Source of the DNA: Clostridia bacterium
GTDB taxonomy: Bacteria; Bacillota; Clostridia; Christensenellales; Aristaeellaceae
Direction: 5' to 3'
DNA length: 64,000 nt
Assembly (NCBI GenBank): GCA_017519405.1
Contig: JAFWSH010000004.1
Span: 22,974-86,973, forward strand
This document shows positions 1 through 64,000 of the stretch, piece after piece. Under the pieces are notes generated by a model that was not told where the DNA came from, searched no databases, and saw only the letters and a program-made list of their open reading frames with translations. The position numbers and the translations under genes were made by a program. Numbering within the stretch: position 1 is the first letter of the stretch; each line of letters starts with the position of its first letter.

Positions 1-1213
1 TGGCCTCGAAATACGGCAGCTCCGCCACGCAGGGCCCGCAGTAGGTGGCCCACTGGTTGATCATCACGATGCTGCCCCGGGTCTGCGCCAGGTGGAAGTC
101 GGACCCGTCCGCCAGCGTAAGGCTGAAATCCGGCAGCTGCTGACCCACTTCGTGGCCCAGGGGGGCGCTGCTCTCCCAGGTTTCCGTCTCCACCGCCGCC
201 CCGGGCCCGGCGGGCTGCGAACCCGCCGGCGCCGGCCAGTTCACCCACACCAGCACCGCCGCCAGCAGCACCCAGGGGGCAAGGCGAAGCCAGAAGGCGC
301 GCTTCCCGGCGGCAGGCTTTTTCACCTCCGGCGCCGCGTCCACCCCGGGCAGGGCGGGTCCCTGCAGGGTCAGCCGGCCGCAGCCCAGGGTGATGGCCCC
401 CTCCGGGCAGACCGCCACGCACCGGCCGCAGGCGATGCACTCCCGGTCCCCCACCGTCCGCACGTCCATGGGGCAGCGCCGGACGCAGGCCCCGCAGCCG
501 GTGCAGCGGCCGGGGTTCACCCGCATCCCCGTGAGGGCAAAGCGGTTGAAGAGCCCGTACAGCGCCCCCAGGGGGCACAGGAAGCGGCAGAAGGCCCGGT
601 GGAGGAAGACGCAGGCCAGGACGATCAGCACCAGGATCACAAACTTGTTGGTGAACAGGGCCCCCAGCTGGGCGAAGAGGCCTCCGTTGGCCGGGTTGCT
701 CAGCAGACCCACCGCCCCCTCCAGGGTTCCGGCGGGGCAGATGTATTTGCAGAAGGCGGGCAGGGGCTTCCCGTGCATCAGGCCATAAACCAGCGGAACG
801 GCCACCGCCATCACCGCCAGGACGGCGTACTTCAGCCAGGACAGCGCCCGGGTCACCCGGCTTTTCCGGATCTTGGGTGTGGGCAGTTTGTTCAGCAGCT
901 CCTGCAGGAGGCCCATGGGACAGAGCCAGCCGCAGACAGTACGGCCCAGGGTGATGCCGAAGAGCAGCAGCATGCCCAGCACATACCAGCCCGTGCCGTG
1001 GCCCGCGCCGGCCAGGGCGTTCTGCAGCGCCCCCAGGGGACAGGCCCCCACCGCCCCCGGGCAGGAGTAGCAGTTCAGGCCCGGCACACACAGGGCTTTT
1101 GCCGGTCCGGTGTAGATCTTTCCCTCAATGAAGCCCCGCACATGGGCATTGTAAAGCAGGGCGGCATAGAGCTGGACCAGCCTGCGGGGGGCCGGTCTGC
1201 CGGATTTCCTCAC
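1..1213 (-). CDS. NapH-type 4Fe-4S membrane protein fused to a thioredoxin/TlpA domain (3' end beyond window)
   Basis: The reading frame runs off the left edge, so the C-terminus is missing (about 404 residues visible). The N-terminal two thirds carries membrane segments alternating with Cys-Pro motifs typical of NapH/CcoG-type ferredoxin membrane proteins (CGWLCP, CKYICP, CRFLCP). Two classical 4Fe-4S motifs follow (CTGCGACVRRCP near residue 236, CIACGRCVAVCP near 256). After another membrane segment comes an extracytoplasmic thioredoxin-like domain with WATYCGPC near residue 390. By family knowledge it would move electrons across the membrane to a disulfide/thiol acceptor; this is inference. 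GTG start chosen 7 bp after the upstream stop; no convincing SD is visible. Last visible gene of a five-gene operon. Confidence 0.85.
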   Translation of the reverse strand, partial: MRKSGRPAPRRLVQLYAALLYNAHVRGFIEGKIYTGPAKALCVPGLNCYSCPGAVGACPLGALQNALAGAGHGTGWYVLGMLLLFGITLGRTVCGWLCPMGLLQELLNKLPTPKIRKSRVTRALSWLKYAVLAVMAVAVPLVYGLMHGKPLPAFCKYICPAGTLEGAVGLLSNPANGGLFAQLGALFTNKFVILVLIVLACVFLHRAFCRFLCPLGALYGLFNRFALTGMRVNPGRCTGCGACVRRCPMDVRTVGDRECIACGRCVAVCPEGAITLGCGRLTLQGPALPGVDAAPEVKKPAAGKRAFWLRLAPWVLLAAVLVWVNWPAPAGSQPAGPGAAVETETWESSAPLGHEVGQQLPDFSLTLADGSDFHLAQTRGSIVMINQWATYCGPCVAELPYFEA

Positions 1214-1220
1214 CCCGGAC

Positions 1221-1706
1221 TCAGCCAAGGCCGATGCACTCCGCGCAGAGATTGACAGCCTTCACCAGCACGTCCCGGATGCTGCCGTCCAGGAAGCCCA
1301 CGGCCACCAGCAGCACCGCCAGCGCCAGCACCACCGCCCGCACGATGGTGACCCGCCGCTTTTCGGGACCGTCCTGCTCCCGCTTCTCCCAGAGCGCCCG
1401 CGCCTGCTTCATCTGCGCTGCCGCCTCCGGCACCGTTGCCGCCCTTTCCGCGTTCCGGTCCCGGACCCCCAGCGCCGCCGCGACGGCCGTCGCTGCCGCC
1501 CACAGCAGGAACAGCGGCAGCAGGCGCATCAGGGCCTCCCCCACCTTCTCCCGGGTGTAGATCCAGGCCAGGGGATCCGTCTCCCGCGCCGCCAACCCGG
1601 CCCGATAGATGCCCAGGGCGGACAGGCAAAGAAACCCCGCCAGCGCAACGCTCAGCAGGGTTGTCAGAATCAGGATCACCCGATCCCGCATGCGGTTCTT
1701 CTCCAT
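1221..1706 (-). CDS. Membrane protein with C-terminal CXXC motif (CD1871A-like tail)
   Basis: 161 residues. One hydrophobic segment lies at about residues 8-30, a second near 55-75 and a third near 125-145, with a charged stretch between. The protein ends in LCAECIGLG, a CXXC tail resembling the small CD1871A-family CXXC proteins that sit beside 4Fe-4S/thioredoxin proteins in clostridia. A role as redox partner of the downstream gene is inferred from the tail and from the 7-bp gap. An in-frame extension to 2063 exists, but it is Gly/Arg-rich and lies antisense-like over the next gene, so the ATG at 1706 is preferred. Confidence 0.7.
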   Translation of the reverse strand: MEKNRMRDRVILILTTLLSVALAGFLCLSALGIYRAGLAARETDPLAWIYTREKVGEALMRLLPLFLLWAAATAVAAALGVRDRNAERAATVPEAAAQMKQARALWEKREQDGPEKRRVTIVRAVVLALAVLLVAVGFLDGSIRDVLVKAVNLCAECIGLG

Positions 1707-1717
1707 TCTATCGCCCC

Positions 1718-2992
1718 TCACTCCGCCAGGCGCACCGGGGAGTCGCCCAGCTTCTTGGCCACCCGCTCCGCCGCTTTGGTCCGCGCCCGGGTCTGGTCCT
1801 TGTCCAGGCCGTCCGGGGCTTCCCCCGCCGCGGCAATCACCCGGTAGCTGGTGACCCCGTCCAGGGAGAAGCGCCAGATGAAGGTGGGGGTATAGGTCAC
1901 CTCGTCCACCGCCACCGCCCCGGCGGCGTCCACCGTGACGGTGAGGTTCAGCAGCATCCCCGCCACGGCGTTGTTGCTCCGGGACTCGCTGAGGAGGTTC
2001 CCCAGGCACCAGGCGCACAGGGCCTTCCGCTCCGTGCCGTCCGCCCCGGCGGCGGTGATCCACTCCACCGGCTGCACATTCCGCGCCCCGCTGCCCAGGA
2101 TGATGTCCGCCCCGGCGGCGGTCATCTCCGTGGCCAGGGTCCGCTGGGCCGCCGTGGGGTTGGCCGCATCCCGCTTGCCCCAGTGGACGCTGACCACCAC
2201 CACCTGGGCCCCCGCCGCCCGGGCCGCCGCGATGTCCGCCGCCGCCCGGTCCGTCAGGGGGTAGAGGCTGGCGTGCCCGTCCTTTTTGATGGCGTTTTTG
2301 CTCTTGCTGCTGGGGTTCATGGTGAAGTGCAGCAGGGCCACCCGGACGCCGCCCACCTCCCGGATGGAGGCCGCCGGATCCGCGCTCTCCTCGTCCGTGA
2401 AGGCCCCCAGTCCCCGCAGGCCCTGGGCCTCCGCCGCGTCCAGGGTGCCGGCCATCCCCGCCGTGCCCTGTTCCCAGGCCGCCGGGAACCCCAGGGCCAC
2501 GGTGTTCACGCCCCCCGCTGAGAGCATGCGCATCACCTCCGGCGGCACCACCAGCGTGGACATGCTCTTCCCCGGCACCACCAGGTTCTCCAGGGTCACC
2601 AGGGTGATGTCCCCCGCCATGTGCTCCCGCAGCATGGCCAGGAGGTCGTCGAAGTCATACTTCTTGGCGGCGGAGTAGTAGCCGGACTGGCGGACGGACT
2701 TCTCCACCGCCACGGTGCCGCCGGCGGTGAGGGTGAAGCGCCCGCCAAGCGCCGGGGTGTACGCCGGCGCCGCGGTCTCCCGGGGCGCCGCGGTCTGGGG
2801 GTTGGTCAGGCGGATCTCGCCGGTCCCCGTCTCCCCTGAGGCGGTGCGGACCGTGGCCTGCTGCTGCGTCACCGCGGGATCCCCCTCCCGCCACAGCACA
2901 GGCAAAAGGGCGGCGTAGCACGCTGTCACCGCCGCCGCCAGAATCAGCATCAGCACCGTGCCGGCGCCGATCCCCCGCCTGCCCCGCTTCAC
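1718..2992 (-). CDS. CapA-family (PGA_cap) exported protein
   Basis: 424 residues. An N-terminal signal anchor (about 9-30) is followed by a linker rich in T/A/P, then a domain of the poly-gamma-glutamate CapA / PGA_cap metallophosphatase-like family. Family-type segments include VTLENLVV, VNTVALGFP, VVVVSVHWG and GADIILGSGARNVQPVEW, the last where family members have GHxxHxxQ. Here the equivalent is GSGARNVQ, lacking the histidine, so metal binding may be altered. Start codon appears to be GTG. It follows the 41-aa membrane protein by 7 bp and precedes the CXXC protein by 11 bp. Substrate unknown. Confidence 0.75.
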   Translation of the reverse strand: MKRGRRGIGAGTVLMLILAAAVTACYAALLPVLWREGDPAVTQQQATVRTASGETGTGEIRLTNPQTAAPRETAAPAYTPALGGRFTLTAGGTVAVEKSVRQSGYYSAAKKYDFDDLLAMLREHMAGDITLVTLENLVVPGKSMSTLVVPPEVMRMLSAGGVNTVALGFPAAWEQGTAGMAGTLDAAEAQGLRGLGAFTDEESADPAASIREVGGVRVALLHFTMNPSSKSKNAIKKDGHASLYPLTDRAAADIAAARAAGAQVVVVSVHWGKRDAANPTAAQRTLATEMTAAGADIILGSGARNVQPVEWITAAGADGTERKALCAWCLGNLLSESRSNNAVAGMLLNLTVTVDAAGAVAVDEVTYTPTFIWRFSLDGVTSYRVIAAAGEAPDGLDKDQTRARTKAAERVAKKLGDSPVRLAE

Positions 2993-2999
2993 CGTCTGC

Positions 3000-3125
3000 T
3001 CACCAGAACCGGGAGAACAGGGCCGAGACCACCACCGTGATCACCATCACCGCGGCGATCACCAGACAGAGGATCCGGGTCAGCTTCTTGCCCATGTCCT
3101 CATGCTTTTTCTCCTGCTTTGACAT
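3000..3125 (-). CDS. 41-aa single-pass membrane protein (DUF4044-like)
   Basis: Short gene with a strong AGGAGG ribosome binding site 6 bp before its ATG. A lysine-rich N-terminus (MSKQEKKHEDMGKKLTR) is followed by one hydrophobic segment (about residues 18-36) ending in RFW. Size and layout resemble the small DUF4044 proteins of clostridia; that assignment is from memory and uncertain. Its first 26 bp overlap the end of the CorC/HlyC gene, implying translational coupling. Confidence 0.65.
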   Translation of the reverse strand: MSKQEKKHEDMGKKLTRILCLVIAAVMVITVVVSALFSRFW

Positions 3126-4380
3126 CTGCTTCCTCCTGTTGTATCTGTGCAATGCTCACCTGGGTCACCCGCCGCCGGTCCATGGCCGTGACGCGGCAGC
3201 GCAGCCCGGCCTCCTCAAAGGCCGCCCCCACCGCAGGGATGTGGCCCAGCACCTCGGCGGCCCAGCCGCCCACGGTGTCCGCCTCGTAGGTGTCCTCCAC
3301 CCCCAGGCGTTCCAGGCATGCCGAGAGCTGCATACCGCCGCTCACCAGCCACACGCCGTCCTCGCCCTGCACCATCTCTTCGCTGACGTCGTCGTGCTCG
3401 TCATAGATCTCCCCCACCAGCTCCTCCAGGGCGTCCTCCAGGGTCACAATGCCCTCCATGCCGCCGAACTCGTCCAGCACCACCACCAGGTGGGTGCGGG
3501 TGGACTGGCACAGCTTCAGCAGGTTGGAGACCGTCAGGGTGGCCGGGGCGTACACCGGCGGCACCATCACGTTCCTCAGGTCCGTCTCCCCCCGGTGCAG
3601 GGCGGTGTAGAAGTCCTTCTCGTTCAGCACGCCCACCACGTGGTCCATGTCCTCGTGGTAGACCGGCAGCCGGGAGTAGCCGCTCTCCCGGAAGAGGGTC
3701 TGGGCCTCCTCCATGGGGGTGTCGTCCGCCAGGGCGGTGACGTCCACCCGGGGGGTCATGATGTCCTTCACGTCCTGGTCCACAAACTCGATGGCGCTGC
3801 GGATGAGGCTGCTCTCGTGGGCGTCCATGCCGCCCTCCTGCTGGGCCTCATCCACCATGGTGATCAGCTCCTCCTCGATGTCCGGCTCCTCCGCCTCCTC
3901 CCGGGGATGGCGGCGGGAGAGATACCGCTGCCAGCAGCTGAAGAGGCGGCACACCGGGGAGAGCACCGTCAAAACCACGCGCATGGGCCGGGCCGCGCGG
4001 CAGGCAATGCGCTCCGGGGCGCGGCGGGCCAGGGTTTTGGGGGTCACCTCCCCCAGGAAGAGCACCAGCAGGGTCATCACCACCGTGGAGGCCGTGGCCC
4101 CCAGGTCCCCCAGCCACATGGCGAAAAGCAGGGTGGCGATGGCGGTGCCGCCGATGTTCACCAGGTTGTTGCCCACCAGGATGGCGGAGAGGAGCCTGTC
4201 CCCGTCCTCGGTCAGGGACAGGGCCAGGGCCGCCCCGGCGCTGCCATGCTGCTGCATGGTCTTCAGCCGGACGCGGCTGGCGGACATAAAGGCCGTCTCG
4301 GCGGCGGAAAAAAAGGCGGAGAGGGCCACACACGCGGCCAGCACGGCCAGCAGGACCCAGACTGCGGGACTCACGGACAA
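3100..4380 (-). CDS. HlyC/CorC-family protein (CNNM domain, CBS pair, CorC_HlyC domain)
   Basis: 426 residues from the chosen start. N-terminal CNNM/DUF21 membrane domain with typical SAFFSAAETAFMSAS and VGNNLVNIG segments and LFLGEVTPKTLA. Then a CBS pair (DIMTPRVDV, SRLPVYHEDMDHVVGVL, LVVVLDEFGGMEGIVTLEDALEELVGEI) and a C-terminal CorC_HlyC transporter-associated domain. The family is linked to Mg2+/Co2+ handling; the ion here is not shown. The TTG at 4380 was chosen because GAAAGGA lies 5-6 bp upstream; the earlier in-frame GTG at 4413 lacks an SD. First gene of the operon, behind the 4440-4468 promoter. Confidence 0.88.
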   Translation of the reverse strand: MSVSPAVWVLLAVLAACVALSAFFSAAETAFMSASRVRLKTMQQHGSAGAALALSLTEDGDRLLSAILVGNNLVNIGGTAIATLLFAMWLGDLGATASTVVMTLLVLFLGEVTPKTLARRAPERIACRAARPMRVVLTVLSPVCRLFSCWQRYLSRRHPREEAEEPDIEEELITMVDEAQQEGGMDAHESSLIRSAIEFVDQDVKDIMTPRVDVTALADDTPMEEAQTLFRESGYSRLPVYHEDMDHVVGVLNEKDFYTALHRGETDLRNVMVPPVYAPATLTVSNLLKLCQSTRTHLVVVLDEFGGMEGIVTLEDALEELVGEIYDEHDDVSEEMVQGEDGVWLVSGGMQLSACLERLGVEDTYEADTVGGWAAEVLGHIPAVGAAFEEAGLRCRVTAMDRRRVTQVSIAQIQQEEADVKAGEKA

Positions 4381-4439
4381 TCGATTCCTTTCTCGGTATG
4401 GGTTCCGAACCACGGGCTGTCACCGGGCAGCCCGGGGAA

Positions 4440-4468
4440 AGTATAGCACGAACGGGCACGGATTGCAA
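4440..4468 (-). promoter_or_regulatory. Sigma-A promoter of the CorC/HlyC operon
   Basis: Read on the minus strand: TTGCAA (4468-4463), 17 bp, TATACT (4445-4440), about 60 bp before the TTG start at 4380. Confidence 0.75.
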
Positions 4469-4503
4469 CGAACCGGCCGGGGTGCCCGCCCGGCGGATAT
4501 ACG

Positions 4504-4547
4504 GAAACCGCCCGCCGTCCCCCGGTGACCGGGGTCGGGCAGGCGGT
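4504..4547 (-). terminator. GC-rich hairpin after khpA (weak terminator)
   Basis: Minus-strand hairpin just after the khpA stop, with arms ACCGCC...GGCGGT and an inner CCCCGG/CCGGGG stem, followed by only a short T run (GGTTTCC). It separates khpA from the next promoter. Confidence 0.4.
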
Positions 4548-4552
4548 ATGAA

Positions 4553-4873
4553 TCAGGCATCCTCGCCGGGGGCGGGGGCTTCCCAACCTTCGTCGGAATC
4601 CTCCTCCGCGTCCTCGCCCAGGTCGTCCATGATGGACTCGATGGGGCGCTGGATCTCCACAAACACATGCGTGCCGTCCTTGGGGGTGGCGGCCTTCACC
4701 AGGGTGCGGATCGCCTTGGCGATGCGGCCCTGCTTGCCGATGACCTTGCCCATGTCCTCCTCGGCCACATTCAGCTCCAGGATGACACCTTCCGGCCCTT
4801 CGGTCTTCTGCACGCGAACCTGTTCAGGATGATCCACCAAGGATTTTGCCACAAACGTGAGCAGTTCCTCCAT
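4553..4873 (-). CDS. khpA: KH-domain RNA-binding protein KhpA
   Basis: 106 residues with one KH domain. The GXXG loop is GKQG in EEDMGKVIGKQGRIAKAIRTL, near residues 46-49. It binds RNA and in other Firmicutes partners KhpB/EloR in cell-elongation control. An acidic C-terminal tail of about 25 residues (EDAEEDSDE) extends beyond the usual roughly 75-aa length. It lies 19 bp after rpsP in the ffh-rpsP-khpA order common in Firmicutes. Confidence 0.92.
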   Translation of the reverse strand: MEELLTFVAKSLVDHPEQVRVQKTEGPEGVILELNVAEEDMGKVIGKQGRIAKAIRTLVKAATPKDGTHVFVEIQRPIESIMDDLGEDAEEDSDEGWEAPAPGEDA

Positions 4874-4892
4874 GGATACTCCTTTCTGCGGT

Positions 4893-5135
4893 TCAGTCGA
4901 TGACGCCGGTCTTCTTCAGCAGCACGCGGACCGTGTCGGTGGGCTGGGCGCCGTTGCCGAGCCAATACTTGGCGCGCTCGCCGTCCACCTTGATCTCAGC
5001 GGGCTTCTCCATGGGATTGTAGTAGCCGATCTGCTCGATGAAGCGGCCGTCCCGGGGGCTGCGCTCGTCGGCGATGACGATGCGGTAGAAGGGCTTCTTC
5101 TTCATGCCCATTCTCTTCAGGCGAATCTTGACCAT
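4893..5135 (-). CDS. rpsP: 30S ribosomal protein S16
   Basis: 80 residues, full length for S16, beginning [20 protein letters not shown] with the conserved [15 protein letters not shown] segment. Binds 16S rRNA and is needed for 30S assembly. Lies between ffh (75-bp gap) and khpA with an SD (GAGGAAA) before the ATG. Confidence 0.97.
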
Positions 5136-5210
5136 GGTGATTTCCTCCTCAGTGTGTGTTGGTTGTATGGTGCACCGCCCTGCGGCGGCGTCCGTCGGGT
5201 GGAGTGGGGC

Positions 5211-6542
5211 TCACTTGCCCCCGAAGTTGCGCATCATGGCCCGCATCTTCCGGGCGCCCTTGCCCCCCTGCATCTGCCGCATCATCTGGCGGGCCTGGTC
5301 GAAGTTGCGGATCAGGGTGTTCACGTCCTGCACCGAGGTGCCGGAGCCCGCCGCGATGCGCTTGCGGCGGGAGGCGTTGAGGATGCCGGGGTTGCGGCGC
5401 TCCTTGGCGGTCATGGAGCGGATGATGGCCTCGGGCTTTTTCAGGGCGTTGTCGTCGATGTCCACGCCCTTGCCGGAGAAGCCGGGGATCATCTCCAGCA
5501 TGGAGCGGAGGCCGCCCATCTTCTTCATGCTCTGCATCTGCTCCAGGAAGTCCTCCAGGGTGAGGTCCTGGGTTTTGCTCTTCTGGGCCAGGGCGTCCAT
5601 GTCCGCGTCGGCGAAGGCCTCCTGGGCCTTGTCGATGAGGGTCAGCACGTCGCCCATGCCCAGGATGCGGCTGGCCATGCGGTCCGGATAGAAGGGTTCG
5701 ATGTCCGCCAGGCGCTCGCCGATGCCGCTGAACTTGATGGGCTTGCCCGTCACGGCCCGCACGGAGAGCGCCGCGCCGCCCCGGGTGTCGCCGTCCAGCT
5801 TGGTGAGGATCACGCCGTCGATGGCCAGCTTCTCGTTGAAGGTGTTGGCCACGTTCACGGCGTCCTGGCCGGTCATGGCGTCCACCACCAGGAGGATCTC
5901 CTGGGGGTGCACCGCCGCCTTGATGCGGTCCAGCTCGTCCATGAGCTCGGTGTCGATGTGCAGGCGGCCGGCGGTGTCGATGATCAGCACGTCACAGCCG
6001 TAGTACCGGGCCTGCTCCACCGCCTCCCGGGCGGTCTTCACCGGGTCCTGGGTGCCGTTCTGGTAGACCCGGGCGCCCACCTGCTCGCCCACCACCTGCA
6101 GCTGCTTGATGGCCGCGGGGCGGTAGATGTCGCAGGCCGCCAGCATGGGCTTCTTGCCCTGCTTCATCAGGTAGCCCGCCAGCTTGGCGCACATGGTGGT
6201 CTTGCCGGCGCCCTGCAGGCCGCAGAGCATGTAGATGGTGGGGACGGAGGAGGACCAGGTGAGCTTCGCCACGGAGGCGCCCATCAGGGCGGTCATCTCC
6301 TCGTTGACGATCTTGATCACCTGCTGCTCCGGGGTCAGGGAGGCCAGCACCTCCTGCCCCACGCACTTCTCCGTGACCCGCTTGATGAAATCCTTGGCGA
6401 CGGTGTAGTTGACGTCGGCTTCCAGGAGCGCCATGCGGACCTCCCGCATGCCCTCCTTCACCGCCTGCTCGTTCAGCTTGCCCCGGCCGGTCATCCTGCT
6501 GATGGCGCCGCGGAGCTTCGCGCTCAAGCCTTCAAAGGCCAT
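5211..6542 (-). CDS. ffh: Signal recognition particle protein Ffh (SRP54 GTPase)
   Basis: 443 residues. An N domain is followed by the G domain with P-loop GLQGAGKTT (about 108-116), DTAGR, TKLDGDTRGGAALS and the IGER region. A methionine-rich M domain follows (MQSMKKMGGL, then RMRQMQGGK-type basic residues near the end) that binds 4.5S RNA and signal sequences. Targets nascent membrane proteins to SecY via FtsY. Its start overlaps the ylxM end by 11 bp, indicating coupled translation. Confidence 0.97.
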   Translation of the reverse strand: MAFEGLSAKLRGAISRMTGRGKLNEQAVKEGMREVRMALLEADVNYTVAKDFIKRVTEKCVGQEVLASLTPEQQVIKIVNEEMTALMGASVAKLTWSSSVPTIYMLCGLQGAGKTTMCAKLAGYLMKQGKKPMLAACDIYRPAAIKQLQVVGEQVGARVYQNGTQDPVKTAREAVEQARYYGCDVLIIDTAGRLHIDTELMDELDRIKAAVHPQEILLVVDAMTGQDAVNVANTFNEKLAIDGVILTKLDGDTRGGAALSVRAVTGKPIKFSGIGERLADIEPFYPDRMASRILGMGDVLTLIDKAQEAFADADMDALAQKSKTQDLTLEDFLEQMQSMKKMGGLRSMLEMIPGFSGKGVDIDDNALKKPEAIIRSMTAKERRNPGILNASRRKRIAAGSGTSVQDVNTLIRNFDQARQMMRQMQGGKGARKMRAMMRNFGGK

Positions 6543-6927
6543 GTTTCTCCTCCTGATCCTGTTCCTGCTGAATCAGCCGGTCCAGCAGCGTCTCCGCCTC
6601 CCGGAGGTCTCCCCTGTGCAGCGCCTCCCGGCAGCGGATCAGTCCCTCCTCCGTGACCCGGAAGCGCTCCGCCAGGTGGAGCTTCTCCTCCGCGGCGGCC
6701 ATCTTCTCCCAGGCCCGGGCGATCATCTCGTGGACGGCCTGCCGGCTCACGGCCATGCTCTGGGCGATCTCCCCCAGGGACATGTCCTCCTCGCAGTGCA
6801 GGGACACCGCCTCGTGCTGCTTTTCCGTCAGCATGGGCCCGTAGAAGCCCAGGAGCCACGCCAGCTCCACCCTGCGGCTGATTTCCTCTGCCTGAGTATG
6901 CCCCGTCTGCGCGCGTTCCGCCTGCAT
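6532..6927 (-). CDS. ylxM: YlxM/p13-like helix-turn-helix protein
   Basis: 131 residues from the ATG at 6927, chosen because GGAGGAAGG sits 3-11 bp upstream; a longer frame to 6999 would start inside the promoter. The centre resembles sigma-70 region 4 (LTEKQHEAVSLHCEEDMSLGEIAQSMAVSRQAVHEMI, about residues 31-67), as in the UPF0122/YlxM family linked to SRP. A leucine-rich C-terminal helix follows. Overlaps ffh by 11 bp. Because it is HTH-like and sits just behind paired palindromes, autoregulation is possible but unproven. Confidence 0.85.
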   Translation of the reverse strand: MQAERAQTGHTQAEEISRRVELAWLLGFYGPMLTEKQHEAVSLHCEEDMSLGEIAQSMAVSRQAVHEMIARAWEKMAAAEEKLHLAERFRVTEEGLIRCREALHRGDLREAETLLDRLIQQEQDQEEKHGL

Positions 6928-6941
6928 GTCCTTCCTCCGGA

Positions 6942-7015
6942 TGTCAAGGCATTCCCCTTGACACCCCGGCATCATACACCTGTTTTCCCTTTCTGTCAAG
7001 GGGTTTTGCTTGACA
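6942..7015. promoter_or_regulatory. Two matched 22-bp palindromes flanking the ylxM promoter
   Basis: TGTCAAG-N8-CTTGACA occurs twice: 6942-6963 (8-bp arms if one extra pair is counted) and 6994-7015. Centres are 52 bp apart, about five helical turns. The right copy contains the -35 hexamer (6994-6999); the left copy starts at the expected transcription start and could also form an RNA hairpin just before the ylxM SD. Candidate operator pair. Confidence 0.7.
6971..6999 (-). promoter_or_regulatory. Sigma-A promoter of ylxM-ffh-rpsP-khpA
   Basis: Minus strand TTGACA (6999-6994), 17 bp, TATGAT (6976-6971); consensus -35. The leader to the ylxM ATG is about 38 nt. Confidence 0.85.
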
Positions 7016-7670
7016 CTTCCGATCCTTCCGATCCCTGTTCCGCCCTCGCCGGAGCCAGTTCCTCCAGGCGCCGGACCCAGGCCGCCAGGGCCTCCCCGCC
7101 GCCATCCCTCAGCGCCGCCTCGTAAAGGGAAAAGGAGGAAAAATCCTCCGACGCCATCCGGGCCAGGGCCTTCTTGCCCCCGAACCAGGGGTGGTCCGTC
7201 AGCTCCGCCCAGACCGTCAGGCTCTCGGTGAGGAGCCAGTGGCGGCGCCAGTTGCCCTCCGGGTCATCCCGCCGGGCCCGCCCCAGCATCTTCCGGCACC
7301 AGGCGGCGGCCCGGGCCTTCTCCGCCGGGGTTTTGCCGGGCAGGGCGTCGATGGCCGCCCGCACCCGGGCGATGAGGGCCGCGCCGATCCCTTCCGGATC
7401 CCAGGCCGGGACGGCGTGGTAGAGCTGGGGCCACTCCTCCGCCTCCCACTCCAGGTCCCCCAGGACCTCCGGGGAGAGGAAGGACACGTCCAGCGCCACG
7501 CCCTCCGCCAGCCGCCCGTCGTGGATGGGGGCGGGATGGCGGGTCACCACCACCGCGTCGAAATCGCTCTCCGCCTCCTGGGTGCCCTCCGCCCAGGAGC
7601 CGCACACCAGCACGGCCTCCGGCTGATAGCGCGCCCGGAGAAGTTCTGTCATACGCGCTGCCGTCGTCAT
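6996..7670 (-). CDS. Nucleotidyltransferase-domain protein
   Basis: 224 residues. The N-terminal pol-beta-type nucleotidyltransferase signature is clear: LVCGSWAEGTQEAESDFDAVVV (G24-S25, D36, D38), the GSx10DxD pattern of aminoglycoside adenylyltransferase-like and MNT-type enzymes. The remainder (about 95-220) is helical with W-rich segments and is not recognised. Substrate unknown: it could be an antibiotic, protein or toxin-antitoxin type transferase. It lies 3 bp after the DEAD-box helicase and its last 20 bp overlap the right palindrome of the ylxM promoter. Confidence 0.75.
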   Translation of the reverse strand: MTTAARMTELLRARYQPEAVLVCGSWAEGTQEAESDFDAVVVTRHPAPIHDGRLAEGVALDVSFLSPEVLGDLEWEAEEWPQLYHAVPAWDPEGIGAALIARVRAAIDALPGKTPAEKARAAAWCRKMLGRARRDDPEGNWRRHWLLTESLTVWAELTDHPWFGGKKALARMASEDFSSFSLYEAALRDGGGEALAAWVRRLEELAPARAEQGSEGSEVSSKTP

Positions 7671-7673
7671 GGC

Positions 7674-9053
7674 TTACCCCCTGGTGTTCCGGCGGCGGTT
7701 CACCCGCTGCACCGGACCCCGCAGGCCCTGGGGGGCGGGCTCGCTGCGCATCTTGCCGTCCCGGCCGATGACCACCCGCTGTCCGCCCCGGACGGGGTGC
7801 ATCGGCTTGGCGGCCTCGGGGGGCTGCTTCCGGACGGCCACCGGCTCGCCGTGGCGGTTCACCTTCACCACCTGCTCCCCCCGGGCCGGCCGCGGGGGCC
7901 GCTCCGCCTTGGGGGTGGGGGTGGTGATCTCCATGGGCCATTCGTGCTCCTCCACCGGGAGCTTCCGGTGGATCAGCTTCTCCACCTGCCCCAGCTGCTT
8001 CAGCTCGTCCACGCAGCAGAAGGACCAGGCGGTGCCCCGCCGGCCCGCCCGCCCCGTGCGGCCGATGCGGTGGACATAGGCCTCCGGCTCCATGGGCTGG
8101 TCATAGTTGATCACATGGCTCAGGCCCTGGATGTCGATGCCCCGGGCGGCGATGTCCGTGGCCACCAGCACCTTCAGCTCCCCGCTCTTGAAGCGGCTGA
8201 GGGCCAGGGTGCGGGCGTTCTGGCTCTTGTCACCGTGGATGGCGGCGGCGTCGATCCCCGCCCGCTTCAGCTCCCGGACGATCCGGTCCGCCCCGTGCTT
8301 CGTGCGGGAGAAGACCAGGCAGTTCTCCACCTCCGGCCGCCGCAGCAGGGCCGCCAGCAGGTGCTTCTTGTTGGCCTTGTCCACGTAGAACAGCCGCTGG
8401 TCGATGGCCTCCACCGGGGAGGACACCGGGTCCACCTTCACGCTCTCCGGACAGGTGAGCAGGTCCATGGCCAGCTTCTCCACCTCGTCGGGCATGGTGG
8501 CGGAGAACATCAGGGTCTGCCGCTTCTCCGGCAGCTTCCCCACGATCCGCCGCACGTCGTGGATGAAGCCCATGTCCAGCATGCGGTCCGCCTCGTCCAG
8601 GACAAAGATCTCCACGCGGGAGAGGTCCACAAAGCCCTGGTTCATCAGGTCCCAGAGCCGGCCGGGGCAGGCGGTGACCACCTCGCAGCCGGCCTTGAGC
8701 GCCTCCACCTGGGGGGTCTGGTTCACCCCGCCGAAGATCACCGCGCAGCGCACCGGCAGCCCCTTGCCGTAGAGGAGGAAGTTGTCGTGGATCTGCTGGG
8801 CCAGCTCCCGGGTGGGGGTGAGGATCAGGGCCCGGATGGGGCGCCCCGCCACGGGCCGGGCCCGCAGCAGCTGCAGGATGGGCAGGGCGAAGGCGGCGGT
8901 CTTGCCGGTGCCGGTCTGGGCGCAGCCCAGCACGTCCCGCCCCTGCAGCACCAGGGGGATGGTGGCCGCCTGGATGGGGGTAGGGTTCACATAGCCGCTG
9001 TCCGCCACATTCTTCAGCAGCTCGGGGGTCAGGGATAATGCAGAAAACGTCAT
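7674..9053 (-). CDS. DEAD-box ATP-dependent RNA helicase
   Basis: 459 residues. Start at 9053 chosen for GGAGGT 4 bp upstream; the longer in-frame extension to 9230 crosses the promoter. Motifs in order: Q motif (GYVNPTPIQ, 20-28), Walker A AQTGTGKT (45-52), PTRELA, DEAD (153-156), SAT, then the second RecA domain with VFSRTKHGAD, ATDIAARGIDI and HRIGRTGRAGR. The usual TPGR motif reads CPGR (TACPGRL, about 127-133). A basic tail of about 90 residues follows. The family unwinds RNA in ribosome assembly or decay; subtype not assigned. Confidence 0.93.
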   Translation of the reverse strand: MTFSALSLTPELLKNVADSGYVNPTPIQAATIPLVLQGRDVLGCAQTGTGKTAAFALPILQLLRARPVAGRPIRALILTPTRELAQQIHDNFLLYGKGLPVRCAVIFGGVNQTPQVEALKAGCEVVTACPGRLWDLMNQGFVDLSRVEIFVLDEADRMLDMGFIHDVRRIVGKLPEKRQTLMFSATMPDEVEKLAMDLLTCPESVKVDPVSSPVEAIDQRLFYVDKANKKHLLAALLRRPEVENCLVFSRTKHGADRIVRELKRAGIDAAAIHGDKSQNARTLALSRFKSGELKVLVATDIAARGIDIQGLSHVINYDQPMEPEAYVHRIGRTGRAGRRGTAWSFCCVDELKQLGQVEKLIHRKLPVEEHEWPMEITTPTPKAERPPRPARGEQVVKVNRHGEPVAVRKQPPEAAKPMHPVRGGQRVVIGRDGKMRSEPAPQGLRGPVQRVNRRRNTRG

Positions 9054-9093
9054 GGGTACCTCCGTATTCTCTGCGCCGCAGCGCAGCCCGGCT

Positions 9094-9122
9094 ATTGTAC
9101 CACAGGAACGCGCCGGTGGCAA
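9094..9122 (-). promoter_or_regulatory. Promoter of the DEAD-box helicase gene
   Basis: Minus strand TTGCCA (9122-9117), 17 bp, TACAAT (9099-9094) with an upstream TG giving an extended -10 (TGGTACAAT). Confidence 0.75.
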
Positions 9123-9214
9123 ATGCTTCCTGTGATTTTCCTCTTTTTCCGCCCCCTGCCGTTTTTTCGGCGCAGATTCCCTGCCGGTGCTTCCCCTTCC
9201 AGGCGGATTTGTGC

Positions 9215-9220
9215 TATCAT
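9215..9220 (+). promoter_or_regulatory. Extended -10 (TGCTATCAT) before the phosphatase gene
   Basis: TG-C-TATCAT lies about 28 bp before the TTG start at 9248. No clear -35 is present, so assignment is moderate. Confidence 0.45.
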
Positions 9221-9247
9221 GGGGGAGCACACAGGGAGGCGAGGGAC

Positions 9248-9724
9248 TTGCTCCGGATTCTGTTTGTCTGCCACGGCAACATCTGCCGTTCCGTGGCGGC
9301 CGAGATGGTGCTGCGGCAGATGGTGGAGGAGGCGGGCCTGGCGGGACGGATCGCGGTGGACTCCGCCGCCGCCACCGACGAGGAGATCGGCCACGGCATC
9401 TACCCGCCCATGCGCCGGGCGCTGGAGGCCGCGGGGGTGCCCTGCCGCCCCCACGAGGCGCGGCGCATCACCCGGGGGGACTACAGCCGCTGTGACTGCC
9501 TCATCGGCATGGACCGGGAGAACCTCTCGGACATGCGTTTTGCCTTTGGCGGGGACCCGGCGGGGAAGATCACCTTGCTGATGGACTGGGCAGGGCAGGC
9601 GGGCCGGGAGATCGACGACCCCTGGTACACCCGGGATTTCTCCGGCTGCCTTTCGGAGATCCAATCCTGCTGCGGGGCCCTGCTGGAACACCTTTGCCGG
9701 GGCGAGACCACCCCGCGCGCCTGA
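9248..9724 (+). CDS. Low-molecular-weight protein-tyrosine phosphatase
   Basis: 158 residues. The P-loop CHGNICRS gives the CX5R signature (C8, R14) and DDPWY carries the general acid Asp (about residue 124). Start taken as TTG 9248: GGGAGG lies 8 bp upstream and the family fold begins immediately (LLRILFVCHG). The frame is open upstream to 9038, but that part overlaps the divergent promoter region and has no homology-like features. Likely dephosphorylates tyrosine or arginine phosphate; substrate not shown. Queuosine gene queH follows after 12 bp. Confidence 0.9.
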   Translation: MLRILFVCHGNICRSVAAEMVLRQMVEEAGLAGRIAVDSAAATDEEIGHGIYPPMRRALEAAGVPCRPHEARRITRGDYSRCDCLIGMDRENLSDMRFAFGGDPAGKITLLMDWAGQAGREIDDPWYTRDFSGCLSEIQSCCGALLEHLCRGETTPRA

Positions 9725-9736
9725 GGAGATGACACC

Positions 9737-10402
9737 ATGCTGAACCCCGAGACCATGACCCCCGCCCGGGAGAAGAAACCCCGGCTGCTGCTCCACTGCT
9801 GCTGCGCCCCCTGCTCCTCCGCCACCCTGGAGCAGCTCCAGGCTCTCTTCGACGTGGACATCTACTACTACAACCCCAACATCGAGCCCTACGAGGAGTT
9901 TCTCAAGCGGGCCGGGGAGGAGGAGCGCTTTATCGCCGCCTACCGCCCGGACGGCGGGGTGTCGGTGATCGTGGCGGACTATGACCACCAGGCCTTCGAA
10001 GCCATCGCCCGGGGCCGGGAGGAGATCCCGGAGCGGGGGGAGCGCTGCTATCTGTGCTACGAACTGCGGATGCGCCGCACGGCGGAATACGCCCTGGCCC
10101 ACAGCTACGACTGCTTCACCACCTCCCTGTCCATCAGCCCCCACAAAAGCAGTGCCTGGATCAACGAGATCGGCCTGCGGCTGGAGAAGGAGCTGGGGAT
10201 CGCCTTCGTCCACAGCGACTTTAAGAAGCACGACGGCTACCACCGCTCCATTCTTCTGTCGAAGGAATACGGCCTGTACCGCCAGGACTGGTGCGGCTGC
10301 GTCTACTCCCGCCGGGAGCGGGAGGCCTGGAAGGCCCGCCGGGCGGCGGAGGCCCCGGAGGAAGGGACAGGAAAAACAGCGCAAATACAATCCGGGCATT
10401 GA
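9737..10402 (+). CDS. queH: Epoxyqueuosine reductase QueH
   Basis: 221 residues of the DUF208/QueH family, which reduces epoxyqueuosine to queuosine in tRNA. Metal/cluster cysteines are visible: HCCCAPC (20-26), RCYLCYELR (C104, C107) and DWCGCVYS (C186, C188). SISPHKS and GYHRSILLSKEYGLYRQ are family-typical. Probably cotranscribed with the phosphatase. Its stop codon (10400-10402) overlaps the -35 of the methionine leader promoter. Confidence 0.93.
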   Translation: MLNPETMTPAREKKPRLLLHCCCAPCSSATLEQLQALFDVDIYYYNPNIEPYEEFLKRAGEEERFIAAYRPDGGVSVIVADYDHQAFEAIARGREEIPERGERCYLCYELRMRRTAEYALAHSYDCFTTSLSISPHKSSAWINEIGLRLEKELGIAFVHSDFKKHDGYHRSILLSKEYGLYRQDWCGCVYSRREREAWKARRAAEAPEEGTGKTAQIQSGH

Positions 10403-10427
10403 CAGGGGTTTGTGCCCGTGCTATGCT
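10399..10427 (+). promoter_or_regulatory. Sigma-A promoter of the Met leader / NlpA-like gene
   Basis: TTGACA (10399-10404), 17 bp, TATGCT (10422-10427). Transcription would start near 10434, about 28 nt before the leader ATG. Confidence 0.85.
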
Positions 10428-10461
10428 GAATCCGCCATTTGAGAGAGAAGGAGGGGCTCCC

Positions 10462-10551
10462 ATGACGAACCGCGGCCGGATGAACATGGACATGCGCATG
10501 TGCCGTATGGGCATGTGTTTTTGTGCCGCCATGAGCCCCCGCCGTGTCTGA
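10462..10551 (+). CDS. 29-aa methionine-rich leader peptide
   Basis: ATG 7 bp after a strong AGGAGG. Eight of 29 codons are Met (codons 1, 7, 9, 11, 13, 16, 18, 24), with Cys at 14, 19 and 21; the core reads MNMDMRMCRMGMC. Stop TGA at 10549-10551, 17 bp before the terminator stem. Size, codon bias and position match an amino-acid leader peptide rather than a functional protein. Confidence 0.8.
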   Translation: MTNRGRMNMDMRMCRMGMCFCAAMSPRRV

Positions 10552-10568
10552 GACGAGGCAGGAAATAC

Positions 10569-10601
10569 CGGGGAGGGCTCATGAGGCCTTCCCCGTTTTT
10601 T
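10569..10601 (+). terminator. Intrinsic terminator of the attenuator
   Basis: 10-bp stem CGGGGAGGGC / GCCTTCCCCG (one G-U), loop TCATGAG, followed by six T. It precedes the NlpA-like gene, so it acts as an internal, conditional terminator. Confidence 0.85.
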
Positions 10602-10636
10602 ATGCCGACGACAGCACTGCAAAGGAGGAGCCGCCC

Positions 10637-10717
10637 ATGCTTCCCATCCGATGGTACCCCGCCGGATGCAACCGGGAGAGCCGCCGAATGCGCCCCTTCC
10701 CCGTGTCCGGTTCCTGA
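10637..10717 (+). CDS. Possible second short leader ORF (26 aa)
   Basis: ATG 6 bp after GGAGGAG, ending in TGA at 10715, between the attenuator terminator and the NlpA-like gene. The peptide begins MLPIRWYPAGCNRESRR and has no similarity I recognise. CGGATGC (10663-10669) inside it is complementary to GCATCCG (10727-10733). Whether it is translated is unknown. Confidence 0.4.
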   Translation: MLPIRWYPAGCNRESRRMRPFPVSGS

Positions 10718-10767
10718 TCCGATCCCGCATCCGAAGCATCGAAGAAAATGAGAAAAGGAGAATCACC

Positions 10768-11622
10768 ATGAAGAAGTTTGTTGCTCTGCTCCTTGCTGCC
10801 CTGCTGGTGCTCTCTGCCGTCTCCGCCTTTGCGGACAAGATCACCATCGCCGTCCCCAACGACGCCACCAACGAGGGCCGCGCCCTCATGCTGCTCCAGG
10901 ACGCCGGCGTCCTCAAGCTGAAGGAAGGCACCGGCCTCAAGGCCACCAAGGACGACATCGAGGCCTTCCTCTCCGTGGATGAGATCGAGTTCTACGAGGT
11001 GGAGGCCGCCATGGTCCCCAGCGTGAAGGACGACGTGGACTATGCCATCATCAACGGCAACTACGCCCTGGACGCCCAGATCGATCCCGCCACCACCCTC
11101 CTGCGGGAGAAGGCCGTGGACAACCCCTATGTGAACGTGGTGTGCGTCAACGCCGGCAATGAGAACACCGACCTGGCCAAGGCCCTGGCGGCCGCCGTGC
11201 TGAGCCAGCAGGTGGCGGACTACATCAACGAGAACTACGCCGGCGCGGTGGTCAGCGCCGTGGCCGAGCCCACCGACGGCTATGACGCCACCGTGGACTA
11301 CGACGCCCTGAACGGCCAGACCATCGTCATCGCCTGCTCCCCCACCCCCCACGCCCAGATCCTGGCCATCGCCAAGGACATTCTGGCCGCCAAGGGCATC
11401 ACCCTGCAGATCGTGGAGCTGCCGGACTATGTAACCCCCAACACCGCCGTGAACGACGGCGAGGCCTTTGCCAACTACTTCGCCCACATCCCCTATCAGG
11501 AGGACTTCAACGCCGAGAACGGCACCAACCTGGTGTCCATCGCCGGTGTCCATGCGGAGCCCCTGGGCCTGTATGGCGGCAAGCAGGCGGACCTCACCGC
11601 CCTGGGCGTGGCGGCTGAGTAA
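10768..11622 (+). CDS. NlpA/MetQ-like substrate-binding protein with swapped halves (circular permutation)
   Basis: 284 residues; signal peptide MKKFVALLLAALLVLSAVSA with probable cleavage after AFA (22) and no lipobox cysteine. Family blocks are unmistakable but in reversed order. The part normally C-terminal in MetQ comes first (VPNDATNEGRAL 29-40, INGNYALDA 95-103, NPYVN 119-123). The part normally N-terminal comes last (SPTPHAQIL 191-199, LPDYVTPN 218-225, NYFAHIPY 236-243, EPLGLY 264-269). A linker of about 25 residues joins them. By family it binds methionine or a similar amino acid outside the cell. No metN or metI is adjacent. Start chosen for AGGAG 7 bp upstream. The Met-rich attenuator upstream supports a methionine role. 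Confidence 0.85.
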   Translation: MKKFVALLLAALLVLSAVSAFADKITIAVPNDATNEGRALMLLQDAGVLKLKEGTGLKATKDDIEAFLSVDEIEFYEVEAAMVPSVKDDVDYAIINGNYALDAQIDPATTLLREKAVDNPYVNVVCVNAGNENTDLAKALAAAVLSQQVADYINENYAGAVVSAVAEPTDGYDATVDYDALNGQTIVIACSPTPHAQILAIAKDILAAKGITLQIVELPDYVTPNTAVNDGEAFANYFAHIPYQEDFNAENGTNLVSIAGVHAEPLGLYGGKQADLTALGVAAE

Positions 11623-11644
11623 GCAACCCCGCTCCCCCTTCTTC

Positions 11645-11673
11645 GGAGCCGTCCGGCCGGGCGGCTCCTTTTT
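11645..11673 (+). terminator. Terminator after the NlpA-like gene
   Basis: Stem GGAGCCG / CGGCTCC (11645-11651 with 11662-11668) followed by T5. Confidence 0.85.
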
Positions 11674-11690
11674 CGTACATTTACACAAAG

Positions 11691-11723
11691 TTCACACACG
11701 CGCCTTCCCGGGGGGTATATAAT
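11691..11723 (+). promoter_or_regulatory. Probable promoter of the Gld-like ABC operon
   Basis: TATATAAT at 11716-11723 is a good -10 about 30 bp before the ATG. The nearest -35-like hexamer, TTCACA (11691-11696), is at a long spacing (19-21 bp). Confidence 0.5.
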
Positions 11724-11755
11724 AGAATGGCCGGAGAAGCCGGCCTGGAGGCAGC

Positions 11756-12718
11756 ATGATTGAACTGCGGCATGTGACCAAGCGCTACGGGGCCAAGGAA
11801 GCCCTGCGGGATGTGAGCCTCACCGCCCCGGACGGGTGCGTCCTGGGGCTTTTGGGCGTCAATGGCGCCGGAAAGACCACCGCCCTGAACCTGATGACCG
11901 GATACTTTCCCCCGGACGGCGGCCAAGTGCTGGTGGACGGACGGGACATGCAGGAGGACCCCCGGGGCTGCAAGCGCGCCATCGGGTACCTGCCGGAGGT
12001 GCCGCCCCTGTATGACGAGATGACGGTCCGGGAGTTCCTGGCCTTCGTGGCCCGGCTCCGGGAGGTGAAGGCCCGGGGCATCCCCGCCCATATCCGGGAC
12101 ATTGCCGGCCTGTGCGGGCTGGAGGAGGTCTTCCACCGCCCGCTGGGGAAGCTCTCCAAGGGGTTCCGGCAGCGGGTGGGCTTTGCCTCGGCCCTGTGCG
12201 GGGATCCTCCCACCCTGATTTTTGACGAGCCCACCGTGGGGCTGGACCCCCGGCAGGTGGTGGAGATCCGGGAGCTGATCCGCACCCTGGGAAAGACCCA
12301 CTCGGTGATCTTCTCCTCCCACATGCTTTCGGAGGTGCAGCAGCTCTGCTCCCAGGTGGTGATCCTCCACCGGGGGCGGGTGGTGAAGCAGGCCGCCCTG
12401 GGGGAGCTCTCCGGCGGCGGGGAGCTCCTGCTGCGCCTGGAGGCGGCCGGCCCCGCGGCGCGGCTGGTGCCCGCCCTGAAGGGGCTGCCCTGCGTGCGCC
12501 GGCTCCGGGTGACTCAGGGGAGCAGGCCGGACCTCACCGGCTGCGTCCTCACCTGCGACGCCGCTCCGGATCCCGCCCGGGGGGATGCCCAGACCCAGAT
12601 TTTCCGGCTGCTGTGCGCCCTGGACATGCCACTGCGCCTGCTGGCGCCGGAGGGGGACAGCCTGGAGGAAGTTTTTCTGCGCCTGACCCGGGGCGAGGAG
12701 GAGGGAGAGACGCCATGA
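11756..12718 (+). CDS. ABC transporter ATP-binding protein (GldA-like)
   Basis: 320 residues. Walker A GVNGAGKTT (34-42), Q-loop region, signature LSKGFRQRVG, Walker B TLIFDEPTVGLDP and the H-loop SSHMLSE. An extended C-terminal domain of about 100 residues follows. GGAGG lies 4 bp before the ATG. Translationally coupled to the permease through ATGA. With the next two genes it matches the ABC-2/Gld three-gene arrangement widespread in Firmicutes; cargo unknown. Confidence 0.9.
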   Translation: MIELRHVTKRYGAKEALRDVSLTAPDGCVLGLLGVNGAGKTTALNLMTGYFPPDGGQVLVDGRDMQEDPRGCKRAIGYLPEVPPLYDEMTVREFLAFVARLREVKARGIPAHIRDIAGLCGLEEVFHRPLGKLSKGFRQRVGFASALCGDPPTLIFDEPTVGLDPRQVVEIRELIRTLGKTHSVIFSSHMLSEVQQLCSQVVILHRGRVVKQAALGELSGGGELLLRLEAAGPAARLVPALKGLPCVRRLRVTQGSRPDLTGCVLTCDAAPDPARGDAQTQIFRLLCALDMPLRLLAPEGDSLEEVFLRLTRGEEEGETP

Positions 12719-13416
12719 CCGCTATCTGGAGAAGGGAGCTGCAGGCCTATTTCCACACCGCCGTGGGCTATGTGGCCATGGGGGTGTTCCTGGCCCTGTC
12801 CTCCGTGTTCTTCTTCCTGGAGATCCTGCAGCAGCGCTCCTCCGATTTGCTGACCTTCATCAGCCTCATGAGCTATCTTTGGATGCTGCTGTGTCCCATC
12901 CTCACCATGCGCCTGCTGGCGGAGGAGCGGCAGAAGCACACCGACCAGCTGCTCCTCACCAGCCCCGTCTCCCTGGTGAGCCTGGTGGTGGGGAAATACC
13001 TGGCGGCGGTGACGGTGCTGGCCGCCACGGTGCTGCTGACGGGGGTGTACTATCTGGTGGTGGCGGTCTACGGCGCCGTCTACCCCGGGGAGCTGCTCAC
13101 GGGCCTCACCGGGTTCTTCCTCCAGGGCTGCGCCTTCGCCGCGGTGGACCTGCTGGTCTCCGGCATGAGCCGCAGCGCCGTCTCCGCCGCCGTGGCGGCC
13201 CTGGGCGTGAATTTCGCCCTGTGGATGATGGACCTGCTGGCGGACACGGTGCCCGTCTGGCTGGGGAGCGTGCTCTCCTTCCTGAGCCTCTACTCCCGCA
13301 ACGAGCCCTTCCTCATGGGCCAGTTTTCCTTTGCCAGCGTGCTGTACGACCTGTCTGTGGCGGTGCTGGCCCTGGCGTGCGCCGTGTACGTCCTGGACCG
13401 CCGCCGCCGCGCCTGA
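12715..13416 (+). CDS. ABC-2 type permease (GldF-like)
   Basis: 233 residues with about six hydrophobic segments. The N-terminal IWRRELQAYFHTAVGYV is typical of ABC-2 permeases beside GldA-type ATPases, and RLLAEERQKHTDQLLLTSPVS is the conserved cytoplasmic segment. ATG overlaps the ATPase stop codon (ATGA). Confidence 0.88.
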   Translation: MTAIWRRELQAYFHTAVGYVAMGVFLALSSVFFFLEILQQRSSDLLTFISLMSYLWMLLCPILTMRLLAEERQKHTDQLLLTSPVSLVSLVVGKYLAAVTVLAATVLLTGVYYLVVAVYGAVYPGELLTGLTGFFLQGCAFAAVDLLVSGMSRSAVSAAVAALGVNFALWMMDLLADTVPVWLGSVLSFLSLYSRNEPFLMGQFSFASVLYDLSVAVLALACAVYVLDRRRRA

Positions 13417-13431
13417 GGGGAGGGGAACCGG

Positions 13432-14895
13432 ATGAAAAAGAAAAACGCCCCCGTCCCCGGCAGGGTCAGGCGCCGGATCTTCCCGGCGGTGCTGCTGCTG
13501 GCCCTGGCCGGCGCCCTGCTGGCGGTGAACCTGCTGGCCGGCGCCCTGGAGAAGCGCTACGGCTGGCGGAGGGACTTCTCCTTCAACGCCGTCACCACCC
13601 AGAGCGAGACCACCCTGGCGGTGCTGGAGAGCCTCCCCCACCCGGTGCACGTCTACGCCCTGTTCCGCCGGGGGGACGAGGATGCGCCGCTGCTGGAGCT
13701 GCTGGACCGCTACGCCGCTGCCTCCCCGGCCTTCACCTGGGAGCAGGTGGACATCAGCGTCAGCCCGGGCCTGCTGAACAAATTCCGCAGCGCCCTGCCG
13801 GAGAACTCCGTCACCAACAACAGCCTGGTGGTCTGGTGCGAGGCCACCGACCGCTACCGGGTGCTGTCCTACGAGAGCTTTGTGGGCCAGAGCTACGACC
13901 CGGAGACGGGCAATTACGTCTACAACACCCTGACCTACGAGCGGGCCATCACCTCCGCCCTGCGCTATGTCTCCCTGGAGACCGTCCCCCGGGCCATGAT
14001 CGTCCAGGGCCACGGGGAGCTGGACCAGGAGGAGACAGCGCTCCTGGCGGACCTCCTGGACAGCAACGGCTATGACGTGGGCTACTTCACCCTCAATGCC
14101 GCCCAGGCCAACCTGGCCCCGGGGGACCTGCTCTTCCTGCTCTCCCCCCAGCGGGACCTGAGCCCCACCGAGCTGGACACCGTCACCGCCTTTCTCCGGG
14201 CGGGGGGCAGCGTCTTCTTCAGCTGCGACTATTCCGACCCGGTGGAGAGCATGCCCAACTACGCCTCCCTCCTGCGCTACTACGGCTTTTTGCCCCTGGA
14301 GGGGGTGGTGGTGGCCTCGACGGAGGAGCCGGGCACCTGCTATGAGAACAACCGCCTCTTCCTTCTGCCCCTGATGGACTACACCGAGATCACCGCCCCC
14401 ATGAAGGAGAACGGGGCCGCCACCCTGCTGATGGCGGGCTGCCGCGCCTTCCGGGTGCCGGAGGAGGCGGACGCCGCCCTCCAGACCGACCCGGTGCTGC
14501 TCAGCGGAGAGAAGGCGCACCTGCTCCCCGTGGCGGAGAACCGCCTCAGCCTGGATCCCCGGGAGGGGGACGCCCGGGGGCCCTTTGCCCTGGCCCTCAT
14601 GGCCCGCCGGATCACCGACACCGGCAGCGTCTCCCGGGCCTTCGTCCTGGGCTCCTCCTCCCTGCTCACCTCCCAGGAGATCTACGCCATGACCGACGCC
14701 CAGGAGTTCATCATCCGCACCGCCGCCTTCCTGGAGAGCGCCGGTCCCGACAGCCTGGCCATCATGGCCAAGGCCGCCCTGCGCCCCCAGCTCTCCGCCC
14801 GCTCCGTCTTCCCGGGCACCCTGGCGGTCTTCATGCTGCCGGCGCTGGTGCTGGTGGCCGCCTTCCTGGTGCTGGGACCCCGGAGAAAACTGTAG
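13432..14895 (+). CDS. Gld/GldG-like ABC transporter accessory protein
   Basis: 487 residues. One membrane segment lies near the N-terminus (about 16-36) and one at the extreme C-terminus (about 460-482), with a large extracytoplasmic domain between, including [11 protein letters not shown] and [17 protein letters not shown] where GldG-like proteins have their conserved fold. Lies 15 bp after the permease. In Bacteroidetes such proteins support gliding; here a non-gliding export or envelope role is more likely (inference). Confidence 0.82.
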
Positions 14896-14966
14896 ACCTT
14901 GCAGGATTTCCCGCAACGGCGTGGAAATATCTCTCTGTTATACACTTCATCACGCCGGAGGTGGGC

Positions 14967-16079
<1,113 letters not shown>

Positions 16080-16102
16080 CCGGGCGGAGAGGATGAGGAC
16101 AA

Positions 16103-17386
16103 ATGGCGAAGGTGGTACATCTCGGTTTCCTGGGCTGCGGCAACATCGGCGGCGGCGTGTGGAAGCTGCTGGACGCGATGCATGACGAGATCCTGCAGCG
16201 GGACGGCCTGGACATCCGGGTGGAGCGGGCGCTGGTGAAGAGCATCCCGGAGGCCCGGACGGACGTGCCGGCGGAGATCCTTACGGAGTCCGCCGCTGAC
16301 GTGCTGGAGGATCCGGCGGTGGAGATCGTGTGCGAGTTCATGGGCGGCGAGCAGCCGGCGGCCTCCTTCATGGAGCGGGCGCTGCGGGCCGGCAAGACCG
16401 TGGTCACCGCCAACAAGATGGCCCTGGCCCTCCACTGGCACGAGCTGCAGGCCGCGGCGGACCAGACCGGCGCCGGCCTCTACTACGAGGCCAGCGTGGG
16501 CGGCGTGATCCCCATCATCCGCTCCCTCACCGTCTCCCTGGAGGCGGACCGGATCCACCGGATCATGGGCATCGTCAACGGCACCACCAACTACATCCTC
16601 ACCCGCATGGCCCGGGAGGGCGCCAGCTACGCCGACGTGCTGGCGGACGCCCAGCGCCTGGGTCTGGCGGAGCCCAACCCCGCCGCGGACGTGGAGGGCT
16701 TCGACGCCGCCTACAAGCTGTCCATCCTCTCCTCCATCGCCTTCCACAGCCGGGTGACCGTGGACCGCATCTACCGGGAGGGCATCACCGGCGTGACGCC
16801 GGAGGACATCGCCTTCGGCCGGGAGATGGGCTACACCCTGAAGCTCCTGGCCATCGGCAAGCGCAGCGGCAACACGGTGGAGGTGCGGGTACACCCCACC
16901 TTCCTGCCGGACAGCCATCCCCTGGCCCGGGTGGACGGCTCCCTCAACGCCATCTTCCTCCACGGGGATTTCTGCAAGGACATGATGCTCCAGGGGCGGG
17001 GCGCCGGGGACATGCCCACCGCCAGCGCCATCTGCGGCGACATCCTCTTTGCCGCCCGGGCGGTGCGGCACACCGTGCCCTCCTTCCGCAACACGGCGGA
17101 GACGGATCCTGCCCTCACGGTCACCGATGACTGGAGCACCCGCTACTTCATCCGCATGAAGGTCACCGACGCCCCGGGGGTGCTGGCCCGGATCGCCGAT
17201 GTCTTCGGGCAGCGGGACATCTCCCTGGCCGCCGTGATGCAGAAGGGCAGCGAGGGGGAGAAGGCCCGGCTGGTGCTCATCACCCACAAGGCCCGGGAGC
17301 GCGCCGTCCGGGAGGCCATCGCCGCCCTGGACCCCGCCATCGCCCAGGTGGTCAGCTGCATCCGGGTGGAGAACGGCGAGGCCTGA
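16103..17386 (+). CDS. hom: Homoserine dehydrogenase with C-terminal ACT domain
   Basis: 427 residues. Rossmann NAD(P) motif GFLGCGNIGGGVW (8-20), TANK, GTTNYIL, GFDAAYKLSILSSIAF with the catalytic Asp/Lys region, and an ACT domain from about residue 348 (FIRMKVTDAPGVLARIADVF). Converts aspartate semialdehyde to homoserine for Thr/Met synthesis; the ACT domain normally gives threonine feedback. A methionine-related role nearby (the leader and binding protein 5 kb upstream) is suggestive only. Confidence 0.95.
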   Translation: MAKVVHLGFLGCGNIGGGVWKLLDAMHDEILQRDGLDIRVERALVKSIPEARTDVPAEILTESAADVLEDPAVEIVCEFMGGEQPAASFMERALRAGKTVVTANKMALALHWHELQAAADQTGAGLYYEASVGGVIPIIRSLTVSLEADRIHRIMGIVNGTTNYILTRMAREGASYADVLADAQRLGLAEPNPAADVEGFDAAYKLSILSSIAFHSRVTVDRIYREGITGVTPEDIAFGREMGYTLKLLAIGKRSGNTVEVRVHPTFLPDSHPLARVDGSLNAIFLHGDFCKDMMLQGRGAGDMPTASAICGDILFAARAVRHTVPSFRNTAETDPALTVTDDWSTRYFIRMKVTDAPGVLARIADVFGQRDISLAAVMQKGSEGEKARLVLITHKARERAVREAIAALDPAIAQVVSCIRVENGEA

Positions 17387-17399
17387 GATCCGCCCACTG

Positions 17400-17430
17400 A
17401 AAAGGACGTCCGTGCAGGACGCCCTTTTTT
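17400..17430. terminator. Bidirectional terminator between hom and the P1 peptidase
   Basis: A-run and GGACGTCC GTGC AGGACG hairpin followed by T6; the A-run gives T4 on the minus strand, serving both convergent genes. Confidence 0.75.
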
Positions 17431-17439
17431 GCTGCGTTC

Positions 17440-18447
17440 TTACAGCAGCCCCAGCTCCGCCGCCGAGGGGAACCCGTAGGCGCTCTCCGCCGCCGTCACC
17501 GCCCGGAGGATGGCCTCGCCGGTCACCTCCGCCGCTAGCACCCCCGTCAGGTCCTGGTCCGCCGACACCTGCCCCGCCGACACCGCATAGACGCTGTCCC
17601 CGTCGGCGCTGGTGTGCACCGGGCGGATAGCCCGGGCCATACCGTCCTGGGCCATGCCGGCGATCTTGCAAAGCCGCACCTTGTCAAAGGCGGCGTTGGT
17701 GATCACCACCACCAGGGTGGTGTTCCCCGTGAACTTGTTCTCCACCGCCCGGATGGAGGACCCCATGAAGGCGGTGGTGCTGCGCAGGCCCTTTCTGTCC
17801 TGGGTCAGCAGGCCCGCCCGCTGGCGGCCGGTCTTCCAGTCGAAGACGTCCCCCAGGGCGTTCACCACCGCCACCGCGCCCACCCGCAGGGCCCCGATCT
17901 CCACAGCAAAGCTGCCGATCCCGGACTTCATGCAGGTGGCCATGCCGGCGGCCTTGCCCACCGTGGCGCCGCAGCCGGCGCCGTAATTGCCGTCCCGGTA
18001 GTTGGGGGCCTCGAAGGCCAGGCGGGCCGCCTCATAGCCCATGGCCGCGTCCGGCCGGGTGAAGGCGTCCCCCACCGTCAGGTCGAAGAGATCCGACTGG
18101 ACCACCAGGGGCACCCGGGTCACGCCCACGTCATAGCCGATGCCGTGCTCCTCCAGATACGCCATCACCCCGTTGGCGGCGCCCAGGCCGAAGGCGCTGC
18201 CCCCGGCCAGCACGATGCCGTGGATGGACTGGGCCGCCATCAGGGGGTTGAGCAGCTGGCTCTCCCGGGAGGCAGGTCCCCCGCCCCGGACGTCCAGGCC
18301 CGCCGCCATGCCCGCCTCACAGAGGAACACCGTGACCCCCGTGCCGGCCCGGGCGTCCTCCGTCTGGCCGATGCGCACCGGCGCCACCGCCGTGATGGGA
18401 ATCTCCCTGCGTTCCGCCTCCGCCGGTTCCTGTTGCGTCTGTCTCAT
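17440..18447 (-). CDS. P1-family peptidase (DmpA-like N-terminal nucleophile hydrolase)
   Basis: 335 residues. Typical blocks: GTGVTVFLCEAG, LLNPLMAAQSIHGIVLAGGSAFGL, GNYGAGCGATVGK and MKSGIGS, and the self-cleavage region GNTTLVVVITNA (241-252). In DmpA the nucleophile is Ser; here the aligned residue appears to be Thr (243 or 244), as in many Firmicute members. Probably a cytoplasmic aminopeptidase. Its ATG overlaps the AI-2E-family gene stop (ATGA). Confidence 0.88.
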   Translation of the reverse strand: MRQTQQEPAEAERREIPITAVAPVRIGQTEDARAGTGVTVFLCEAGMAAGLDVRGGGPASRESQLLNPLMAAQSIHGIVLAGGSAFGLGAANGVMAYLEEHGIGYDVGVTRVPLVVQSDLFDLTVGDAFTRPDAAMGYEAARLAFEAPNYRDGNYGAGCGATVGKAAGMATCMKSGIGSFAVEIGALRVGAVAVVNALGDVFDWKTGRQRAGLLTQDRKGLRSTTAFMGSSIRAVENKFTGNTTLVVVITNAAFDKVRLCKIAGMAQDGMARAIRPVHTSADGDSVYAVSAGQVSADQDLTGVLAAEVTGEAILRAVTAAESAYGFPSAAELGLL

Positions 18448-19739
18448 GGGTGTTTCTCCCCGCTCTTTCTGTTTCTCCGTCCCCGGGGAAGGATCGGCCG
18501 CTTCTTCCCGCCCGCTGCCCGGTTCTCCTGCTTCTCCTCCGGTTTTTCTTCGGCAGGCAGAGGGTCCTGTACCGGGGGTGCCGCCTTCGCCGGAGCCGTC
18601 TCAGTCTCCGGCAGCTGCCAGCGCTGCCGCAGCCAGCGGACCAGGGTTTTCACATCCGCCCACAGGGAGGCCAGGTAGTGCTCCCGGGCCAGGGCCACCA
18701 GCAGGGTCATCAGCACGGGGCCCGCCACCAGGCCCAGGATCCCACCGGCCCGCAGGCCGGCAAACATGCCCACCAGGGAGAGCAGCGGCGACACGCCCAT
18801 GTTCTGGGACATGATCTTGGGCTCCGTCAGCCGGCGGATGCCCAGCAGGCCCAGGTACAGGCCCAGGGGCGGCAGGGCGGCCTGATAGCCGCTCACCAGC
18901 AGGGCGATGACGGCCCAGGGGATGTACACCGCGCCGTTGCCCAGCAGGGGGATCAGCTCCAGGGTCGCCGCCAGCAGGGCGATCACCGCCGCGTAGGGGT
19001 TCCCCATGATCCGCCAGAAGATGAAGCCCACCACCAGGGAGATCAGGCTGTAGAAGACCTGCACCCGCAGGTAGCCGATGGCCCCCTGCAATCCGGTGGT
19101 GCTGAGGCGCCGGAGGCTCTCCCCCTCCCCCTCCGCGTTCTTCCGGCGGTTGGGGAAATACCGGGCGATCTTCTCATAGTCCTTGGCGATGAAGTAGAAG
19201 CCCATGAAGAGGAAGTTGGCGTAGACCAGGGCGTAGGGGATGCCGGCGGCGATGTTCACCGACTCCCCCAGCAGGTAGCTGGCCAGGGTCGTGGCCTGGG
19301 TGGCCAGCCATTGCAGCGCGTTCTCCAGGGAGCCCCGCAGCCAGGTGACGTCCTCCGGCGCCAGCAGGTCCGCCCGGTCCAGGATCCCCGTCACCGCCCG
19401 CCGCAGGGCGCCGATCATGTCCGCGGTGACCGCCGAGGAGTTGTTCAGCAGGGACACCAGCTGGCCGATGCCGTAGGAGAGGAACCAGATCAGCAGCGCC
19501 AGCACCACCAGCAGGAACAGCAGCACCGGGATCAGGGTGGCCGGGGTGCGCTTCATGTGCAGCTTTTTCTCCAGCCAGCGCACCGAGGGCTGCACCATGG
19601 TGGCGAAGGGCAGCACAATGATAAAGGGAGACAGATATTTCCACACCACCGGCAGCAGCCAGGACAGCAGCAAAAGCCCCGCTGCCGTCACCAGCAGCGC
19701 GGTGCCCAGCCGCTCCGCAGCCCGTCTCTGGGGCGTCAT
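18444..19739 (-). CDS. AI-2E-family transporter-like membrane protein
   Basis: 431 residues, about eight membrane segments. Family blocks are SPFIIVLPFATMVQPSVRWLEKK, VYANFLFMGFYFIAKDYEKIARYFP and ATLELIPLLGNGAVYIPWAVIALL. A long soluble, Pro/Glu/Lys-rich tail follows (about 370-431). Resembles sporulation protein YtvI as well as AI-2E exporters; the signal moved is not shown. First gene of a two-gene operon with the P1 peptidase. Confidence 0.85.
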   Translation of the reverse strand: MTPQRRAAERLGTALLVTAAGLLLLSWLLPVVWKYLSPFIIVLPFATMVQPSVRWLEKKLHMKRTPATLIPVLLFLLVVLALLIWFLSYGIGQLVSLLNNSSAVTADMIGALRRAVTGILDRADLLAPEDVTWLRGSLENALQWLATQATTLASYLLGESVNIAAGIPYALVYANFLFMGFYFIAKDYEKIARYFPNRRKNAEGEGESLRRLSTTGLQGAIGYLRVQVFYSLISLVVGFIFWRIMGNPYAAVIALLAATLELIPLLGNGAVYIPWAVIALLVSGYQAALPPLGLYLGLLGIRRLTEPKIMSQNMGVSPLLSLVGMFAGLRAGGILGLVAGPVLMTLLVALAREHYLASLWADVKTLVRWLRQRWQLPETETAPAKAAPPVQDPLPAEEKPEEKQENRAAGGKKRPILPRGRRNRKSGEKHP

Positions 19740-19763
19740 GCCATCACTTCCCCTCTGGGTCTG

Positions 19764-19792
19764 ATTGTACCAAATCCGCCGGGGAATTGCAA
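19764..19792 (-). promoter_or_regulatory. Promoter of the AI-2E-family/P1 peptidase operon
   Basis: Minus strand TTGCAA (19792-19787), 17 bp, TACAAT (19769-19764). Confidence 0.8.
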
Positions 19793-19942
19793 CCGGATGC
19801 CCCCGGTTTTACAGGAATCACAAGGTGGATCAGCGTTGAAAAGAGGCGTTCGCAGGATTTGCGTTTTTTCCTGCCCTGTATTGACACGGGACAGGGGGAT
19901 CCTGTACGTTTTCGGGTGCAGCAAAACTTTTTTTGATTTTCC

Positions 19943-19968
19943 TGTAACGAAACCCGATTTTCCCCGTC
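19943..19968 (+). promoter_or_regulatory. ECF-type promoter (TGTAAC-N16-CGTC)
   Basis: TGTAAC at 19943-19948 and CGTC at 19965-19968 match the -35/-10 pattern of SigX/SigM/SigV-type ECF promoters, 35 bp before the ECF sigma gene, indicating autoregulation. Confidence 0.65.
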
Positions 19969-20002
19969 TAACGGGCGAGTCCGGATGAAGGGAGGCGGGA
20001 CC

Positions 20003-20488
20003 TTGCCCCAGAACCCAGGTGAGAAACTCTGTGAAGCGTACTACATGCGGGTATTCTCCTACGCCATGACCCTCACCGGCGACCGTTCCCGGGCCGAGGA
20101 GATCACCCAGGAGACCTTCCTGCGGGCCTTCACGAAGCGGCAGGATTTTCGCGGCGAGGCCGACGAGGCCACCTGGCTGTGCGCCATCGCCAAGAACCTG
20201 TTTCTGGACGAGCAGCGGCGGCAGAAGCACAGCGAGGCCCTGCCGGAGGACCTGCCGGATCCGGCAAAGGGTGTGGAGCAGACCGTGGTGGACCGGGACA
20301 CCTCCTTCCGTGTCCATGTGGCGCTCCACGCCCTGGAGGAGCCGTATCGGGAGGTCTTCGAGCTGCGGATCTTCGGGGAGCTGAGCTTCCGGGAGATCGG
20401 CCTGATCTTCCAGAAAACCGAGAACTGGGCCAGGGTCACCTACCACCGGGCCCGCCTCAAACTCCAGGAAAGGATGGGGGAAACATGA
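20003..20488 (+). CDS. ECF-family RNA polymerase sigma factor
   Basis: 161 residues from TTG 20003, chosen for GGGAGG 7 bp upstream; an ATG at 19985 is possible but lacks an SD. Region 2 (YYMRVFSYAMTLTGDRSRAEEITQETFLRAF, then DEATWLCAIAKNLFLDEQRR) and region 4 (HALEEPYREVFELRIFGELSFREIGLIF) are clear. Followed by a zinc-finger membrane protein through ATGA overlap, the usual sigma/anti-sigma pairing. Confidence 0.9.
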   Translation: MPQNPGEKLCEAYYMRVFSYAMTLTGDRSRAEEITQETFLRAFTKRQDFRGEADEATWLCAIAKNLFLDEQRRQKHSEALPEDLPDPAKGVEQTVVDRDTSFRVHVALHALEEPYREVFELRIFGELSFREIGLIFQKTENWARVTYHRARLKLQERMGET

Positions 20489-21225
20489 AAACCGAATGCG
20501 AGATTATCCGTGATCTGCTGCCGCTGTATGCCGACGACGCCTGCAGCGCCGGGAGCCGCGCCCTGGTGGAGGAGCACCTGCTGGAATGCGACGCCTGCCG
20601 GGGCATGCTGATCCGGCTGAAGGACAGCGAGCTGGAGAGCGGCCTGCAGCAGGAGCGCACCTCCGTGATCCGCAGCGGCGAGAAGCGCTTCCGCCGCCGC
20701 TCCACCGTGGCAGGCACCGTGGTGGCCGGGATCTTCATGATCCCGATCCTCATCTGCCTCATCATCAACCTCAACGCCGGGGCGGCCATGAACTGGTTCT
20801 ACATCATGCTGGCCGCCATGCTGGTGGCCGCTTCCCTGATCATCGTGCCCATCATGGTGCCGGAGGACAAGCTCTTCTGGACCTTCTGCGCCTTCACCGC
20901 CAGCCTGACGGTGCTGCTGGCCGTCACCTGCCTGGCCACCGGCGGCAGCTGGTTCTGGGTCGCCTCCTCCTCCACCCTCTTCGGGCTGGGGGTGGTCTTC
21001 CTGCCCTTCGTGGTGAAGGCCCGGCCGGTGCAGCGCCTCATCGGGGACTGCAGCCGGTGGCTCATCGTCCTGGGCCTGGACGCGGCGCTGTTTGTCAACA
21101 TGCTCAACGCCATCACCTCCCGGGGCCGTCTCACCTTCAGCAGCCTGCTGCTCAGCCTGGCCGCCCTCGCCGGCGTCGCCATGGTGGTCATGGAAATCAT
21201 GAAGAAAAGAGGAGAAGAACAATGA
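20485..21225 (+). CDS. Zinc-finger anti-sigma-like membrane protein
   Basis: 246 residues. The N-terminal domain has the ZAS pattern EEHLLECDACRGML (H-x3-C-x2-C, near residues 32-39) that binds an ECF sigma factor. About six hydrophobic segments follow, more than the single helix of simple anti-sigmas. Overlaps the sigma gene before it and the DUF4097 gene after it (ATGA both times). Likely holds the sigma factor at the membrane. Confidence 0.8.
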   Translation: MKTECEIIRDLLPLYADDACSAGSRALVEEHLLECDACRGMLIRLKDSELESGLQQERTSVIRSGEKRFRRRSTVAGTVVAGIFMIPILICLIINLNAGAAMNWFYIMLAAMLVAASLIIVPIMVPEDKLFWTFCAFTASLTVLLAVTCLATGGSWFWVASSSTLFGLGVVFLPFVVKARPVQRLIGDCSRWLIVLGLDAALFVNMLNAITSRGRLTFSSLLLSLAALAGVAMVVMEIMKKRGEEQ

Positions 21226-22235
21226 ATCGCAAGCAAGTCCTTTCCATCGGCATCGTCATCTGCGGCGCCGTGCTCATCCTGGCCATCCTGTGGGCGCTGG
21301 GGAACCTCACCGGCGGCACGGCCCTGGCGGCCGGCTACACCGCCGGCGACGCGGAGATCACGGGACAGGTGAAAAACCTGGACCTGCAGTGGACCAGCGG
21401 CCGCATCGTTTTCACCACCCACAGCGGCAGCACCATCCGCCTGCAGGAGACCTGCTCTAAGCCCCTGGCGGAGGACGAGAAGATGCAGTGGCTGCTGGAC
21501 GGGGACACCCTGCGGGTGCGGTATGAGAGGCCCGCCTTCCGGCCCTTCAGCTTCGGGAAGGAGAAGGTGCTCACCGTCACCCTGCCGGAGGGTCTGGCCC
21601 TGACGGACGCCCTGATCTCCGCCACCTCCGCCGGCGTGGAGATTCCCGCCCTCCAGGCGCAGCAGCTCAAGCTGGACGTCACCTCCGGCGACATCACCGC
21701 CGCCGCCGTGGCGGAGCAGGTGGACGTCAGCAGCACCTCCGGCGACATCACCCTGACCCTGAACGGCACCGTGAAGGATCTGAAGGCCAGCGCCACCTCC
21801 GGCAATGTGGGCCTCACCGCGGCGGACGTGCAGCGGGTGCAGGTCACCACCACCTCCGGCGGCATCGGCCTCACGGCGGCCAAGGCCGGGGATGTCAGCC
21901 TCCATTCCACCTCCGGCAGCGTCTATGCCCGGGTGGCGGAGGCGGGGAGCATCCGGCTGGGCTCCACCTCCGGCGGCATCCGGGTTCTCACGGAGCGCTT
22001 TGACACCCTGTCCTCCGACTCCACCTCCGGCAGCGTCCGGGCCTTCCTGCCCGCCGCGCCCGGCTTCAAGGCGGACCTGCACACCACCAGTGGCCGGGTG
22101 ACCTGTACCCTCCCCCTGACCAGGGACGGCAGCGCCTACGTCTGCGGCGACGGCAGCGCCCGGGTGGACATCGGCACCACCTCCGGCGACATCACCGTCA
22201 TGGATGCGGCGGACCCCGCCGCCCTCACCGACTGA
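21222..22235 (+). CDS. DUF4097-type beta-helix protein
   Basis: 337 residues. One N-terminal membrane anchor (about 8-30), then a series of about nine short repeats built around TSG (VTSGDI, STSGDI, ATSGNV, TTSGGI, STSGSV, STSGGI, STSGSV, TTSGRV, TTSGDI), the pattern of the DUF4097/adhesin-like beta-helix family often found with ECF or PspC-type envelope regulators. Probably the extracytoplasmic member of this sigma operon. Confidence 0.85.
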   Translation: MNRKQVLSIGIVICGAVLILAILWALGNLTGGTALAAGYTAGDAEITGQVKNLDLQWTSGRIVFTTHSGSTIRLQETCSKPLAEDEKMQWLLDGDTLRVRYERPAFRPFSFGKEKVLTVTLPEGLALTDALISATSAGVEIPALQAQQLKLDVTSGDITAAAVAEQVDVSSTSGDITLTLNGTVKDLKASATSGNVGLTAADVQRVQVTTTSGGIGLTAAKAGDVSLHSTSGSVYARVAEAGSIRLGSTSGGIRVLTERFDTLSSDSTSGSVRAFLPAAPGFKADLHTTSGRVTCTLPLTRDGSAYVCGDGSARVDIGTTSGDITVMDAADPAALTD

Positions 22236-22254
22236 CCCGCCTCCACCCCATGGA

Positions 22255-22282
22255 AAAAGGACTGCCCGACGACAGTCCTTTT
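22255..22282. terminator. Bidirectional terminator between the DUF4097 gene and nrdR
   Basis: Perfect 10-bp stem AAAAGGACTG / CAGTCCTTTT with an 8-nt loop; T-runs on both strands. Confidence 0.88.
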
Positions 22283-22332
22283 CCTTTCCTCTTTCTTCTC
22301 CGTCTCCTGTCCGGCGGCGGGGAAGCGCGACC

Positions 22333-22812
22333 TTATTCCTCGTGGTCCGGGTCGCCCTTGTTCTCGTTCAGCAGCCGCTGCAGCTCCTCCATGAAGGTCC
22401 CCAGGTCCGTGAACTTGCGGTACACGGCGGCGAAGCGCACATAGGCCACGTCGTTGACCTTTTTCAGCTCCGACATCACCATCTCGCCGATGCTCTCGGT
22501 GGAGATCTCCCCGTCCCCGGTGCGGTAGGCGGCCTGCTCCACCCGGGCGCACATCTCCTCGATCTGCTGGGCGCTCACCGGCAGCTTCTCGCAGGCATGG
22601 AGCATGCCCATGCGCACCTTCTTGGCCTCAAAGGGTTCCCGGCGTCCGTCCCGCTTCACCACCATCAGGGGCAGGGTCTCGATCTTCTCGTAGGTGGTGA
22701 ACCGGCGGCCGCAGTTGATGCACTCCCGGCGGCGGCGGATGCTGTTGCCCTCCTCCGTGGGACGGGAGTCGATCACCTTGCTCTCCATGCAGTTGCAGAA
22801 TTGGCAGCGCAT
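22333..22812 (-). CDS. nrdR: Transcriptional repressor NrdR
   Basis: 159 residues. Zinc ribbon C3-x2-C6 ... C31-x2-C34 with the RRRREC DNA-binding segment, then an ATP-cone (VVKRDGRREPFEAKKVRMGM). Binds nucleotide and represses ribonucleotide reductase genes at NrdR boxes; no such gene is in this window. 21 bp after the small repeat protein. Confidence 0.95.
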   Translation of the reverse strand: MRCQFCNCMESKVIDSRPTEEGNSIRRRRECINCGRRFTTYEKIETLPLMVVKRDGRREPFEAKKVRMGMLHACEKLPVSAQQIEEMCARVEQAAYRTGDGEISTESIGEMVMSELKKVNDVAYVRFAAVYRKFTDLGTFMEELQRLLNENKGDPDHEE

Positions 22813-22833
22813 CTCTCTCCTTTTCCCCCTGAT

Positions 22834-23184
22834 TCAGGGCTCCTGCGGTTCTTCGGGTTGTTCGGGTTGTTCGGGTTGTTCAGGCTCTTCCTGTTCAAAG
22901 TCGAAAGACAGCACCGGCACATCCGCCTGCACGCCGTAGACCCGGCCGGGCTTGGGCTCCTCCTCCGGCGCGGTGCCGGCGGTCTCCTGCCCGTGGAGCA
23001 GCTGGCCCATCCGGCGCTGGAGCGCGTCGGCCCCCGCCGCGATCCGCTCGTCGATGTCCGTCCGGTCCAGGATCTCCTGGCCCTTCCGCTTCACCGCCCG
23101 GGCCGCCTCCACCAGCTTCTCGTCGATGTCTGTCCGGTCCAGCAGCTCCTGGACCCGTTTGCCCGCCTCATCCAGCAGTCCCAT
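22834..23184 (-). CDS. Small protein with duplicated DRTDIDE helix and EQP tail
   Basis: 116 residues. Two copies of a roughly 24-residue helical unit (LLDRTDIDEKLVEAARAVKRK and ILDRTDIDERIAAGADALQRR), an acidic/proline linker, then a YGVQADVPVLSFDFEQ strand and a tail of EQPEQPEQPEEPQEP. GGGAGG precedes the ATG. Not recognised. Lies between xylB and nrdR at about 20-bp gaps. Confidence 0.65.
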   Translation of the reverse strand: MGLLDEAGKRVQELLDRTDIDEKLVEAARAVKRKGQEILDRTDIDERIAAGADALQRRMGQLLHGQETAGTAPEEEPKPGRVYGVQADVPVLSFDFEQEEPEQPEQPEQPEEPQEP

Positions 23185-23204
23185 GGTGCCACACCTCCCT
23201 GTGC

Positions 23205-24734
23205 TCAGCCGTCAATGGCCGCCAGCGCCTTGAACACCGCCCGGTTGGCGGGATACAGCGCCCGGTAGACCTCATAGATCTTCGCATACTTGGGCATGTT
23301 CTCGGCGATGGGCTGCTGGGCCGGGTTCTGGTGGATCATGGCGCGGCAGGCGGCCTGCACCGTGGGGTACAGTCCGGCGCCTACCCCCGCCAGGATGGCC
23401 ACGCCCAGGGCCGGGCCCTCGGTGTTCACCGTGGTGGCCACCGGGCAGCCGAAGACGTCCGCCAGCATCTGCCGCCACAGCGGGGACCGTCCGCCGCCGC
23501 CGCAGGCCAGCATCTCCGCCGGCTCAACCCCCATCTCCCGCAGCACCCCCAGGCAGTCCGCCAGGGAGTAGGTGACGCCCTCCATCACCGCCCGCAGCAG
23601 GTCCCGGCGGGTGTGCATGGCGGAGAGGCCGAAGAACATGCCCCGGCAGTCCGCGTCCAGGTGGGGCGTGCGCTCGCCCATGAGGTAGGGCGCATAGAGC
23701 AGCTTGTTGGCCCCGATGGGGGACAGGGCGGCCTCCTTGTTCAGCAGGTCGTAGGGATCCACGCCCATCTGGGCGGCGGCGTCCTTCTCCGCGGCGCAGA
23801 AGTTGTCCCGGAACCACTTCAGGGACAGCCCGGCGCCCTGGGTCACGCCCATCACGTGCCAGGCTCCCGGCACGGCGCAGCAGAAGGTGTGCACCCGTCC
23901 CTTGGGGTCGATGGCCAGCTTGTCGGTGTGGGCGAAGACCACGCCGGAGGTGCCGATGGTGGTGAAGGCCTTGCCGTCCTCCACCACGCCGGTGCCCACG
24001 GCCGCCGCGGCGTTGTCGCCGGCGCCGCCCACCACCAGGGTGTCGGTGGACAGGCCCGTCACCTGGGCCGCCTCGGGGGAGATGTGGCCGGTGATCTCCG
24101 GGCTCTCATACACCCGGGCCAGCAGCCCCTCGTCGATGTCCAGGATCCGCAGCAGCTCCCCGGACCAGCGGCGGTTGGGCACGTCCAGCATCTGCATACC
24201 GCTGGCGTCGCTGACCTCCGTGGCGAAATCCCCGGTGAGGCGATAGCGCACATAGTCCTTGGGCAGCAAAATGTGAGCACACCGGGCATAGAGCTCCGGC
24301 TCGTTGTTCCGGACCCACAGGAGCTTGGAGAGGGTGAAGCCCGTCAGCGCCGGGTTGGCGGTGATGGCGATCAGCTTCTCCTTGCCCACCTTCTCGTGGA
24401 TCTCGTCGCACTCCTTCGCCGTGCGCTGGTCGCACCAGATGATGGAGCGGCGCAGCACATTGCCCTCCTTGTCCAGCATCACCAGGCCGTGCATCTGGCC
24501 GGAGATCCCCAGGCCCACCACGTCCTTCTTGTCCACGCCGCTCTTCTCCAGCACGCCGCGGATGGTGGCCACCGCCGCGTTGTACCAGTCCAGCGGATCC
24601 TGCTCCGCCCAGCCGTTATGGGGCTGATACATGGGGTACTCCACAGTGCAGGACGCCTGTGCGCGGCCCTCCTGGTCAAAGAGCACGGTTTTGGTGCCGG
24701 AGGTGCCCAGGTCGATGCCCAATACATATTTCAT
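23205..24734 (-). CDS. xylB: Xylulokinase
   Basis: 509 residues of the FGGY kinase family. Phosphate-binding GIDLGTSGTK (6-15), substrate loop SGQMHG (79-83), catalytic Asp in VGGAGDNAAAAVG (D240), TIGTSG, and the C-terminal ACGGGGRSPLW motif. Phosphorylates D-xylulose to xylulose-5-phosphate for the pentose phosphate pathway. No xylA or sugar transporter is adjacent, so the substrate assignment rests on family similarity. Confidence 0.9.
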   Translation of the reverse strand: MKYVLGIDLGTSGTKTVLFDQEGRAQASCTVEYPMYQPHNGWAEQDPLDWYNAAVATIRGVLEKSGVDKKDVVGLGISGQMHGLVMLDKEGNVLRRSIIWCDQRTAKECDEIHEKVGKEKLIAITANPALTGFTLSKLLWVRNNEPELYARCAHILLPKDYVRYRLTGDFATEVSDASGMQMLDVPNRRWSGELLRILDIDEGLLARVYESPEITGHISPEAAQVTGLSTDTLVVGGAGDNAAAAVGTGVVEDGKAFTTIGTSGVVFAHTDKLAIDPKGRVHTFCCAVPGAWHVMGVTQGAGLSLKWFRDNFCAAEKDAAAQMGVDPYDLLNKEAALSPIGANKLLYAPYLMGERTPHLDADCRGMFFGLSAMHTRRDLLRAVMEGVTYSLADCLGVLREMGVEPAEMLACGGGGRSPLWRQMLADVFGCPVATTVNTEGPALGVAILAGVGAGLYPTVQAACRAMIHQNPAQQPIAENMPKYAKIYEVYRALYPANRAVFKALAAIDG

Positions 24735-24770
24735 GACGGTGATCCCCTTTCCTGTGGCCGATTTTTCTTC

Positions 24771-24799
24771 ATTATACGCGTCCGGGAATGGAATGTCAA
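24771..24799 (-). promoter_or_regulatory. Consensus sigma-A promoter of xylB
   Basis: Minus strand TTGACA (24799-24794), 17 bp, TATAAT (24776-24771): both hexamers match consensus. Confidence 0.9.
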
Positions 24800-24845
24800 C
24801 GCCGCGGCGGCCCTCCGGCGCAAAATCTGGTCAGTTCTGCAAAGG

Positions 24846-24865
24846 ATTGTTACAGCATTGTTACA
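24846..24865. repeat. Direct repeat ATTGTTACA x2 between divergent promoters
   Basis: ATTGTTACA at 24846-24854 and 24857-24865, an 11-bp period, lying 9 bp upstream of the -35 of the motor operon. Possible activator or repressor site. Confidence 0.5.
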
Positions 24866-24873
24866 ATTGATGG

Positions 24874-24902
24874 TGGACTTTTGTGCGGAATTCGTGTACA
24901 AT
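24874..24902 (+). promoter_or_regulatory. Promoter of the MotA/MotB-like operon
   Basis: TGGACT (24874-24879), 17 bp, TACAAT (24897-24902), about 39 bp before the GTG start. Confidence 0.65.
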
Positions 24903-24940
24903 GGCGGAGAGACTGAATTCAACGGAGGGGGGATTGTCCC

Positions 24941-26455
24941 GTGGCAGCGTTCTGGGAGCAAGTGAAAGCCTTCTTCAGCGCCATCCCCAGCAATCTGACG
25001 GACTGGCTGATTTACGGCGCCATCGCGGTGGTGACGGTGATCGGCGTGGTCCGGTGTCTGATCCCCCTGTGGCAGACCACCGCCAGCCTGCGCCGGGCCA
25101 TCCACCGGCTGCAGGACCATGCGGGAGAGCAGACGACGCGGCCGGTGTGGCAGGAGCCCCGTTTCCTGGGGAAGCGGCTGAAGGGCTGCTGGCTCCGGTT
25201 TCTGCAGAATGCCCTGCAGCTGGACCGGCGGGGCCTCCCCTGCGCGGTGGAGGACTACATCAACGACGACACGGTGACCCACGGCCCCGGCAACGCCCAG
25301 CTGGCGGAGCTCATCCCCAACCTGCTCACCTCCCTGGGCATCCTGGGCACCTTCCTGGGCATGACCCGGGGCCTGGCGGGGCTCAACACCACGGACACCC
25401 AGGCCATGATGGGCGGCATCCAGACCCTGATCAACGGCATGCGCTTCGCCTTCGGCACCTCCGTGGCGGGCGTGTCCTGCTCCCTGGTGTTCAACATGCT
25501 CAACCGCATCTCCCAGGGCTCCAGCTACCGGGCGGTGGACGACTTTGTGGAGAGCTTCACCCAGCTGGCCATGGAGCGGCCGCTGGACAACGATGTGCAG
25601 CTCATCTGCCAGAACGAGGACCGCAACCACCTGCTGGGGGAGGTAACGGAGAACGTCTCCGGGCGCATGGCCACCTCCATCGAGCTGGCCATCGGCCGGG
25701 CCATGGCCCCCATGGCCTCCTCCATGGACAACTTCCTGCGCAGCGCCACCCAGACCCAGGTGGCGGGCATGCAGCACATGGTGGACAGCTTCATCCGGAG
25801 CCTCAGCGCCTCCATGGGGGGCCAGTTCCTGGAGCTGGGCCGGACCCTGAACGAGGTCAACCAGCAGCAGCAGGTCTCGGCGGAGCGGCTGAACCAGACC
25901 ATCGCCGCCGCCCAGTCCATCACCACCGACGTCATCCGCCTCAACGCGGTGTCCACGGACATCATCCAGCACTTTGAGCACTATGTCAGCGAGCTGACAG
26001 CGGCCCGGAACCGGGACGAGGGCTTCGAGGCCAGCGCCGCCAGCCTGCTCACCAGCATGGAGGCCGCCGCCCGGGACCAGAGCACCCTGATCACCTCCCT
26101 CCAGGAGGCCCAGGCACAGCTGGGCAAGGCGGTGGCGGACTTCCAGCGCCAGGGCAGCGGCGCCCTTACCGCCCTGCAGGAGGCCGGCGAGGGCAGCAAG
26201 GCCTCCCTGGAGACCGCCTGCAGCACCCTCTCCGCCCGCTGCGCCGATTTCGCCGGCGAGGTGGGGAAGATCTCCGCCTCCCTCACCGGCTTTGAGCAGG
26301 GGATGCAGCGGCTCACCGGCCTGATGGAGCAGCAGGCAAAGCAGCAGGCCGGGGACGGGGAGACCGCCCGGGTCCTCTCCCGGCTCCAGCAGACCCTCCA
26401 CGCCATACAGGCCTCCCTGGGGGGTGCCGGCGGCGAAACCGGGGAGGAGGCCTGA
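24941..26455 (+). CDS. MotA/TolQ/ExbB-family proton channel with long coiled-coil tail (ZorA-like)
   Basis: 504 residues, GTG start 10 bp after GGAGGGG. One membrane segment near residues 22-43, then two more in the MotA/ExbB core (LAELIPNLLTSLGILGTFLGM about 122-142, GMRFAFGTSVAGVSCSLVF about 167-185). A tail of more than 250 residues follows, mostly heptad-like helix with Q/A/L-rich stretches. The layout matches ZorA-type motor stators rather than flagellar MotA. Pairs with the OmpA/MotB gene 3 bp downstream. Role unknown without the Zorya effector genes. Confidence 0.8.
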   Translation: MAAFWEQVKAFFSAIPSNLTDWLIYGAIAVVTVIGVVRCLIPLWQTTASLRRAIHRLQDHAGEQTTRPVWQEPRFLGKRLKGCWLRFLQNALQLDRRGLPCAVEDYINDDTVTHGPGNAQLAELIPNLLTSLGILGTFLGMTRGLAGLNTTDTQAMMGGIQTLINGMRFAFGTSVAGVSCSLVFNMLNRISQGSSYRAVDDFVESFTQLAMERPLDNDVQLICQNEDRNHLLGEVTENVSGRMATSIELAIGRAMAPMASSMDNFLRSATQTQVAGMQHMVDSFIRSLSASMGGQFLELGRTLNEVNQQQQVSAERLNQTIAAAQSITTDVIRLNAVSTDIIQHFEHYVSELTAARNRDEGFEASAASLLTSMEAAARDQSTLITSLQEAQAQLGKAVADFQRQGSGALTALQEAGEGSKASLETACSTLSARCADFAGEVGKISASLTGFEQGMQRLTGLMEQQAKQQAGDGETARVLSRLQQTLHAIQASLGGAGGETGEEA

Positions 26456-26458
26456 GCC

Positions 26459-27490
26459 ATGGCCAGAATGCACGCCCACAACCGGCGCGCGGGCCGGGGC
26501 AGCAGCGGCGCCTACTGGATCAGCTACTCCGACATCATGGCCGCCCTGGTGCTGGTCTTCGTGCTCTTCATCGTCTTCAACCTCTACCAGTACAACGAAC
26601 TGATCCAGATCAAAACCAACGAGCTGAACGAGAAGCAGTCCCTCCTGGACGAGCAGCAGGGCATCCTCATCGTCCAGCAGCAGCAGCTGGATACCCAGTC
26701 CGCCGAGCTGGAGCAGCTGCGCATCGACCTGGGGGCCAAGGAGAGCGAGCTGCAGGCCCAGACCATCATCCTCATCGGCCAGCAGCAGGAGCTGGAGAAC
26801 GCCCGCATCAGCCTGGCCGCCAAGGAGACGGAGCTGCAGCAGCTCCAGCTCCAGCTGCAGAGCCAGCAGGAGGCCTTCCGTCTCAAGACCGCGGAGCTGT
26901 CGGCCATGGTGGGCGTGCGGGCGGAGATCGTGGCGGAGCTGGGTCAGGCCCTGGCGGACAACCACCTGGACGCCACCATCGACGCCGACGGCAACATCAC
27001 CCTCCGGGCCGCCGTGTTCTTCAAGTCCGGCTCCTACGACATCCTGGACGAGGGCAAGGCCATGCTCAACGAGTTCCTGCCCGTCTACCTGGACGTGCTG
27101 CTGCGGCCGGAGTACGCGGATTTCCTGGGGGAGATCATCGTGGAGGGCCACACGGACTCCGACGGCGACTATGTGAAGAACCTCCGCCTCAGCCAGAACC
27201 GGGCCCTGGCAGTGGTGATCTACTGCCTGGACACCGTCAGCCCCGCCCAGCGCGCCAAGCTCCAGTCCATCCTCACCGCCCAGGGCCGCTCCTTCTCCGA
27301 CCTGAAATACTACACCGACGCCGTCGGCAACTCCGTGGAGGACAAGAACGCCTCCCGCCGGGTGGAGTTCAAGTTTACCCTCCGGGATGCCGAGATGATC
27401 GAAGAGATGAACCAGATCCTGCAGCAGAGCGGATCCGGCACGGTCGTCGAGGTGGCTCCCACCCCACAACCCTCAGAAAGCGGGAATTGA
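26459..27490 (+). CDS. MotB/OmpA-family protein (ZorB-like)
   Basis: 343 residues. N-terminal membrane helix with the proton-carrying Asp (YWISYSDIMAALVLVFVLF, D25), a long Q/E/L coiled coil (about 44-150), then an OmpA-C peptidoglycan-binding domain (FFKSGSYDILDEG, IIVEGHTDSDGDYVKNLRLSQNRA). A Pro/Ser-rich tail ends the protein. Forms a stator with the preceding protein, anchored to the wall; coupling to an output is unknown. Confidence 0.82.
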   Translation: MARMHAHNRRAGRGSSGAYWISYSDIMAALVLVFVLFIVFNLYQYNELIQIKTNELNEKQSLLDEQQGILIVQQQQLDTQSAELEQLRIDLGAKESELQAQTIILIGQQQELENARISLAAKETELQQLQLQLQSQQEAFRLKTAELSAMVGVRAEIVAELGQALADNHLDATIDADGNITLRAAVFFKSGSYDILDEGKAMLNEFLPVYLDVLLRPEYADFLGEIIVEGHTDSDGDYVKNLRLSQNRALAVVIYCLDTVSPAQRAKLQSILTAQGRSFSDLKYYTDAVGNSVEDKNASRRVEFKFTLRDAEMIEEMNQILQQSGSGTVVEVAPTPQPSESGN

Positions 27491-27493
27491 TCC

Positions 27494-27943
27494 GTGAAAT
27501 ATGCCGCCATCTTCCTGACCCTGGTGTTCCTGGCCGGCGCGGCCTGCGCGGGCTATCTCTGGCTGACCTGCGATGTGAGCGCCGTCTCCTCGGGGGTCGT
27601 GGCCCGGGAGGCCGCCGCCGACCCGGAGCTGTTCGCGTCCCTGAAGGCCGCCCACAGCGACGAGATCACCGGGGACATCAGCGGCTACGTCTTCTACACC
27701 TGGTCGGTGAAGATCACCAACAGCACCTTTGTGGACATCGAGCAGGCGGAGTGCCGCCTGAGCCTCCTGCCGGGGGACGTGTGCCAGGTGCCCGCCGCCG
27801 ACAGCCCCGGCATTCCGGCCCGCTCGGAGGGCACCCTCACCGTCACCGCCCTCACCCGGGTCAACACCACCCCGGTCCGGGAGGCCACCGTCTCCTGGTA
27901 CCTCTGGGGCCACCCCGCCTTTGCCCCCCTGACCCTCCACTGA
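27494..27943 (+). CDS. Membrane-anchored 149-aa protein, third gene of the motor operon
   Basis: 149 residues; GTG start 3 bp after the previous stop. A signal anchor (about 4-24) is followed by an extracytoplasmic beta-rich domain with TWSVKITNSTFVDIEQAECRL and a later EATVSWYLWG. No known family recognised. Position before the operon terminator suggests it works with the ZorA/ZorB-like pair. Confidence 0.65.
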   Translation: MKYAAIFLTLVFLAGAACAGYLWLTCDVSAVSSGVVAREAAADPELFASLKAAHSDEITGDISGYVFYTWSVKITNSTFVDIEQAECRLSLLPGDVCQVPAADSPGIPARSEGTLTVTALTRVNTTPVREATVSWYLWGHPAFAPLTLH

Positions 27944-27965
27944 AGCCGGCCCCGCCGGCTTTTTT
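27944..27965 (+). terminator. Terminator of the motor operon
   Basis: 7-bp stem AGCCGGC / GCCGGCT with a CCC loop and T5. Confidence 0.88.
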
Positions 27966-28019
27966 GCTGCAGGGCTTCAGCCCCCATTTCCCAAATTATG
28001 CAAAACCCCGGTCAGCCGG

Positions 28020-28048
28020 TTGCGTTCCGTCTGCCGGCATTGTATAAT
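28020..28048 (+). promoter_or_regulatory. Promoter of the 1401-aa surface protein
   Basis: TTGCGT (28020-28025), 17 bp, TATAAT (28043-28048), 48 bp before the ATG. Confidence 0.8.
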
Positions 28049-28095
28049 GGACCCAGAGAAAGCCTGTACAGACCCCATCGGAAGGAGGAAACCCC

Positions 28096-31000
28096 ATGCG
28101 CCGATGCTTCCTTTTGCTGTTGATGCTCTGCCTTCTGTGGACGCTCCCGGCCGGGGCGGACCCGGCGGATTTCGACTTTGACGCGGAGAAGGGCACCCTC
28201 AACGCCACCGGCCTCACCGGGGACGTGGTGGTCCCCGCCGAGATCGACGGCGTGGCGGTCACCGCCCTGAGCCGCAGCATCTTCCGCAGCGATGACAGCC
28301 TCACCTCCCTGGTGCTGCCCGAGGGCATCCGGGTGCTGGACTACTGCGTGGCCTTCGACAAAAACCTCACCAGCCTGACCCTCCCGGCCGGGCTCCAGGT
28401 GGTGCGCAACGGCAGTCTCCAGAGCCTGTCCGCCCTGGAGGAGATCACCTTCCCGGCCTCGGTGCGCTCCCTGGGCACGGGACTGCTCAGCGGCGCCGGC
28501 GCCATCCGCCGCATCGTCTTCCTGGGCCCCTGCCCTGTCATGGAGGGGGGCTTTGCGCCGGTGAACCGGGATGCGGTGATCCAGGTGCCGGACGACCAGC
28601 TGGAGGCCTACCGGGCAGCCTTCGCCGCCATCGGGGTCACCAACCCGGTGGAGGGCAGCGGCCGCAGCGCCGTGATCCCCGAGCCCCTCTTCGTCCGGGA
28701 GGACTACACCTTTGACCCCCAGACCGGCACCATCACCGCCTACAGCGGCAGGGACCCGGTGCTGGAGATCCCGGATACCATCGACGGCGTTCCGGTGCAG
28801 GCCATCGGCCGCCGGGCCTTCTACAACAAGAGCTTCCTGCTCTACATCCACCTGCCCGACAGCATCCGGCGGGTGGAGGAGGAGGCCTTCGCCGCCAGCT
28901 CCATCGACTATGTCAACATGCCCGCCTCCCTGGAGGTGCTGGAAAACCGCGCCTGGAAGGGCATCACCACCTCCGGGCACCTGGTGCTCCCCGAGGGTCT
29001 CACCCACATCGGGGACGAGGCCTTCAACGGCTGCAACGGCTACCGGAGCGTCACCTTCCCCGCCGCCCTGGCCGAGATCGGCGAGAACGCCTTCGACTAC
29101 TGCTCCTTCACCCGCATGACCTTCCTGGGGGAGACGCCGCCCCGGATGGCGGAGCACCCCTTCGGCACCCACCAGCTGCTGAAGCACCTCAGCACAGCCT
29201 ACGTTCCCTGCCGGCTCTCCCCGGAGCAGCTCCGGGCCTGGGAGGAGGCCTTCGCGCCCATGGGCTTCGAGGCCCTGAGCGTCTTCCGGACGGACCCCGG
29301 CGACGCGGGCCTGGCCGCCTTTGTGGGCCCCGGCCTGCCGGAGGAGCAGGCGGCGGAGTACAACCGGGAGGGCTACCTCACCGCCTGCTCCGCCACTGTC
29401 CCGGAGGTCACCCCCTTCGCCGCCCTGAACTGGCGGGACGTGGGCTTTGTCCGCACCGTGGGCCTGGGCCCGGGGGCCTTCAAGGGCAGCCGGACCATCC
29501 GCAGTTTCTGGCCCACCCACACGGGCTGGTTCACGGAGATCGGGGACGAGGCCTTTGCCGACAGCACCCTCGCCTGGTTCGAGCCCTTTGACAGCATCAC
29601 CGTCATCGGGGCGGAGGCCTTCCGGGGCTGCGCCGGCCTGACGGATTTCCAGCTGCCCCCCTTCCTCACCACCCTGGGGTCCGGCGCCCTGCGGGACTGC
29701 ACCGGCATCACGGAGCTGACCCTCCCCGCCAGCCTTGTCTCCATCGGGCCGGAGGCCTTTGCGGGCTGCACCGGCCTTACCCGCGTCGTCATCCGGTGCG
29801 ACCCTGACCTGATCCCCGAGGGCTCCTTCCCCGGCGTCCGGGACATCCTGCTGCCCGCCGACGCCACCGATGCCCAGGTGGCCGACCTCAGCCGGAAGCT
29901 GGGCCGGGCCTGGAACGATCCCCTCCTCCGGGAGGGGGAGACCCCTGCCGCCCCCATCCCCATGACCGCCCAGCCCACCGATCCCGCCCTCTTCGAGGTG
30001 GATCCGGAGGGCACTCTCACCCGCTACCTGGGGACAGAGGCGGACGTGGTGGTGCCCCGGGAGGTGGGGGGCGTCACCGTCCGGACCATCGCCTACGGCG
30101 CCTTTGACAGCTGCCGGGACTACACCGACGCCGACGTATACTCCAACCGCACCAGCTGGACCCATCTGCGCAGCGTGGTGCTGCCGGAGACCGTCACGGA
30201 GATCGCCGACAGCGCCTTCAGCTATTGCCAGCAGCTGGAGACCTTCATCTGCTACGGCCCCCTCGCCTCCACCGGCCGGGGCACCTTCCGCCTCTGCCGG
30301 AGCCTGCAGCAGGCCATCTTCGTCAACGGCACGGGCAGAATCGACAATTACGCCTTCGAGGGCACCGACAGCCTCACCACCGTCTGGGTGCCCAACACCC
30401 TGGAATACCTGGGGGACAGCGCCTTTGTCCGCAGCGGCATCCGCAGCTGGCGGGTGGACGCCGTCACCCTGGGGGACCTCCCCTTCAACAGCTGCCCCAA
30501 CCTGGAGGCGCTGCACTTCACCGCCCGGGTGGCCAACGTGGCCCGGAACCCGGTGTGGCAGTGCCCGAACCTGTCCCTGATCTGCTACGAGACCACGGAC
30601 CTGGGCTTCGTGCCCCGGGACGGCTTGGCCTCCCAGACGGCATCTGAGGTCACCGTCCGGGTGCCCCCGGAGACGGACGAGGAGAACCGGAACAAGGCCA
30701 GCCGCAGCACCCTGATGTGGGGCAGCGGCACCGCCGTCCTGGTGGCTGAGGCCTGCCCCGACCCGGCGGAGGCGATGCCCGATGTGGCGGCGCTGCTGGC
30801 CTGGTACGCGGAGCACCCCGTGGTCCTGCCCGAGCCAGAGCCCACCCCGGCGCCCCGGGTGGCCGCCCCCGTGGGGGAGGCCGGCGCCCCCTACCTGGGC
30901 ACCTGGGTGCTGGAGAGCATTGCCATGGGCGAGACGGTCCACAGCGCCGCCGACTTCGGCATGGACCTGCGCATCACCCTCATGGACACCGGGGAGGCCC

Positions 31001-32301
31001 TCACTTCCTCGGAGAACAGCACCGAGGCCGTGGTCTGGTCCGTGACGGAGGAGGGCGTCGACGTGGACGGCGGCATCCTGCGCCCGGACAGCGAAGGCCG
31101 CCTGGTCATGGAGCAGGACGGCATCGCCATGGTCTTCGTCCGGGAGGGCGGAGAGGCCCGGCACGAGCCGGTCTCCATGGGCGAGGCCGGCGCCCCCTAC
31201 CTGGGCACCTGGGTGCTGACGGAGGCCCTCATGGAGGGCGTGTCCATGGACCCCGCCACCCTGGGCATGACCATGATCTTCACCTTCCATGACGACGGCA
31301 CGGTGCTCATGTCCAACGGCGAGGAGGAGCACATGGTGCCCTGGTCCGTGACGGAGGAGGGCGCCAGCCTTGCCGGGATGCTCACGGTGGCGCCGGACGG
31401 GGAGGGGCACCTCACCATGGCGCAGCAGGGGGTGACCATGGTGTTCTCCCGGCAGGACGGCGCGGCTGCCCCTGCTGCGGAGCCCACGCCCGAGCCCACC
31501 CCCGAACCTACGCCTGAACCCACACCTGAACCTACACCTGAACCCACGCCCGAACCTACACCCGAACCCACGCCCGAACCTACACCCGAACCCACGCCTG
31601 AACCCACGCCTGAACCCACGCCCGAGCCCACGCCTGAACCCACACCCGAACCCACGTCCGAGCCCACCCCCGAGCCTGCGCCGGAACCCCGGTACGCCCC
31701 GGCGGCGGTGGACGTCACCTATGTCTGCGTGGCAGCGGAGGCGGGGGGCGTCTCCATCCCCCTGGAGCAGCTGGGGGATTACGCGGTGCGGTTCCAGGAA
31801 GACGGCGTCGCCCAGTTCCGGGTCGTCGGCTCGGAGCTGCCGGGCCTCACCTGGACCCGGGACGGCGCGGACTTTGTCATCGACTACTACGGCACCGCCC
31901 AGCTGCGGTTCGTGCCGGCGGCGGAGGGCCTGCGGCTGGACTACTTCGGCGCCATGGACCTCACCTTCGCCCCGGAGGGCGCGGCGGCTGAGCCCCTGCC
32001 GGCGGAGGCCATCCGCTACACCGACGGCAAGTTCGTCTGCACGGCGGCCGCCACCCCCGACGGCACCGCCCTCAACCTGGCCAACCTGGGCGGGGAGTAC
32101 GCCATCCTGCTGGGCAGCGACGGCCTGGCCACCTTCACCATCAACGGCTACCCCCTCTCCGGCCTGCCCTGGCGGGAGGAGGAGGGCGTCTACATCGTGG
32201 ACTACAACGGCGCCTACGACCTGCGCTTTGTCCCCATCCCGGGAGGCCTGGAGCTGGACTACTTCGGCACCATGGTCCTCACCTTCTCCCCGGCTCCCTG
32301 A
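28096..32301 (+). CDS. Large BspA-type leucine-rich-repeat surface protein with PT-rich linker
   Basis: 1401 residues. Signal peptide ([21 protein letters not shown]). BspA-like (LRR_5) repeats occupy about residues 30-880, with units such as [34 protein letters not shown] and [20 protein letters not shown]. Then come two copies of a roughly 90-residue module starting [13 protein letters not shown] (about 930 and 1030), a long PTPE repeat linker (about 1128-1197), and two copies of a beta-rich module ending in LDYFGxMxLTF. No LPXTG or S-layer motif is visible at the C-terminus, so anchoring is unclear. Probably secreted or surface-bound, possibly host- or polymer-binding (inference). Confidence 0.85.
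31480..31689 (+). repeat. Low-complexity PTPE-coding repeat
   Basis: 12-nt units with synonymous variation (GAGCCCACGCCC, GAACCTACACCT and similar) encoding tandem EPTP, forming an extended linker inside the LRR surface protein. Confidence 0.9.
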
Positions 32302-32317
32302 GCCCCGTTTCCTATCC

Positions 32318-32346
32318 GGGCAGCCCACCGCGGGCTGCCCTTTTTT
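32318..32346 (+). terminator. Strong terminator after the LRR surface protein
   Basis: 9-bp perfect stem GGGCAGCCC / GGGCTGCCC, loop ACCGC, then T6. Confidence 0.92.
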
Positions 32347-32397
32347 CTGCAAGCAAAAACGCCGCCCGGGGGCAGCGTTCCTGGCCTGTGGATTTCC

Positions 32398-32820
32398 TTA
32401 CTTTCCGCTGTAGAACTCGGTCACCGTCTGATTCGCCTGGATCAGCACAGAGCTCTGGCGGAAGGTGGCGATCAGCTCATCCGCCGCGGCGTGGACCTGC
32501 TCCGGGGTGGTGTCGCTGAGGTAGATCACCAGGGTGTACTCCTGGTAGAGGGTGTCCCCGTCCAGCCAGCCGCCGCCCGCCTCCTGGATGGTGTAGCCGC
32601 CGAAGTGGCGGATCAGGATCTGCTTCGCCTGCTCCTTCGCCTCCTCCGGCGGGAAGACGGGCTGGTTGGTGTCCTTGTCGTTGGTGCCCAGATACATCAC
32701 GTACTGGGTGTCGGTTTTCCCCTGCTCCGCCGGGCGGAGGGCCACCGCCAGGGCGGCCGCGGACAGGCCGATGGCGATGACGCACAGGATGGCGATGACG
32801 ATGCCGGTTTTCTTTGACAT
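32398..32820 (-). CDS. Membrane-anchored small protein (DUF3574-like)
   Basis: 140 residues from ATG 32820, preceded by AAGGAGA. Signal anchor (about 6-28), then a compact domain with YVMYLGTNDKDTNQPVF, GGYTIQEAGGGWLDGDTLYQEYTLVIYL and VLIQANQTVTEFYS. The fold order resembles DUF3574-type proteins; uncertain. Function unknown. Confidence 0.6.
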   Translation of the reverse strand: MSKKTGIVIAILCVIAIGLSAAALAVALRPAEQGKTDTQYVMYLGTNDKDTNQPVFPPEEAKEQAKQILIRHFGGYTIQEAGGGWLDGDTLYQEYTLVIYLSDTTPEQVHAAADELIATFRQSSVLIQANQTVTEFYSGK

Positions 32821-32860
32821 GGCTGTTCTCCTTGTCCTTTGTTCGTGGTTTCCCGCTCCC

Positions 32861-32889
32861 ACTATACCACCGGGCCGCGGTTTTGTCCA
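32861..32889 (-). promoter_or_regulatory. Promoter of the DUF3574-like gene
   Basis: Minus strand TGGACA (32889-32884), 17 bp, TATAGT (32866-32861) with an upstream TG (extended -10). Confidence 0.75.
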
Positions 32890-32896
32890 CCCAAGG

Positions 32897-32919
32897 AAAA
32901 AGCGCGGCCGAAGCCGCGC
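32897..32919 (-). terminator. UUCG-type terminator after the 220-aa exported protein gene
   Basis: Minus strand GCGCGGC-TTCG-GCCGCGC followed by T5. Confidence 0.88.
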
Positions 32920-32934
32920 CGCAGTTTGTTCCGC

Positions 32935-33597
32935 TTACTCGTCTTTCTCGGTCTGCAGGCTGGTGAAGGGCATCAGCATGGGAGCCAGCTTGGCGCCCTG
33001 CCACAGCGCCAGCATGGCCTCCGCCGCGGCCGCCTCGCAGGGCTGCCCGTCCAGGGTCCACACGTTGGCCGCCTCGCTGTTGTAGACCAGCAGGTGCTGC
33101 ACCACAAAGGTGCCGTTCTGGAAGATCCCGTACTCATACTGGCTCTCAAAGGCGCTGTTGGAGCCCTCGGTGAAGATGGCCAGCTTGCCGGTCTCCGTGT
33201 CCGGCACCAGGTAGAAGCGGTAGCGGTCCCAGCCCCGGCAGGCCAGCACCGGCACGCCCTGCATCTGGGTCCAGATGTCCAGGACGCAGCCGTCCATATA
33301 CTCGTTCTCCGCCGTCTCGCCGATGATCAGCTCCTCGACGCCGTCCCCGTCCAGGTCCACAAAGGCATAGCCCACCGCGTCCAGGCCGCTGGTGCCCTCC
33401 GCCCGGGCGATGGTCCGGGTGAAGCGGTTGAAGCCCTTCATCTCGTCCACTTCCGCGGGCTCCTCCGCTGCCGTCATGCCCGCCAGGGTCATGTCCAGCA
33501 CGCTCTGGTAGGGGTTGGCCTCCCCCAGCGCCACCGCGCCGCTCAGGAAAAAGATCGCCAGCAGCGCCGCCAGCATCCTCCGTGTCATCCGCCGCAT
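32935..33597 (-). CDS. Exported 220-aa protein with DxDGDG-like motif
   Basis: 220 residues. Signal peptide (MRRMTRRMLAALLAIFFLSGAVALG). The body has GYAFVDLDGDGVEELIIGE, a Ca-binding DxDxDG/FG-GAP-like loop often seen in clostridial secreted proteins, followed by a W- and Y-rich beta region. Function unknown. Flanked by its own promoter and terminator. Confidence 0.6.
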   Translation of the reverse strand: MRRMTRRMLAALLAIFFLSGAVALGEANPYQSVLDMTLAGMTAAEEPAEVDEMKGFNRFTRTIARAEGTSGLDAVGYAFVDLDGDGVEELIIGETAENEYMDGCVLDIWTQMQGVPVLACRGWDRYRFYLVPDTETGKLAIFTEGSNSAFESQYEYGIFQNGTFVVQHLLVYNSEAANVWTLDGQPCEAAAAEAMLALWQGAKLAPMLMPFTSLQTEKDE

Positions 33598-33676
33598 GAT
33601 ACATGCCTCCTTTTTTTGTTCCGGTTCCGCTCATTCAACGATGGTTCCCCGCTGTTTCTTCCCGGTTTCTTTTTCT

Positions 33677-33705
33677 ATGGTATCACAAAAGAGGGGCCGG
33701 CGCAA
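33677..33705 (-). promoter_or_regulatory. Promoter of the exported 220-aa protein
   Basis: Minus strand TTGCGC (33705-33700), 17 bp, TACCAT (33682-33677) with TG extension. It lies inside the terminator of the VWA gene. Confidence 0.55.
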
Positions 33706-33720
33706 CCGTCAGCCCCTCTT
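33687..33720 (-). terminator. Terminator of the VWA gene
   Basis: Minus strand AAGAGGGGC / GCCCCTCTT stem with a 14-nt loop, then T4. Confidence 0.8.
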
Positions 33721-33743
33721 TCCCCGTGGGATGCCTCGCCCGC

Positions 33744-34388
33744 TCACTGGCCCCGGCGGCGGACGTCCGCCTCCACGCCCTCCTTCCAGCGGGCGCTGCG
33801 GGGTGCCGCGCGGCGGCAGTCCTCCAGGGCCATGCCCACCGCCTCGAAATTCATGCCCACACCGATGCTGTCACAGTGGTAGGTCACCGCCCGGTCCGCC
33901 GGGATGCCGTAGCGGGCGGCCGTCTCCACCCCGTCCATGTTGGCCCCCAGGAAGAAAAACTCCCAGCCCTGCTCCTGGCGCTGGCGGATCATCCGGCGCA
34001 CCTCCTCGGCGGAGTGGCGGCGGCTGGCGTTCTCCATGCCGTCGGTGGTGATGACAAAGACGGTGTGCTCCGGCACGTCCTCCGCCCGGGCATATTTGTG
34101 GACGTTGCCGATGTGGTGGATGGCGTCGGCGATGGCGTCCACCAGGGCGGTGCAGCCCCCCACCTCATAGTCCCGCCGGGTCATGGGGCGGATCTCCTCC
34201 AGGGGCACCCGGTCGTGGAGCACCCGGCTGGTGTCGTCGAAGAGGACGGTGGAGACCAGGGCCTCCCCTTCCATCCCCTTCTGCTTCTCGATCATGCTGT
34301 TGAAGCCCCCGATGGTGTCCGCCTCCAAGCCGTGCATGGAGCCGGAGCGGTCCAGGATGAAAACCATTTCCGTCAGATTCTTTTTCAT
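33744..34388 (-). CDS. VWA-domain (MIDAS) protein
   Basis: 214 residues from ATG 34388 (AAAGGAGG upstream); the longer frame to 34625 runs back through rpmJ and was rejected. VWA fold with MIDAS DRSGSM (13-18), the threonine region (GGCTALVDAI) and FVITTDGMENASRR. No signal peptide; cytoplasmic. Resembles stand-alone VWA proteins of unknown role in Firmicutes and phage-related loci. The metal-site residues appear complete. Confidence 0.85.
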   Translation of the reverse strand: MKKNLTEMVFILDRSGSMHGLEADTIGGFNSMIEKQKGMEGEALVSTVLFDDTSRVLHDRVPLEEIRPMTRRDYEVGGCTALVDAIADAIHHIGNVHKYARAEDVPEHTVFVITTDGMENASRRHSAEEVRRMIRQRQEQGWEFFFLGANMDGVETAARYGIPADRAVTYHCDSIGVGMNFEAVGMALEDCRRAAPRSARWKEGVEADVRRRGQ

Positions 34389-34436
34389 GGCGATTGCCTC
34401 CTTTATCACGCTTCGCAGGTCCCTCCCTGCATGCCC

Positions 34437-34483
34437 ATCATAGCACGCCGGGGGAGAATCGTGGTCGTTTGTCAGGCGACAAA
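34437..34483 (-). promoter_or_regulatory. Extended -10 of the VWA gene and an adjacent inverted repeat
   Basis: Minus strand TG-C-TATGAT at 34442-34437. TTTGTC-AGGC-GACAAA (34468-34483) lies just upstream of where -35 contacts would be; no good -35 hexamer is present, so a bound activator is possible. Confidence 0.5.
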
Positions 34484-34493
34484 TCGCGGCAGC

Positions 34494-34519
34494 AAAAAAG
34501 TCTCCCGCGGGAGACTTTT
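34494..34519. terminator. Terminator at the end of the S10-spc operon
   Basis: Self-complementary AAAAGTCTCCCGCGGGAGACTTTT 9 bp after the rpmJ stop, with T6 on the minus strand. It closes the ribosomal operon. Confidence 0.88.
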
Positions 34520-34527
34520 GACGGGAC

Positions 34528-34892
<365 letters not shown>

Positions 34893-34896
34893 GCTT

Positions 34897-35196
34897 TCAG
34901 TCCTCCTTGCAAAAGGGCTCTTCGGGGCCGAAGCCGTTCTCCTTCAGGAAGCTCCGGACATCGCTGTCCTTGAGCCGCCGCTGGTCCCGGAGGGTGTCCA
35001 GGGTGTCCATCCGGACGGGTCTCGGCCTGAGATGTTTCATCTTTTTCTTCTTGGGATGCTCCAGCTTCCGCGTGAGGCCATCCGCCATCAGGACGTAACC
35101 GTCCTCCGGCGGGGCAAGCACCACGAAGGAGCGCTTGCGGTCTCTGCCCTGGGTGGAGGTGACCACACGGCCGGTTTCAAAGGGGATCGGTTCCAT
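34897..35196 (-). CDS. KOW-domain RNA-binding protein (L14e/L27e-like)
   Basis: 99 residues. The N-terminal KOW-like segment ([22 protein letters not shown]) resembles archaeal/eukaryal L14e-type folds; a very basic stretch ([14 protein letters not shown]) follows. Such proteins sit between map and infA in many clostridia. Overlaps map by 20 bp. Precise role unknown; ribosome association is inferred from location. Confidence 0.8.
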
Positions 35197-35971
35197 GCTC
35201 CTGCTCCTTCCATTGAAAGCCCGGCAGGGTCAGAATCTCCGGCAGGCCGTCAGGGCCCACCGCCAGGGTGTGCTCATAGTGGGAGCAGAGGCTCCTGTCC
35301 CGGGTCCGGATGCCCCAGCCGTCGTCGTCCTCGTCCACATGCCAGTCCCCCATGGCGATCATGGGCTCGATGGCGATGGTCATCCCCGGCAGCAGGCGCA
35401 TGCCGTGGCCGGGCTGGCCGAAGTTGTAGACGGTGGGTTCCTCGTGCATCTCGCGCCCGATGCCGTGTCCGGTCAGGTCGCGGATGACGCCGTACCCGTG
35501 GGATTCCGCCAGGGCCTGGACCGCATGGCCGATGTCCCCCAGCCGCTGCCCGTGCACCGCCTGCCGCGCTCCCTCAAAGAAGCACTGCTCGGTGACCCGG
35601 ATCAGCTGCCGGGCCTGTGGTGAGATCTCCCCCACCGGCACCGTCAGCGCACTGTCCGCCTGCCAGCCGTCCAGCACCAGGCCGCAGTCGATGGAGACGA
35701 TGCTCCCCTCCCGCAGCACCTGCCGCCTGGACGGTATCCCGTGCACCACCTGGTCATCCACGGAGGTGCACAGCGTGGCCGGATATCCCTCGTAGCCCAG
35801 AAAGGAGGGCTTGGCGTGGTTTTTGCGAATCAGCTGCTCCGCAAAGCGGTCCAGTTCCGCCGTGTTGATCCCCGGCTCCACCTTCCGGCTGACCTCCTGC
35901 AGCACCATGTGCAGCAGGGCGCCCGCCTCCCGCATCTTCGCAATCTGTTCGCTGTTCTTGATGGTGATCAT
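35177..35971 (-). CDS. map: Methionine aminopeptidase, type I
   Basis: 264 residues. Removes N-terminal Met. Metal ligands visible in IVSIDCGLVLDGWQADSA (first two Asp), LTGHGIGREMHEEP (His), MTIAIEPM (Glu) and HYEHTLAV (Glu). Start ATG overlaps the adk stop by 1 nt (TGATG). Confidence 0.96.
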   Translation of the reverse strand: MITIKNSEQIAKMREAGALLHMVLQEVSRKVEPGINTAELDRFAEQLIRKNHAKPSFLGYEGYPATLCTSVDDQVVHGIPSRRQVLREGSIVSIDCGLVLDGWQADSALTVPVGEISPQARQLIRVTEQCFFEGARQAVHGQRLGDIGHAVQALAESHGYGVIRDLTGHGIGREMHEEPTVYNFGQPGHGMRLLPGMTIAIEPMIAMGDWHVDEDDDGWGIRTRDRSLCSHYEHTLAVGPDGLPEILTLPGFQWKEQEHGTDPL

Positions 35972-36594
35972 CAGGCCTGGAGCTCCTTGAGGATCGCCGC
36001 AAAGATGGCATCCATGTCACCCGCGCCGTCGATCTTGACCAGCTTGCCCCGCGCCTGGTAGAAATCCACCAGCGGCGCGGTCTTGCTGTGGTAGGACTTG
36101 AGCCGGTTCAGCACGGTCTCCGCCTTGTCGTCCTCCCGCTGGATCAGGGGTTCCCCGCAGTTGGCGCAGGTGGTGGCCCCGTTCAGCAGGCTGACATGGT
36201 AGGTGGCGCCGCACTTCAGGCACACCCGGCGGCCGGAGATCCGCTGAATCAGCTTCTCATCCGCCACATCCAGCTCCACCACCTTGTCGATGGTGGCGAT
36301 GCCCTCCAGGGCCTCGGCCTGGGGAACCGTCCGGGGGAAGCCGTCCAGGATATAGCCGCCCGCGCAGTCCGGCGCCTGCAGCCGCTCCTTGACAATGTCG
36401 ATGATGACGTCATCCGGTACCAGGCCGCCCGCGTCCATGTAGGCCTTGGCCTTCAGGCCGGTGGGGGTCTGGTCCGCGATGGCACGCCGCAGCATGTCAC
36501 CGGTGGAAATCTGCGGAATGTTCAGGGCCGCGCAGATGCGCTGCGCCTGGGTTCCCTTTCCTGCGCCGGGAGGGCCCAGAAAGATGATGTTCAT
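35971..36594 (-). CDS. adk: Adenylate kinase (zinc LID form)
   Basis: 207 residues. P-loop GPPGAGKGT (7-15), the LDGFPRT motif (83-89) and a LID with two CxxC pairs (C125, C128, C143, C146) that should bind zinc, as in Gram-positive enzymes. The loop between the pairs is about two residues shorter than usual. ATG 36594 chosen by family N-terminus MNIIFLGPPG. 96 bp after secY, with a hairpin in between. Confidence 0.96.
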   Translation of the reverse strand: MNIIFLGPPGAGKGTQAQRICAALNIPQISTGDMLRRAIADQTPTGLKAKAYMDAGGLVPDDVIIDIVKERLQAPDCAGGYILDGFPRTVPQAEALEGIATIDKVVELDVADEKLIQRISGRRVCLKCGATYHVSLLNGATTCANCGEPLIQREDDKAETVLNRLKSYHSKTAPLVDFYQARGKLVKIDGAGDMDAIFAAILKELQA

Positions 36595-36644
36595 CTCTGT
36601 CGCTCCTTTCGCGTCATGTTCCGTTGATGCCGCTTGCACGCACG

Positions 36645-36683
36645 CGCCATGCGCCGGCCCCGTTCAGGAGGCGGCGCATGGCG
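36645..36683 (-). repeat. 12-bp perfect hairpin between secY and adk
   Basis: CGCCATGCGCCG (36645-36656) and CGGCGCATGGCG (36672-36683) are exact inverted repeats around a 15-nt loop, starting 8 bp after the secY stop. There is no T-run, so it is more likely an mRNA processing or stability structure than a terminator. Confidence 0.75.
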
Positions 36684-36690
36684 GTGTTGA

Positions 36691-37977
36691 TTACATGAAG
36701 CCGCCTTTTTCCACATCCATGTCGACGCCGCGGATGCTCATCTCGCCCTCGATGGTGCGGATGGTCTCCAGGGCCACGGACACGGCGATCAGGATCGAGC
36801 TGGCCGCGAAGGGCACGCTCATGTTCAGGCTCCGGGTCAGCAGCGAAGGCACTGCCGCCAGGACGGCCAGGTAGAGCGCGGCGAAGAGGTTCAGCCGGCC
36901 CACCACGCTCTGCAGATAGCGGGCGATGTTCTGGCTCCGCTGTCCGGGGATGGTGGCGCCCTGCATGATCAGCTGCTCCGCCTGCTTCTTGGGATCGAAG
37001 CTGATGGAGGAGTAGAAATAGGTGAAGGCGATGATCAGCAGCGCGGAGATGATGATGTACAGCACGCTGCCGTTGGACATGTTGGCGTTCCACCACTGGG
37101 TGAAGGCGCCCTGGGAGTTGATCATCTGGGCGATGGTGCCCGGGAAGGCCAGGAAAGAGTAGGCGAAGATCAGCGGCATGACGCCCACGCTGACCACCTT
37201 CAGGGTCAGGCGGGTGTTCTGGCCGCCGTAGACGCGGCGTCCCTTGGTCTGCTTGGCGATCTGCAGGGGGATCCGGCGCTCGGCCAGCTCCACGAAGGTC
37301 ACCACGATGGTCATCAGCACTGCCACCACGAAGATCACAACCACGGAGACCCAGCCACTGGTGGTACCCTGGGCGCCGGCGGAGGTGAAGTTGGTGATGA
37401 TGCCGTTGAACAGGTTGGACACGATGCCCACGAAGATCAGCAGGGAAATGCCGTTGCCCACGCCCTTGTCGGTGATGCGCTCGCCGATCCACATGGCCAG
37501 GGCAGAGCCGCCTGCCATGGACAGACCCACCATGATCATGTTGACCCAGCGGGCATTGCCGTTGGCGGAGGTCACGCCGCCCAGGCCGGACACAATGCCG
37601 ATGGCCTGCAGGGCAGCCAGACCCACGGTGACATACCGGGTGATCCGGGAGATCTTCTCCCGGCCCGCGCCGGTCTCATCCTGCTGCATGCGCTCCAGCG
37701 CCGGAATGGCGATGCACAGCAGCTGCATGATAATGCTGGCGTTGATGTAGGGGGTGATGCCCATGGCCATGATGGTCATCTGGCTGAAGGCGTTACCGGT
37801 CATCATGTTCACCAGCTGCAGCAGGCCGTACTGGTTCATGTCCACCAGGTTGGAGGGATCCACGCCGGGGGCGGGAATCACGCCCACCAGGCGGTAGATC
37901 AGCAGCATGGCGAAGGTGTAGAGGATCTTCTTGCGGAGCTCCGGGGTGTTCCAGATCTTGCGCAGATTCTCCAGCAT
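36691..37977 (-). CDS. secY: Preprotein translocase subunit SecY
   Basis: 428 residues with ten membrane segments; family blocks ITPYINASIIMQLL, ERITDKGVGNGISLLIF, QRRI-type loops (ERRIPLQIAKQTKGRR) and SISFDPKKQAEQL. Central channel of the Sec translocon, receiving SRP-delivered chains. 1 bp after rplO. Confidence 0.97.
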   Translation of the reverse strand: MLENLRKIWNTPELRKKILYTFAMLLIYRLVGVIPAPGVDPSNLVDMNQYGLLQLVNMMTGNAFSQMTIMAMGITPYINASIIMQLLCIAIPALERMQQDETGAGREKISRITRYVTVGLAALQAIGIVSGLGGVTSANGNARWVNMIMVGLSMAGGSALAMWIGERITDKGVGNGISLLIFVGIVSNLFNGIITNFTSAGAQGTTSGWVSVVVIFVVAVLMTIVVTFVELAERRIPLQIAKQTKGRRVYGGQNTRLTLKVVSVGVMPLIFAYSFLAFPGTIAQMINSQGAFTQWWNANMSNGSVLYIIISALLIIAFTYFYSSISFDPKKQAEQLIMQGATIPGQRSQNIARYLQSVVGRLNLFAALYLAVLAAVPSLLTRSLNMSVPFAASSILIAVSVALETIRTIEGEMSIRGVDMDVEKGGFM

Positions 37978-37978
37978 C

Positions 37979-38419
37979 TCAGACCACCTCGGCTTTCCCG
38001 CCGAGCGCCTCGATCTTTTCCTTGGCAGAGGCAGTGAACTTGGCGGCCTTCACGGTCAGCTTCTTGGTGAGTTCGCCGCCGCCCATGATCTTGACGCCGC
38101 CCAGCACCTTCTTGATGATGCCGGCGTCCAGCAGGGCCTGCGCGTCGACCACAGCGCCATCCTCAAAGACTTCCAGGCGCTCGACGTTCACCGCGGCGTA
38201 GTCCGTGCCAAAGATATTGGTAAAGCCCTTCTTGGGAACGCGGCGGTACAGAGGCATCTGGCCGCCCTCGAAACCCGGGCGCTTGCCGCCGCCGGAGCGC
38301 GCCTTGGCGCCCTTGTGGCCCTTGCCGGAGGTCTTGCCCAGACCGGAACCGACGCCGCGGCCCAGCCGCTTGGGAGCGGTGGTGGAGCCCGCAGCCGGTC
38401 TCAGTTCATGCAGTTTCAT
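37979..38419 (-). CDS. rplO: 50S ribosomal protein L15
   Basis: 146 residues, [22 protein letters not shown], with the Gly/Lys-rich extension ([20 protein letters not shown]) that threads into 23S rRNA. Late assembly protein. Standard length. Confidence 0.97.
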
Positions 38420-38432
38420 CGGTACTCCCTCC

Positions 38433-38615
38433 TTACTCGTTCACTTCTTCGACCTTCACCAGGTGCTTGACGATGAAGATCTGGCCGCGGACCGCCGGGT
38501 TGTCGGCCAGCACCACGCTGTGGCCCACTTTCCTCAGACCCAGGGCAGCCACGGTTGCCTTGTGTTTCGGCATGGAGGCGATGGGAGATTTCACCAGTGT
38601 AATCTTCAGTTTCAT
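38433..38615 (-). CDS. rpmD: 50S ribosomal protein L30
   Basis: 60 residues: [35 protein letters not shown] at 38615 fixed by the family start and the SD (AAGGAGG); the longer frame back into rpsE was rejected. Confidence 0.97.
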
Positions 38616-38628
38616 CTCTGTCCCCTCC

Positions 38629-39126
38629 TTAACCCAGCAGATCTTCCACGGTCTTGCCGCGCATCTGCGCCACCTGCTCGGGGGTGCGGAGAAGCTTGAG
38701 GGCTTCGATCGTCGCCTTGACCATGTTGATGGGGTTGTTGGTACCGAAGGACTTGGTGCGGATGTTGCGCACACCGGCCATCTCCAGCACGGCACGGGCC
38801 GCGCCGCCGGCGATCACGCCGGTGCCCTCGGGAGCGGGCATCAGGACCACCTTGGCGGTGGAGTAGTAGCCCGTCACCTCGTGGGGGATGGTGGTGCCGG
38901 ACAGGGGCACCGTGATCATGGACTTCTTGGCGTCCTCGTTGGCCTTGCGGATGGCCTCGGGGACCTCGATCGCCTTGCCCATGCCGGCAGCCACGCGGCC
39001 ATTCTCGTCGCCCACAACCACCAGCGCGGAGAACCGCATGTTGCGGCCGCCCTTCACCGTCTTGGAGACGCGGTTGATGGCCACCAGACGATCTTTGAAT
39101 TCGCTCTTCTGTTCAAAACGCTGCAT
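38629..39126 (-). CDS. rpsE: 30S ribosomal protein S5
   Basis: 165 residues with the double-stranded RNA-binding-like N domain ([20 protein letters not shown]) and C domain ([19 protein letters not shown]). Involved in mRNA unwinding and decoding fidelity. Confidence 0.97.
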
Positions 39127-39146
39127 TTGCGTGTGTCCTCCTTTGC

Positions 39147-39515
39147 TCAGAATTCGAGTCCGGCTTCGCGGGCACCCTCGGCGACGGCCGCCACGCGGCC
39201 GGTGTAGAGGTAGCCGCCGCGGTCAAACACAACGCACTTGATGCCGGCCTGGACAGCACGCTCACCGATCAGCTTGCCGACGAGCTTGGCAGCACCGGTC
39301 TTGTCCACTTCCTCCAGCTGGGCCTTGACCTGGGGATCCAGGGTGGAAGCGCTGACCAGGGTGGTGCCCTTCACGTCGTCAATGATCTGGGCCTGAATGT
39401 GCTTGTTGGAACGGTAGACGGAAAGACGCGGCATTTCGGGGGTGCCGCTGATCTTTTTGCGGACGCGGGCATGACGGATCACGCGGATTTCATTGCGGTC
39501 ACGCTTTTTGAACAT
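39147..39515 (-). CDS. rplR: 50S ribosomal protein L18
   Basis: 122 residues; binds 5S r[23 protein letters not shown] and the C-terminal [24 protein letters not shown] are diagnostic. Confidence 0.97.
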
Positions 39516-39533
39516 GTGCAGTCACTCCCTTTC

Positions 39534-40082
39534 TTACTTTTTGCCGGTCTTGCCTTCCTTGCGGAGGATGTGCTCACCCTGATACTTGATGCCCTTGCCC
39601 AGGTAGGGTTCGGGCTTGCGGATGGCACGGATGTCCGCCGCGAGGCTGCCGACCTGCTGCTTGTTGGCGCCCTTGATGACGATGGTGGTGTCATTGGGCG
39701 TCTCGAAGGTGATGCCCTCGGGGGCATCCAGGATCACAGGATGGGAGAAGCCGATGGCGATGTTCAGCTTCTTGCCGGAGTTCTCGGCCTTGGCCTTGTA
39801 GCCGGTGCCCACCATCTCCAGCGTACGGGCGAACCCGTCGGTGACGCCCACCACCATGTTATGGATCAGGGCGCGATACAGGCCGTGCATGGCCCGATGC
39901 TGCTTGTCCTCGGAGTGACGCTCGACGGTGATGACGCCGGCTTCGCTCTTTACGGTGATTTCAGGATTCACCTGCTGGGTGAGGGTGCCCTTGGGGCCCT
40001 TCACGGTCACCAGGTTCGCCCCGTCAATATCAACCGTCACGCCCGCGGGGACATGGATCGGAAGTTTTCCGATACGAGACAT
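39534..40082 (-). CDS. rplF: 50S ribosomal protein L6
   Basis: 182 residues, two tandem L6 folds; MSRIGKLPIHVPAGV at the start and KPEPYLGKGIKY near the end. Near the sarcin-ricin loop and factor site. Confidence 0.97.
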   Translation of the reverse strand: MSRIGKLPIHVPAGVTVDIDGANLVTVKGPKGTLTQQVNPEITVKSEAGVITVERHSEDKQHRAMHGLYRALIHNMVVGVTDGFARTLEMVGTGYKAKAENSGKKLNIAIGFSHPVILDAPEGITFETPNDTTIVIKGANKQQVGSLAADIRAIRKPEPYLGKGIKYQGEHILRKEGKTGKK

Positions 40083-40112
40083 TCTTTCACACCTCCATGA
40101 ACGTGTCGGTTC

Positions 40113-40517
40113 TTACCAGATGTAGGCGAGCACTTCGCCGCCGATCTGCTGTTTGCGGGCTTCCTTGTCCGTCATCAGTCCCCGGGACGTGGAGACGATG
40201 GCGATGCCCAGGCCGCCCAGAACCTTGGGCAGCTCTTCGCAGCGCGCATACACGCGCAGGCCGGGCTTGGAGATCCGCTTCAGACCCGCGATCACGGGGG
40301 TGGAGCGGTTCACGCCGGTATACTTCAGGGTGATCTTGATGGAACCCTGAACGCCGTCATCGATGAAATCCACAGCCTTCACATAGCCCTCGCTCAGCAG
40401 GATCTTGGCGATGGCCTTCTTGGTGTTGCTGGCGGGCAGGACCACGGCGTCGTGCCGGGCCACCTGCGCATTGCGGATGCGGGTGAGCATATCGGCGATG
40501 GGATCATTCACAACCAT
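40113..40517 (-). CDS. rpsH: 30S ribosomal protein S8
   Basis: 134 residues. [20 protein letters not shown] and [21 protein letters not shown] are family blocks. Binds the 16S central domain; in E. coli it represses the spc operon, not known here. ATG 40517 follows AAGGAGG. Confidence 0.97.
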
Positions 40518-40546
40518 GATGGAACCTCCTTCCGTTTTCTCCCCGC

Positions 40547-40732
40547 TTACCAGCTGGCCTTGCGGACACCGGGGATCTGACCCTTGTAGGCCAACTCTCT
40601 GAAGCAGATGCGGCACACGCCGTAGCGGCGAAGCACAGAGTGGGGACGGCCGCACAGACGGCAGCGCGTGTAAGCCCTCGTGGAATACTTTGCCGGGCGC
40701 GCCTGCTTGACTTTCATACTTGTTTTAGCCAT
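40547..40732 (-). CDS. rpsZ: 30S ribosomal protein S14, zinc type (S14Z)
   Basis: 61 residues with four zinc cysteines (C24, C27, C40, C43: TRCRLCGRP ... GVCRICF). The short zinc form is typical of Firmicutes and Actinobacteria. Confidence 0.96.
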
Positions 40733-40747
40733 TTGTGCGTTTCCTCC

Positions 40748-41299
40748 TTACTCCTGCGCCTTCGCGAAGGGCATGCCCAGGGCCGCCAGCAGCTCTCTGC
40801 ACTCCTCGTCGGTCTGGGCGGTGGTGACGAAGATCATCTCCATGCCGCGGATCTTCTCGACCTTGTCATAGTCGATTTCCGGGAAGAGCAGCTGCTCCTG
40901 GATGCCCAGGGCGTAGTTGCCGCGGCCGTCGAAGGCGTTGGGGGAAACACCGTGGAAGTCACGGACCCGGGGCAGCGCAACGCTGACCAGCTTGTCCATG
41001 AACTCCTCCATGCGGGCGCCGCGCAGGGTCACCTTCGCGCCCACATTCTGGCCCTCACGAACCTTGAAGTTCGCGATGGACTTCTTGGCCTTGGTCACCA
41101 TGGGCTTCTGGCCCGCGATGGCCGCCAGCTCGCTCAGCGCCAGCTCCAGCGCCTTGGCGTTGTCCTTGCAGTCGCCCAGGCCCATGTTGATCACGATCTT
41201 CACCAGGCGCGGGACCTGCATGGGGTTGGTGTAACCGAATTTCTGGGTCAGGGCAGGAACCGCCTCAGCCAGATATCTTTCCTTGATACGGGTAGCCAT
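40748..41299 (-). CDS. rplE: 50S ribosomal protein L5
   Basis: 183 residues; [41 protein letters not shown] and the [15 protein letters not shown] end. Binds 5S rRNA and contacts P-site tRNA. Confidence 0.97.
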
Positions 41300-41316
41300 T
41301 CGGCAATTCCTCCTTC

Positions 41317-41652
41317 TCAGTCAATTTCCGCGCCGCACTTCTTGCAGACACGGATCATTTCGCGAACCTTCTTGCCGGCGTCGTTCGTGGCGGCGTTGAC
41401 CTTGCGGCTCACGCGGGTCGCCTTGCCGCACTTGGGGCAGACGATCATCACATTGCTGGCGTCAATGGGCATCGGCTTGCTGATGATGCCGCCGGGCTGC
41501 ATGGCGGTGCGGGCCTTCTGGTGCTTGGTGGCCACGGCCACGCCCTCCACCGTCACTCGGCCGGTCTTGGGGAAAGCGGCCAGCACCTTGCCCTTCTTGC
41601 CCTTGTCCTTGCCGGAGATAACAACGACTGTATCGTTCGTCTTCACGTGCAT
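41317..41652 (-). CDS. rplX: 50S ribosomal protein L24
   Basis: 111 residues. KOW start ([22 protein letters not shown]). The C-terminal extension carries two CxxC pairs ([18 protein letters not shown]), a putative zinc knuckle found in some Firmicute L24. Assembly initiator of the 50S. Confidence 0.97.
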
Positions 41653-41665
41653 CGTTTTTCCCTCC

Positions 41666-42034
41666 TCACAGCACTTCGGGAGCCAGGGAGACGATCTTCA
41701 TGAAGTTCTTCTCACGCAGCTCGCGGGCCACAGGTCCAAAGATACGGGTTCCCTTGGGGAGCATCTGATCGTTGATGATGACGGCGGCGTTGTCGTCAAA
41801 CTTGATATAGCTGCCATCGGGGCGGCGGCGGTTCTTGCGGACACGGACGATGACGGCCTTCACCACGTCGCCCTTCTTGACCTGACCGCCGGGGTTGGCG
41901 CTCTTCACGCTGGCCACGATGACGTCGCCCACCGTGCCGTCGCGGCGGAAGGAGCCACCCAGCACCCGGATGCACATGATCTCTTTCGCGCCGGAGTTAT
42001 CGGCGACCGTGAGTCGCGTTTGCGGCTGAATCAT
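41666..42034 (-). CDS. rplN: 50S ribosomal protein L14
   Basis: 122 residues; [38 protein letters not shown]. Forms an intersubunit bridge and is the RsfS binding site. Confidence 0.98.
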
Positions 42035-42062
42035 TGTGTCTTTTCCTCCTTACAATGCGGGC

Positions 42063-42320
42063 TCACTTGGCCTTCTCGATGATCTCAACCAGGCGCCAGC
42101 GCTTATCCTTGCTGATCGGCCGGGTTTCCATCACGCGGATGGTGTCGCCGATGCCGCACTCGTTGTTCTCGTCATGGACCTTCAGCTTGCTGGTACGGTT
42201 CACGATCTTGCCGTACAGCGGATGCCGGACCCGTGTCTTAATCTGGATCACGCAGGTCTTGTCCATCTTATTGCTCACGACCACGCCCACGCGGGTCTTG
42301 CGAAGTCCTCTCTCAGACAT
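42063..42320 (-). CDS. rpsQ: 30S ribosomal protein S17
   Basis: 85 residues, OB fold; [19 protein letters not shown] and [20 protein letters not shown]. Primary 16S binder. Confidence 0.97.
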
Positions 42321-42353
42321 TGAAGCTGCTGCCTCCTCTCTCTCTCACGCGGC

Positions 42354-42545
42354 TTACGCCTGTTCCTTCTGGCGCAGCACCGTCTTGGCACGGGCGATAT
42401 CCCGCTTCACCGCGGTGATCTGCTTCGGATTCTGCAGCTGACCGGTTGCCAGCTGGAAACGAAGGTTGAACAGCTCGGTCTTGAGTTCCGCGACCTTTTC
42501 GGTCAGCTGCTCAGGGGTCATTTCCTTGAATTCGCTTGCCTTCAT
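42354..42545 (-). CDS. rpmC: 50S ribosomal protein L29
   Basis: 63 residues, two-helix hairpin; [20 protein letters not shown]. Lies at the tunnel exit. Overlaps rplP by 4 bp. Confidence 0.97.
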
Positions 42546-42985
42546 TGCTGCTCACCACCCGTTTCTTCTTTCGCCTCAGCAGGGCGCGTGATGATCTTGG
42601 TCTTGAGGGGCAGCTTGTGGGAGGCCAGACGCAGCGCCTCGCGGGCGGTCTCATCCGGAACGCCGGCGATCTCGAAGAGGACGCGGCCGGGCTTCACCAC
42701 GGCGACCCAGTACTCGGGAGTGCCCTTGCCGGAACCCATGCGGGTCTCAGCGGGCTTGGACGTCACAGGCTTGTCGGGGAAAATCTTGATCCAGACCTGG
42801 CCGCCACGCTTGGTGTAGCGGGTCAGGGCGATACGGGCAGCCTCAATCTGCTGGCTGGTCACCCAGCAGGGCTCGGTGGCCTGCAGGCCCCAGTCGCCAT
42901 AGGCCAGGAAATTGCCGCGATGGGCCGCGCCTTTCATGCGGCCGCGGAAGACCTTGCGGCGCTTCACTCTCTTGGGCATCAGCAT
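42542..42985 (-). CDS. rplP: 50S ribosomal protein L16
   Basis: 147 residues; [61 protein letters not shown]. Positions A-site tRNA. The C-terminal tail [11 protein letters not shown] is longer than usual. Confidence 0.97.
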
Positions 42986-42988
42986 GGG

Positions 42989-43657
42989 TTACTTGACCTC
43001 CTTCGCAGCAGGGGCTTTCTTGGCCTTGGGCAGGATCTGTCCCTTGTAGATCCAGACCTTCACGCCCAGGCGACCATAGGTGGTCTTGGCCTCGGCAAAG
43101 CCGTAATCGATGTTGGCGCGCAGGGTCTGCAGCGGGATGGAACCGTCGTGGTAGGACTCGCTGCGGGCGATCTCGGCGCCGCCCAGACGGCCGGCCACCG
43201 TGGTCTTGATGCCCTTGACCTCGTCCAGGCGCATGGCGGTCTGGATGGCCTTCTTCATGGCGCGGCGGAAGCCGATGCGCTTCTCCAGCTGCTGGGCGAT
43301 GTTCTCAGCCACCAGCTGGGCGTCGGCGTCCGCGTGCTTGATCTCCTGGGTGAAGACCTGGCAGGGCTTGCCCAGGAACTCGGTGATGTCCTTGCGGAGC
43401 TGATCGATGGTGGCGGCGTTGCGGCCGATGATTACGCCGGGCTTGGAGGTGAAGATGCGGATCGTCACCTGGTTCTGCGTCCGGTCGATGTCAATGCGGC
43501 TGATGCCGGCAGCATAGTACTTTTCCTTCAGCATCTCGCGGAGTTTGAAGTCTTCGACGATGTAGTTCGCGAAGCTCTTCTTATCGGCATACCAGCGGGC
43601 GCTCCAGTCATAGATGACGCCAACGCGGGCACCGTGGGGATTGACTTTCTGACCCAT
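42989..43657 (-). CDS. rpsC: 30S ribosomal protein S3
   Basis: 222 residues; type II KH domain (GVIIGRNAATIDQLRKDI) and C domain (GIKTTVAGRLGGAEIARSE). Shapes the mRNA entry tunnel and helicase activity. Confidence 0.97.
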   Translation of the reverse strand: MGQKVNPHGARVGVIYDWSARWYADKKSFANYIVEDFKLREMLKEKYYAAGISRIDIDRTQNQVTIRIFTSKPGVIIGRNAATIDQLRKDITEFLGKPCQVFTQEIKHADADAQLVAENIAQQLEKRIGFRRAMKKAIQTAMRLDEVKGIKTTVAGRLGGAEIARSESYHDGSIPLQTLRANIDYGFAEAKTTYGRLGVKVWIYKGQILPKAKKAPAAKEVK

Positions 43658-43669
43658 ATTGGTACCTCC

Positions 43670-44059
43670 TTAGCCTTCCTTCTGGTCCAGCACCACGCTG
43701 ATGTGGCTGGTGCGCTTGAGAATGGGTGAGGCGCTGCCGCGGGAGCGCGCGATATAGCGCTTGAGGGTGGGGCCGGGATTGGCGAACACCTCCGCGACAT
43801 AGAGGTCCTTCTTGTTCATCTCCAGGTTGTTTTCCGCGTTGGCGATGGCGCTGTTGAGCACCTTGAGCACCACGGGGGCGGCAGCCTTGGGGGTGAAGCG
43901 GAGAATTGCCTGGGCTTCCTCCGCACTCTTCCCGCGGATCAGATCGATGACGATCTTGACCTTGCGAGGGGAGATGCGGACGTATTTGGCATGCGCCTGC
44001 GGACGCTTGTCGGCGCCGTTGCGGCGGGCAGCCGTCTTTTCCTTGGAACGGGTTGCCAT
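43670..44059 (-). CDS. rplV: 50S ribosomal protein L22
   Basis: 129 residues. [21 protein letters not shown]; the beta hairpin ([21 protein letters not shown]) lines the exit tunnel where macrolides bind. The N-terminal extension is Lys/Arg-rich. Confidence 0.97.
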
Positions 44060-44080
44060 TTCGTTGTTCCTCCTCTCGAC

Positions 44081-44353
44081 TTACTTGCTTCCCTTGTCGC
44101 CGCTGTGGCCGCGGAAGGTGCGGGTCGGGGCGAACTCACCCAGCTTGTGACCCACCATATCCTCGGTGATGTACACCGGCACGTGCTTGCGGCCGTCATG
44201 GACCGCGATGGTATGACCCACGAAATCCGGGAAGATGGTGGAGGACCTGGACCAGGTCTTCAGCACCGCCTTTTTGCCGGAAGCATTCATTTCCTGAACC
44301 CGCTTGTACAGGGCCTCCTGCACATAGGGGCCTTTCTTGACGGAACGGCTCAT
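44081..44353 (-). CDS. rpsS: 30S ribosomal protein S19
   Basis: 90 residues; [40 protein letters not shown]. Head of the 30S, partner of S13. Confidence 0.98.
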
Positions 44354-44383
44354 TTGTCAGTTGCCTCCTTCCAGTGAACCGGC

Positions 44384-45217
44384 TTACTTATTGCCGGCAC
44401 GCTTGATGATCATCTTGTTGGAATACTTCTTGTGCTTCCTGGTCTTGTAACCCAGCGCGGGCTTGCCCCAGGGAGTCACAGGAGCAGGCATACCGACGGG
44501 GCTCTTGCCCTCGCCGCCGCCGTGCGGATGGTCGCAGGGGTTCATCACCACGCCGCGGACAGTGGGCCGGACGCCCATGTGGCGGACGCGGCCCGCCTTG
44601 CCCAGGCGGACGTTCTCGTGGTCGCTGTTGCCCACGGTGCCGATGGTGGCCCGGGCGTTCAGCGGGAGCTTGCGCATCTCACCGGAGGGGAGACGCACGG
44701 TGGCGTAGCCGTTCTCCTTGGCCATGAGCTGGGCCGCCAGACCGGCGGAGCGCACCAGCTGGCCGCCGCGGCCGGGCTTGAGCTCCAGGTTGTGGATCAG
44801 GGTGCCCACCGGGATGCTGTTCAGGGGCAGGGCGTTGCCGGGCTTGATGTCCGCGTCATCGGCGGAGAGCACGGTGTCGCCCACCTTCAGGTCCAGGGGC
44901 GCCAGGATGTAGCGCTTCTCGCCGTCCAGGTAGAACAGCAGGGCGATGAAGGCGCTGCGGTTGGGGTCATACTCGATGGCGGCCACCCGGGCGGGCACGC
45001 CGATCTTGTCGCGCTTGAAGTCGATGATGCGGTATTTCTGCCGGTTGCCGCCGCCCTGGTGACGGACGGTGATCTTGCCCTGCTTGTTGCGGCCCGCGTT
45101 CTTCTTCTTGTACTCCACCAGGCCCTTCTCGGGGGTGCGCTTGGTGATCTCCTCGAAGGTCAGGACCGACATGAAGCGCCGGGCGGGGGAAGTCGGCTTA
45201 TAATTACGGATTGCCAT
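44384..45217 (-). CDS. rplB: 50S ribosomal protein L2
   Basis: 277 residues; [36 protein letters not shown] and the catalytic-core-proximal [17 protein letters not shown]. Essential for subunit joining and peptidyl transfer. Confidence 0.98.
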
Positions 45218-45235
45218 TTTCTGTTCCTCCCTGCT

Positions 45236-45541
45236 TTACTGTCCCATGCCCTCGAAGAACTTGATCGGCTTGGAGTCCTTCGTCAGGGTCACGTAGGCTT
45301 TCTTGACCTCCGGCGTGCGGCCGGAATGCAGGCCCTGGCGCTTGATCTTGCCCAGGGTGCGCACGGTGTTCACGCGGGCCACTTTCACGCCGTCAGCCGC
45401 AAACACGGCTTCCACGGCCAGGCGGATCTCCGTCTTGGTGGCGGTCACGGGCACCTCGAAGATGTACCGTTTGTCGGCGATGCCGTCATACGCCTTTTCC
45501 GTCAGAATGGGGCGCACGATGATGTCATGCGGATCCTTCAT
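45236..45541 (-). CDS. rplW: 50S ribosomal protein L23
   Basis: 101 residues; DIIVRPILTEKAYDGIADKR, KVARVNTVRTLGKIKRQGL. Docking site for trigger factor and SRP at the exit tunnel. Its ATG overlaps the rplD stop by 4 bp. Confidence 0.97.
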   Translation of the reverse strand: MKDPHDIIVRPILTEKAYDGIADKRYIFEVPVTATKTEIRLAVEAVFAADGVKVARVNTVRTLGKIKRQGLHSGRTPEVKKAYVTLTKDSKPIKFFEGMGQ

Positions 45542-46164
45542 GCTGTGTAAACCTCCTCTGCAGACGCGAGCGCAGCCTTGGTGATCACCAGCTTGCCGGC
45601 GTTCAGGATGTCGTAAACGTTCAGCGTGTTGACGTAGGTGGTCTTGGCTTCCGCCAGGTTGGCGGTGGCGCGGACCACGTTCTCGTCCCGCTCGGGGAGG
45701 ACCACCAGGGCCTTGCGCTCGGCCTTGAGGGCCTTGAGCACGGCGGCCATCAGCTTGGTCTTGCCCTCGGCCAGGGTCAGCTGATCCACCACGATGATGT
45801 CGCCATCATTCAGGCGGGAGGTGAGGGCGGAGCGGAACGCCAGGCGGCGGACCTTCTTGGGCACCGCCAGGTAGTAGTCCCGGGGCTTGGGGGCGAAGAC
45901 CACGCCGCCGTGCTTGAACTGGGGCGCACGGTTGCCATGGTGCCGGGCGTTGCCGGTGCCCTTCTGGCGGTAGATCTTGCGGCCGCCTCCGCGGACCTCG
46001 CCGCGGGTCTTGGCGCTCTGGGTGCCCTGGCGCTGGGCGGCCAGGTAGGCGCGCACCATCAGGTGCATGGCGGGGACATTGATGGGAGCGGCGAAGAGCT
46101 CCTCGCTCAGCTCGATCTCACCAATGACCTTTCCTTCCATATTATACAGATCAGTTTTCGGCAT
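45538..46164 (-). CDS. rplD: 50S ribosomal protein L4
   Basis: 208 residues; the tunnel loop GGGRKIYRQKGTGNARHG-type region (RGGGRKIYRQKGTGNARHH). In E. coli L4 regulates the S10 operon; whether it does here is unknown. Confidence 0.97.
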   Translation of the reverse strand: MPKTDLYNMEGKVIGEIELSEELFAAPINVPAMHLMVRAYLAAQRQGTQSAKTRGEVRGGGRKIYRQKGTGNARHHGNRAPQFKHGGVVFAPKPRDYYLAVPKKVRRLAFRSALTSRLNDGDIIVVDQLTLAEGKTKLMAAVLKALKAERKALVVLPERDENVVRATANLAEAKTTYVNTLNVYDILNAGKLVITKAALASAEEVYTA

Positions 46165-46183
46165 TTTGATGTCCTCCTTGCAC

Positions 46184-46825
46184 TCAGGCCTTGACGCTGT
46201 CGCGCACCAGCAGCAGGGTGCCGTTGGGGCCGGGCACAGAGCCCTTGACCAGCAGCAGGTTGCGCTCCGCGTCCACGCTCACGACCTCCAGGTCCAGGAT
46301 CGTCACGCGCTCCACGCCCGTGCGGCCCGCCATGTGCTTGTTCTTGAACACGCGGGAAGGATCGGAGTTGGCGCTCATGGAGCCCACGCCCCGGTGATAC
46401 TTGGAGCCGTGCTCCATGGGACCGGTGTGCTGATTCCACCGGGCGATGGGGCCCAGGGTGCCCTTGCCCTTGCTGGTGCCGGTGATGTCGATCCGGTCGC
46501 CCTGCTGGAACTGATCCACCTTGATGACGTCGCCCACCTGATAGCCGGAGCAGTCATCGAACCGCAGCTCGCGGACAAAGCGGCTCACCGCCACGCCCGC
46601 CTTCTTGAACACGCCGGTCTCGGGCTTGTTGACCAGCTTGGCGGCCCGCTTCTCCGGCATCTCGCCGAAGGCAACCTTCACCGCGCAGTAGCCGTCGCTC
46701 TCAACGGTCTTGTTCTGCAGCACGGTGCAGGGGCCCGCCTGAATGACCGTAACCGGGACGAGGCGGCCATCCTCGGTAAAGACCTGCGTCATGCCGATCT
46801 TTGTCCCAACGATCGCTTTCTTCAT
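46184..46825 (-). CDS. rplC: 50S ribosomal protein L3
   Basis: 213 residues; [36 protein letters not shown] and [19 protein letters not shown]. Near the peptidyl transferase centre; assembly initiator. Confidence 0.98.
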
Positions 46826-46844
46826 CTTCTGTACCTCCTGCCTC

Positions 46845-47153
46845 TTACAGCTTCATATCGATTTCGACACCAGCAGGAAGTTCGAGCTTCGTCATGGCGT
46901 CCACCGTCTTGGGGGTCGGGTTGATGATGTCGATCAGCCGCTTGTGGGTGCGGCGCTCGAACTGTTCGCGGCTGTCCTTGTACTTGTGGGGCGCACGCAG
47001 GATCGTGACGATCTCGCGCTCCGTGGGCAGCGGGATGGGGCCGGAGACCTGGGCGCCGGTGCGCTTGGCCGCCTCGACGATGCGGGCCGCGGTCTGGTCC
47101 ACGAGGGTGTGCTCATACGCTCTGAGCTTGATGCGGATCTTCTGGTTGGCCAT
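46845..47153 (-). CDS. rpsJ: 30S ribosomal protein S10 (NusE)
   Basis: 102 residues; [39 protein letters not shown]. First gene of the operon; also NusE in antitermination. ATG 47153 fixed by the SD AAGGAGGAA; the upstream in-frame stretch to 47282 is leader RNA. Confidence 0.98.
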
Positions 47154-47310
47154 TGATGTTCCTCCTTGTTCGTTCTCGCTTGCGCGTCTGTGCCCCACTG
47201 CAGGTGCAGGGCATCTGCGCTCGAGTCCGTCGCCCGATGTTCGGGCTGGTCCCCCGTAATTACCCGTCTGGCCGGACGGCAACTTACAGGTTCATCCCTA
47301 ACAGACAGCA
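47154..47310 (-). promoter_or_regulatory. Structured 5' leader of the S10 operon
   Basis: About 155 nt between the promoter and rpsJ with several hairpins in the RNA sense: GCCGTC..GACGG, GCCCGA-ACA-TCGGGC, and TGCCC..GGGCA. Candidate ribosomal-protein autoregulatory leader; no match to a known class was made. Confidence 0.45.
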
Positions 47311-47316
47311 TCCATC

Positions 47317-47344
47317 ATTATACACATCCTGCGGCAGAATGCAA
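47317..47344 (-). promoter_or_regulatory. Promoter of the S10-spc operon
   Basis: Minus strand TTGCAT (47344-47339), 16 bp, TATAAT (47322-47317). Confidence 0.8.
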
Positions 47345-47424
47345 GGGGGAAACCCGACCGCGGAAAAATTTTTTTCGCGCATTTTCCGGGAACGCGCCTC
47401 CGGAACCCGTTGATTCTCTTTGAT

Positions 47425-47600
47425 TTCTCCCATGCGGCATTGTCCACGGTTCCGTGTGTGTTGCATCCCGGCGGCCTCCTCCCGGTTTTCCCGGGGTTCC
47501 ATGCGAGGGCTCTCCCAAATGCGGCATCGAAAAATGTGGAAACACAACGCTTTCCCCGCGTTACGTTGTCCACATCTCCGTGTGTGTTCAATTCCGGTCG
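47425..47600. repeat. Imperfect repeated intergenic element (two partial copies)
   Basis: TCTCCC-ATGCGGCA blocks recur 85 bp apart, and TTGTCCAC...TCCGTGTGTGTT recurs 126 bp apart (47440-47462 and 47566-47588). The second copy has about 40 bp extra, including AATGTGGAAAC. Short open frames on both strands here look like translated repeat, not genes. Together with 47345-47424 and 47601-47639 this is the gene-free part of the S10 upstream region; nothing else was seen in it. Confidence 0.6.
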
Positions 47601-47639
47601 GTGATCCCCCGCCTTCCTGGCCGGATCCTCCGGGCAATG

Positions 47640-47667
47640 AAAAAGCTCCCCGAAAAGGCCGGGGAGC
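47640..47667 (-). terminator. Terminator after the PII-like gene
   Basis: Minus strand GCTCCCCG / CGGGGAGC stem, 7-nt loop, then T5. Confidence 0.9.
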
Positions 47668-47697
47668 CGCTGTATTTCTACGTTTTTCAGGGCTATC

Positions 47698-48447
47698 TCA
47701 GGCTTCCGGGGCGGCGCCGGCGTCGGGTGTGCCGGCCGTCTCCCCCTCCGGCTCCTCCTCGTTCTCCGTCCGGATGAGGCTCCGCAGGCCCGCGGTCTCC
47801 TCCACCGGCAGGGTGAAAAGAATGGTGTGGGCCGGGGTGTCGATGCCGGCCTTGTCCATGATGCCCTGCATAATGGTGCGCCGGTCCTCCTCCCGGCAGA
47901 TGATGAGAATGACCTCCTTCTCGTTGGCCAGGGACATGCCCATGAATTTCTTGGCCAGCTCCCCGGCGGTGCCCTTGGCGTGGACCACCGTGCCGCCCCG
48001 GGCGCCGGCGGTGCGGGCTGCGTCCATCACGTTGTCGGTGCTGCCGCCCTCGCAGATGGCCACCAGCAGGGCGTAGGGGTAGGACTCCGGCATTTTATTC
48101 ACCTCATTCACATCGAATTTCTGTCCGCCCAGAAGGGCTTCCAGACTGGTTTTTCCACTGATGGAGGTCACGGGAATGCTGATGGCCACACCGCTCTGGG
48201 GCAGGTTGATGCCCATGTCGGTCATGAAGCGGGTCATGAGCCGGTGCACCCGGCGGGTGGGGGTCACCCCGAAGAACAGGGTCTTGTCCGCCGCCGACAG
48301 GCCCAGGGCCGAGAGCAGGGAGCTGTCCGCCGCCCCGGCGCAGGGGAAGGAGAACAGCACGTTCAGCTGGGCCGTCTGCAGGAATTCCTGCCAGCCCAGC
48401 TCCCGCTCCTGGGGGATAATCAGGGTCAGGAGGGACAGTTTGTTCAT
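47698..48447 (-). CDS. Tandem PII-like regulatory protein
   Basis: 249 residues. Two halves with a similar beta-alpha-beta order. The second (YPYALLVAICEGGSTDNVMDAARTAGARGGTVVHAKGT, about 125-162) matches the P-II fold with its T-loop region; the first (LSLLTLIIPQERELGWQEFL ... FFGVTP) looks like a degenerate copy. Directly downstream of a DUF1538 membrane protein (19 bp), so it probably senses a small molecule and gates that transporter (inference). Acidic Pro/Glu tail. Confidence 0.75.
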   Translation of the reverse strand: MNKLSLLTLIIPQERELGWQEFLQTAQLNVLFSFPCAGAADSSLLSALGLSAADKTLFFGVTPTRRVHRLMTRFMTDMGINLPQSGVAISIPVTSISGKTSLEALLGGQKFDVNEVNKMPESYPYALLVAICEGGSTDNVMDAARTAGARGGTVVHAKGTAGELAKKFMGMSLANEKEVILIICREEDRRTIMQGIMDKAGIDTPAHTILFTLPVEETAGLRSLIRTENEEEPEGETAGTPDAGAAPEA

Positions 48448-48466
48448 GCGCTCACCTCCAGGACAA

Positions 48467-50044
48467 TCACAGTTCGATGATCTCTTCGGCTTCCGCCTGC
48501 TGCAGGCGCTCCGCCTTCCGCTGGCGGATCCGGTAGCTGACGCCCAGCAGCTGGATGGTGATCAGCGGGGTCATGGCAACCAGGGCCACCACCCCGAAGG
48601 CGTCGGCGGTGATGTTGCCGCCCGTGGCCTCGCAGGCGCCGATGGCCAGGGGCAGCAGGAAGGTGGCGGTCATGGGGCCCGAGGCCACGCCGCCGGAGTC
48701 GAAGGCAATGGCCGTGAACACCGGCGGGGAGAAGATCATCAGCACCAGGGCGATGACATAGCCGGGGATCAGGAAATACAGGATGGGGATGCCGGTGATC
48801 ACCCGCAGCATGCTCAGGCCGATGGACACCGCCACACCCACGGAGAGGCTCAGCTGCAGGGCCTGCTTGCGCACGGCGCCGGCGGTCATCTCATAGACCT
48901 GGTTGCACAGCACCTGCACCGCCGGCTCCGCCGACACGGCGAACCAGCCGATGACCATGCCGATGGGCACCAGCAGCCACCGCAGCTCCGACCCCGCCAG
49001 GGATTTCCCCACAAAGTGGCCCACGGGCATGAAGCCCACATTCACCCCCGTGAGGAACAGCACCAGGCCCACGTAGGCGTAGATCAGGCCGTTGATCACC
49101 CGCAGCAGGGCGGTGCCCTTCAGGCGCAGGGACAGGAACTGGAACACCAGAAAGAGCAGCAGCACCGGCGCCATGGAGAGGAGAACCTCCAGCAGATAGT
49201 GGGGGATCTCCCCGGAGAAGTGCCGGAAGAGGACCATGGAGTTGATGGCCTCGGCCAGGGCGATGGCGGAGGCCTCGCTGTCCGCCGCCCGGTAGATGAT
49301 CCCCAGCACCATCACGGAGATCACCGGGCCGATGCTGGCCAGGGCCACCAGGCCGAAGGAGTCCCGCTGGGCGGCGTTGTCGGAGCGGGTGGCCGCCACG
49401 CCCACGCCCAGGGCCAGAATGAAGGGCACGGTCATGGGGCCCGTGGTGACGCCGCCGGCGTCAAAGGCCACCGCCAGGAAGCTCCGGGGCACAAAGAAGG
49501 ACAGGGCCAGCACCGCGGCATAGCCCGAGAGCAGCAGGATCCACAGCCTGATGCCCTTGAGGATCCGCAGCAGGGCCAGCATCAGGAAGATGCCCACCCC
49601 CAGGGCCACGGAGAGGATCATGGGCCACTTGGGGATGGCGCTGACCTGGGTGGCCAGCACCGTCAGGTCCGGCTCCGCCACCGTCACCAGCAGCCCCACC
49701 AGGAAGCCCACCACCAGCACCAGCCGCACATTGCGGCTGCGGGTGATGGTCTGGCCCACCCCCTCCCCGATGGGGATCATGGCCAGGTCTGTCCCCAGGT
49801 TGAACAGGCCCATGCCAAACACCAGCAGGATGGAGCCCAGGGTGAAACCTGCCAGGGCGTCGGTGGGCAGGGGCACCACAAAGAAGCACAGCAGCTGCAC
49901 CAGCACCACAATGGGGGTGACGCTGAGCACGGCCTCCTTCCATTTCTCCTGGAGGCTGGTGCGGGGCATCAGCCGCTGCCGGAGGGCGCTGAAAAAGCGC
50001 TCCAGCGGCCGCCCACCCGCGGCGGAAGGGTTGCTCACGGACAT
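48467..50044 (-). CDS. DUF1538 membrane protein with internal duplication
   Basis: 525 residues, about 12-14 membrane segments. The protein is a tandem repeat: EPDLTVLATQV and FDAGGVTTGPMTVPFILALGVG in the first half correspond to EPAVQVLCNQV and FDSGGVASGPMTATFLLPLAIG in the second. Such inverted or parallel duplications are typical of transporters. Substrate unknown. Its start overlaps the tadA stop by 10 bp. Confidence 0.82.
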   Translation of the reverse strand: MSVSNPSAAGGRPLERFFSALRQRLMPRTSLQEKWKEAVLSVTPIVVLVQLLCFFVVPLPTDALAGFTLGSILLVFGMGLFNLGTDLAMIPIGEGVGQTITRSRNVRLVLVVGFLVGLLVTVAEPDLTVLATQVSAIPKWPMILSVALGVGIFLMLALLRILKGIRLWILLLSGYAAVLALSFFVPRSFLAVAFDAGGVTTGPMTVPFILALGVGVAATRSDNAAQRDSFGLVALASIGPVISVMVLGIIYRAADSEASAIALAEAINSMVLFRHFSGEIPHYLLEVLLSMAPVLLLFLVFQFLSLRLKGTALLRVINGLIYAYVGLVLFLTGVNVGFMPVGHFVGKSLAGSELRWLLVPIGMVIGWFAVSAEPAVQVLCNQVYEMTAGAVRKQALQLSLSVGVAVSIGLSMLRVITGIPILYFLIPGYVIALVLMIFSPPVFTAIAFDSGGVASGPMTATFLLPLAIGACEATGGNITADAFGVVALVAMTPLITIQLLGVSYRIRQRKAERLQQAEAEEIIEL

Positions 50045-50517
50045 TCTCCCCTTTCCGGTTCTGTCCGGCCCTCTCTCAGGCCGGCAAAAAAGCTGTCCAG
50101 CGCTGCCCGGCAGGTCTCCCCCATGACCCCGGCCCGCCAGCGGGTGCGGCCCTTCAGGGCCGGATCCCCGGGGAGGTCATAGACGGAGCCGCAGCAGCCC
50201 CGTTCGCTGTCATACGCCCCGAAGACGCAGCGGTCCAGCTGGCTCATCACCAGGGCGCCGGCGCACATGGGGCAGGGTTCCAGGGTCACATAGAGGGTGC
50301 AGCCCGTCATCCGCCAGTCCCCCAGCCTCCGGGCGCCCTCCCGCAGGGCCAAGATCTCCGCGTGGGCGGTGGGATCCCGGTCTGTCTCCCGGCGGTTGCC
50401 TGTCCGGGCCAGGATCTCCCCGTCCCGCACCAGCACGGCCCCCACCGGGATCTCCCCCGCCTCAGCGGCCGCCCGGGCCTCCGCCAGCGCCAGGGCCATA
50501 TAGTCCTGATCCTCCAT
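50035..50517 (-). CDS. tadA: tRNA adenosine deaminase TadA
   Basis: 160 residues. Zinc site HAEILAL (H52, E54) and PCPMCAGA (C82, C85). Converts the wobble A34 of tRNA-Arg(ACG) to inosine. ATG 50517 is the family start; the longer frame to 50913 crosses the promoter. Confidence 0.94.
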   Translation of the reverse strand: MEDQDYMALALAEARAAAEAGEIPVGAVLVRDGEILARTGNRRETDRDPTAHAEILALREGARRLGDWRMTGCTLYVTLEPCPMCAGALVMSQLDRCVFGAYDSERGCCGSVYDLPGDPALKGRTRWRAGVMGETCRAALDSFFAGLREGRTEPERGECP

Positions 50518-50543
50518 GGTCTCTCCCCCCGTTTGCTGCCGGA

Positions 50544-50572
50544 ATTGTAACATGAATGACAGGAAAGGGCAA
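50544..50572 (-). promoter_or_regulatory. Promoter of the tadA-DUF1538-PII operon
   Basis: Minus strand TTGCCC (50572-50567), 17 bp, TACAAT (50549-50544) with TG extension (TGTTACAAT). Confidence 0.75.
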
Positions 50573-50656
50573 GGATTTTTCACCCCCTGCGGCGAATTCT
50601 GACGGTGGTATTCCCCACTGAATCGAATGTTGAAAAAACCGGAAAGGAAGAAAAAC

Positions 50657-51820
50657 GTGAAGAGAATGCTGGCTTTATGGCTGGGCCTGGCCCTGCTGCT
50701 GGGCGGCGCGGCGCCGGCCCGGGGAGAGGAGGCGGCCCGGATGACCCTGCTGTCCATCAACGTGGGGAAGGCGGACTGCCACCTGCTGACCTGGGAGGGC
50801 CGCTGCTGGATGATCGACACCGGTGCGGCGGAGAGCTGGGGCGCGGTGTCGGCGGCCCTGATGGCCAACGGCATCACCCACCTGGACGGGGTGGTGCTGA
50901 CCCACACGGACAAGGACCACGCCGGCGGGCTCCCGGCCCTGGCCTCCTCCTCCGTGGCGGTGGACGCCTGGTACGCCTCCGCCTACTACTGCGAGGTCAA
51001 GAAGGAGGAGAAGCACCCGGCGGTGATGGCCGCGGCCCAGCGGGGGCAGACCGTCACCTGGCTGAAGGCGGGGGACAGCCTGCCCTTCGGCAGCGGGCGC
51101 CTCACGGTCCTGGGCCCCACCGTCCTGGACACTGAGAAGGAGAACAACAACTCCGTGGTGCTGCTGGCGGAGGCCGCCGGCGGGTCCATCCTCCTGGCGG
51201 GGGACATGGAGCAGCCGGAGGAGGAAGCCCTGCTGCTCTCCGGCGTGCTGCAGCCCGTCACGGTGCTGAAGGTGGGCCACCACGGCGAGGGAGACGCCAC
51301 CTCCGAGGCCTTCGTCCTGGCGGTGAAGCCCCAGGTGGCGGTGATCTCCACCAACTCCGTGGCGGAGCCAGACACCCCCAGCAACCGGGTGATGAAGCTG
51401 CTCCGGCGGGTGGGCGCCCAGATCGCCCTCACCGAGACCGCTGCCGGCGGCGTGCTGGTGGAGGTGGAGGCCGGGAAGCCCGCCGCCTCCCTGGTGTCCT
51501 GGACGTACCCGGAGGAGGTGCGCACCGTGGACCTCACCGCCCTGGACCCCCTGGCGGATGTCCTCACCCTGGAGAACACCGGCACGGAGGCCGTGGACCT
51601 CTCGGGCTGGTTTGTGCGCTCGGAGCGGGGCGGGGAGCTCTTCGTCTTCCCGGCGGGGGCATCCATTGGCCCCGGGGTCGCCCTGACCCTCTCCACCCTG
51701 GCCACCCCTGTCCCGGGGGACTACGTCTGGGCGGACAACAATGTCTGGCACAACAGCAAGGACGACCCCGCCTTCCTCTATGACGCCTGGGGGCGGGAGA
51801 TCAGCGTCTGGAACCCGTAA
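50657..51820 (+). CDS. Secreted metallo-beta-lactamase-fold protein with lamin-tail domain
   Basis: 387 residues. GTG 50657 chosen for GGAAAGGAAG 6 bp upstream; ATG 50666 is an alternative. Signal peptide (about 1-24), then a ComEC/Rec2-like MBL domain: INVGKADCHLL, DTGAAESWG, LTHTDKDHAGGL (HxDxDH), LLAGDM and GHHGEGDATS. A C-terminal lamin-tail domain (LENTGTEAVDLSGWFVRSE ... VWHNSKDDPAFLYDAWG) follows. Unlike ComEC it has no membrane channel. Possibly an extracellular nuclease or phosphodiesterase; inference. Confidence 0.85.
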   Translation: MKRMLALWLGLALLLGGAAPARGEEAARMTLLSINVGKADCHLLTWEGRCWMIDTGAAESWGAVSAALMANGITHLDGVVLTHTDKDHAGGLPALASSSVAVDAWYASAYYCEVKKEEKHPAVMAAAQRGQTVTWLKAGDSLPFGSGRLTVLGPTVLDTEKENNNSVVLLAEAAGGSILLAGDMEQPEEEALLLSGVLQPVTVLKVGHHGEGDATSEAFVLAVKPQVAVISTNSVAEPDTPSNRVMKLLRRVGAQIALTETAAGGVLVEVEAGKPAASLVSWTYPEEVRTVDLTALDPLADVLTLENTGTEAVDLSGWFVRSERGGELFVFPAGASIGPGVALTLSTLATPVPGDYVWADNNVWHNSKDDPAFLYDAWGREISVWNP

Positions 51821-51835
51821 TGCCCCCGGATGCAG

Positions 51836-51868
51836 AAAAGCCCGCCGGATTGCTCCGGCAGGCTTTTT
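51836..51868. terminator. Bidirectional terminator between MBL and hsp20 genes
   Basis: AGCC(C)GCCGG / CCGGC(A)GGCT stem with an ATTGCT loop; T5 on plus and T4 on minus. Confidence 0.85.
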
Positions 51869-51882
51869 CTGTGCGGCTGTGG

Positions 51883-52344
51883 TTATCCCTCGATGGCGAT
51901 GGTCCGCTTCTCGGGGGCCTTGGGCGCTTCCTTCTTCGGGATGGACAGGTGCAGCACGCCGTTGTCGTACCTGGCCTTGATGTCCTCCTCGGTGAGGTGC
52001 TCCCCCACATAGAAGCTCCGGCTCATGGTGCCCAGGTAGCGCTCCTGGCGCAGCATCTTGCCCTTGCTGCCCTCGTTGTCCTTCTCCAGGCGCTTTTCCG
52101 TGGTGATGGTCAGGCAGCCGTTGTCCAGCTCCAGGCGGATGTCCTCCTTGCTGAAGCCGGGCAGGTCGATGTCCAGCTCATAGCCATTCTCGGTCTCCCG
52201 GACGTCGGTCTTCATCATGCGGCCGGCATTCTTGCCATACAGCATGTGCTCCGGGCGTCCGAAGCCCCGGAAGAAGTCCCGGTCAAAACCGTCCAGCATG
52301 TCCATCAGGTTCTCGCCAAACACGGTCGGAAGATATGTACTCAT
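51883..52344 (-). CDS. Hsp20/alpha-crystallin small heat-shock protein
   Basis: 153 residues. Alpha-crystallin domain with TENGYELDIDLPGFSKEDI and GVLHLSIPKKE; N-terminal arm LMDMLDGFDRDFFRGF. Holds unfolding proteins as an ATP-independent chaperone. C-terminal RTIAIEG carries the IxI motif. Controlled by a CtsR box at its -35. Confidence 0.94.
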   Translation of the reverse strand: MSTYLPTVFGENLMDMLDGFDRDFFRGFGRPEHMLYGKNAGRMMKTDVRETENGYELDIDLPGFSKEDIRLELDNGCLTITTEKRLEKDNEGSKGKMLRQERYLGTMSRSFYVGEHLTEEDIKARYDNGVLHLSIPKKEAPKAPEKRTIAIEG

Positions 52345-52440
52345 AAGAATGCCTCCTTTATGGCTTTCCTGCACGCTTTTGTCTGCCGGCCCGGCGGCCC
52401 TCGGCGGTTCCTTCCGCCCGGCCCTCCTGCCGACGGTTAC

Positions 52441-52468
52441 AGTATACTTAAAAGTCAAAGAAAGTCAA
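52441..52468 (-). promoter_or_regulatory. Promoter of hsp20
   Basis: Minus strand TTGACT (52468-52463), 16 bp, TATACT (52446-52441). Confidence 0.8.
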
Positions 52469-52469
52469 A
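52453..52469. promoter_or_regulatory. CtsR operator
   Basis: AGTCAAAGAAAGTCAAA is an exact match to the CtsR heptad tandem (A/G)GTCAAA-NAN-(A/G)GTCAAA and covers the -35 of hsp20, so CtsR would repress it. ctsR itself is not in the window. Confidence 0.88.
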
Positions 52470-52613
52470 TTTCATTTCTGACTTTCCCTGACCATTTTGC
52501 CGGCCTGTTCCCCGGAATTCTGCAGTTTTCTCTTTATTTTGCTGAATATCGCGATTTTTCTCCGTATTTCGCCTTCGCGTCCCGCCCCGGCCGCGGCGGC
52601 CCCGGAAGAAGGC

Positions 52614-52643
52614 TTGACTAATCCGGCGGCTGCTGGCTACAAT
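52614..52643 (+). promoter_or_regulatory. Promoter of the cation efflux gene
   Basis: TTGACT (52614-52619), 18 bp, TACAAT (52638-52643). Confidence 0.75.
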
Positions 52644-52712
52644 CACGGAAACGAAGGATTGCATCCGCCACCGTCGTGGCAGATATGGACAGATATGGAA
52701 GGAAGGAGACCC

Positions 52713-53606
52713 ATGTCACAGGAAGAGACCCGGCGCGTTGCCACCCGGGTATCGGTGCTCAGCATGGTGGGCAACACCCTGCTGACGGTATTCAAGCTGA
52801 TCGCCGGCCTGACCGCCCACTCCGGCGCCATGGTCAGCGATGCCATCCACTCCGCCTCGGACATCCTCAGCGGCTTCGTGGTCATCGCCGGGGTGCGGAT
52901 GGCTGCCAAGGCCCCCGACCGGGACCACCCCTACGGCCATGAGCGCTACGAGTGCGTGGCGGCCATCATCCTGGCCACGGTGCTGGTGATGGTGGGGGGC
53001 TCCATCGGCTGGGGCGCCCTGCGGAGCATCCTCAGCGGGGACTATGCCGCCCGGGACGTACCCGGCGTGCTGGCCCTGGCCGCCGCCATCGTGTCCATCG
53101 TGGTGAAGGAGGCCATGTTCTGGTATACCCGTCACCACGCCCTGCGGATCCACTCCACCGCCCTCCACGCCGAGGCCTGGCACCAGCGCAGCGACGCCCT
53201 CTCCTCCGTGGGCGCCCTCATCGGCATCGCCGGCGCCCGCCTGGGGGTCCCGGTGATGGAGCCCATCGCCAGCGCCGTCATCTGCCTGTTCATCCTGAAG
53301 GTGGCCCTTCAGATCTACAAGCAGGCCGTGGACCAGATGGTGGACCACGCCTGGGATCCGACCCTGACGGAGGCCCTGCGGAGCGCCGTGGCCGCCCGGC
53401 CGGGGGTGGCGGGGGTGGACATGCTCCAGACCCGCATGTTCGGCAGCCGGGTCTATGTGGACCTGGAGATCTCCGTGGATCCCGGCCTGTCCGTCAGCCA
53501 GGGCCACGCCATCGCCGAGGGCGTCCACGCCGCCATCGAGGAGGCCTTCCCGGAGGTGAAGCACATCATGGTCCACGTGAACCCCGCCGGGGAGACTGCC
53601 CCGTGA
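52713..53606 (+). CDS. Cation diffusion facilitator family transporter
   Basis: 297 residues from ATG 52713 (GGAAGGAGA upstream). Six membrane segments with the two metal motifs SDAIHSASDILSG and AWHQRSDALSS (HxxxD), and a cytoplasmic C-terminal domain (PGVAGVDMLQTRMFGSRVYVDLEISVD). Exports divalent cations such as Zn, Mn or Fe; metal not determinable. Confidence 0.92.
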   Translation: MSQEETRRVATRVSVLSMVGNTLLTVFKLIAGLTAHSGAMVSDAIHSASDILSGFVVIAGVRMAAKAPDRDHPYGHERYECVAAIILATVLVMVGGSIGWGALRSILSGDYAARDVPGVLALAAAIVSIVVKEAMFWYTRHHALRIHSTALHAEAWHQRSDALSSVGALIGIAGARLGVPVMEPIASAVICLFILKVALQIYKQAVDQMVDHAWDPTLTEALRSAVAARPGVAGVDMLQTRMFGSRVYVDLEISVDPGLSVSQGHAIAEGVHAAIEEAFPEVKHIMVHVNPAGETAP

Positions 53607-53626
53607 CACACCCGGGCACCCACAGG

Positions 53627-53653
53627 AAAAGAGCGCCGAACTGGCGCTCTTTT
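53627..53653. terminator. Bidirectional terminator between CDF and LCP genes
   Basis: Perfect stem AGAGCGCC / GGCGCTCT, loop GAACT; T-run on plus, A-run giving T4 on minus. Confidence 0.88.
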
Positions 53654-53676
53654 CCTTGCCATAAAGCGGATGCCTG

Positions 53677-54669
53677 TCATTCCTTGATGTAGAAGGTGTC
53701 CAGCACCCAGGCCATCACGTCCTCCTCCTTCACGTGGCACTCCAGGTAGCCGTCCTCCCCGATCCAGTGCTCCGAGGGCAGCACCTCCTGGTTCATGAGG
53801 GTGTAGGAGGCGGCCCGGTTGATCTCATTGATGAGCCGGCCCTTGCTGAGGGTGCAGTGGGTGATGTCGTACACGCTGTCCACCATCATGGAGGCGAACT
53901 CGCCGTCCCGCTTGATCCGGTTCAGCATGAGTTTGGCGGCGGCGTCGATATAGACCCGCTGGCGGCGCATCCGGGAGGTGTTCAGGCCATCCCCCACGGT
54001 CATGCGGGCATGGCAGAAGTCGAAGGCTTGGCGGTCGGTGAGCTTCAGGGTGGCGCCGGGGACCATGGCCGGATCCAGGGCGCTCAGGTCGTCGTCGATG
54101 GTGACGGTGACGCCCCCCACCAGGTGGTTGAAGCGCTCGATGAAGTCAAAGCCCATGGAGATGCTGCTCTCCACCTTCACCCCGGGGAGGAAGCCCTCCA
54201 CCGCCTCCCGGGTGAGCTGGTCGTTGTAGGCCACATTGTCGCCGAAGGCGTGGGCCAGGCAGATCTGCTGCACCTTGTGGCCGGCGGGCTTGCCGCTCAG
54301 GCCCAGGATGGTGATGTTGGTCATGGTGTCCCGGTCGATATGCAGCTGGCGCACCGTCCGGCTCTTGTCGTCCACCACCAGCAGCATCAGGAAGTCGCAC
54401 TGGCCGCCGTCCCGGAAGCCCACCCGCTCATCGGTGGAGCTCTTGTCGTAGCCCACCACCAGGATGGTGTGGATGCCGGACTTCTGCCGGTAGGTGGCGC
54501 CCTGCCAGGTGATCCGCGGCAGCTCGCCGTAGCTGCCCTCCTGGCCGGTGATGATGCCTTCGCTCTGCTGCTGGTCCAGCCGCGCCGCCACAATAAAGCC
54601 TGCCGCGCCGATCACCAGCAGGATCAGCAACAGGATCAGGGCCATCCACGGTTTCTTGCGGGGCTGCAT
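53677..54669 (-). CDS. LCP-family (LytR-CpsA-Psr) protein
   Basis: 330 residues. ATG 54669 chosen because GGAGG lies 8 bp upstream; the in-frame GTG at 54678 is inside the SD. Signal anchor (about 8-30), then the LCP domain with ILVVGYDKSSTDERVGFRDG, LHIDRDTMTNI and the C-terminal RMRRQRVYIDAAAKLM. Attaches wall polymers to peptidoglycan; the substrate is unknown. 27 bp after carB. Confidence 0.88.
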   Translation of the reverse strand: MQPRKKPWMALILLLILLVIGAAGFIVAARLDQQQSEGIITGQEGSYGELPRITWQGATYRQKSGIHTILVVGYDKSSTDERVGFRDGGQCDFLMLLVVDDKSRTVRQLHIDRDTMTNITILGLSGKPAGHKVQQICLAHAFGDNVAYNDQLTREAVEGFLPGVKVESSISMGFDFIERFNHLVGGVTVTIDDDLSALDPAMVPGATLKLTDRQAFDFCHARMTVGDGLNTSRMRRQRVYIDAAAKLMLNRIKRDGEFASMMVDSVYDITHCTLSKGRLINEINRAASYTLMNQEVLPSEHWIGEDGYLECHVKEEDVMAWVLDTFYIKE

Positions 54670-54696
54670 GCGTCTCACCTCCGGATGTTTGCGTGA

Positions 54697-57600
54697 TTAC
54701 TGGATATGGCTGTGGCGCTCCTGCAGGGACTGCACGGGGCTCTCCCCCTGCTGGGCCGCCAGGATGCCCCGGGCGCTGGCCAGGGCGGCGGCGATGGTGG
54801 TGATGTAGGGCACCCGGCTGCGGATGCAGGCCTTGCGGATGTAGCTGTCGTCCGGGCCGCGGCCCACGCCCACGGGGGTGTTCACCACCAGCTGCACCTT
54901 GCCGTTGGTGATCATGTCATAGCAGTTGGGCCGGCCCTCCTGGATCTTGCAGACCTCCTCCACGGGGATGCCGTGGCTGATGAGCAGGGCGGCGGTGCCC
55001 GAGGTGGAGAGGATGCGGAAGCCCGCCTTGGCGAAGGTGCGGGCCACCTCCACCACCTCCGGCTTGTCCTTGTCGTTCACGGTGATGAGCACCGTGCCGC
55101 CGGTGGGCAGGGGGCTCTTGGTGGCCTCCTGGGCCTTGAAGTAGGCTTCCCCCACGGTGTCCGCGATGCCCAGCACCTCGCCGGTGGAGCGCATCTCCGG
55201 CCCCAGCAGGGGGTCCACCTCCGGGAACATGTTGAAGGGGAAGACGGCCTCCTTGGCGCCGTAGTGGGGGATCACCCGCTCCGTGAGGCCCTCCAGCGGG
55301 GAGGGCTCCCCGGTGAACTCCCGGGTGATGATCCGGGTGGCCAGGGGCACCATGCCGATGGCGCAGACCTTGGAGACCAGGGGCACCGTCCGGCTGGCCC
55401 GGGGGTTGGCCTCCAGCACATACACCACCCCGTTCTCGATGGCATACTGCATGTTCATCAGGCCCCGGACGTGCATCTCCTTGGCGATGCGGCGGGTGTA
55501 GTCCTTGATGGTCTCCAGCTGCTCCGGGGGAATGCTGTAGGAGGGGATGATGCAGGCGGAGTCGCCGGAGTGGACGCCCGCCAGCTCAATGTGCTGCATC
55601 ACGGCGGGGACGAAGGCGTCGGTGCCGTCGGCGATGGCGTCGGCCTCGCACTCCAGGGCGTGGCGCAGGAAGCGGTCGATGAGGATGGGCCGGTCCGGGG
55701 TGACGCCCACGGCGGCCTGCATGTAGCCCCGGAGGTTCTCGTCGTCATAGACCACCTCCATGCCCCGGCCGCCCAGGACGTAGCTGGGCCGCACCATCAC
55801 CGGGTAGCCGATGCGGTGGGCGATCTCCAGGGCCTCCTCCACATTGGAGGCCATGCCGGACTCGGGCATGGGGATCCCCAGCTTGTCCATCATGGCCCGG
55901 AACAGGTCCCGGTCCTCCGCCATGTCGATGACGGCGGGCGGCGTGCCCAGGATGTGGACCCCGTTCTTCTCCAGGGCGCTGGCCAGGTTCAGGGGGGTCT
56001 GGCCGCCGAACTGGGCGATCACCCCCAGGGGCTGCTCGTGGCGGTAGATGGCCAGCACGTCCTCCAGGGTCAGGGGCTCGAAGTAGAGCTTGTCCGAGGT
56101 GTCATAGTCGGTGGAGACGGTCTCCGGGTTGCAGTTGACGATGATGGTCTCGAAGCCGGCCTCCCTGAGGGCCTTGGCGGCGTGGACGCAGCAGTAGTCA
56201 AACTCAATGCCCTGGCCGATGCGGTTGGGGCCGCCCCCCAGGATCATGATCTTCTTCTCCCCGGGGAGGGCAGGGGTGGCCTTGGCGGGGTGGTAGGTGG
56301 AGTAGTAGTAGGCGCTGTCGGGGGTGCCGCTGACGTGCACCGCCTCCCAGGCCTCGGTGATGCCCTCCGCCTCCCGGGCGGCCCGGATGTCGTCCTCCGG
56401 CACCGCCAGGATCTGGCTCAGGTATTTGTCGGAGAAGCCGTCCAGCTTGGCCTGGCGGAGCAGCGCCGCCGGGGGCACGCTCCCCTTGCAGGCCAGCAGG
56501 GCTTCCTCCTCCTCCACCAGCTCCTTCATCTGCTGCAGGAAGAAGGGCTTGATGGCGGTGAGGGCGTAGAGCTCCTCCACCGTGGCGCCCTTGCGCAGGG
56601 CCTCGTAGAGGATGAACTGCCGCTGGCTGGTGGGGAAGCGCAGCATCCGCAGCAGCTCCTCCTTGCTCTTCTCGTGGAAGTCCCGGGCCCAGCCCAGGCC
56701 GTAGCGCCCCTGCTCCAGGGAGCGGATGGCCTTCTGGAAGGCCTCCTTGTAGGTCTTGCCGATGCTCATGACCTCGCCCACGGCCCGCATCTGGGTGCCC
56801 AGCTTGTCCTCCACGCCCTTGAACTTCTCAAAGGCCCAGCGGGCGAACTTGATCACCACATAGTCCCCGTCGGGGGTGTACTTGTCCAGGGTGCCGTACT
56901 TGCCGCAGGGGATCTCGTCCAGGGTGAGGCCGGCGGCCAGCATGGCGGAGACCAGGGCGATGGGGAAGCCCGTGGCCTTGGAGGCCAGGGCGGAGGAGCG
57001 GCTGGTCCGGGGGTTGATCTCGATGACGATGATGCGCCCGGTCTTGGTGTTCCGGGCGAACTGCACATTGGTGCCGCCGATGACCTGCACCTCTTCCACG
57101 ATGCGGTAGGCCTGGCGCTGGAGCTCCTGCTGCACGTCCACCGGGATGGTGAGCATGGGGGCGGAGCAGAAGGAGTCGCCGGTGTGGACCCCCAGGGGGT
57201 CAATGTTCTCGATGAAGCAGACGGTGATCATATGGCCCTTGGCGTCCCGGACCACCTCCAGCTCCAGCTCCTCCCAGCCCAGGACGCTCTCCTCCACCAG
57301 CACCTGGCCCACCAGGCTGGCCTGGAGGCCCCGGGCACACACGGTGCGCAGCTCCTCGGTGTTGTAGACCAGGCCGCCGCCGGCGCCGCCCATGGTGTAG
57401 GCCGGCCGCAGCACCACTGGGTAGCCCAGGCGGTCCGCGATGGCCAGGGCCTCCTCCACGGTGTAGGCCACCTCGCTGCGGGCCATGTCGATGCCCAGCT
57501 TCTCCATGGTCTTCTTGAACTCGATCCGGTCCTCGCCCCGCTGGATGGCGTCCACCTGCACGCCGATGACCTTCACGTTGTACTTGTCCAGGATGCCCTT

Positions 57601-57912
57601 CTCGTGGAGCTCCTCGCACAGGTTCAGGCCACTCTGGCCGCCCAGGTTGGGCAGCAGGGCGTCGGGGCGCTCCTTGGCGATGATCTGTTCCAGCCGCTGT
57701 ACATTCAGGGGCTCGATGTAGGTGATGTCCGCGATGCCCGGGTCCGTCATGATGGTGGCCGGGTTGGAGTCCACCAGCACGATCTCATATCCCAGCTGCC
57801 GCAGGGCCTTGCAGGCCTGGGTGCCTGAGTAGTCAAACTCACAGGCCTGGCCGATGATGATAGGACCGGAACCGATAATGAGTACCTTGTGGATGTCCTG
57901 CCGCTTCGCCAT
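54697..57912 (-). CDS. carB: Carbamoyl-phosphate synthase large subunit
   Basis: 1071 residues. Two homologous ATP-grasp halves (GSGPIIIGQACEFDYSGTQA at the start; GGGPNRIGQGIEFDYCCVHA near residue 559) and a C-terminal MGS-like regulatory domain ending with TTIAAALASARGILA. Makes carbamoyl phosphate for pyrimidine and arginine synthesis. The small subunit carA is not adjacent. ATG 57912 chosen by the family start; upstream frame crosses the promoter. Confidence 0.96.
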   Translation of the reverse strand: MAKRQDIHKVLIIGSGPIIIGQACEFDYSGTQACKALRQLGYEIVLVDSNPATIMTDPGIADITYIEPLNVQRLEQIIAKERPDALLPNLGGQSGLNLCEELHEKGILDKYNVKVIGVQVDAIQRGEDRIEFKKTMEKLGIDMARSEVAYTVEEALAIADRLGYPVVLRPAYTMGGAGGGLVYNTEELRTVCARGLQASLVGQVLVEESVLGWEELELEVVRDAKGHMITVCFIENIDPLGVHTGDSFCSAPMLTIPVDVQQELQRQAYRIVEEVQVIGGTNVQFARNTKTGRIIVIEINPRTSRSSALASKATGFPIALVSAMLAAGLTLDEIPCGKYGTLDKYTPDGDYVVIKFARWAFEKFKGVEDKLGTQMRAVGEVMSIGKTYKEAFQKAIRSLEQGRYGLGWARDFHEKSKEELLRMLRFPTSQRQFILYEALRKGATVEELYALTAIKPFFLQQMKELVEEEEALLACKGSVPPAALLRQAKLDGFSDKYLSQILAVPEDDIRAAREAEGITEAWEAVHVSGTPDSAYYYSTYHPAKATPALPGEKKIMILGGGPNRIGQGIEFDYCCVHAAKALREAGFETIIVNCNPETVSTDYDTSDKLYFEPLTLEDVLAIYRHEQPLGVIAQFGGQTPLNLASALEKNGVHILGTPPAVIDMAEDRDLFRAMMDKLGIPMPESGMASNVEEALEIAHRIGYPVMVRPSYVLGGRGMEVVYDDENLRGYMQAAVGVTPDRPILIDRFLRHALECEADAIADGTDAFVPAVMQHIELAGVHSGDSACIIPSYSIPPEQLETIKDYTRRIAKEMHVRGLMNMQYAIENGVVYVLEANPRASRTVPLVSKVCAIGMVPLATRIITREFTGEPSPLEGLTERVIPHYGAKEAVFPFNMFPEVDPLLGPEMRSTGEVLGIADTVGEAYFKAQEATKSPLPTGGTVLITVNDKDKPEVVEVARTFAKAGFRILSTSGTAALLISHGIPVEEVCKIQEGRPNCYDMITNGKVQLVVNTPVGVGRGPDDSYIRKACIRSRVPYITTIAAALASARGILAAQQGESPVQSLQERHSHIQ

Positions 57913-57954
57913 TGTGCATCCGCTCCTTCTTCCCCGCCCCTGGCGGTTCCATCC

Positions 57955-57983
57955 ATTATAACAGGCCGCGGGCCGTATCACAA
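57955..57983 (-). promoter_or_regulatory. Promoter of carB
   Basis: Minus strand TTGTGA (57983-57978), 17 bp, TATAAT (57960-57955) with TG extension (TGTTATAAT). Confidence 0.78.
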
Positions 57984-58060
57984 GGTGAAAAACGAAAAAA
58001 AAGCATCCGGACCCCGGGGCCAAGCTCTCCCAAACTCTACCTGCAGGCGACCCCGGTCTC

Positions 58061-58090
58061 TTGACACGCACCGTGCCCGGGTCCTACAAT
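58061..58090 (+). promoter_or_regulatory. Promoter of the HTH-P-loop-CYTH gene
   Basis: TTGACA (58061-58066), 18 bp, TACAAT (58085-58090); the upstream in-frame ATG at 58089 overlaps it and cannot be used. Confidence 0.82.
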
Positions 58091-58112
58091 GGCATCGGAA
58101 GGAGGGGATCCC

Positions 58113-59411
58113 ATGCAGGACTTCACGTTCGGAAACAGGATCTGCGCACTGCGGCAGAAGGCAGGGCTCTCCCAGGCCCGGCTGGGGGAAATGCTGGGGG
58201 TGTCCAACAAGGCCGTCTCCAAGTGGGAAAACGGCAGAGCCAAGCCGGGGCTGGACATCGTCCGGCGTCTGGCGGAGGTGCTGGGGGTCAGCCTGGACGA
58301 GCTGATGGCCGCCCCGACGCCGGAGAAGCGGATCGTGAGGATCGTCCTCACCGGCGGCCCCTGCGCCGGCAAGACCACCGCCATGAGCTGGATCCAGAAC
58401 TCCTTCCGAAAGATGGGCTGGGCCGTGCTCTTCGTGGACGAGACCGCGGCGCAGCTGATCTCCGGCGGCGCGGCGCCCTGGCTGTGCAGCTCCGCCCGGG
58501 AGTTCCAGCTGCAGCTGCTGCGGCTCCAGCTGGCCAAGGAGGCCGCCTTCACCGGCGTCGCCCGGACCATGGCCGCCGAGAAAATCCTGATCGTCTGCGA
58601 CCGGGGCGCCATGGACAACCGGGCCTACATGACCGGGGAGGATTTCCGGTGGGTGCTGCAGACCCTGGGCACCGGGGAGGTGGAGCTGCGGGACCAGTAC
58701 GACGCCGTCCTCCACCTGGTCACCGCGGCCAAGGGCGCCGTGAAGTACTACAAGACCTCCAACGTCCGCAAGGAGCCCCCGGAGAAGGCGGTGGAGCTGG
58801 ACAACAGGCTCATCGCCGCCTGGACGGGCCACCCCCACCTGCGGGTCATCGACAACAGCACCGGCTTTGAGGAGAAGATGCGCCGGCTGATCCAGGAGAT
58901 CGCGGCGGTGCTGGGAGAGCCCCGGCCCCTGGAGATCGAGCGGAAGTTCCTCATCCGCCGCCCGGACCCCCAGGCCCTGCTGCAGCGGCCCAACTGCCGG
59001 CCGGTGGACATCGTCCAGACCTACCTCATCCCCGACGGGGACGCCGACGAGGTGCGCATCCGTCAGCGGGGCAGCGACGGCCACTACGTCTACTGGCGCA
59101 CCCGGAAGCGGAAGATCGGCGGCCCAAGGCGGGTGGAGGAGGAGGAGCGCCTCACGGAGCGGCAGTACCTGACCCTCCTCACCCGGGCCGACCCCGCCTG
59201 CCGCCCCATCCGCAAGCAGCGCTACTGCCTCAGTGAGAACGGCCTGTACTACGAGATCGACCTCTACCCCGACTGGCCGGACCAGGCCATCCTGGAAATC
59301 GAGCTGCGGGACGAGTCCCAGCCGGTGGTCTTCCCCGAGGAGATCGAGGTTATCCGGGAGGTCACCGGCGAGGAGGCCTTCAGCAACCACGCCCTGGCGC
59401 GTATCAGATAA
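58113..59411 (+). CDS. HTH-XRE / P-loop ATPase / CYTH triphosphatase fusion
   Basis: 432 residues. Residues 1-66 are an XRE helix-turn-helix (LSQARLGEMLGVSNKAVSKWENG). Residues about 75-255 form an AAA_28/NadR-like P-loop domain with GGPCAGKTTA (81-90) and CDRGAMDNRAYM. From about 268 there is a CYTH domain starting LEIERKF with the ExExK signature (E274, E276, K278), then DADEVRIRQRG and YYEIDLYPD. AAGGAGG lies 8 bp before ATG 58113. DNA binding plus nucleotide and tripolyphosphate chemistry in one chain suggests a regulator that senses a triphosphate; inference. Confidence 0.85.
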   Translation: MQDFTFGNRICALRQKAGLSQARLGEMLGVSNKAVSKWENGRAKPGLDIVRRLAEVLGVSLDELMAAPTPEKRIVRIVLTGGPCAGKTTAMSWIQNSFRKMGWAVLFVDETAAQLISGGAAPWLCSSAREFQLQLLRLQLAKEAAFTGVARTMAAEKILIVCDRGAMDNRAYMTGEDFRWVLQTLGTGEVELRDQYDAVLHLVTAAKGAVKYYKTSNVRKEPPEKAVELDNRLIAAWTGHPHLRVIDNSTGFEEKMRRLIQEIAAVLGEPRPLEIERKFLIRRPDPQALLQRPNCRPVDIVQTYLIPDGDADEVRIRQRGSDGHYVYWRTRKRKIGGPRRVEEEERLTERQYLTLLTRADPACRPIRKQRYCLSENGLYYEIDLYPDWPDQAILEIELRDESQPVVFPEEIEVIREVTGEEAFSNHALARIR

Positions 59412-59424
59412 GCAGAGAGGAGCC

Positions 59425-60234
59425 ATGTTCATGGACGCCAACGGCATCAAGGCAAGATGGAAAAACCTGTCCTCTGATGACCCCCGGCTGGCCGGGGTGC
59501 TGATGAAGATCCACATGGGGGCCTTCGACGACCTGCGGAGAAACGGCCACCGGATCACCGTCTCGGGCAAGCCGGCCTCCGAGGTGACGCCCGGCATGTC
59601 CCCGGAAGAACGGCTGACCCTGGCCTGTGGCGTGGGCAACGGACTGATTCAGCGGCAGCAGGCCCCCGCCGCCCGGGGCGTCATGGGGCTGCAGTTCAGC
59701 ATCTCCATGGCCGATTACTTCCCCCACTGTATCGCCATCGCCTTCTGCGCTGTCATGGATCAGATCAGTCCCGGCCCGCTGCCCATCCGTTTCTCCGTGG
59801 TCTGCAGCTATAAAACGGCCCGGGGAGGCGGCGATCCCTTAGGCGCGCTCCTGCAGGAGGCTGCACCGCTCTTCCCCTGGGCCCAGGTGCAGATCCATCC
59901 CGAGGAGGAGGCCCCGCCTGAGCTGGAGAAGCTCCCGGTCATCGATCTGAACCGGATGAACACCCTGATCATGGTCAAGAAGGCGATCCGGGTGGATGTG
60001 GCCCGCACGGCCTTCATTGGCCGGGTTTTCCGGGGCAGCCTGAAGAAGGGCGACGTCCTGAACGTCACGGATGAGCAGGGGCAGGCCCTCTGCCGGCCCG
60101 GCCCCGTCATGCTCATCGTCTCCGGCGGAAGGCCGGTGGAGGAGGTGCGCGGCGGCGCTGCCATCGATGAGATGCTGGTGGCGGTGGACCTTCCCGGGGA
60201 CAGCGGTCCTGTCCGCTTTCTGACTGCGGAGTAA
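59425..60234 (+). CDS. Unknown protein with C-terminal EF-Tu-domain-2-like segment
   Basis: 269 residues; ATG 59425 14 bp after the fusion gene, with GAGAGGAG upstream; M67 codon at 59431 is an alternative. The N-terminal 170 residues are helical and unrecognised. Residues about 185-265 (KKAIRVDVARTAFIGRVFRGSLKKGDVLNVTDEQG) look like a translation-factor beta barrel (EF-Tu domain 2). Probably cotranscribed with the HTH-CYTH gene; function unknown. Confidence 0.6.
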   Translation: MFMDANGIKARWKNLSSDDPRLAGVLMKIHMGAFDDLRRNGHRITVSGKPASEVTPGMSPEERLTLACGVGNGLIQRQQAPAARGVMGLQFSISMADYFPHCIAIAFCAVMDQISPGPLPIRFSVVCSYKTARGGGDPLGALLQEAAPLFPWAQVQIHPEEEAPPELEKLPVIDLNRMNTLIMVKKAIRVDVARTAFIGRVFRGSLKKGDVLNVTDEQGQALCRPGPVMLIVSGGRPVEEVRGGAAIDEMLVAVDLPGDSGPVRFLTAE

Positions 60235-60310
60235 CCATCTCCCCTGCGCGGTCTCTCCGGCAGGCATCAGAAAGGAAGGATTGGACCGGCCGCAAAAGCG
60301 GGTCCCCATG

Positions 60311-60344
60311 AAAAAGCGGAACCCCCCTGGGGAGGTTCCGTTTT
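60311..60344. terminator. Bidirectional terminator between the EF-Tu-like and LRR genes
   Basis: Stem CGGAACC / GGTTCCG extended by CCCC-GGGG inside, with T4 on plus and A5 giving T5 on minus. Confidence 0.85.
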
Positions 60345-60399
60345 CATGATGCCGGCAGGCGCTGCTGCGCCCCGCCCTGTGCCCGGATCCGTGCCCGCC

Positions 60400-63300
60400 T
60401 CAGCGGACGATATAGTCGAATTCATGGTCGGCGGCCCAGGTCTCCGCGGGGCTGCCCGCTGCCACCGACAGGACCGCGCCGGTGCCGGCGAAGGCGTCGT
60501 CCGCAATGCTTGTGACCCCGGCGGGGATGACGATGATGTCCACGTTCTCCAGGCCCGCCAGCGCCTCGCTGTCCAGCCGGACCAGCGACTCCGGCAGGGT
60601 GAGCACCCGGGGCCCGCGGACCGTCACCGTGACGGACGAGGAGATCGTCCCGTCATTCACCGCGGCGGCTGTGATGACCGCGGTACCGGCGGACATGCCG
60701 TGCACGACGCCCTCCGCGTCCACCGTCGCGACGGTCTCATCGCTGCTGGTGAAGGTGACCAGATGGTTGACGCAGGACTGGCTGCCCATGGTGACGGCGG
60801 CCGTCACCGGCAGCTCGCCGCCGACGAGCACGTCCGTCTCCGGCGCGCTCAGGCTCACGGCGGTGACCGGATAGCAGACATGGACCGCGGCCGTCCGCAC
60901 CAGCCCGCTCTCCGAGGCGGCAGTCAACACCGCGTCACCGGGCCTCTTTGCCAGCATCGTGCCGATGTACGTCTCCGGGTCAGACACCGAAGCCGTGGCC
61001 GTGATCGCCGCCACCGCCGTGTCCGAGCTGCTCAGGGTGAGGACACCGGACGCCCCCTCGGGGATGAAAACGGCGTGGATCTCCTCCGAGCGCTTGGTGA
61101 TCACCCAGTACTCCGACTGGGAGAAGGCGAAATCGGTCATGGGGATGTACACCCGCACCACAGCGGTGGCGGAGGCGCTGCCCACGGTGGCCGTGATGCT
61201 TGCCGTCCCCGCGGCCATTCCCGTCACGGTCCCATCGGCGTCCACCGACGCCACGCCGGGATCGCTGCTGCTCCAGGTGACCGCCGGATGGTCATAGTCC
61301 GGACTGATCTCCGGGATCAGGCGAGCCGTGTCACCCGGCACCAGATCGAGTCTGTCCGGGAGGGTGACGGTCCGGACTGTATCGGGGTCAATCACAGTCA
61401 CCGTGATGCCGGCGGATACGCTGCCGACGCTGGCGGTGATCACCGCGCTGCCCTCCCCCACGGCGGTCACGGTTCCGTCCTCGCCGATCCCGGCCACAGC
61501 CGGATCGCTGCTGACCCAGGATACAACCGGTTGATCATGGGTCGGGAAGACGACAGGCGACAGCGCCCGGGTCTGCCCAAGGTAGAGGGAGAAGTCTCCG
61601 TCCGGGATGCTGATGGTGCGAACGCTGTCCGGGTCCAGGCCGTCCAGGTAGACAATGGGATAGTCGTGTTCGCCGGCCCAGTAGTCGGCGTCGGAATACT
61701 CGTAGCAATAGACCGTGGGCGTGTTGGAGCATACTGCTTCGCCGAAGGTGGTGGTGGTGCCGAGGAACATCACGCTTTCAAGTCTTGTGCAGGTATCAAA
61801 GGCATGCTCGCCGATACTGGTGACACCGGCCGGAATGGTGACGGCGGTCAGACGGCGGCAATAACTGAAAGCATAGGCGTCAATGTCGGTCACGCTCTCC
61901 GGAATGGTGATGCCGGTGAGTGCGCACCCGCTGAAGCACGATTCCGGTATGCGGGTCAGACGGGCCGGGAGTGTGATATCGGTCAGGTGCCAGCAATCCA
62001 TAAAGGGTGCGCCGCCGAGGGACGTCACGCTGTCCGGAATGCGGAGCTCCTTCAGCTGCATGCAGCCGTAGAAAGCATTGCCTCCGATATATGTGACCCC
62101 CTCCGGGATGGTGATGTCCGCCATGGCGCAATTGGCGAAGGCGCTGTCCCCGATGCGGGTCAGGCCTGCCGGCAGCGTGATATCCTCCAGGCTTTCGCAA
62201 TTATTGAAGACCCCGTATTCAAGTACGGTCACGCCCTCCGGGATGGTGATGCCCTGCAAATGAGAACAGTCGCTGAAGGCTTGGCGCCCGATCTCAGTGA
62301 CGCCCTCCGGAAGGGAAATGCCCGTCAGGCCTTCACAGATCATGAAAGCGCTCTCACCGATCCCGGTGACCGTATCCGGGAGAAGGACGCCGGTCATTTT
62401 GGTGCAATCGATGAACGCGGCATCGCCGATGCTGACAACGCCGTCGGGGACGCGATAAACGCCCTGTGCTGCGGGAGCGCACACCAGGCACGTCATGTCC
62501 CGATTGAACAGCGCGCCGCCCTGGGAAGCGTAATACGGATTTGCGGGATCCACACGCAGATCCGTCAGGCTGCTGCAGCCTCTGAAAGCCTCCGTACCGA
62601 TGCTTTCCACGCTCTTGGAAAGGGTTACCTGCGTCAGGGCGGTGCAGCCGAGGAAAGCCGAGCCATGAATATCCGTGACGCCTTCCTCCATCGTTACACT
62701 GGTCAGGCCGGTGCAGCCATAGAAGGCGCCCCAGGAGACGTCATTGACGCTGGCCGGAATCGTCACGCTTGTCAGGCCTTTATTGCCGCAGAAGGCAGAG
62801 CCTCCGATGGAATACACATTGCCGGCGAACACGATGTTCCTGACGTTTGTTCCCCAGGGTGCGGTTGTGATGTCAGCGCCATCAATATAATCGATGGAAT
62901 ATCCTTCCATATATCCGGATCCGCTGATGGTCAGCGTGCCCGCGTCATCCAGCGTCCAGGTCAGGCCGTCCCCGCAGGTCCCGCTGTCGATGATTTCCCG
63001 AATCGTGATCGCAGCGCCGGTCAGGCACTCGTTGCCGCTTCCGATGGTGATGCTGTTCCACGCTTCCCGGGATCCGATAAAGAGAACATCCGAGAGGCCG
63101 GTACAGTCAGAAAAAGCATAGCTGCCGATGTGCGTCAGGTTTCCCTGGAAAACAACCGATGTGACAGCGGACCTGTATGCATACCAGGGCGACGCACCGT
63201 TTTGGTAGTCCTGCATCGCCCCATCACCGCTGATGGTGAGCACCCCGTCAACACTCAGCACCCAGGTCAGGCTGCTTCCCTCCGCGCCGCAGGTTCCTCT

Positions 63301-64000
63301 GGCGATGATACAGGCAATCGATGCGCCGGTCAGGCACTCGTTGCCGTCTCCGATGGTGATGCTGTTCCACGCTTCCCGGGTGCCAATAAAGAAAACTTCA
63401 GAGAGCTTGGTGCATTCCTGGAAAGCACTGCTACCAATGCCGGTGACGCTGTCCGGGAGCGTGACGCTCGTCAGGCCGCTGCAGTTTCCGAATACCTGGT
63501 ATCCGATGCTGGTGACGCCCTCCGGGAGCGTGACGCTCGTCAGGCCGCTGCAGGCGTAAAAGGCAGAATCGCCAATGCTGGTCATGCCCTCCGGGAGCGT
63601 GACGCTCGTCAGGCTGCTGCAGGAATGGAAAGCAGAGTCGCCAATGCTGGTGACACCCTCCGGTATTGTGACGCTCGTCAGGCCGCTGCAGGCGTAAAAG
63701 GCAGAATCGCCAATGCTGGTCATGCCCTCCGGGAGCGTGACACTTGTCAGGCTGCTGCAGGAATGGAAAGCAGAGTCGCCAATGCTGGTCATGCCCTCCG
63801 GGAGCGTGACGCTCGTCAGGCTGCTGCAGGAATGGAAAGCAGAATCGCCAATGCTGGTCATGCCCGCCGGGAGCGTGACGCTCGTCAGGCCGCTGCAGTT
63901 TCCGAATACCTGGTATCCGATGCTGGTGACGCCCTCCGGGAGCGTGACGCTCGTCAGGCCGCTGCAGGCGTAAAAGGCAGAATCGCCAATGCTGGTCATG
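60400..64000 (-). CDS. LRR/BIG_2 surface protein (5' end beyond window)
   Basis: At least 1200 residues; the N-terminus, signal peptide and start are outside the right edge. BspA-like LRR_5 repeats of 23 residues (SIGDSAFxxCSSLTSVTLPEGMT) fill the first roughly 780 visible residues, broken by two GTCG...GVLTISGDGAM modules. Four bacterial Ig-like (BIG_2-type) domains follow (about 790-1110, with WVSSDPAVAGI, WSSSDPGVASV, TLSSSDTAVAAI and FTSSDETVATV). A short LRR cap ends in DHEFDYIVR. No sortase motif. Probably secreted or surface-exposed, perhaps an adhesin; inference. Confidence 0.82.
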   Translation of the reverse strand, partial: MTSIGDSAFYACSGLTSVTLPEGVTSIGYQVFGNCSGLTSVTLPAGMTSIGDSAFHSCSSLTSVTLPEGMTSIGDSAFHSCSSLTSVTLPEGMTSIGDSAFYACSGLTSVTIPEGVTSIGDSAFHSCSSLTSVTLPEGMTSIGDSAFYACSGLTSVTLPEGVTSIGYQVFGNCSGLTSVTLPDSVTGIGSSAFQECTKLSEVFFIGTREAWNSITIGDGNECLTGASIACIIARGTCGAEGSSLTWVLSVDGVLTISGDGAMQDYQNGASPWYAYRSAVTSVVFQGNLTHIGSYAFSDCTGLSDVLFIGSREAWNSITIGSGNECLTGAAITIREIIDSGTCGDGLTWTLDDAGTLTISGSGYMEGYSIDYIDGADITTAPWGTNVRNIVFAGNVYSIGGSAFCGNKGLTSVTIPASVNDVSWGAFYGCTGLTSVTMEEGVTDIHGSAFLGCTALTQVTLSKSVESIGTEAFRGCSSLTDLRVDPANPYYASQGGALFNRDMTCLVCAPAAQGVYRVPDGVVSIGDAAFIDCTKMTGVLLPDTVTGIGESAFMICEGLTGISLPEGVTEIGRQAFSDCSHLQGITIPEGVTVLEYGVFNNCESLEDITLPAGLTRIGDSAFANCAMADITIPEGVTYIGGNAFYGCMQLKELRIPDSVTSLGGAPFMDCWHLTDITLPARLTRIPESCFSGCALTGITIPESVTDIDAYAFSYCRRLTAVTIPAGVTSIGEHAFDTCTRLESVMFLGTTTTFGEAVCSNTPTVYCYEYSDADYWAGEHDYPIVYLDGLDPDSVRTISIPDGDFSLYLGQTRALSPVVFPTHDQPVVSWVSSDPAVAGIGEDGTVTAVGEGSAVITASVGSVSAGITVTVIDPDTVRTVTLPDRLDLVPGDTARLIPEISPDYDHPAVTWSSSDPGVASVDADGTVTGMAAGTASITATVGSASATAVVRVYIPMTDFAFSQSEYWVITKRSEEIHAVFIPEGASGVLTLSSSDTAVAAITATASVSDPETYIGTMLAKRPGDAVLTAASESGLVRTAAVHVCYPVTAVSLSAPETDVLVGGELPVTAAVTMGSQSCVNHLVTFTSSDETVATVDAEGVVHGMSAGTAVITAAAVNDGTISSSVTVTVRGPRVLTLPESLVRLDSEALAGLENVDIIVIPAGVTSIADDAFAGTGAVLSVAAGSPAETWAADHEFDYIVR
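63430..64000 (-). repeat. Tandem 69-bp coding repeats
   Basis: At least eight nearly identical 69-bp units (each with GCCAATGCTGGTCATGCC and CTCCGGGAGCGTGACGCT, plus-strand reading). Third-position changes are few, so the copies are recent. They continue beyond the window. Confidence 0.9.

Follow-up and report, generated by a model that had tools for sequence, protein, structure and literature searches.

The window analysed here is a 64,000-nucleotide stretch of a Clostridial genome, and it encodes on its forward strand a MetQ/NlpA-type substrate-binding protein. The product matches Pfam Lipoprotein_9 (2.6e-63), in agreement with the NlpA/MetQ-like gene named in a first-pass annotation of this DNA, and its best NCBIfam matches are MetQ/NlpA models at scores under their curated cut-offs. 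Methionine would be its expected cargo. The gene behind metQ (11756-12718) encodes another ABC ATPase, which is not metN-like and has GldA as its best NCBIfam match, below cut-off, so that metQ in the window stands alone. A complete second operon, metN-metI-metQ2, is present in the same genome on contig C20. The features relevant to this study are the following.

10399..10427, forward strand: sigma-70-type promoter TTGACA-17-TATGCT, from a promoter scan
10449..10454, forward strand: Shine-Dalgarno sequence (SD) AGGAGG of the leader ORF, read on the sequence
10453..10459, forward strand: element 1, GGGGCTC, in the leader SD region, predicted partner of element 2 (exact complement of 10533-10539)
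10462..10551, forward strand: uORF1, 29 codons, putative leader peptide MTNRGRMNMDMRMCRMGMCFCAAMSPRRV
10530..10539, forward strand: element 2, predicted antiterminator strand in the uORF1 tail, also able to pair with element 1
10569..10601, forward strand: predicted intrinsic terminator (elements 3:4) with T6, from a hairpin scan with shuffle control
10575..10583, forward strand: element 3, terminator 5' arm and loop, complementary to element 2
10637..10717, forward strand: uORF2, MLPIRWYPAGCNRESRRMRPFPVSGS, 3' of the terminator, with a CGA-ATG pair at 10685-10690
10768..11622, forward strand: metQ/NlpA-type substrate-binding protein gene, 284 aa
about 2450-2666 of locus L168 (G000:C20:98000-107000): Cys-rich leader and terminators before metN-metI-metQ2

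The promoter has its -35 hexamer TTGACA at 10399-10404 and, after a spacer of 17 nt, its -10 hexamer TATGCT at 10422-10427, preceded by TG; it scores 10/12, and the scan of 10200-11900 returned 2 promoter-like sites where 0.2 were expected. A QueH-family ORF (9737-10402; Pfam 1.5e-64) has its stop codon within the -35 hexamer, the overlap being 10399-10402.

The peptide encoded by uORF1 contains 8 Met, start included, and 3 Cys, with Met codons at 10462, 10480, 10486, 10492, 10498, 10507, 10513 and 10531. The stem of the terminator spans 10569-10595 with 11 pairs (-20.7 kcal/mol) and is followed by T6 at 10596-10601. Two mutually exclusive pairings can be drawn for the tail of uORF1: CATGAGCCC (10530-10538) is the exact reverse complement of GGGCTCATG (10575-10583), and GAGCCCC (10533-10539) is that of element 1 (10453-10459). 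The promoter, the SD, the Met-rich ORF, the terminator with its T-tract, the antiterminator complement and the pairing that protects the SD had all been proposed in the first-pass annotation; every one of them is present, and both complementarities are exact. As a whole, the 181-nt leader has a better predicted fold than 197 of its 200 shuffled versions (z -3.3).

Searches with Rfam models, those of the SAM riboswitch and the T-box included, found no family at gathering score in the window leader, and up to an E value of 5 returned just two weak and unrelated matches, far under their gathering scores. Neither a SAM riboswitch nor a T-box is supported for this leader, as neither covariance model matches it. 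At gathering score, 20 related loci likewise contained no SAM riboswitch or T-box, the only matches being a cobalamin riboswitch (L063) and a tRNA (L189). In the window's own genome (80% complete) seven T-boxes were found at E 0.001, one of them above cut-off, and no SAM riboswitch; SAM riboswitches were present in 8 of 10 genomes searched.

Comparative analysis of metQ upstream regions

A close MetQ, at an E value of 1e-60 or lower, was encoded in 42 of 150 same-family genomes, and 30 of these 42 loci, the window's included, were read. A scan of named genomes found at least 567 relatives, and the 80 best loci were added. The resulting set comprises 110 metQ upstream regions, with some genomes present twice, from both sources, and without L002 and L003, which represent a weak paralogue; its titles include uncultured Clostridia, Oscillospiraceae, Christensenellaceae, others and Oscillibacter sp. 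ER4 (L083). To count as a Met-rich leader, an ORF had to be SD-led, 14-50 codons long and located within 480 nt, and to contain 4 or more internal Met.

Such an ORF was found in 51 of the 110 regions, or 48 distinct ones, the window among them, after 3 duplicates were dropped. The remaining 59 regions, including that of the same-genus genome G138 (L005), are without a Met-rich ORF by these criteria. When L010, whose leader is cut by a contig end, is omitted, at least 4 internal Met are seen in 51/109 real regions versus 11/2,180 shuffles and 1/109 reverse complements, and at least 5 in 45/109 versus 0/2,180 and 0/109. Within the 48 leader ORFs, ATG accounts for 331 of 1,500 internal codons in frame versus 12 and 4 in the other two frames, although the loci are related and these counts therefore not independent. 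Codons for the amino acid that the downstream gene would handle are thus over-represented in the SD-led ORF. Conservation of the Met run, which the first-pass annotation had set as a test of its proposal, is borne out, since the run recurs in 48 distinct loci and it is the remainder of the peptide that drifts. In the window's own genome, the pattern Met-x-Met-x-Met-x-Met has 5 matches (control, 1), one of which is the window leader, the other four lying in stop-to-stop frames of 114, 74, 64 and 4 aa, so that the genome may contain further Met leaders.

The surrounding arrangement is also recurrent. A promoter scoring at least 9/12 lies in the 110 nt ahead of the leader ORF in 43 of 47 distinct loci (L110 being too short). 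In 44 of 48 loci a metN-like Walker A motif was found no more than 700 nt beyond metQ, and 3 loci have none. Separately, CTATAG-like repeats were seen upstream of TATTGGACA in L005, L006, L008, L012, L016, L019, L023 and L024; judged by their sequence, these may mark another class of metQ promoter, with repeats that we presume could form a LysR-type operator.

A hairpin with a T-tract follows the leader stop at a distance of 10-48 nt in all 51 Met-rich regions. Terminators of -16 kcal/mol or better occur in 38 of 48 real loci and in 0 of 240 shuffles of the same stretches, and 25 of the 240 shuffles contain a hairpin equal to the weakest real terminator. The competing helices were examined by an alignment-free partner swap, in which the ORF tail of each locus was set against the terminator 5' sides of its own and of other loci. 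The antiterminator duplex averages -17.7 kcal/mol with the locus's own terminator and -14.6 (sd 0.40) after swapping (0 of 20,000 permutations), whereas the 5' half of the ORF, used as a control, shows no preference (-11.29 own, -11.25 swapped). The duplex of SD and tail has a mean of -18.4 kcal/mol when the partner is the locus's own and of -15.7 after swapping, with 0 of 20,000 permutations reaching the real value (n=47, without L110); its control goes slightly the opposite way (-10.9 own, -11.5 swapped). The two swaps do not count as independent evidence, since elements 1 and 3, each rich in purines, pair with the same tail. This preference for own partners, seen for antiterminator and SD protector alike, indicates that elements 1:2, 2:3 and 3:4 are kept while their letters change, and it bears out the helix conservation that the first-pass annotation had likewise set as a test. 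In a subset of loci the tails share TTCGATGGGCTTTC, which is read in frame 1 (L009, L022), frame 2 (L011, L029) or frame 0 (L038) and is therefore kept there as RNA, not as peptide.

Ribosome position and interpretation of the leader

The spacing of these parts agrees with the ribosome footprints that the first-pass annotation had envisaged, with a ribosome at the stop codon covering the antiterminator strand and one stalled at Met codons 7-18 leaving it free. Medians over the 48 loci are 7 internal Met, 20 nt from the last Met of the run to the antiterminator, 10.5 nt from the antiterminator end to the stop and 30 nt between stop and terminator; the corresponding distances in the window are 17, 10 and 17 nt. 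On the assumption that a ribosome covers 15 nt ahead, the antiterminator is uncovered with the ribosome on 295 of the 331 Met codons; in 7 of the 48 loci, at least two Met codons are nearer to the predicted antiterminator than this. Together with the partner swap, this spacing describes a competing antiterminator that would be covered at the stop and free at the codon run.

Equilibrium folding with a virtual ribosome does not add to this evidence. The mean probability of the full terminator is 0.78 with the ribosome on a Met codon, 0.96 with it at the stop and 0.93 without a ribosome, so that the terminator wins even during the stall, which counts against a switch. With the ribosome on the last eligible Met, the probability falls below 0.5 in 9 of 48 loci versus 0 of 48 with shuffled spacers, the window remaining at 0.96. 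Known attenuators of Escherichia coli behave alike in three of the four evaluable cases (thrL, hisL and leuL 0.95-0.96; pheL 0.04; trpL not evaluable), which means that the test does not discriminate, and we set it aside as proof of a switch. In folds computed before the 3' arm is made, the 5' arm is paired upstream with a probability of 0.71 when stalled, 0.61 with a shuffled spacer and 0.47 at the stop; the effect is weak, with 36 of 48 loci exceeding their own shuffles and 0.5 being passed by 46/48 real and 47/48 shuffled leaders. Switching in attenuators is generally held to be kinetic, and the switch in the window would have to be so as well.

At the level of sequence and comparison, the parts, their spacing, the in-frame selection for Met and the two competing pairings are established, and very probably they constitute a translation-coupled transcription attenuator that reads Met codons before metQ. 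This is the interpretation offered by the first-pass annotation, and the comparative tests of the Met run and of the helices support it. What the ribosome does, which signal it reads and which way the response goes we infer as follows. Transcription would start just ahead of the Met-rich ORF, at a site placed from the promoter. With charged elongator tRNA-Met plentiful, a ribosome at the stop codon would cover element 2 and the terminator would form before metQ; with charged tRNA-Met scarce, the ribosome would wait at one of the Met codons in the run, and element 2 would be free to pair with the terminator 5' arm and loop, allowing transcription into metQ and, in most relatives, also into the metN-like gene behind it. 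In an untranslated leader, element 2 would be held by the leader's own SD and the terminator would form by default. The same leader layout is shared by many Clostridia of gut and rumen, and it is a recurrent candidate for methionine sensing through the position of the ribosome, in bacteria whose riboswitches and T-boxes are better known.

A variant compatible with a Met-reading attenuator, and sharing part of its probability, is that uORF1 reads Cys together with Met as a general sensor of sulfur amino acids; we regard this as rather unlikely. Cys makes up 142 of the 1,500 internal codons and is interleaved with Met, and the metL leader peptide of Streptomyces, in the portion of the report available, ends in RCMCRRMCAF (PMC8079986). 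The evidence to be set against it comes from the second importer operon of the window's genome, where a promoter and an SD precede the ORF MVKGATMIRNFVCICLCCVFAVPSLG, followed by hairpins with T-tracts. A search for MetN in 100 family genomes gave matches in 13, of which three are close orthologues (79-83% identity) with the leaders MTVRQKMCCCPGCMIAALPL, MTNRKMMCCCSKRVFAAPTL and MSTRRDICCCMMCVFAALTR and a terminator behind each. In L212 the terminator taken is a second hairpin, 71 nt past the stop, and a nearer hairpin before TTTT is also visible. Leaders of the sister operons contain just 1-2 internal Met beside their CCC or CICLCC runs, and Cys sensing therefore seems to have a leader of its own, although the bias of Cys by frame (4/4/2, 4/2/1, 3/2/3 and 4/2/3) is far weaker than that of Met. 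The other 9 MetN loci have Met-rich leaders with 5-7 internal Met in 4 cases, and none was found in 5. On this reading, the codon run would predict the cargo, Met for metQ(NI) and Cys for metNIQ2. This suggests that the substrate of a MetNIQ-like importer may be readable from its leader codons, with Met and Cys distinguishing paralogues of one genome.

It is quite improbable that uORF1 instead encodes an arrest peptide, whose nascent chain would sense methionine, SAM or another sulfur metabolite directly and would drive the same RNA switch through the place of arrest instead of through tRNA charging. The run does not consist of Met alone, Arg (172 of 1,500 internal codons) and Cys being the next commonest residues in the 48 leaders, as an arrest peptide might allow. 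Arrest peptides are sequence-specific, however, whereas the 51 peptides have by eye no fixed residue pattern, their Met vary in number and place, and the reading frame of part of the tail differs between loci. Less probable still is a functional Met/Cys-rich metal-binding mini-protein that merely happens to be adjacent to metQ: Met and Cys residues do bind copper, but a terminator lies behind every leader stop, and the C-terminal part pairs with terminator and SD and differs in frame in a subset of loci (the search for leaders covered regions upstream of metQ, metY and metN). That the ORF and hairpins arose by chance in GC-rich DNA, in which hairpins form easily and a tenth or so of shuffles (25/240) match the weakest real one, can be dismissed in view of the Met counts, both partner swaps and the terminator shuffle control.

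A second open reading frame before metQ and metY

Arg-Met pairs, of which the CGA-ATG pair of uORF2 (an ORF absent from the first-pass annotation) is one, were sought in SD-led ORFs of 9-40 codons outside uORF1, with any Arg codon allowed before ATG. CGA is used in 60 of 66 non-redundant pairs outside uORF1 versus 10 of 51 inside it. With duplicates dropped, the CGA-ATG pairs come from 37 of 110 metQ regions and from 16 of 25 metY regions, 31 of the latter having been at hand and no start being found in 6. The codon that follows CGA-ATG (n=60) is TGA in 17 cases, TGT or TGC in 24, CGN in 15, TAA in 2 and another in 2. Peptide ends of the RANFRFGRM and NRESRRM types recur, as a conserved C-terminal motif of an arrest peptide might, but the codon behind the CGA-ATG pairs is one for stop, Cys or Arg in 58 of 60. 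In 4 of the 48 Met-rich leaders (L008, L012, L016 and L047) the leader itself is of a mixed type and ends in CGA-ATG-TGA.

A narrow RANFRF pattern has matches in 4 of 396 genomes, and these four, as well as a fifth from G074, all lie directly before a metY-like gene; in G074 the RANFRF-type frame continues into metY. One such protein was scored and exceeds the cut-off of the O-acetylhomoserine aminocarboxypropyltransferase model TIGR01326, the rest being assigned by close likeness. The metY of the window's own genome (G000:C22, L189; 73% identical) is preceded by the leader ORF MGMRRRCRSYAVLLSRNRM, which ends in CGA ATG TGA. At L174/L179, which are one locus, a Met/Cys leader, a hairpin with a T-tract and a uORF2 stand in series before metY. 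The pattern N-x4-CGA-ATG gave 23 matches in 10 genomes versus 7 for its reversed control, so that part of these matches must be due to chance.

Upstream of metY in L164 and L173-L176, CCTA.../...TAGG-like repeats surround the -35 region, and an ORF that resembles Rrf2 by eye adjoins metY in L164. We take these to be possible signs of CymR-type control.

In an assay of the his leader CGA was reported to be read slowly, according to the available part of that study (PMC4046918), and by analogy this suggests that CGA may have a stalling role in uORF2. Our tentative proposal is that Clostridial sulfur genes may have a two-stage leader, in which a Met- or Cys-run attenuator matching the transporter is followed, after the terminator, by a CGA-AUG peptide. 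If this were so, the second peptide, often N-x4-R-M and then stop, Cys or Arg, would be common to metQ and metY and able to stand alone, and uORF2 would sense methionine supply at the level of translation in a new way. With a slow CGA in the P site, the pause until Met-tRNA enters the A site might become sharper, or the nascent chain might arrest on ...RM. That an ORF with this near-invariant codon pair precedes metQ as well as metY suggests an additional layer in the control of sulfur genes, one not found in the literature searched.

Comparison with known systems

The attenuators of the trp, his, thr, leu and phe operons of E. coli combine a codon run, a terminator, an antiterminator overlapping the end of the leader and a protector pairing. 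All four are found in the window leader. It differs from the E. coli systems in its Met codons, in the use of the leader's own SD region as element 1 and in its Clostridial host, and leaders of the window type often have a second, CGA-ATG ORF behind them. SAM (S-box) riboswitches and T-boxes attenuate transcription of methionine genes in Firmicutes likewise, and the window leader is without a match to either.

Among the matches listed from the open-access literature, outside which most subscription papers fall, there was no Clostridial Met-codon attenuator and no CGA-AUG leader. The first-pass annotation considered a peptide attenuator unusual for Firmicute methionine genes, a view to be qualified in that Firmicutes do have peptide attenuators: as far as the accessible parts of the reports go, His leader peptides precede hisZ/hisS* in bacilli (PMC2965389) and a leucine-rich attenuator precedes ilvD in Staphylococcus aureus (PMC5794164), both concerning other amino acids and genes. 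The Cys-run leader of the second MetNIQ operon resembles the cysteine leader peptides of Actinobacteria; terminators were found behind the Cys leaders here, whereas the Mycobacterium regions, in the text consulted, are without a conserved terminating hairpin (PMC1262725).

The closest precedent, judging from the available portion of its report, is metL of Streptomyces lividans TK24, a methionine leader proposed before metNIQ (PMC8079986). It shares with the window leader a Met- and Cys-containing peptide before a methionine importer gene. The metL transcript is described there as leaderless and as missing a typical Rho-independent terminator, whereas the window leader has an SD, a terminator and an antiterminator. 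Against these sources, as far as they were accessible, Firmicute peptide attenuators and the Streptomyces metL are already known, and the Clostridial Met-codon leader is what is novel here.
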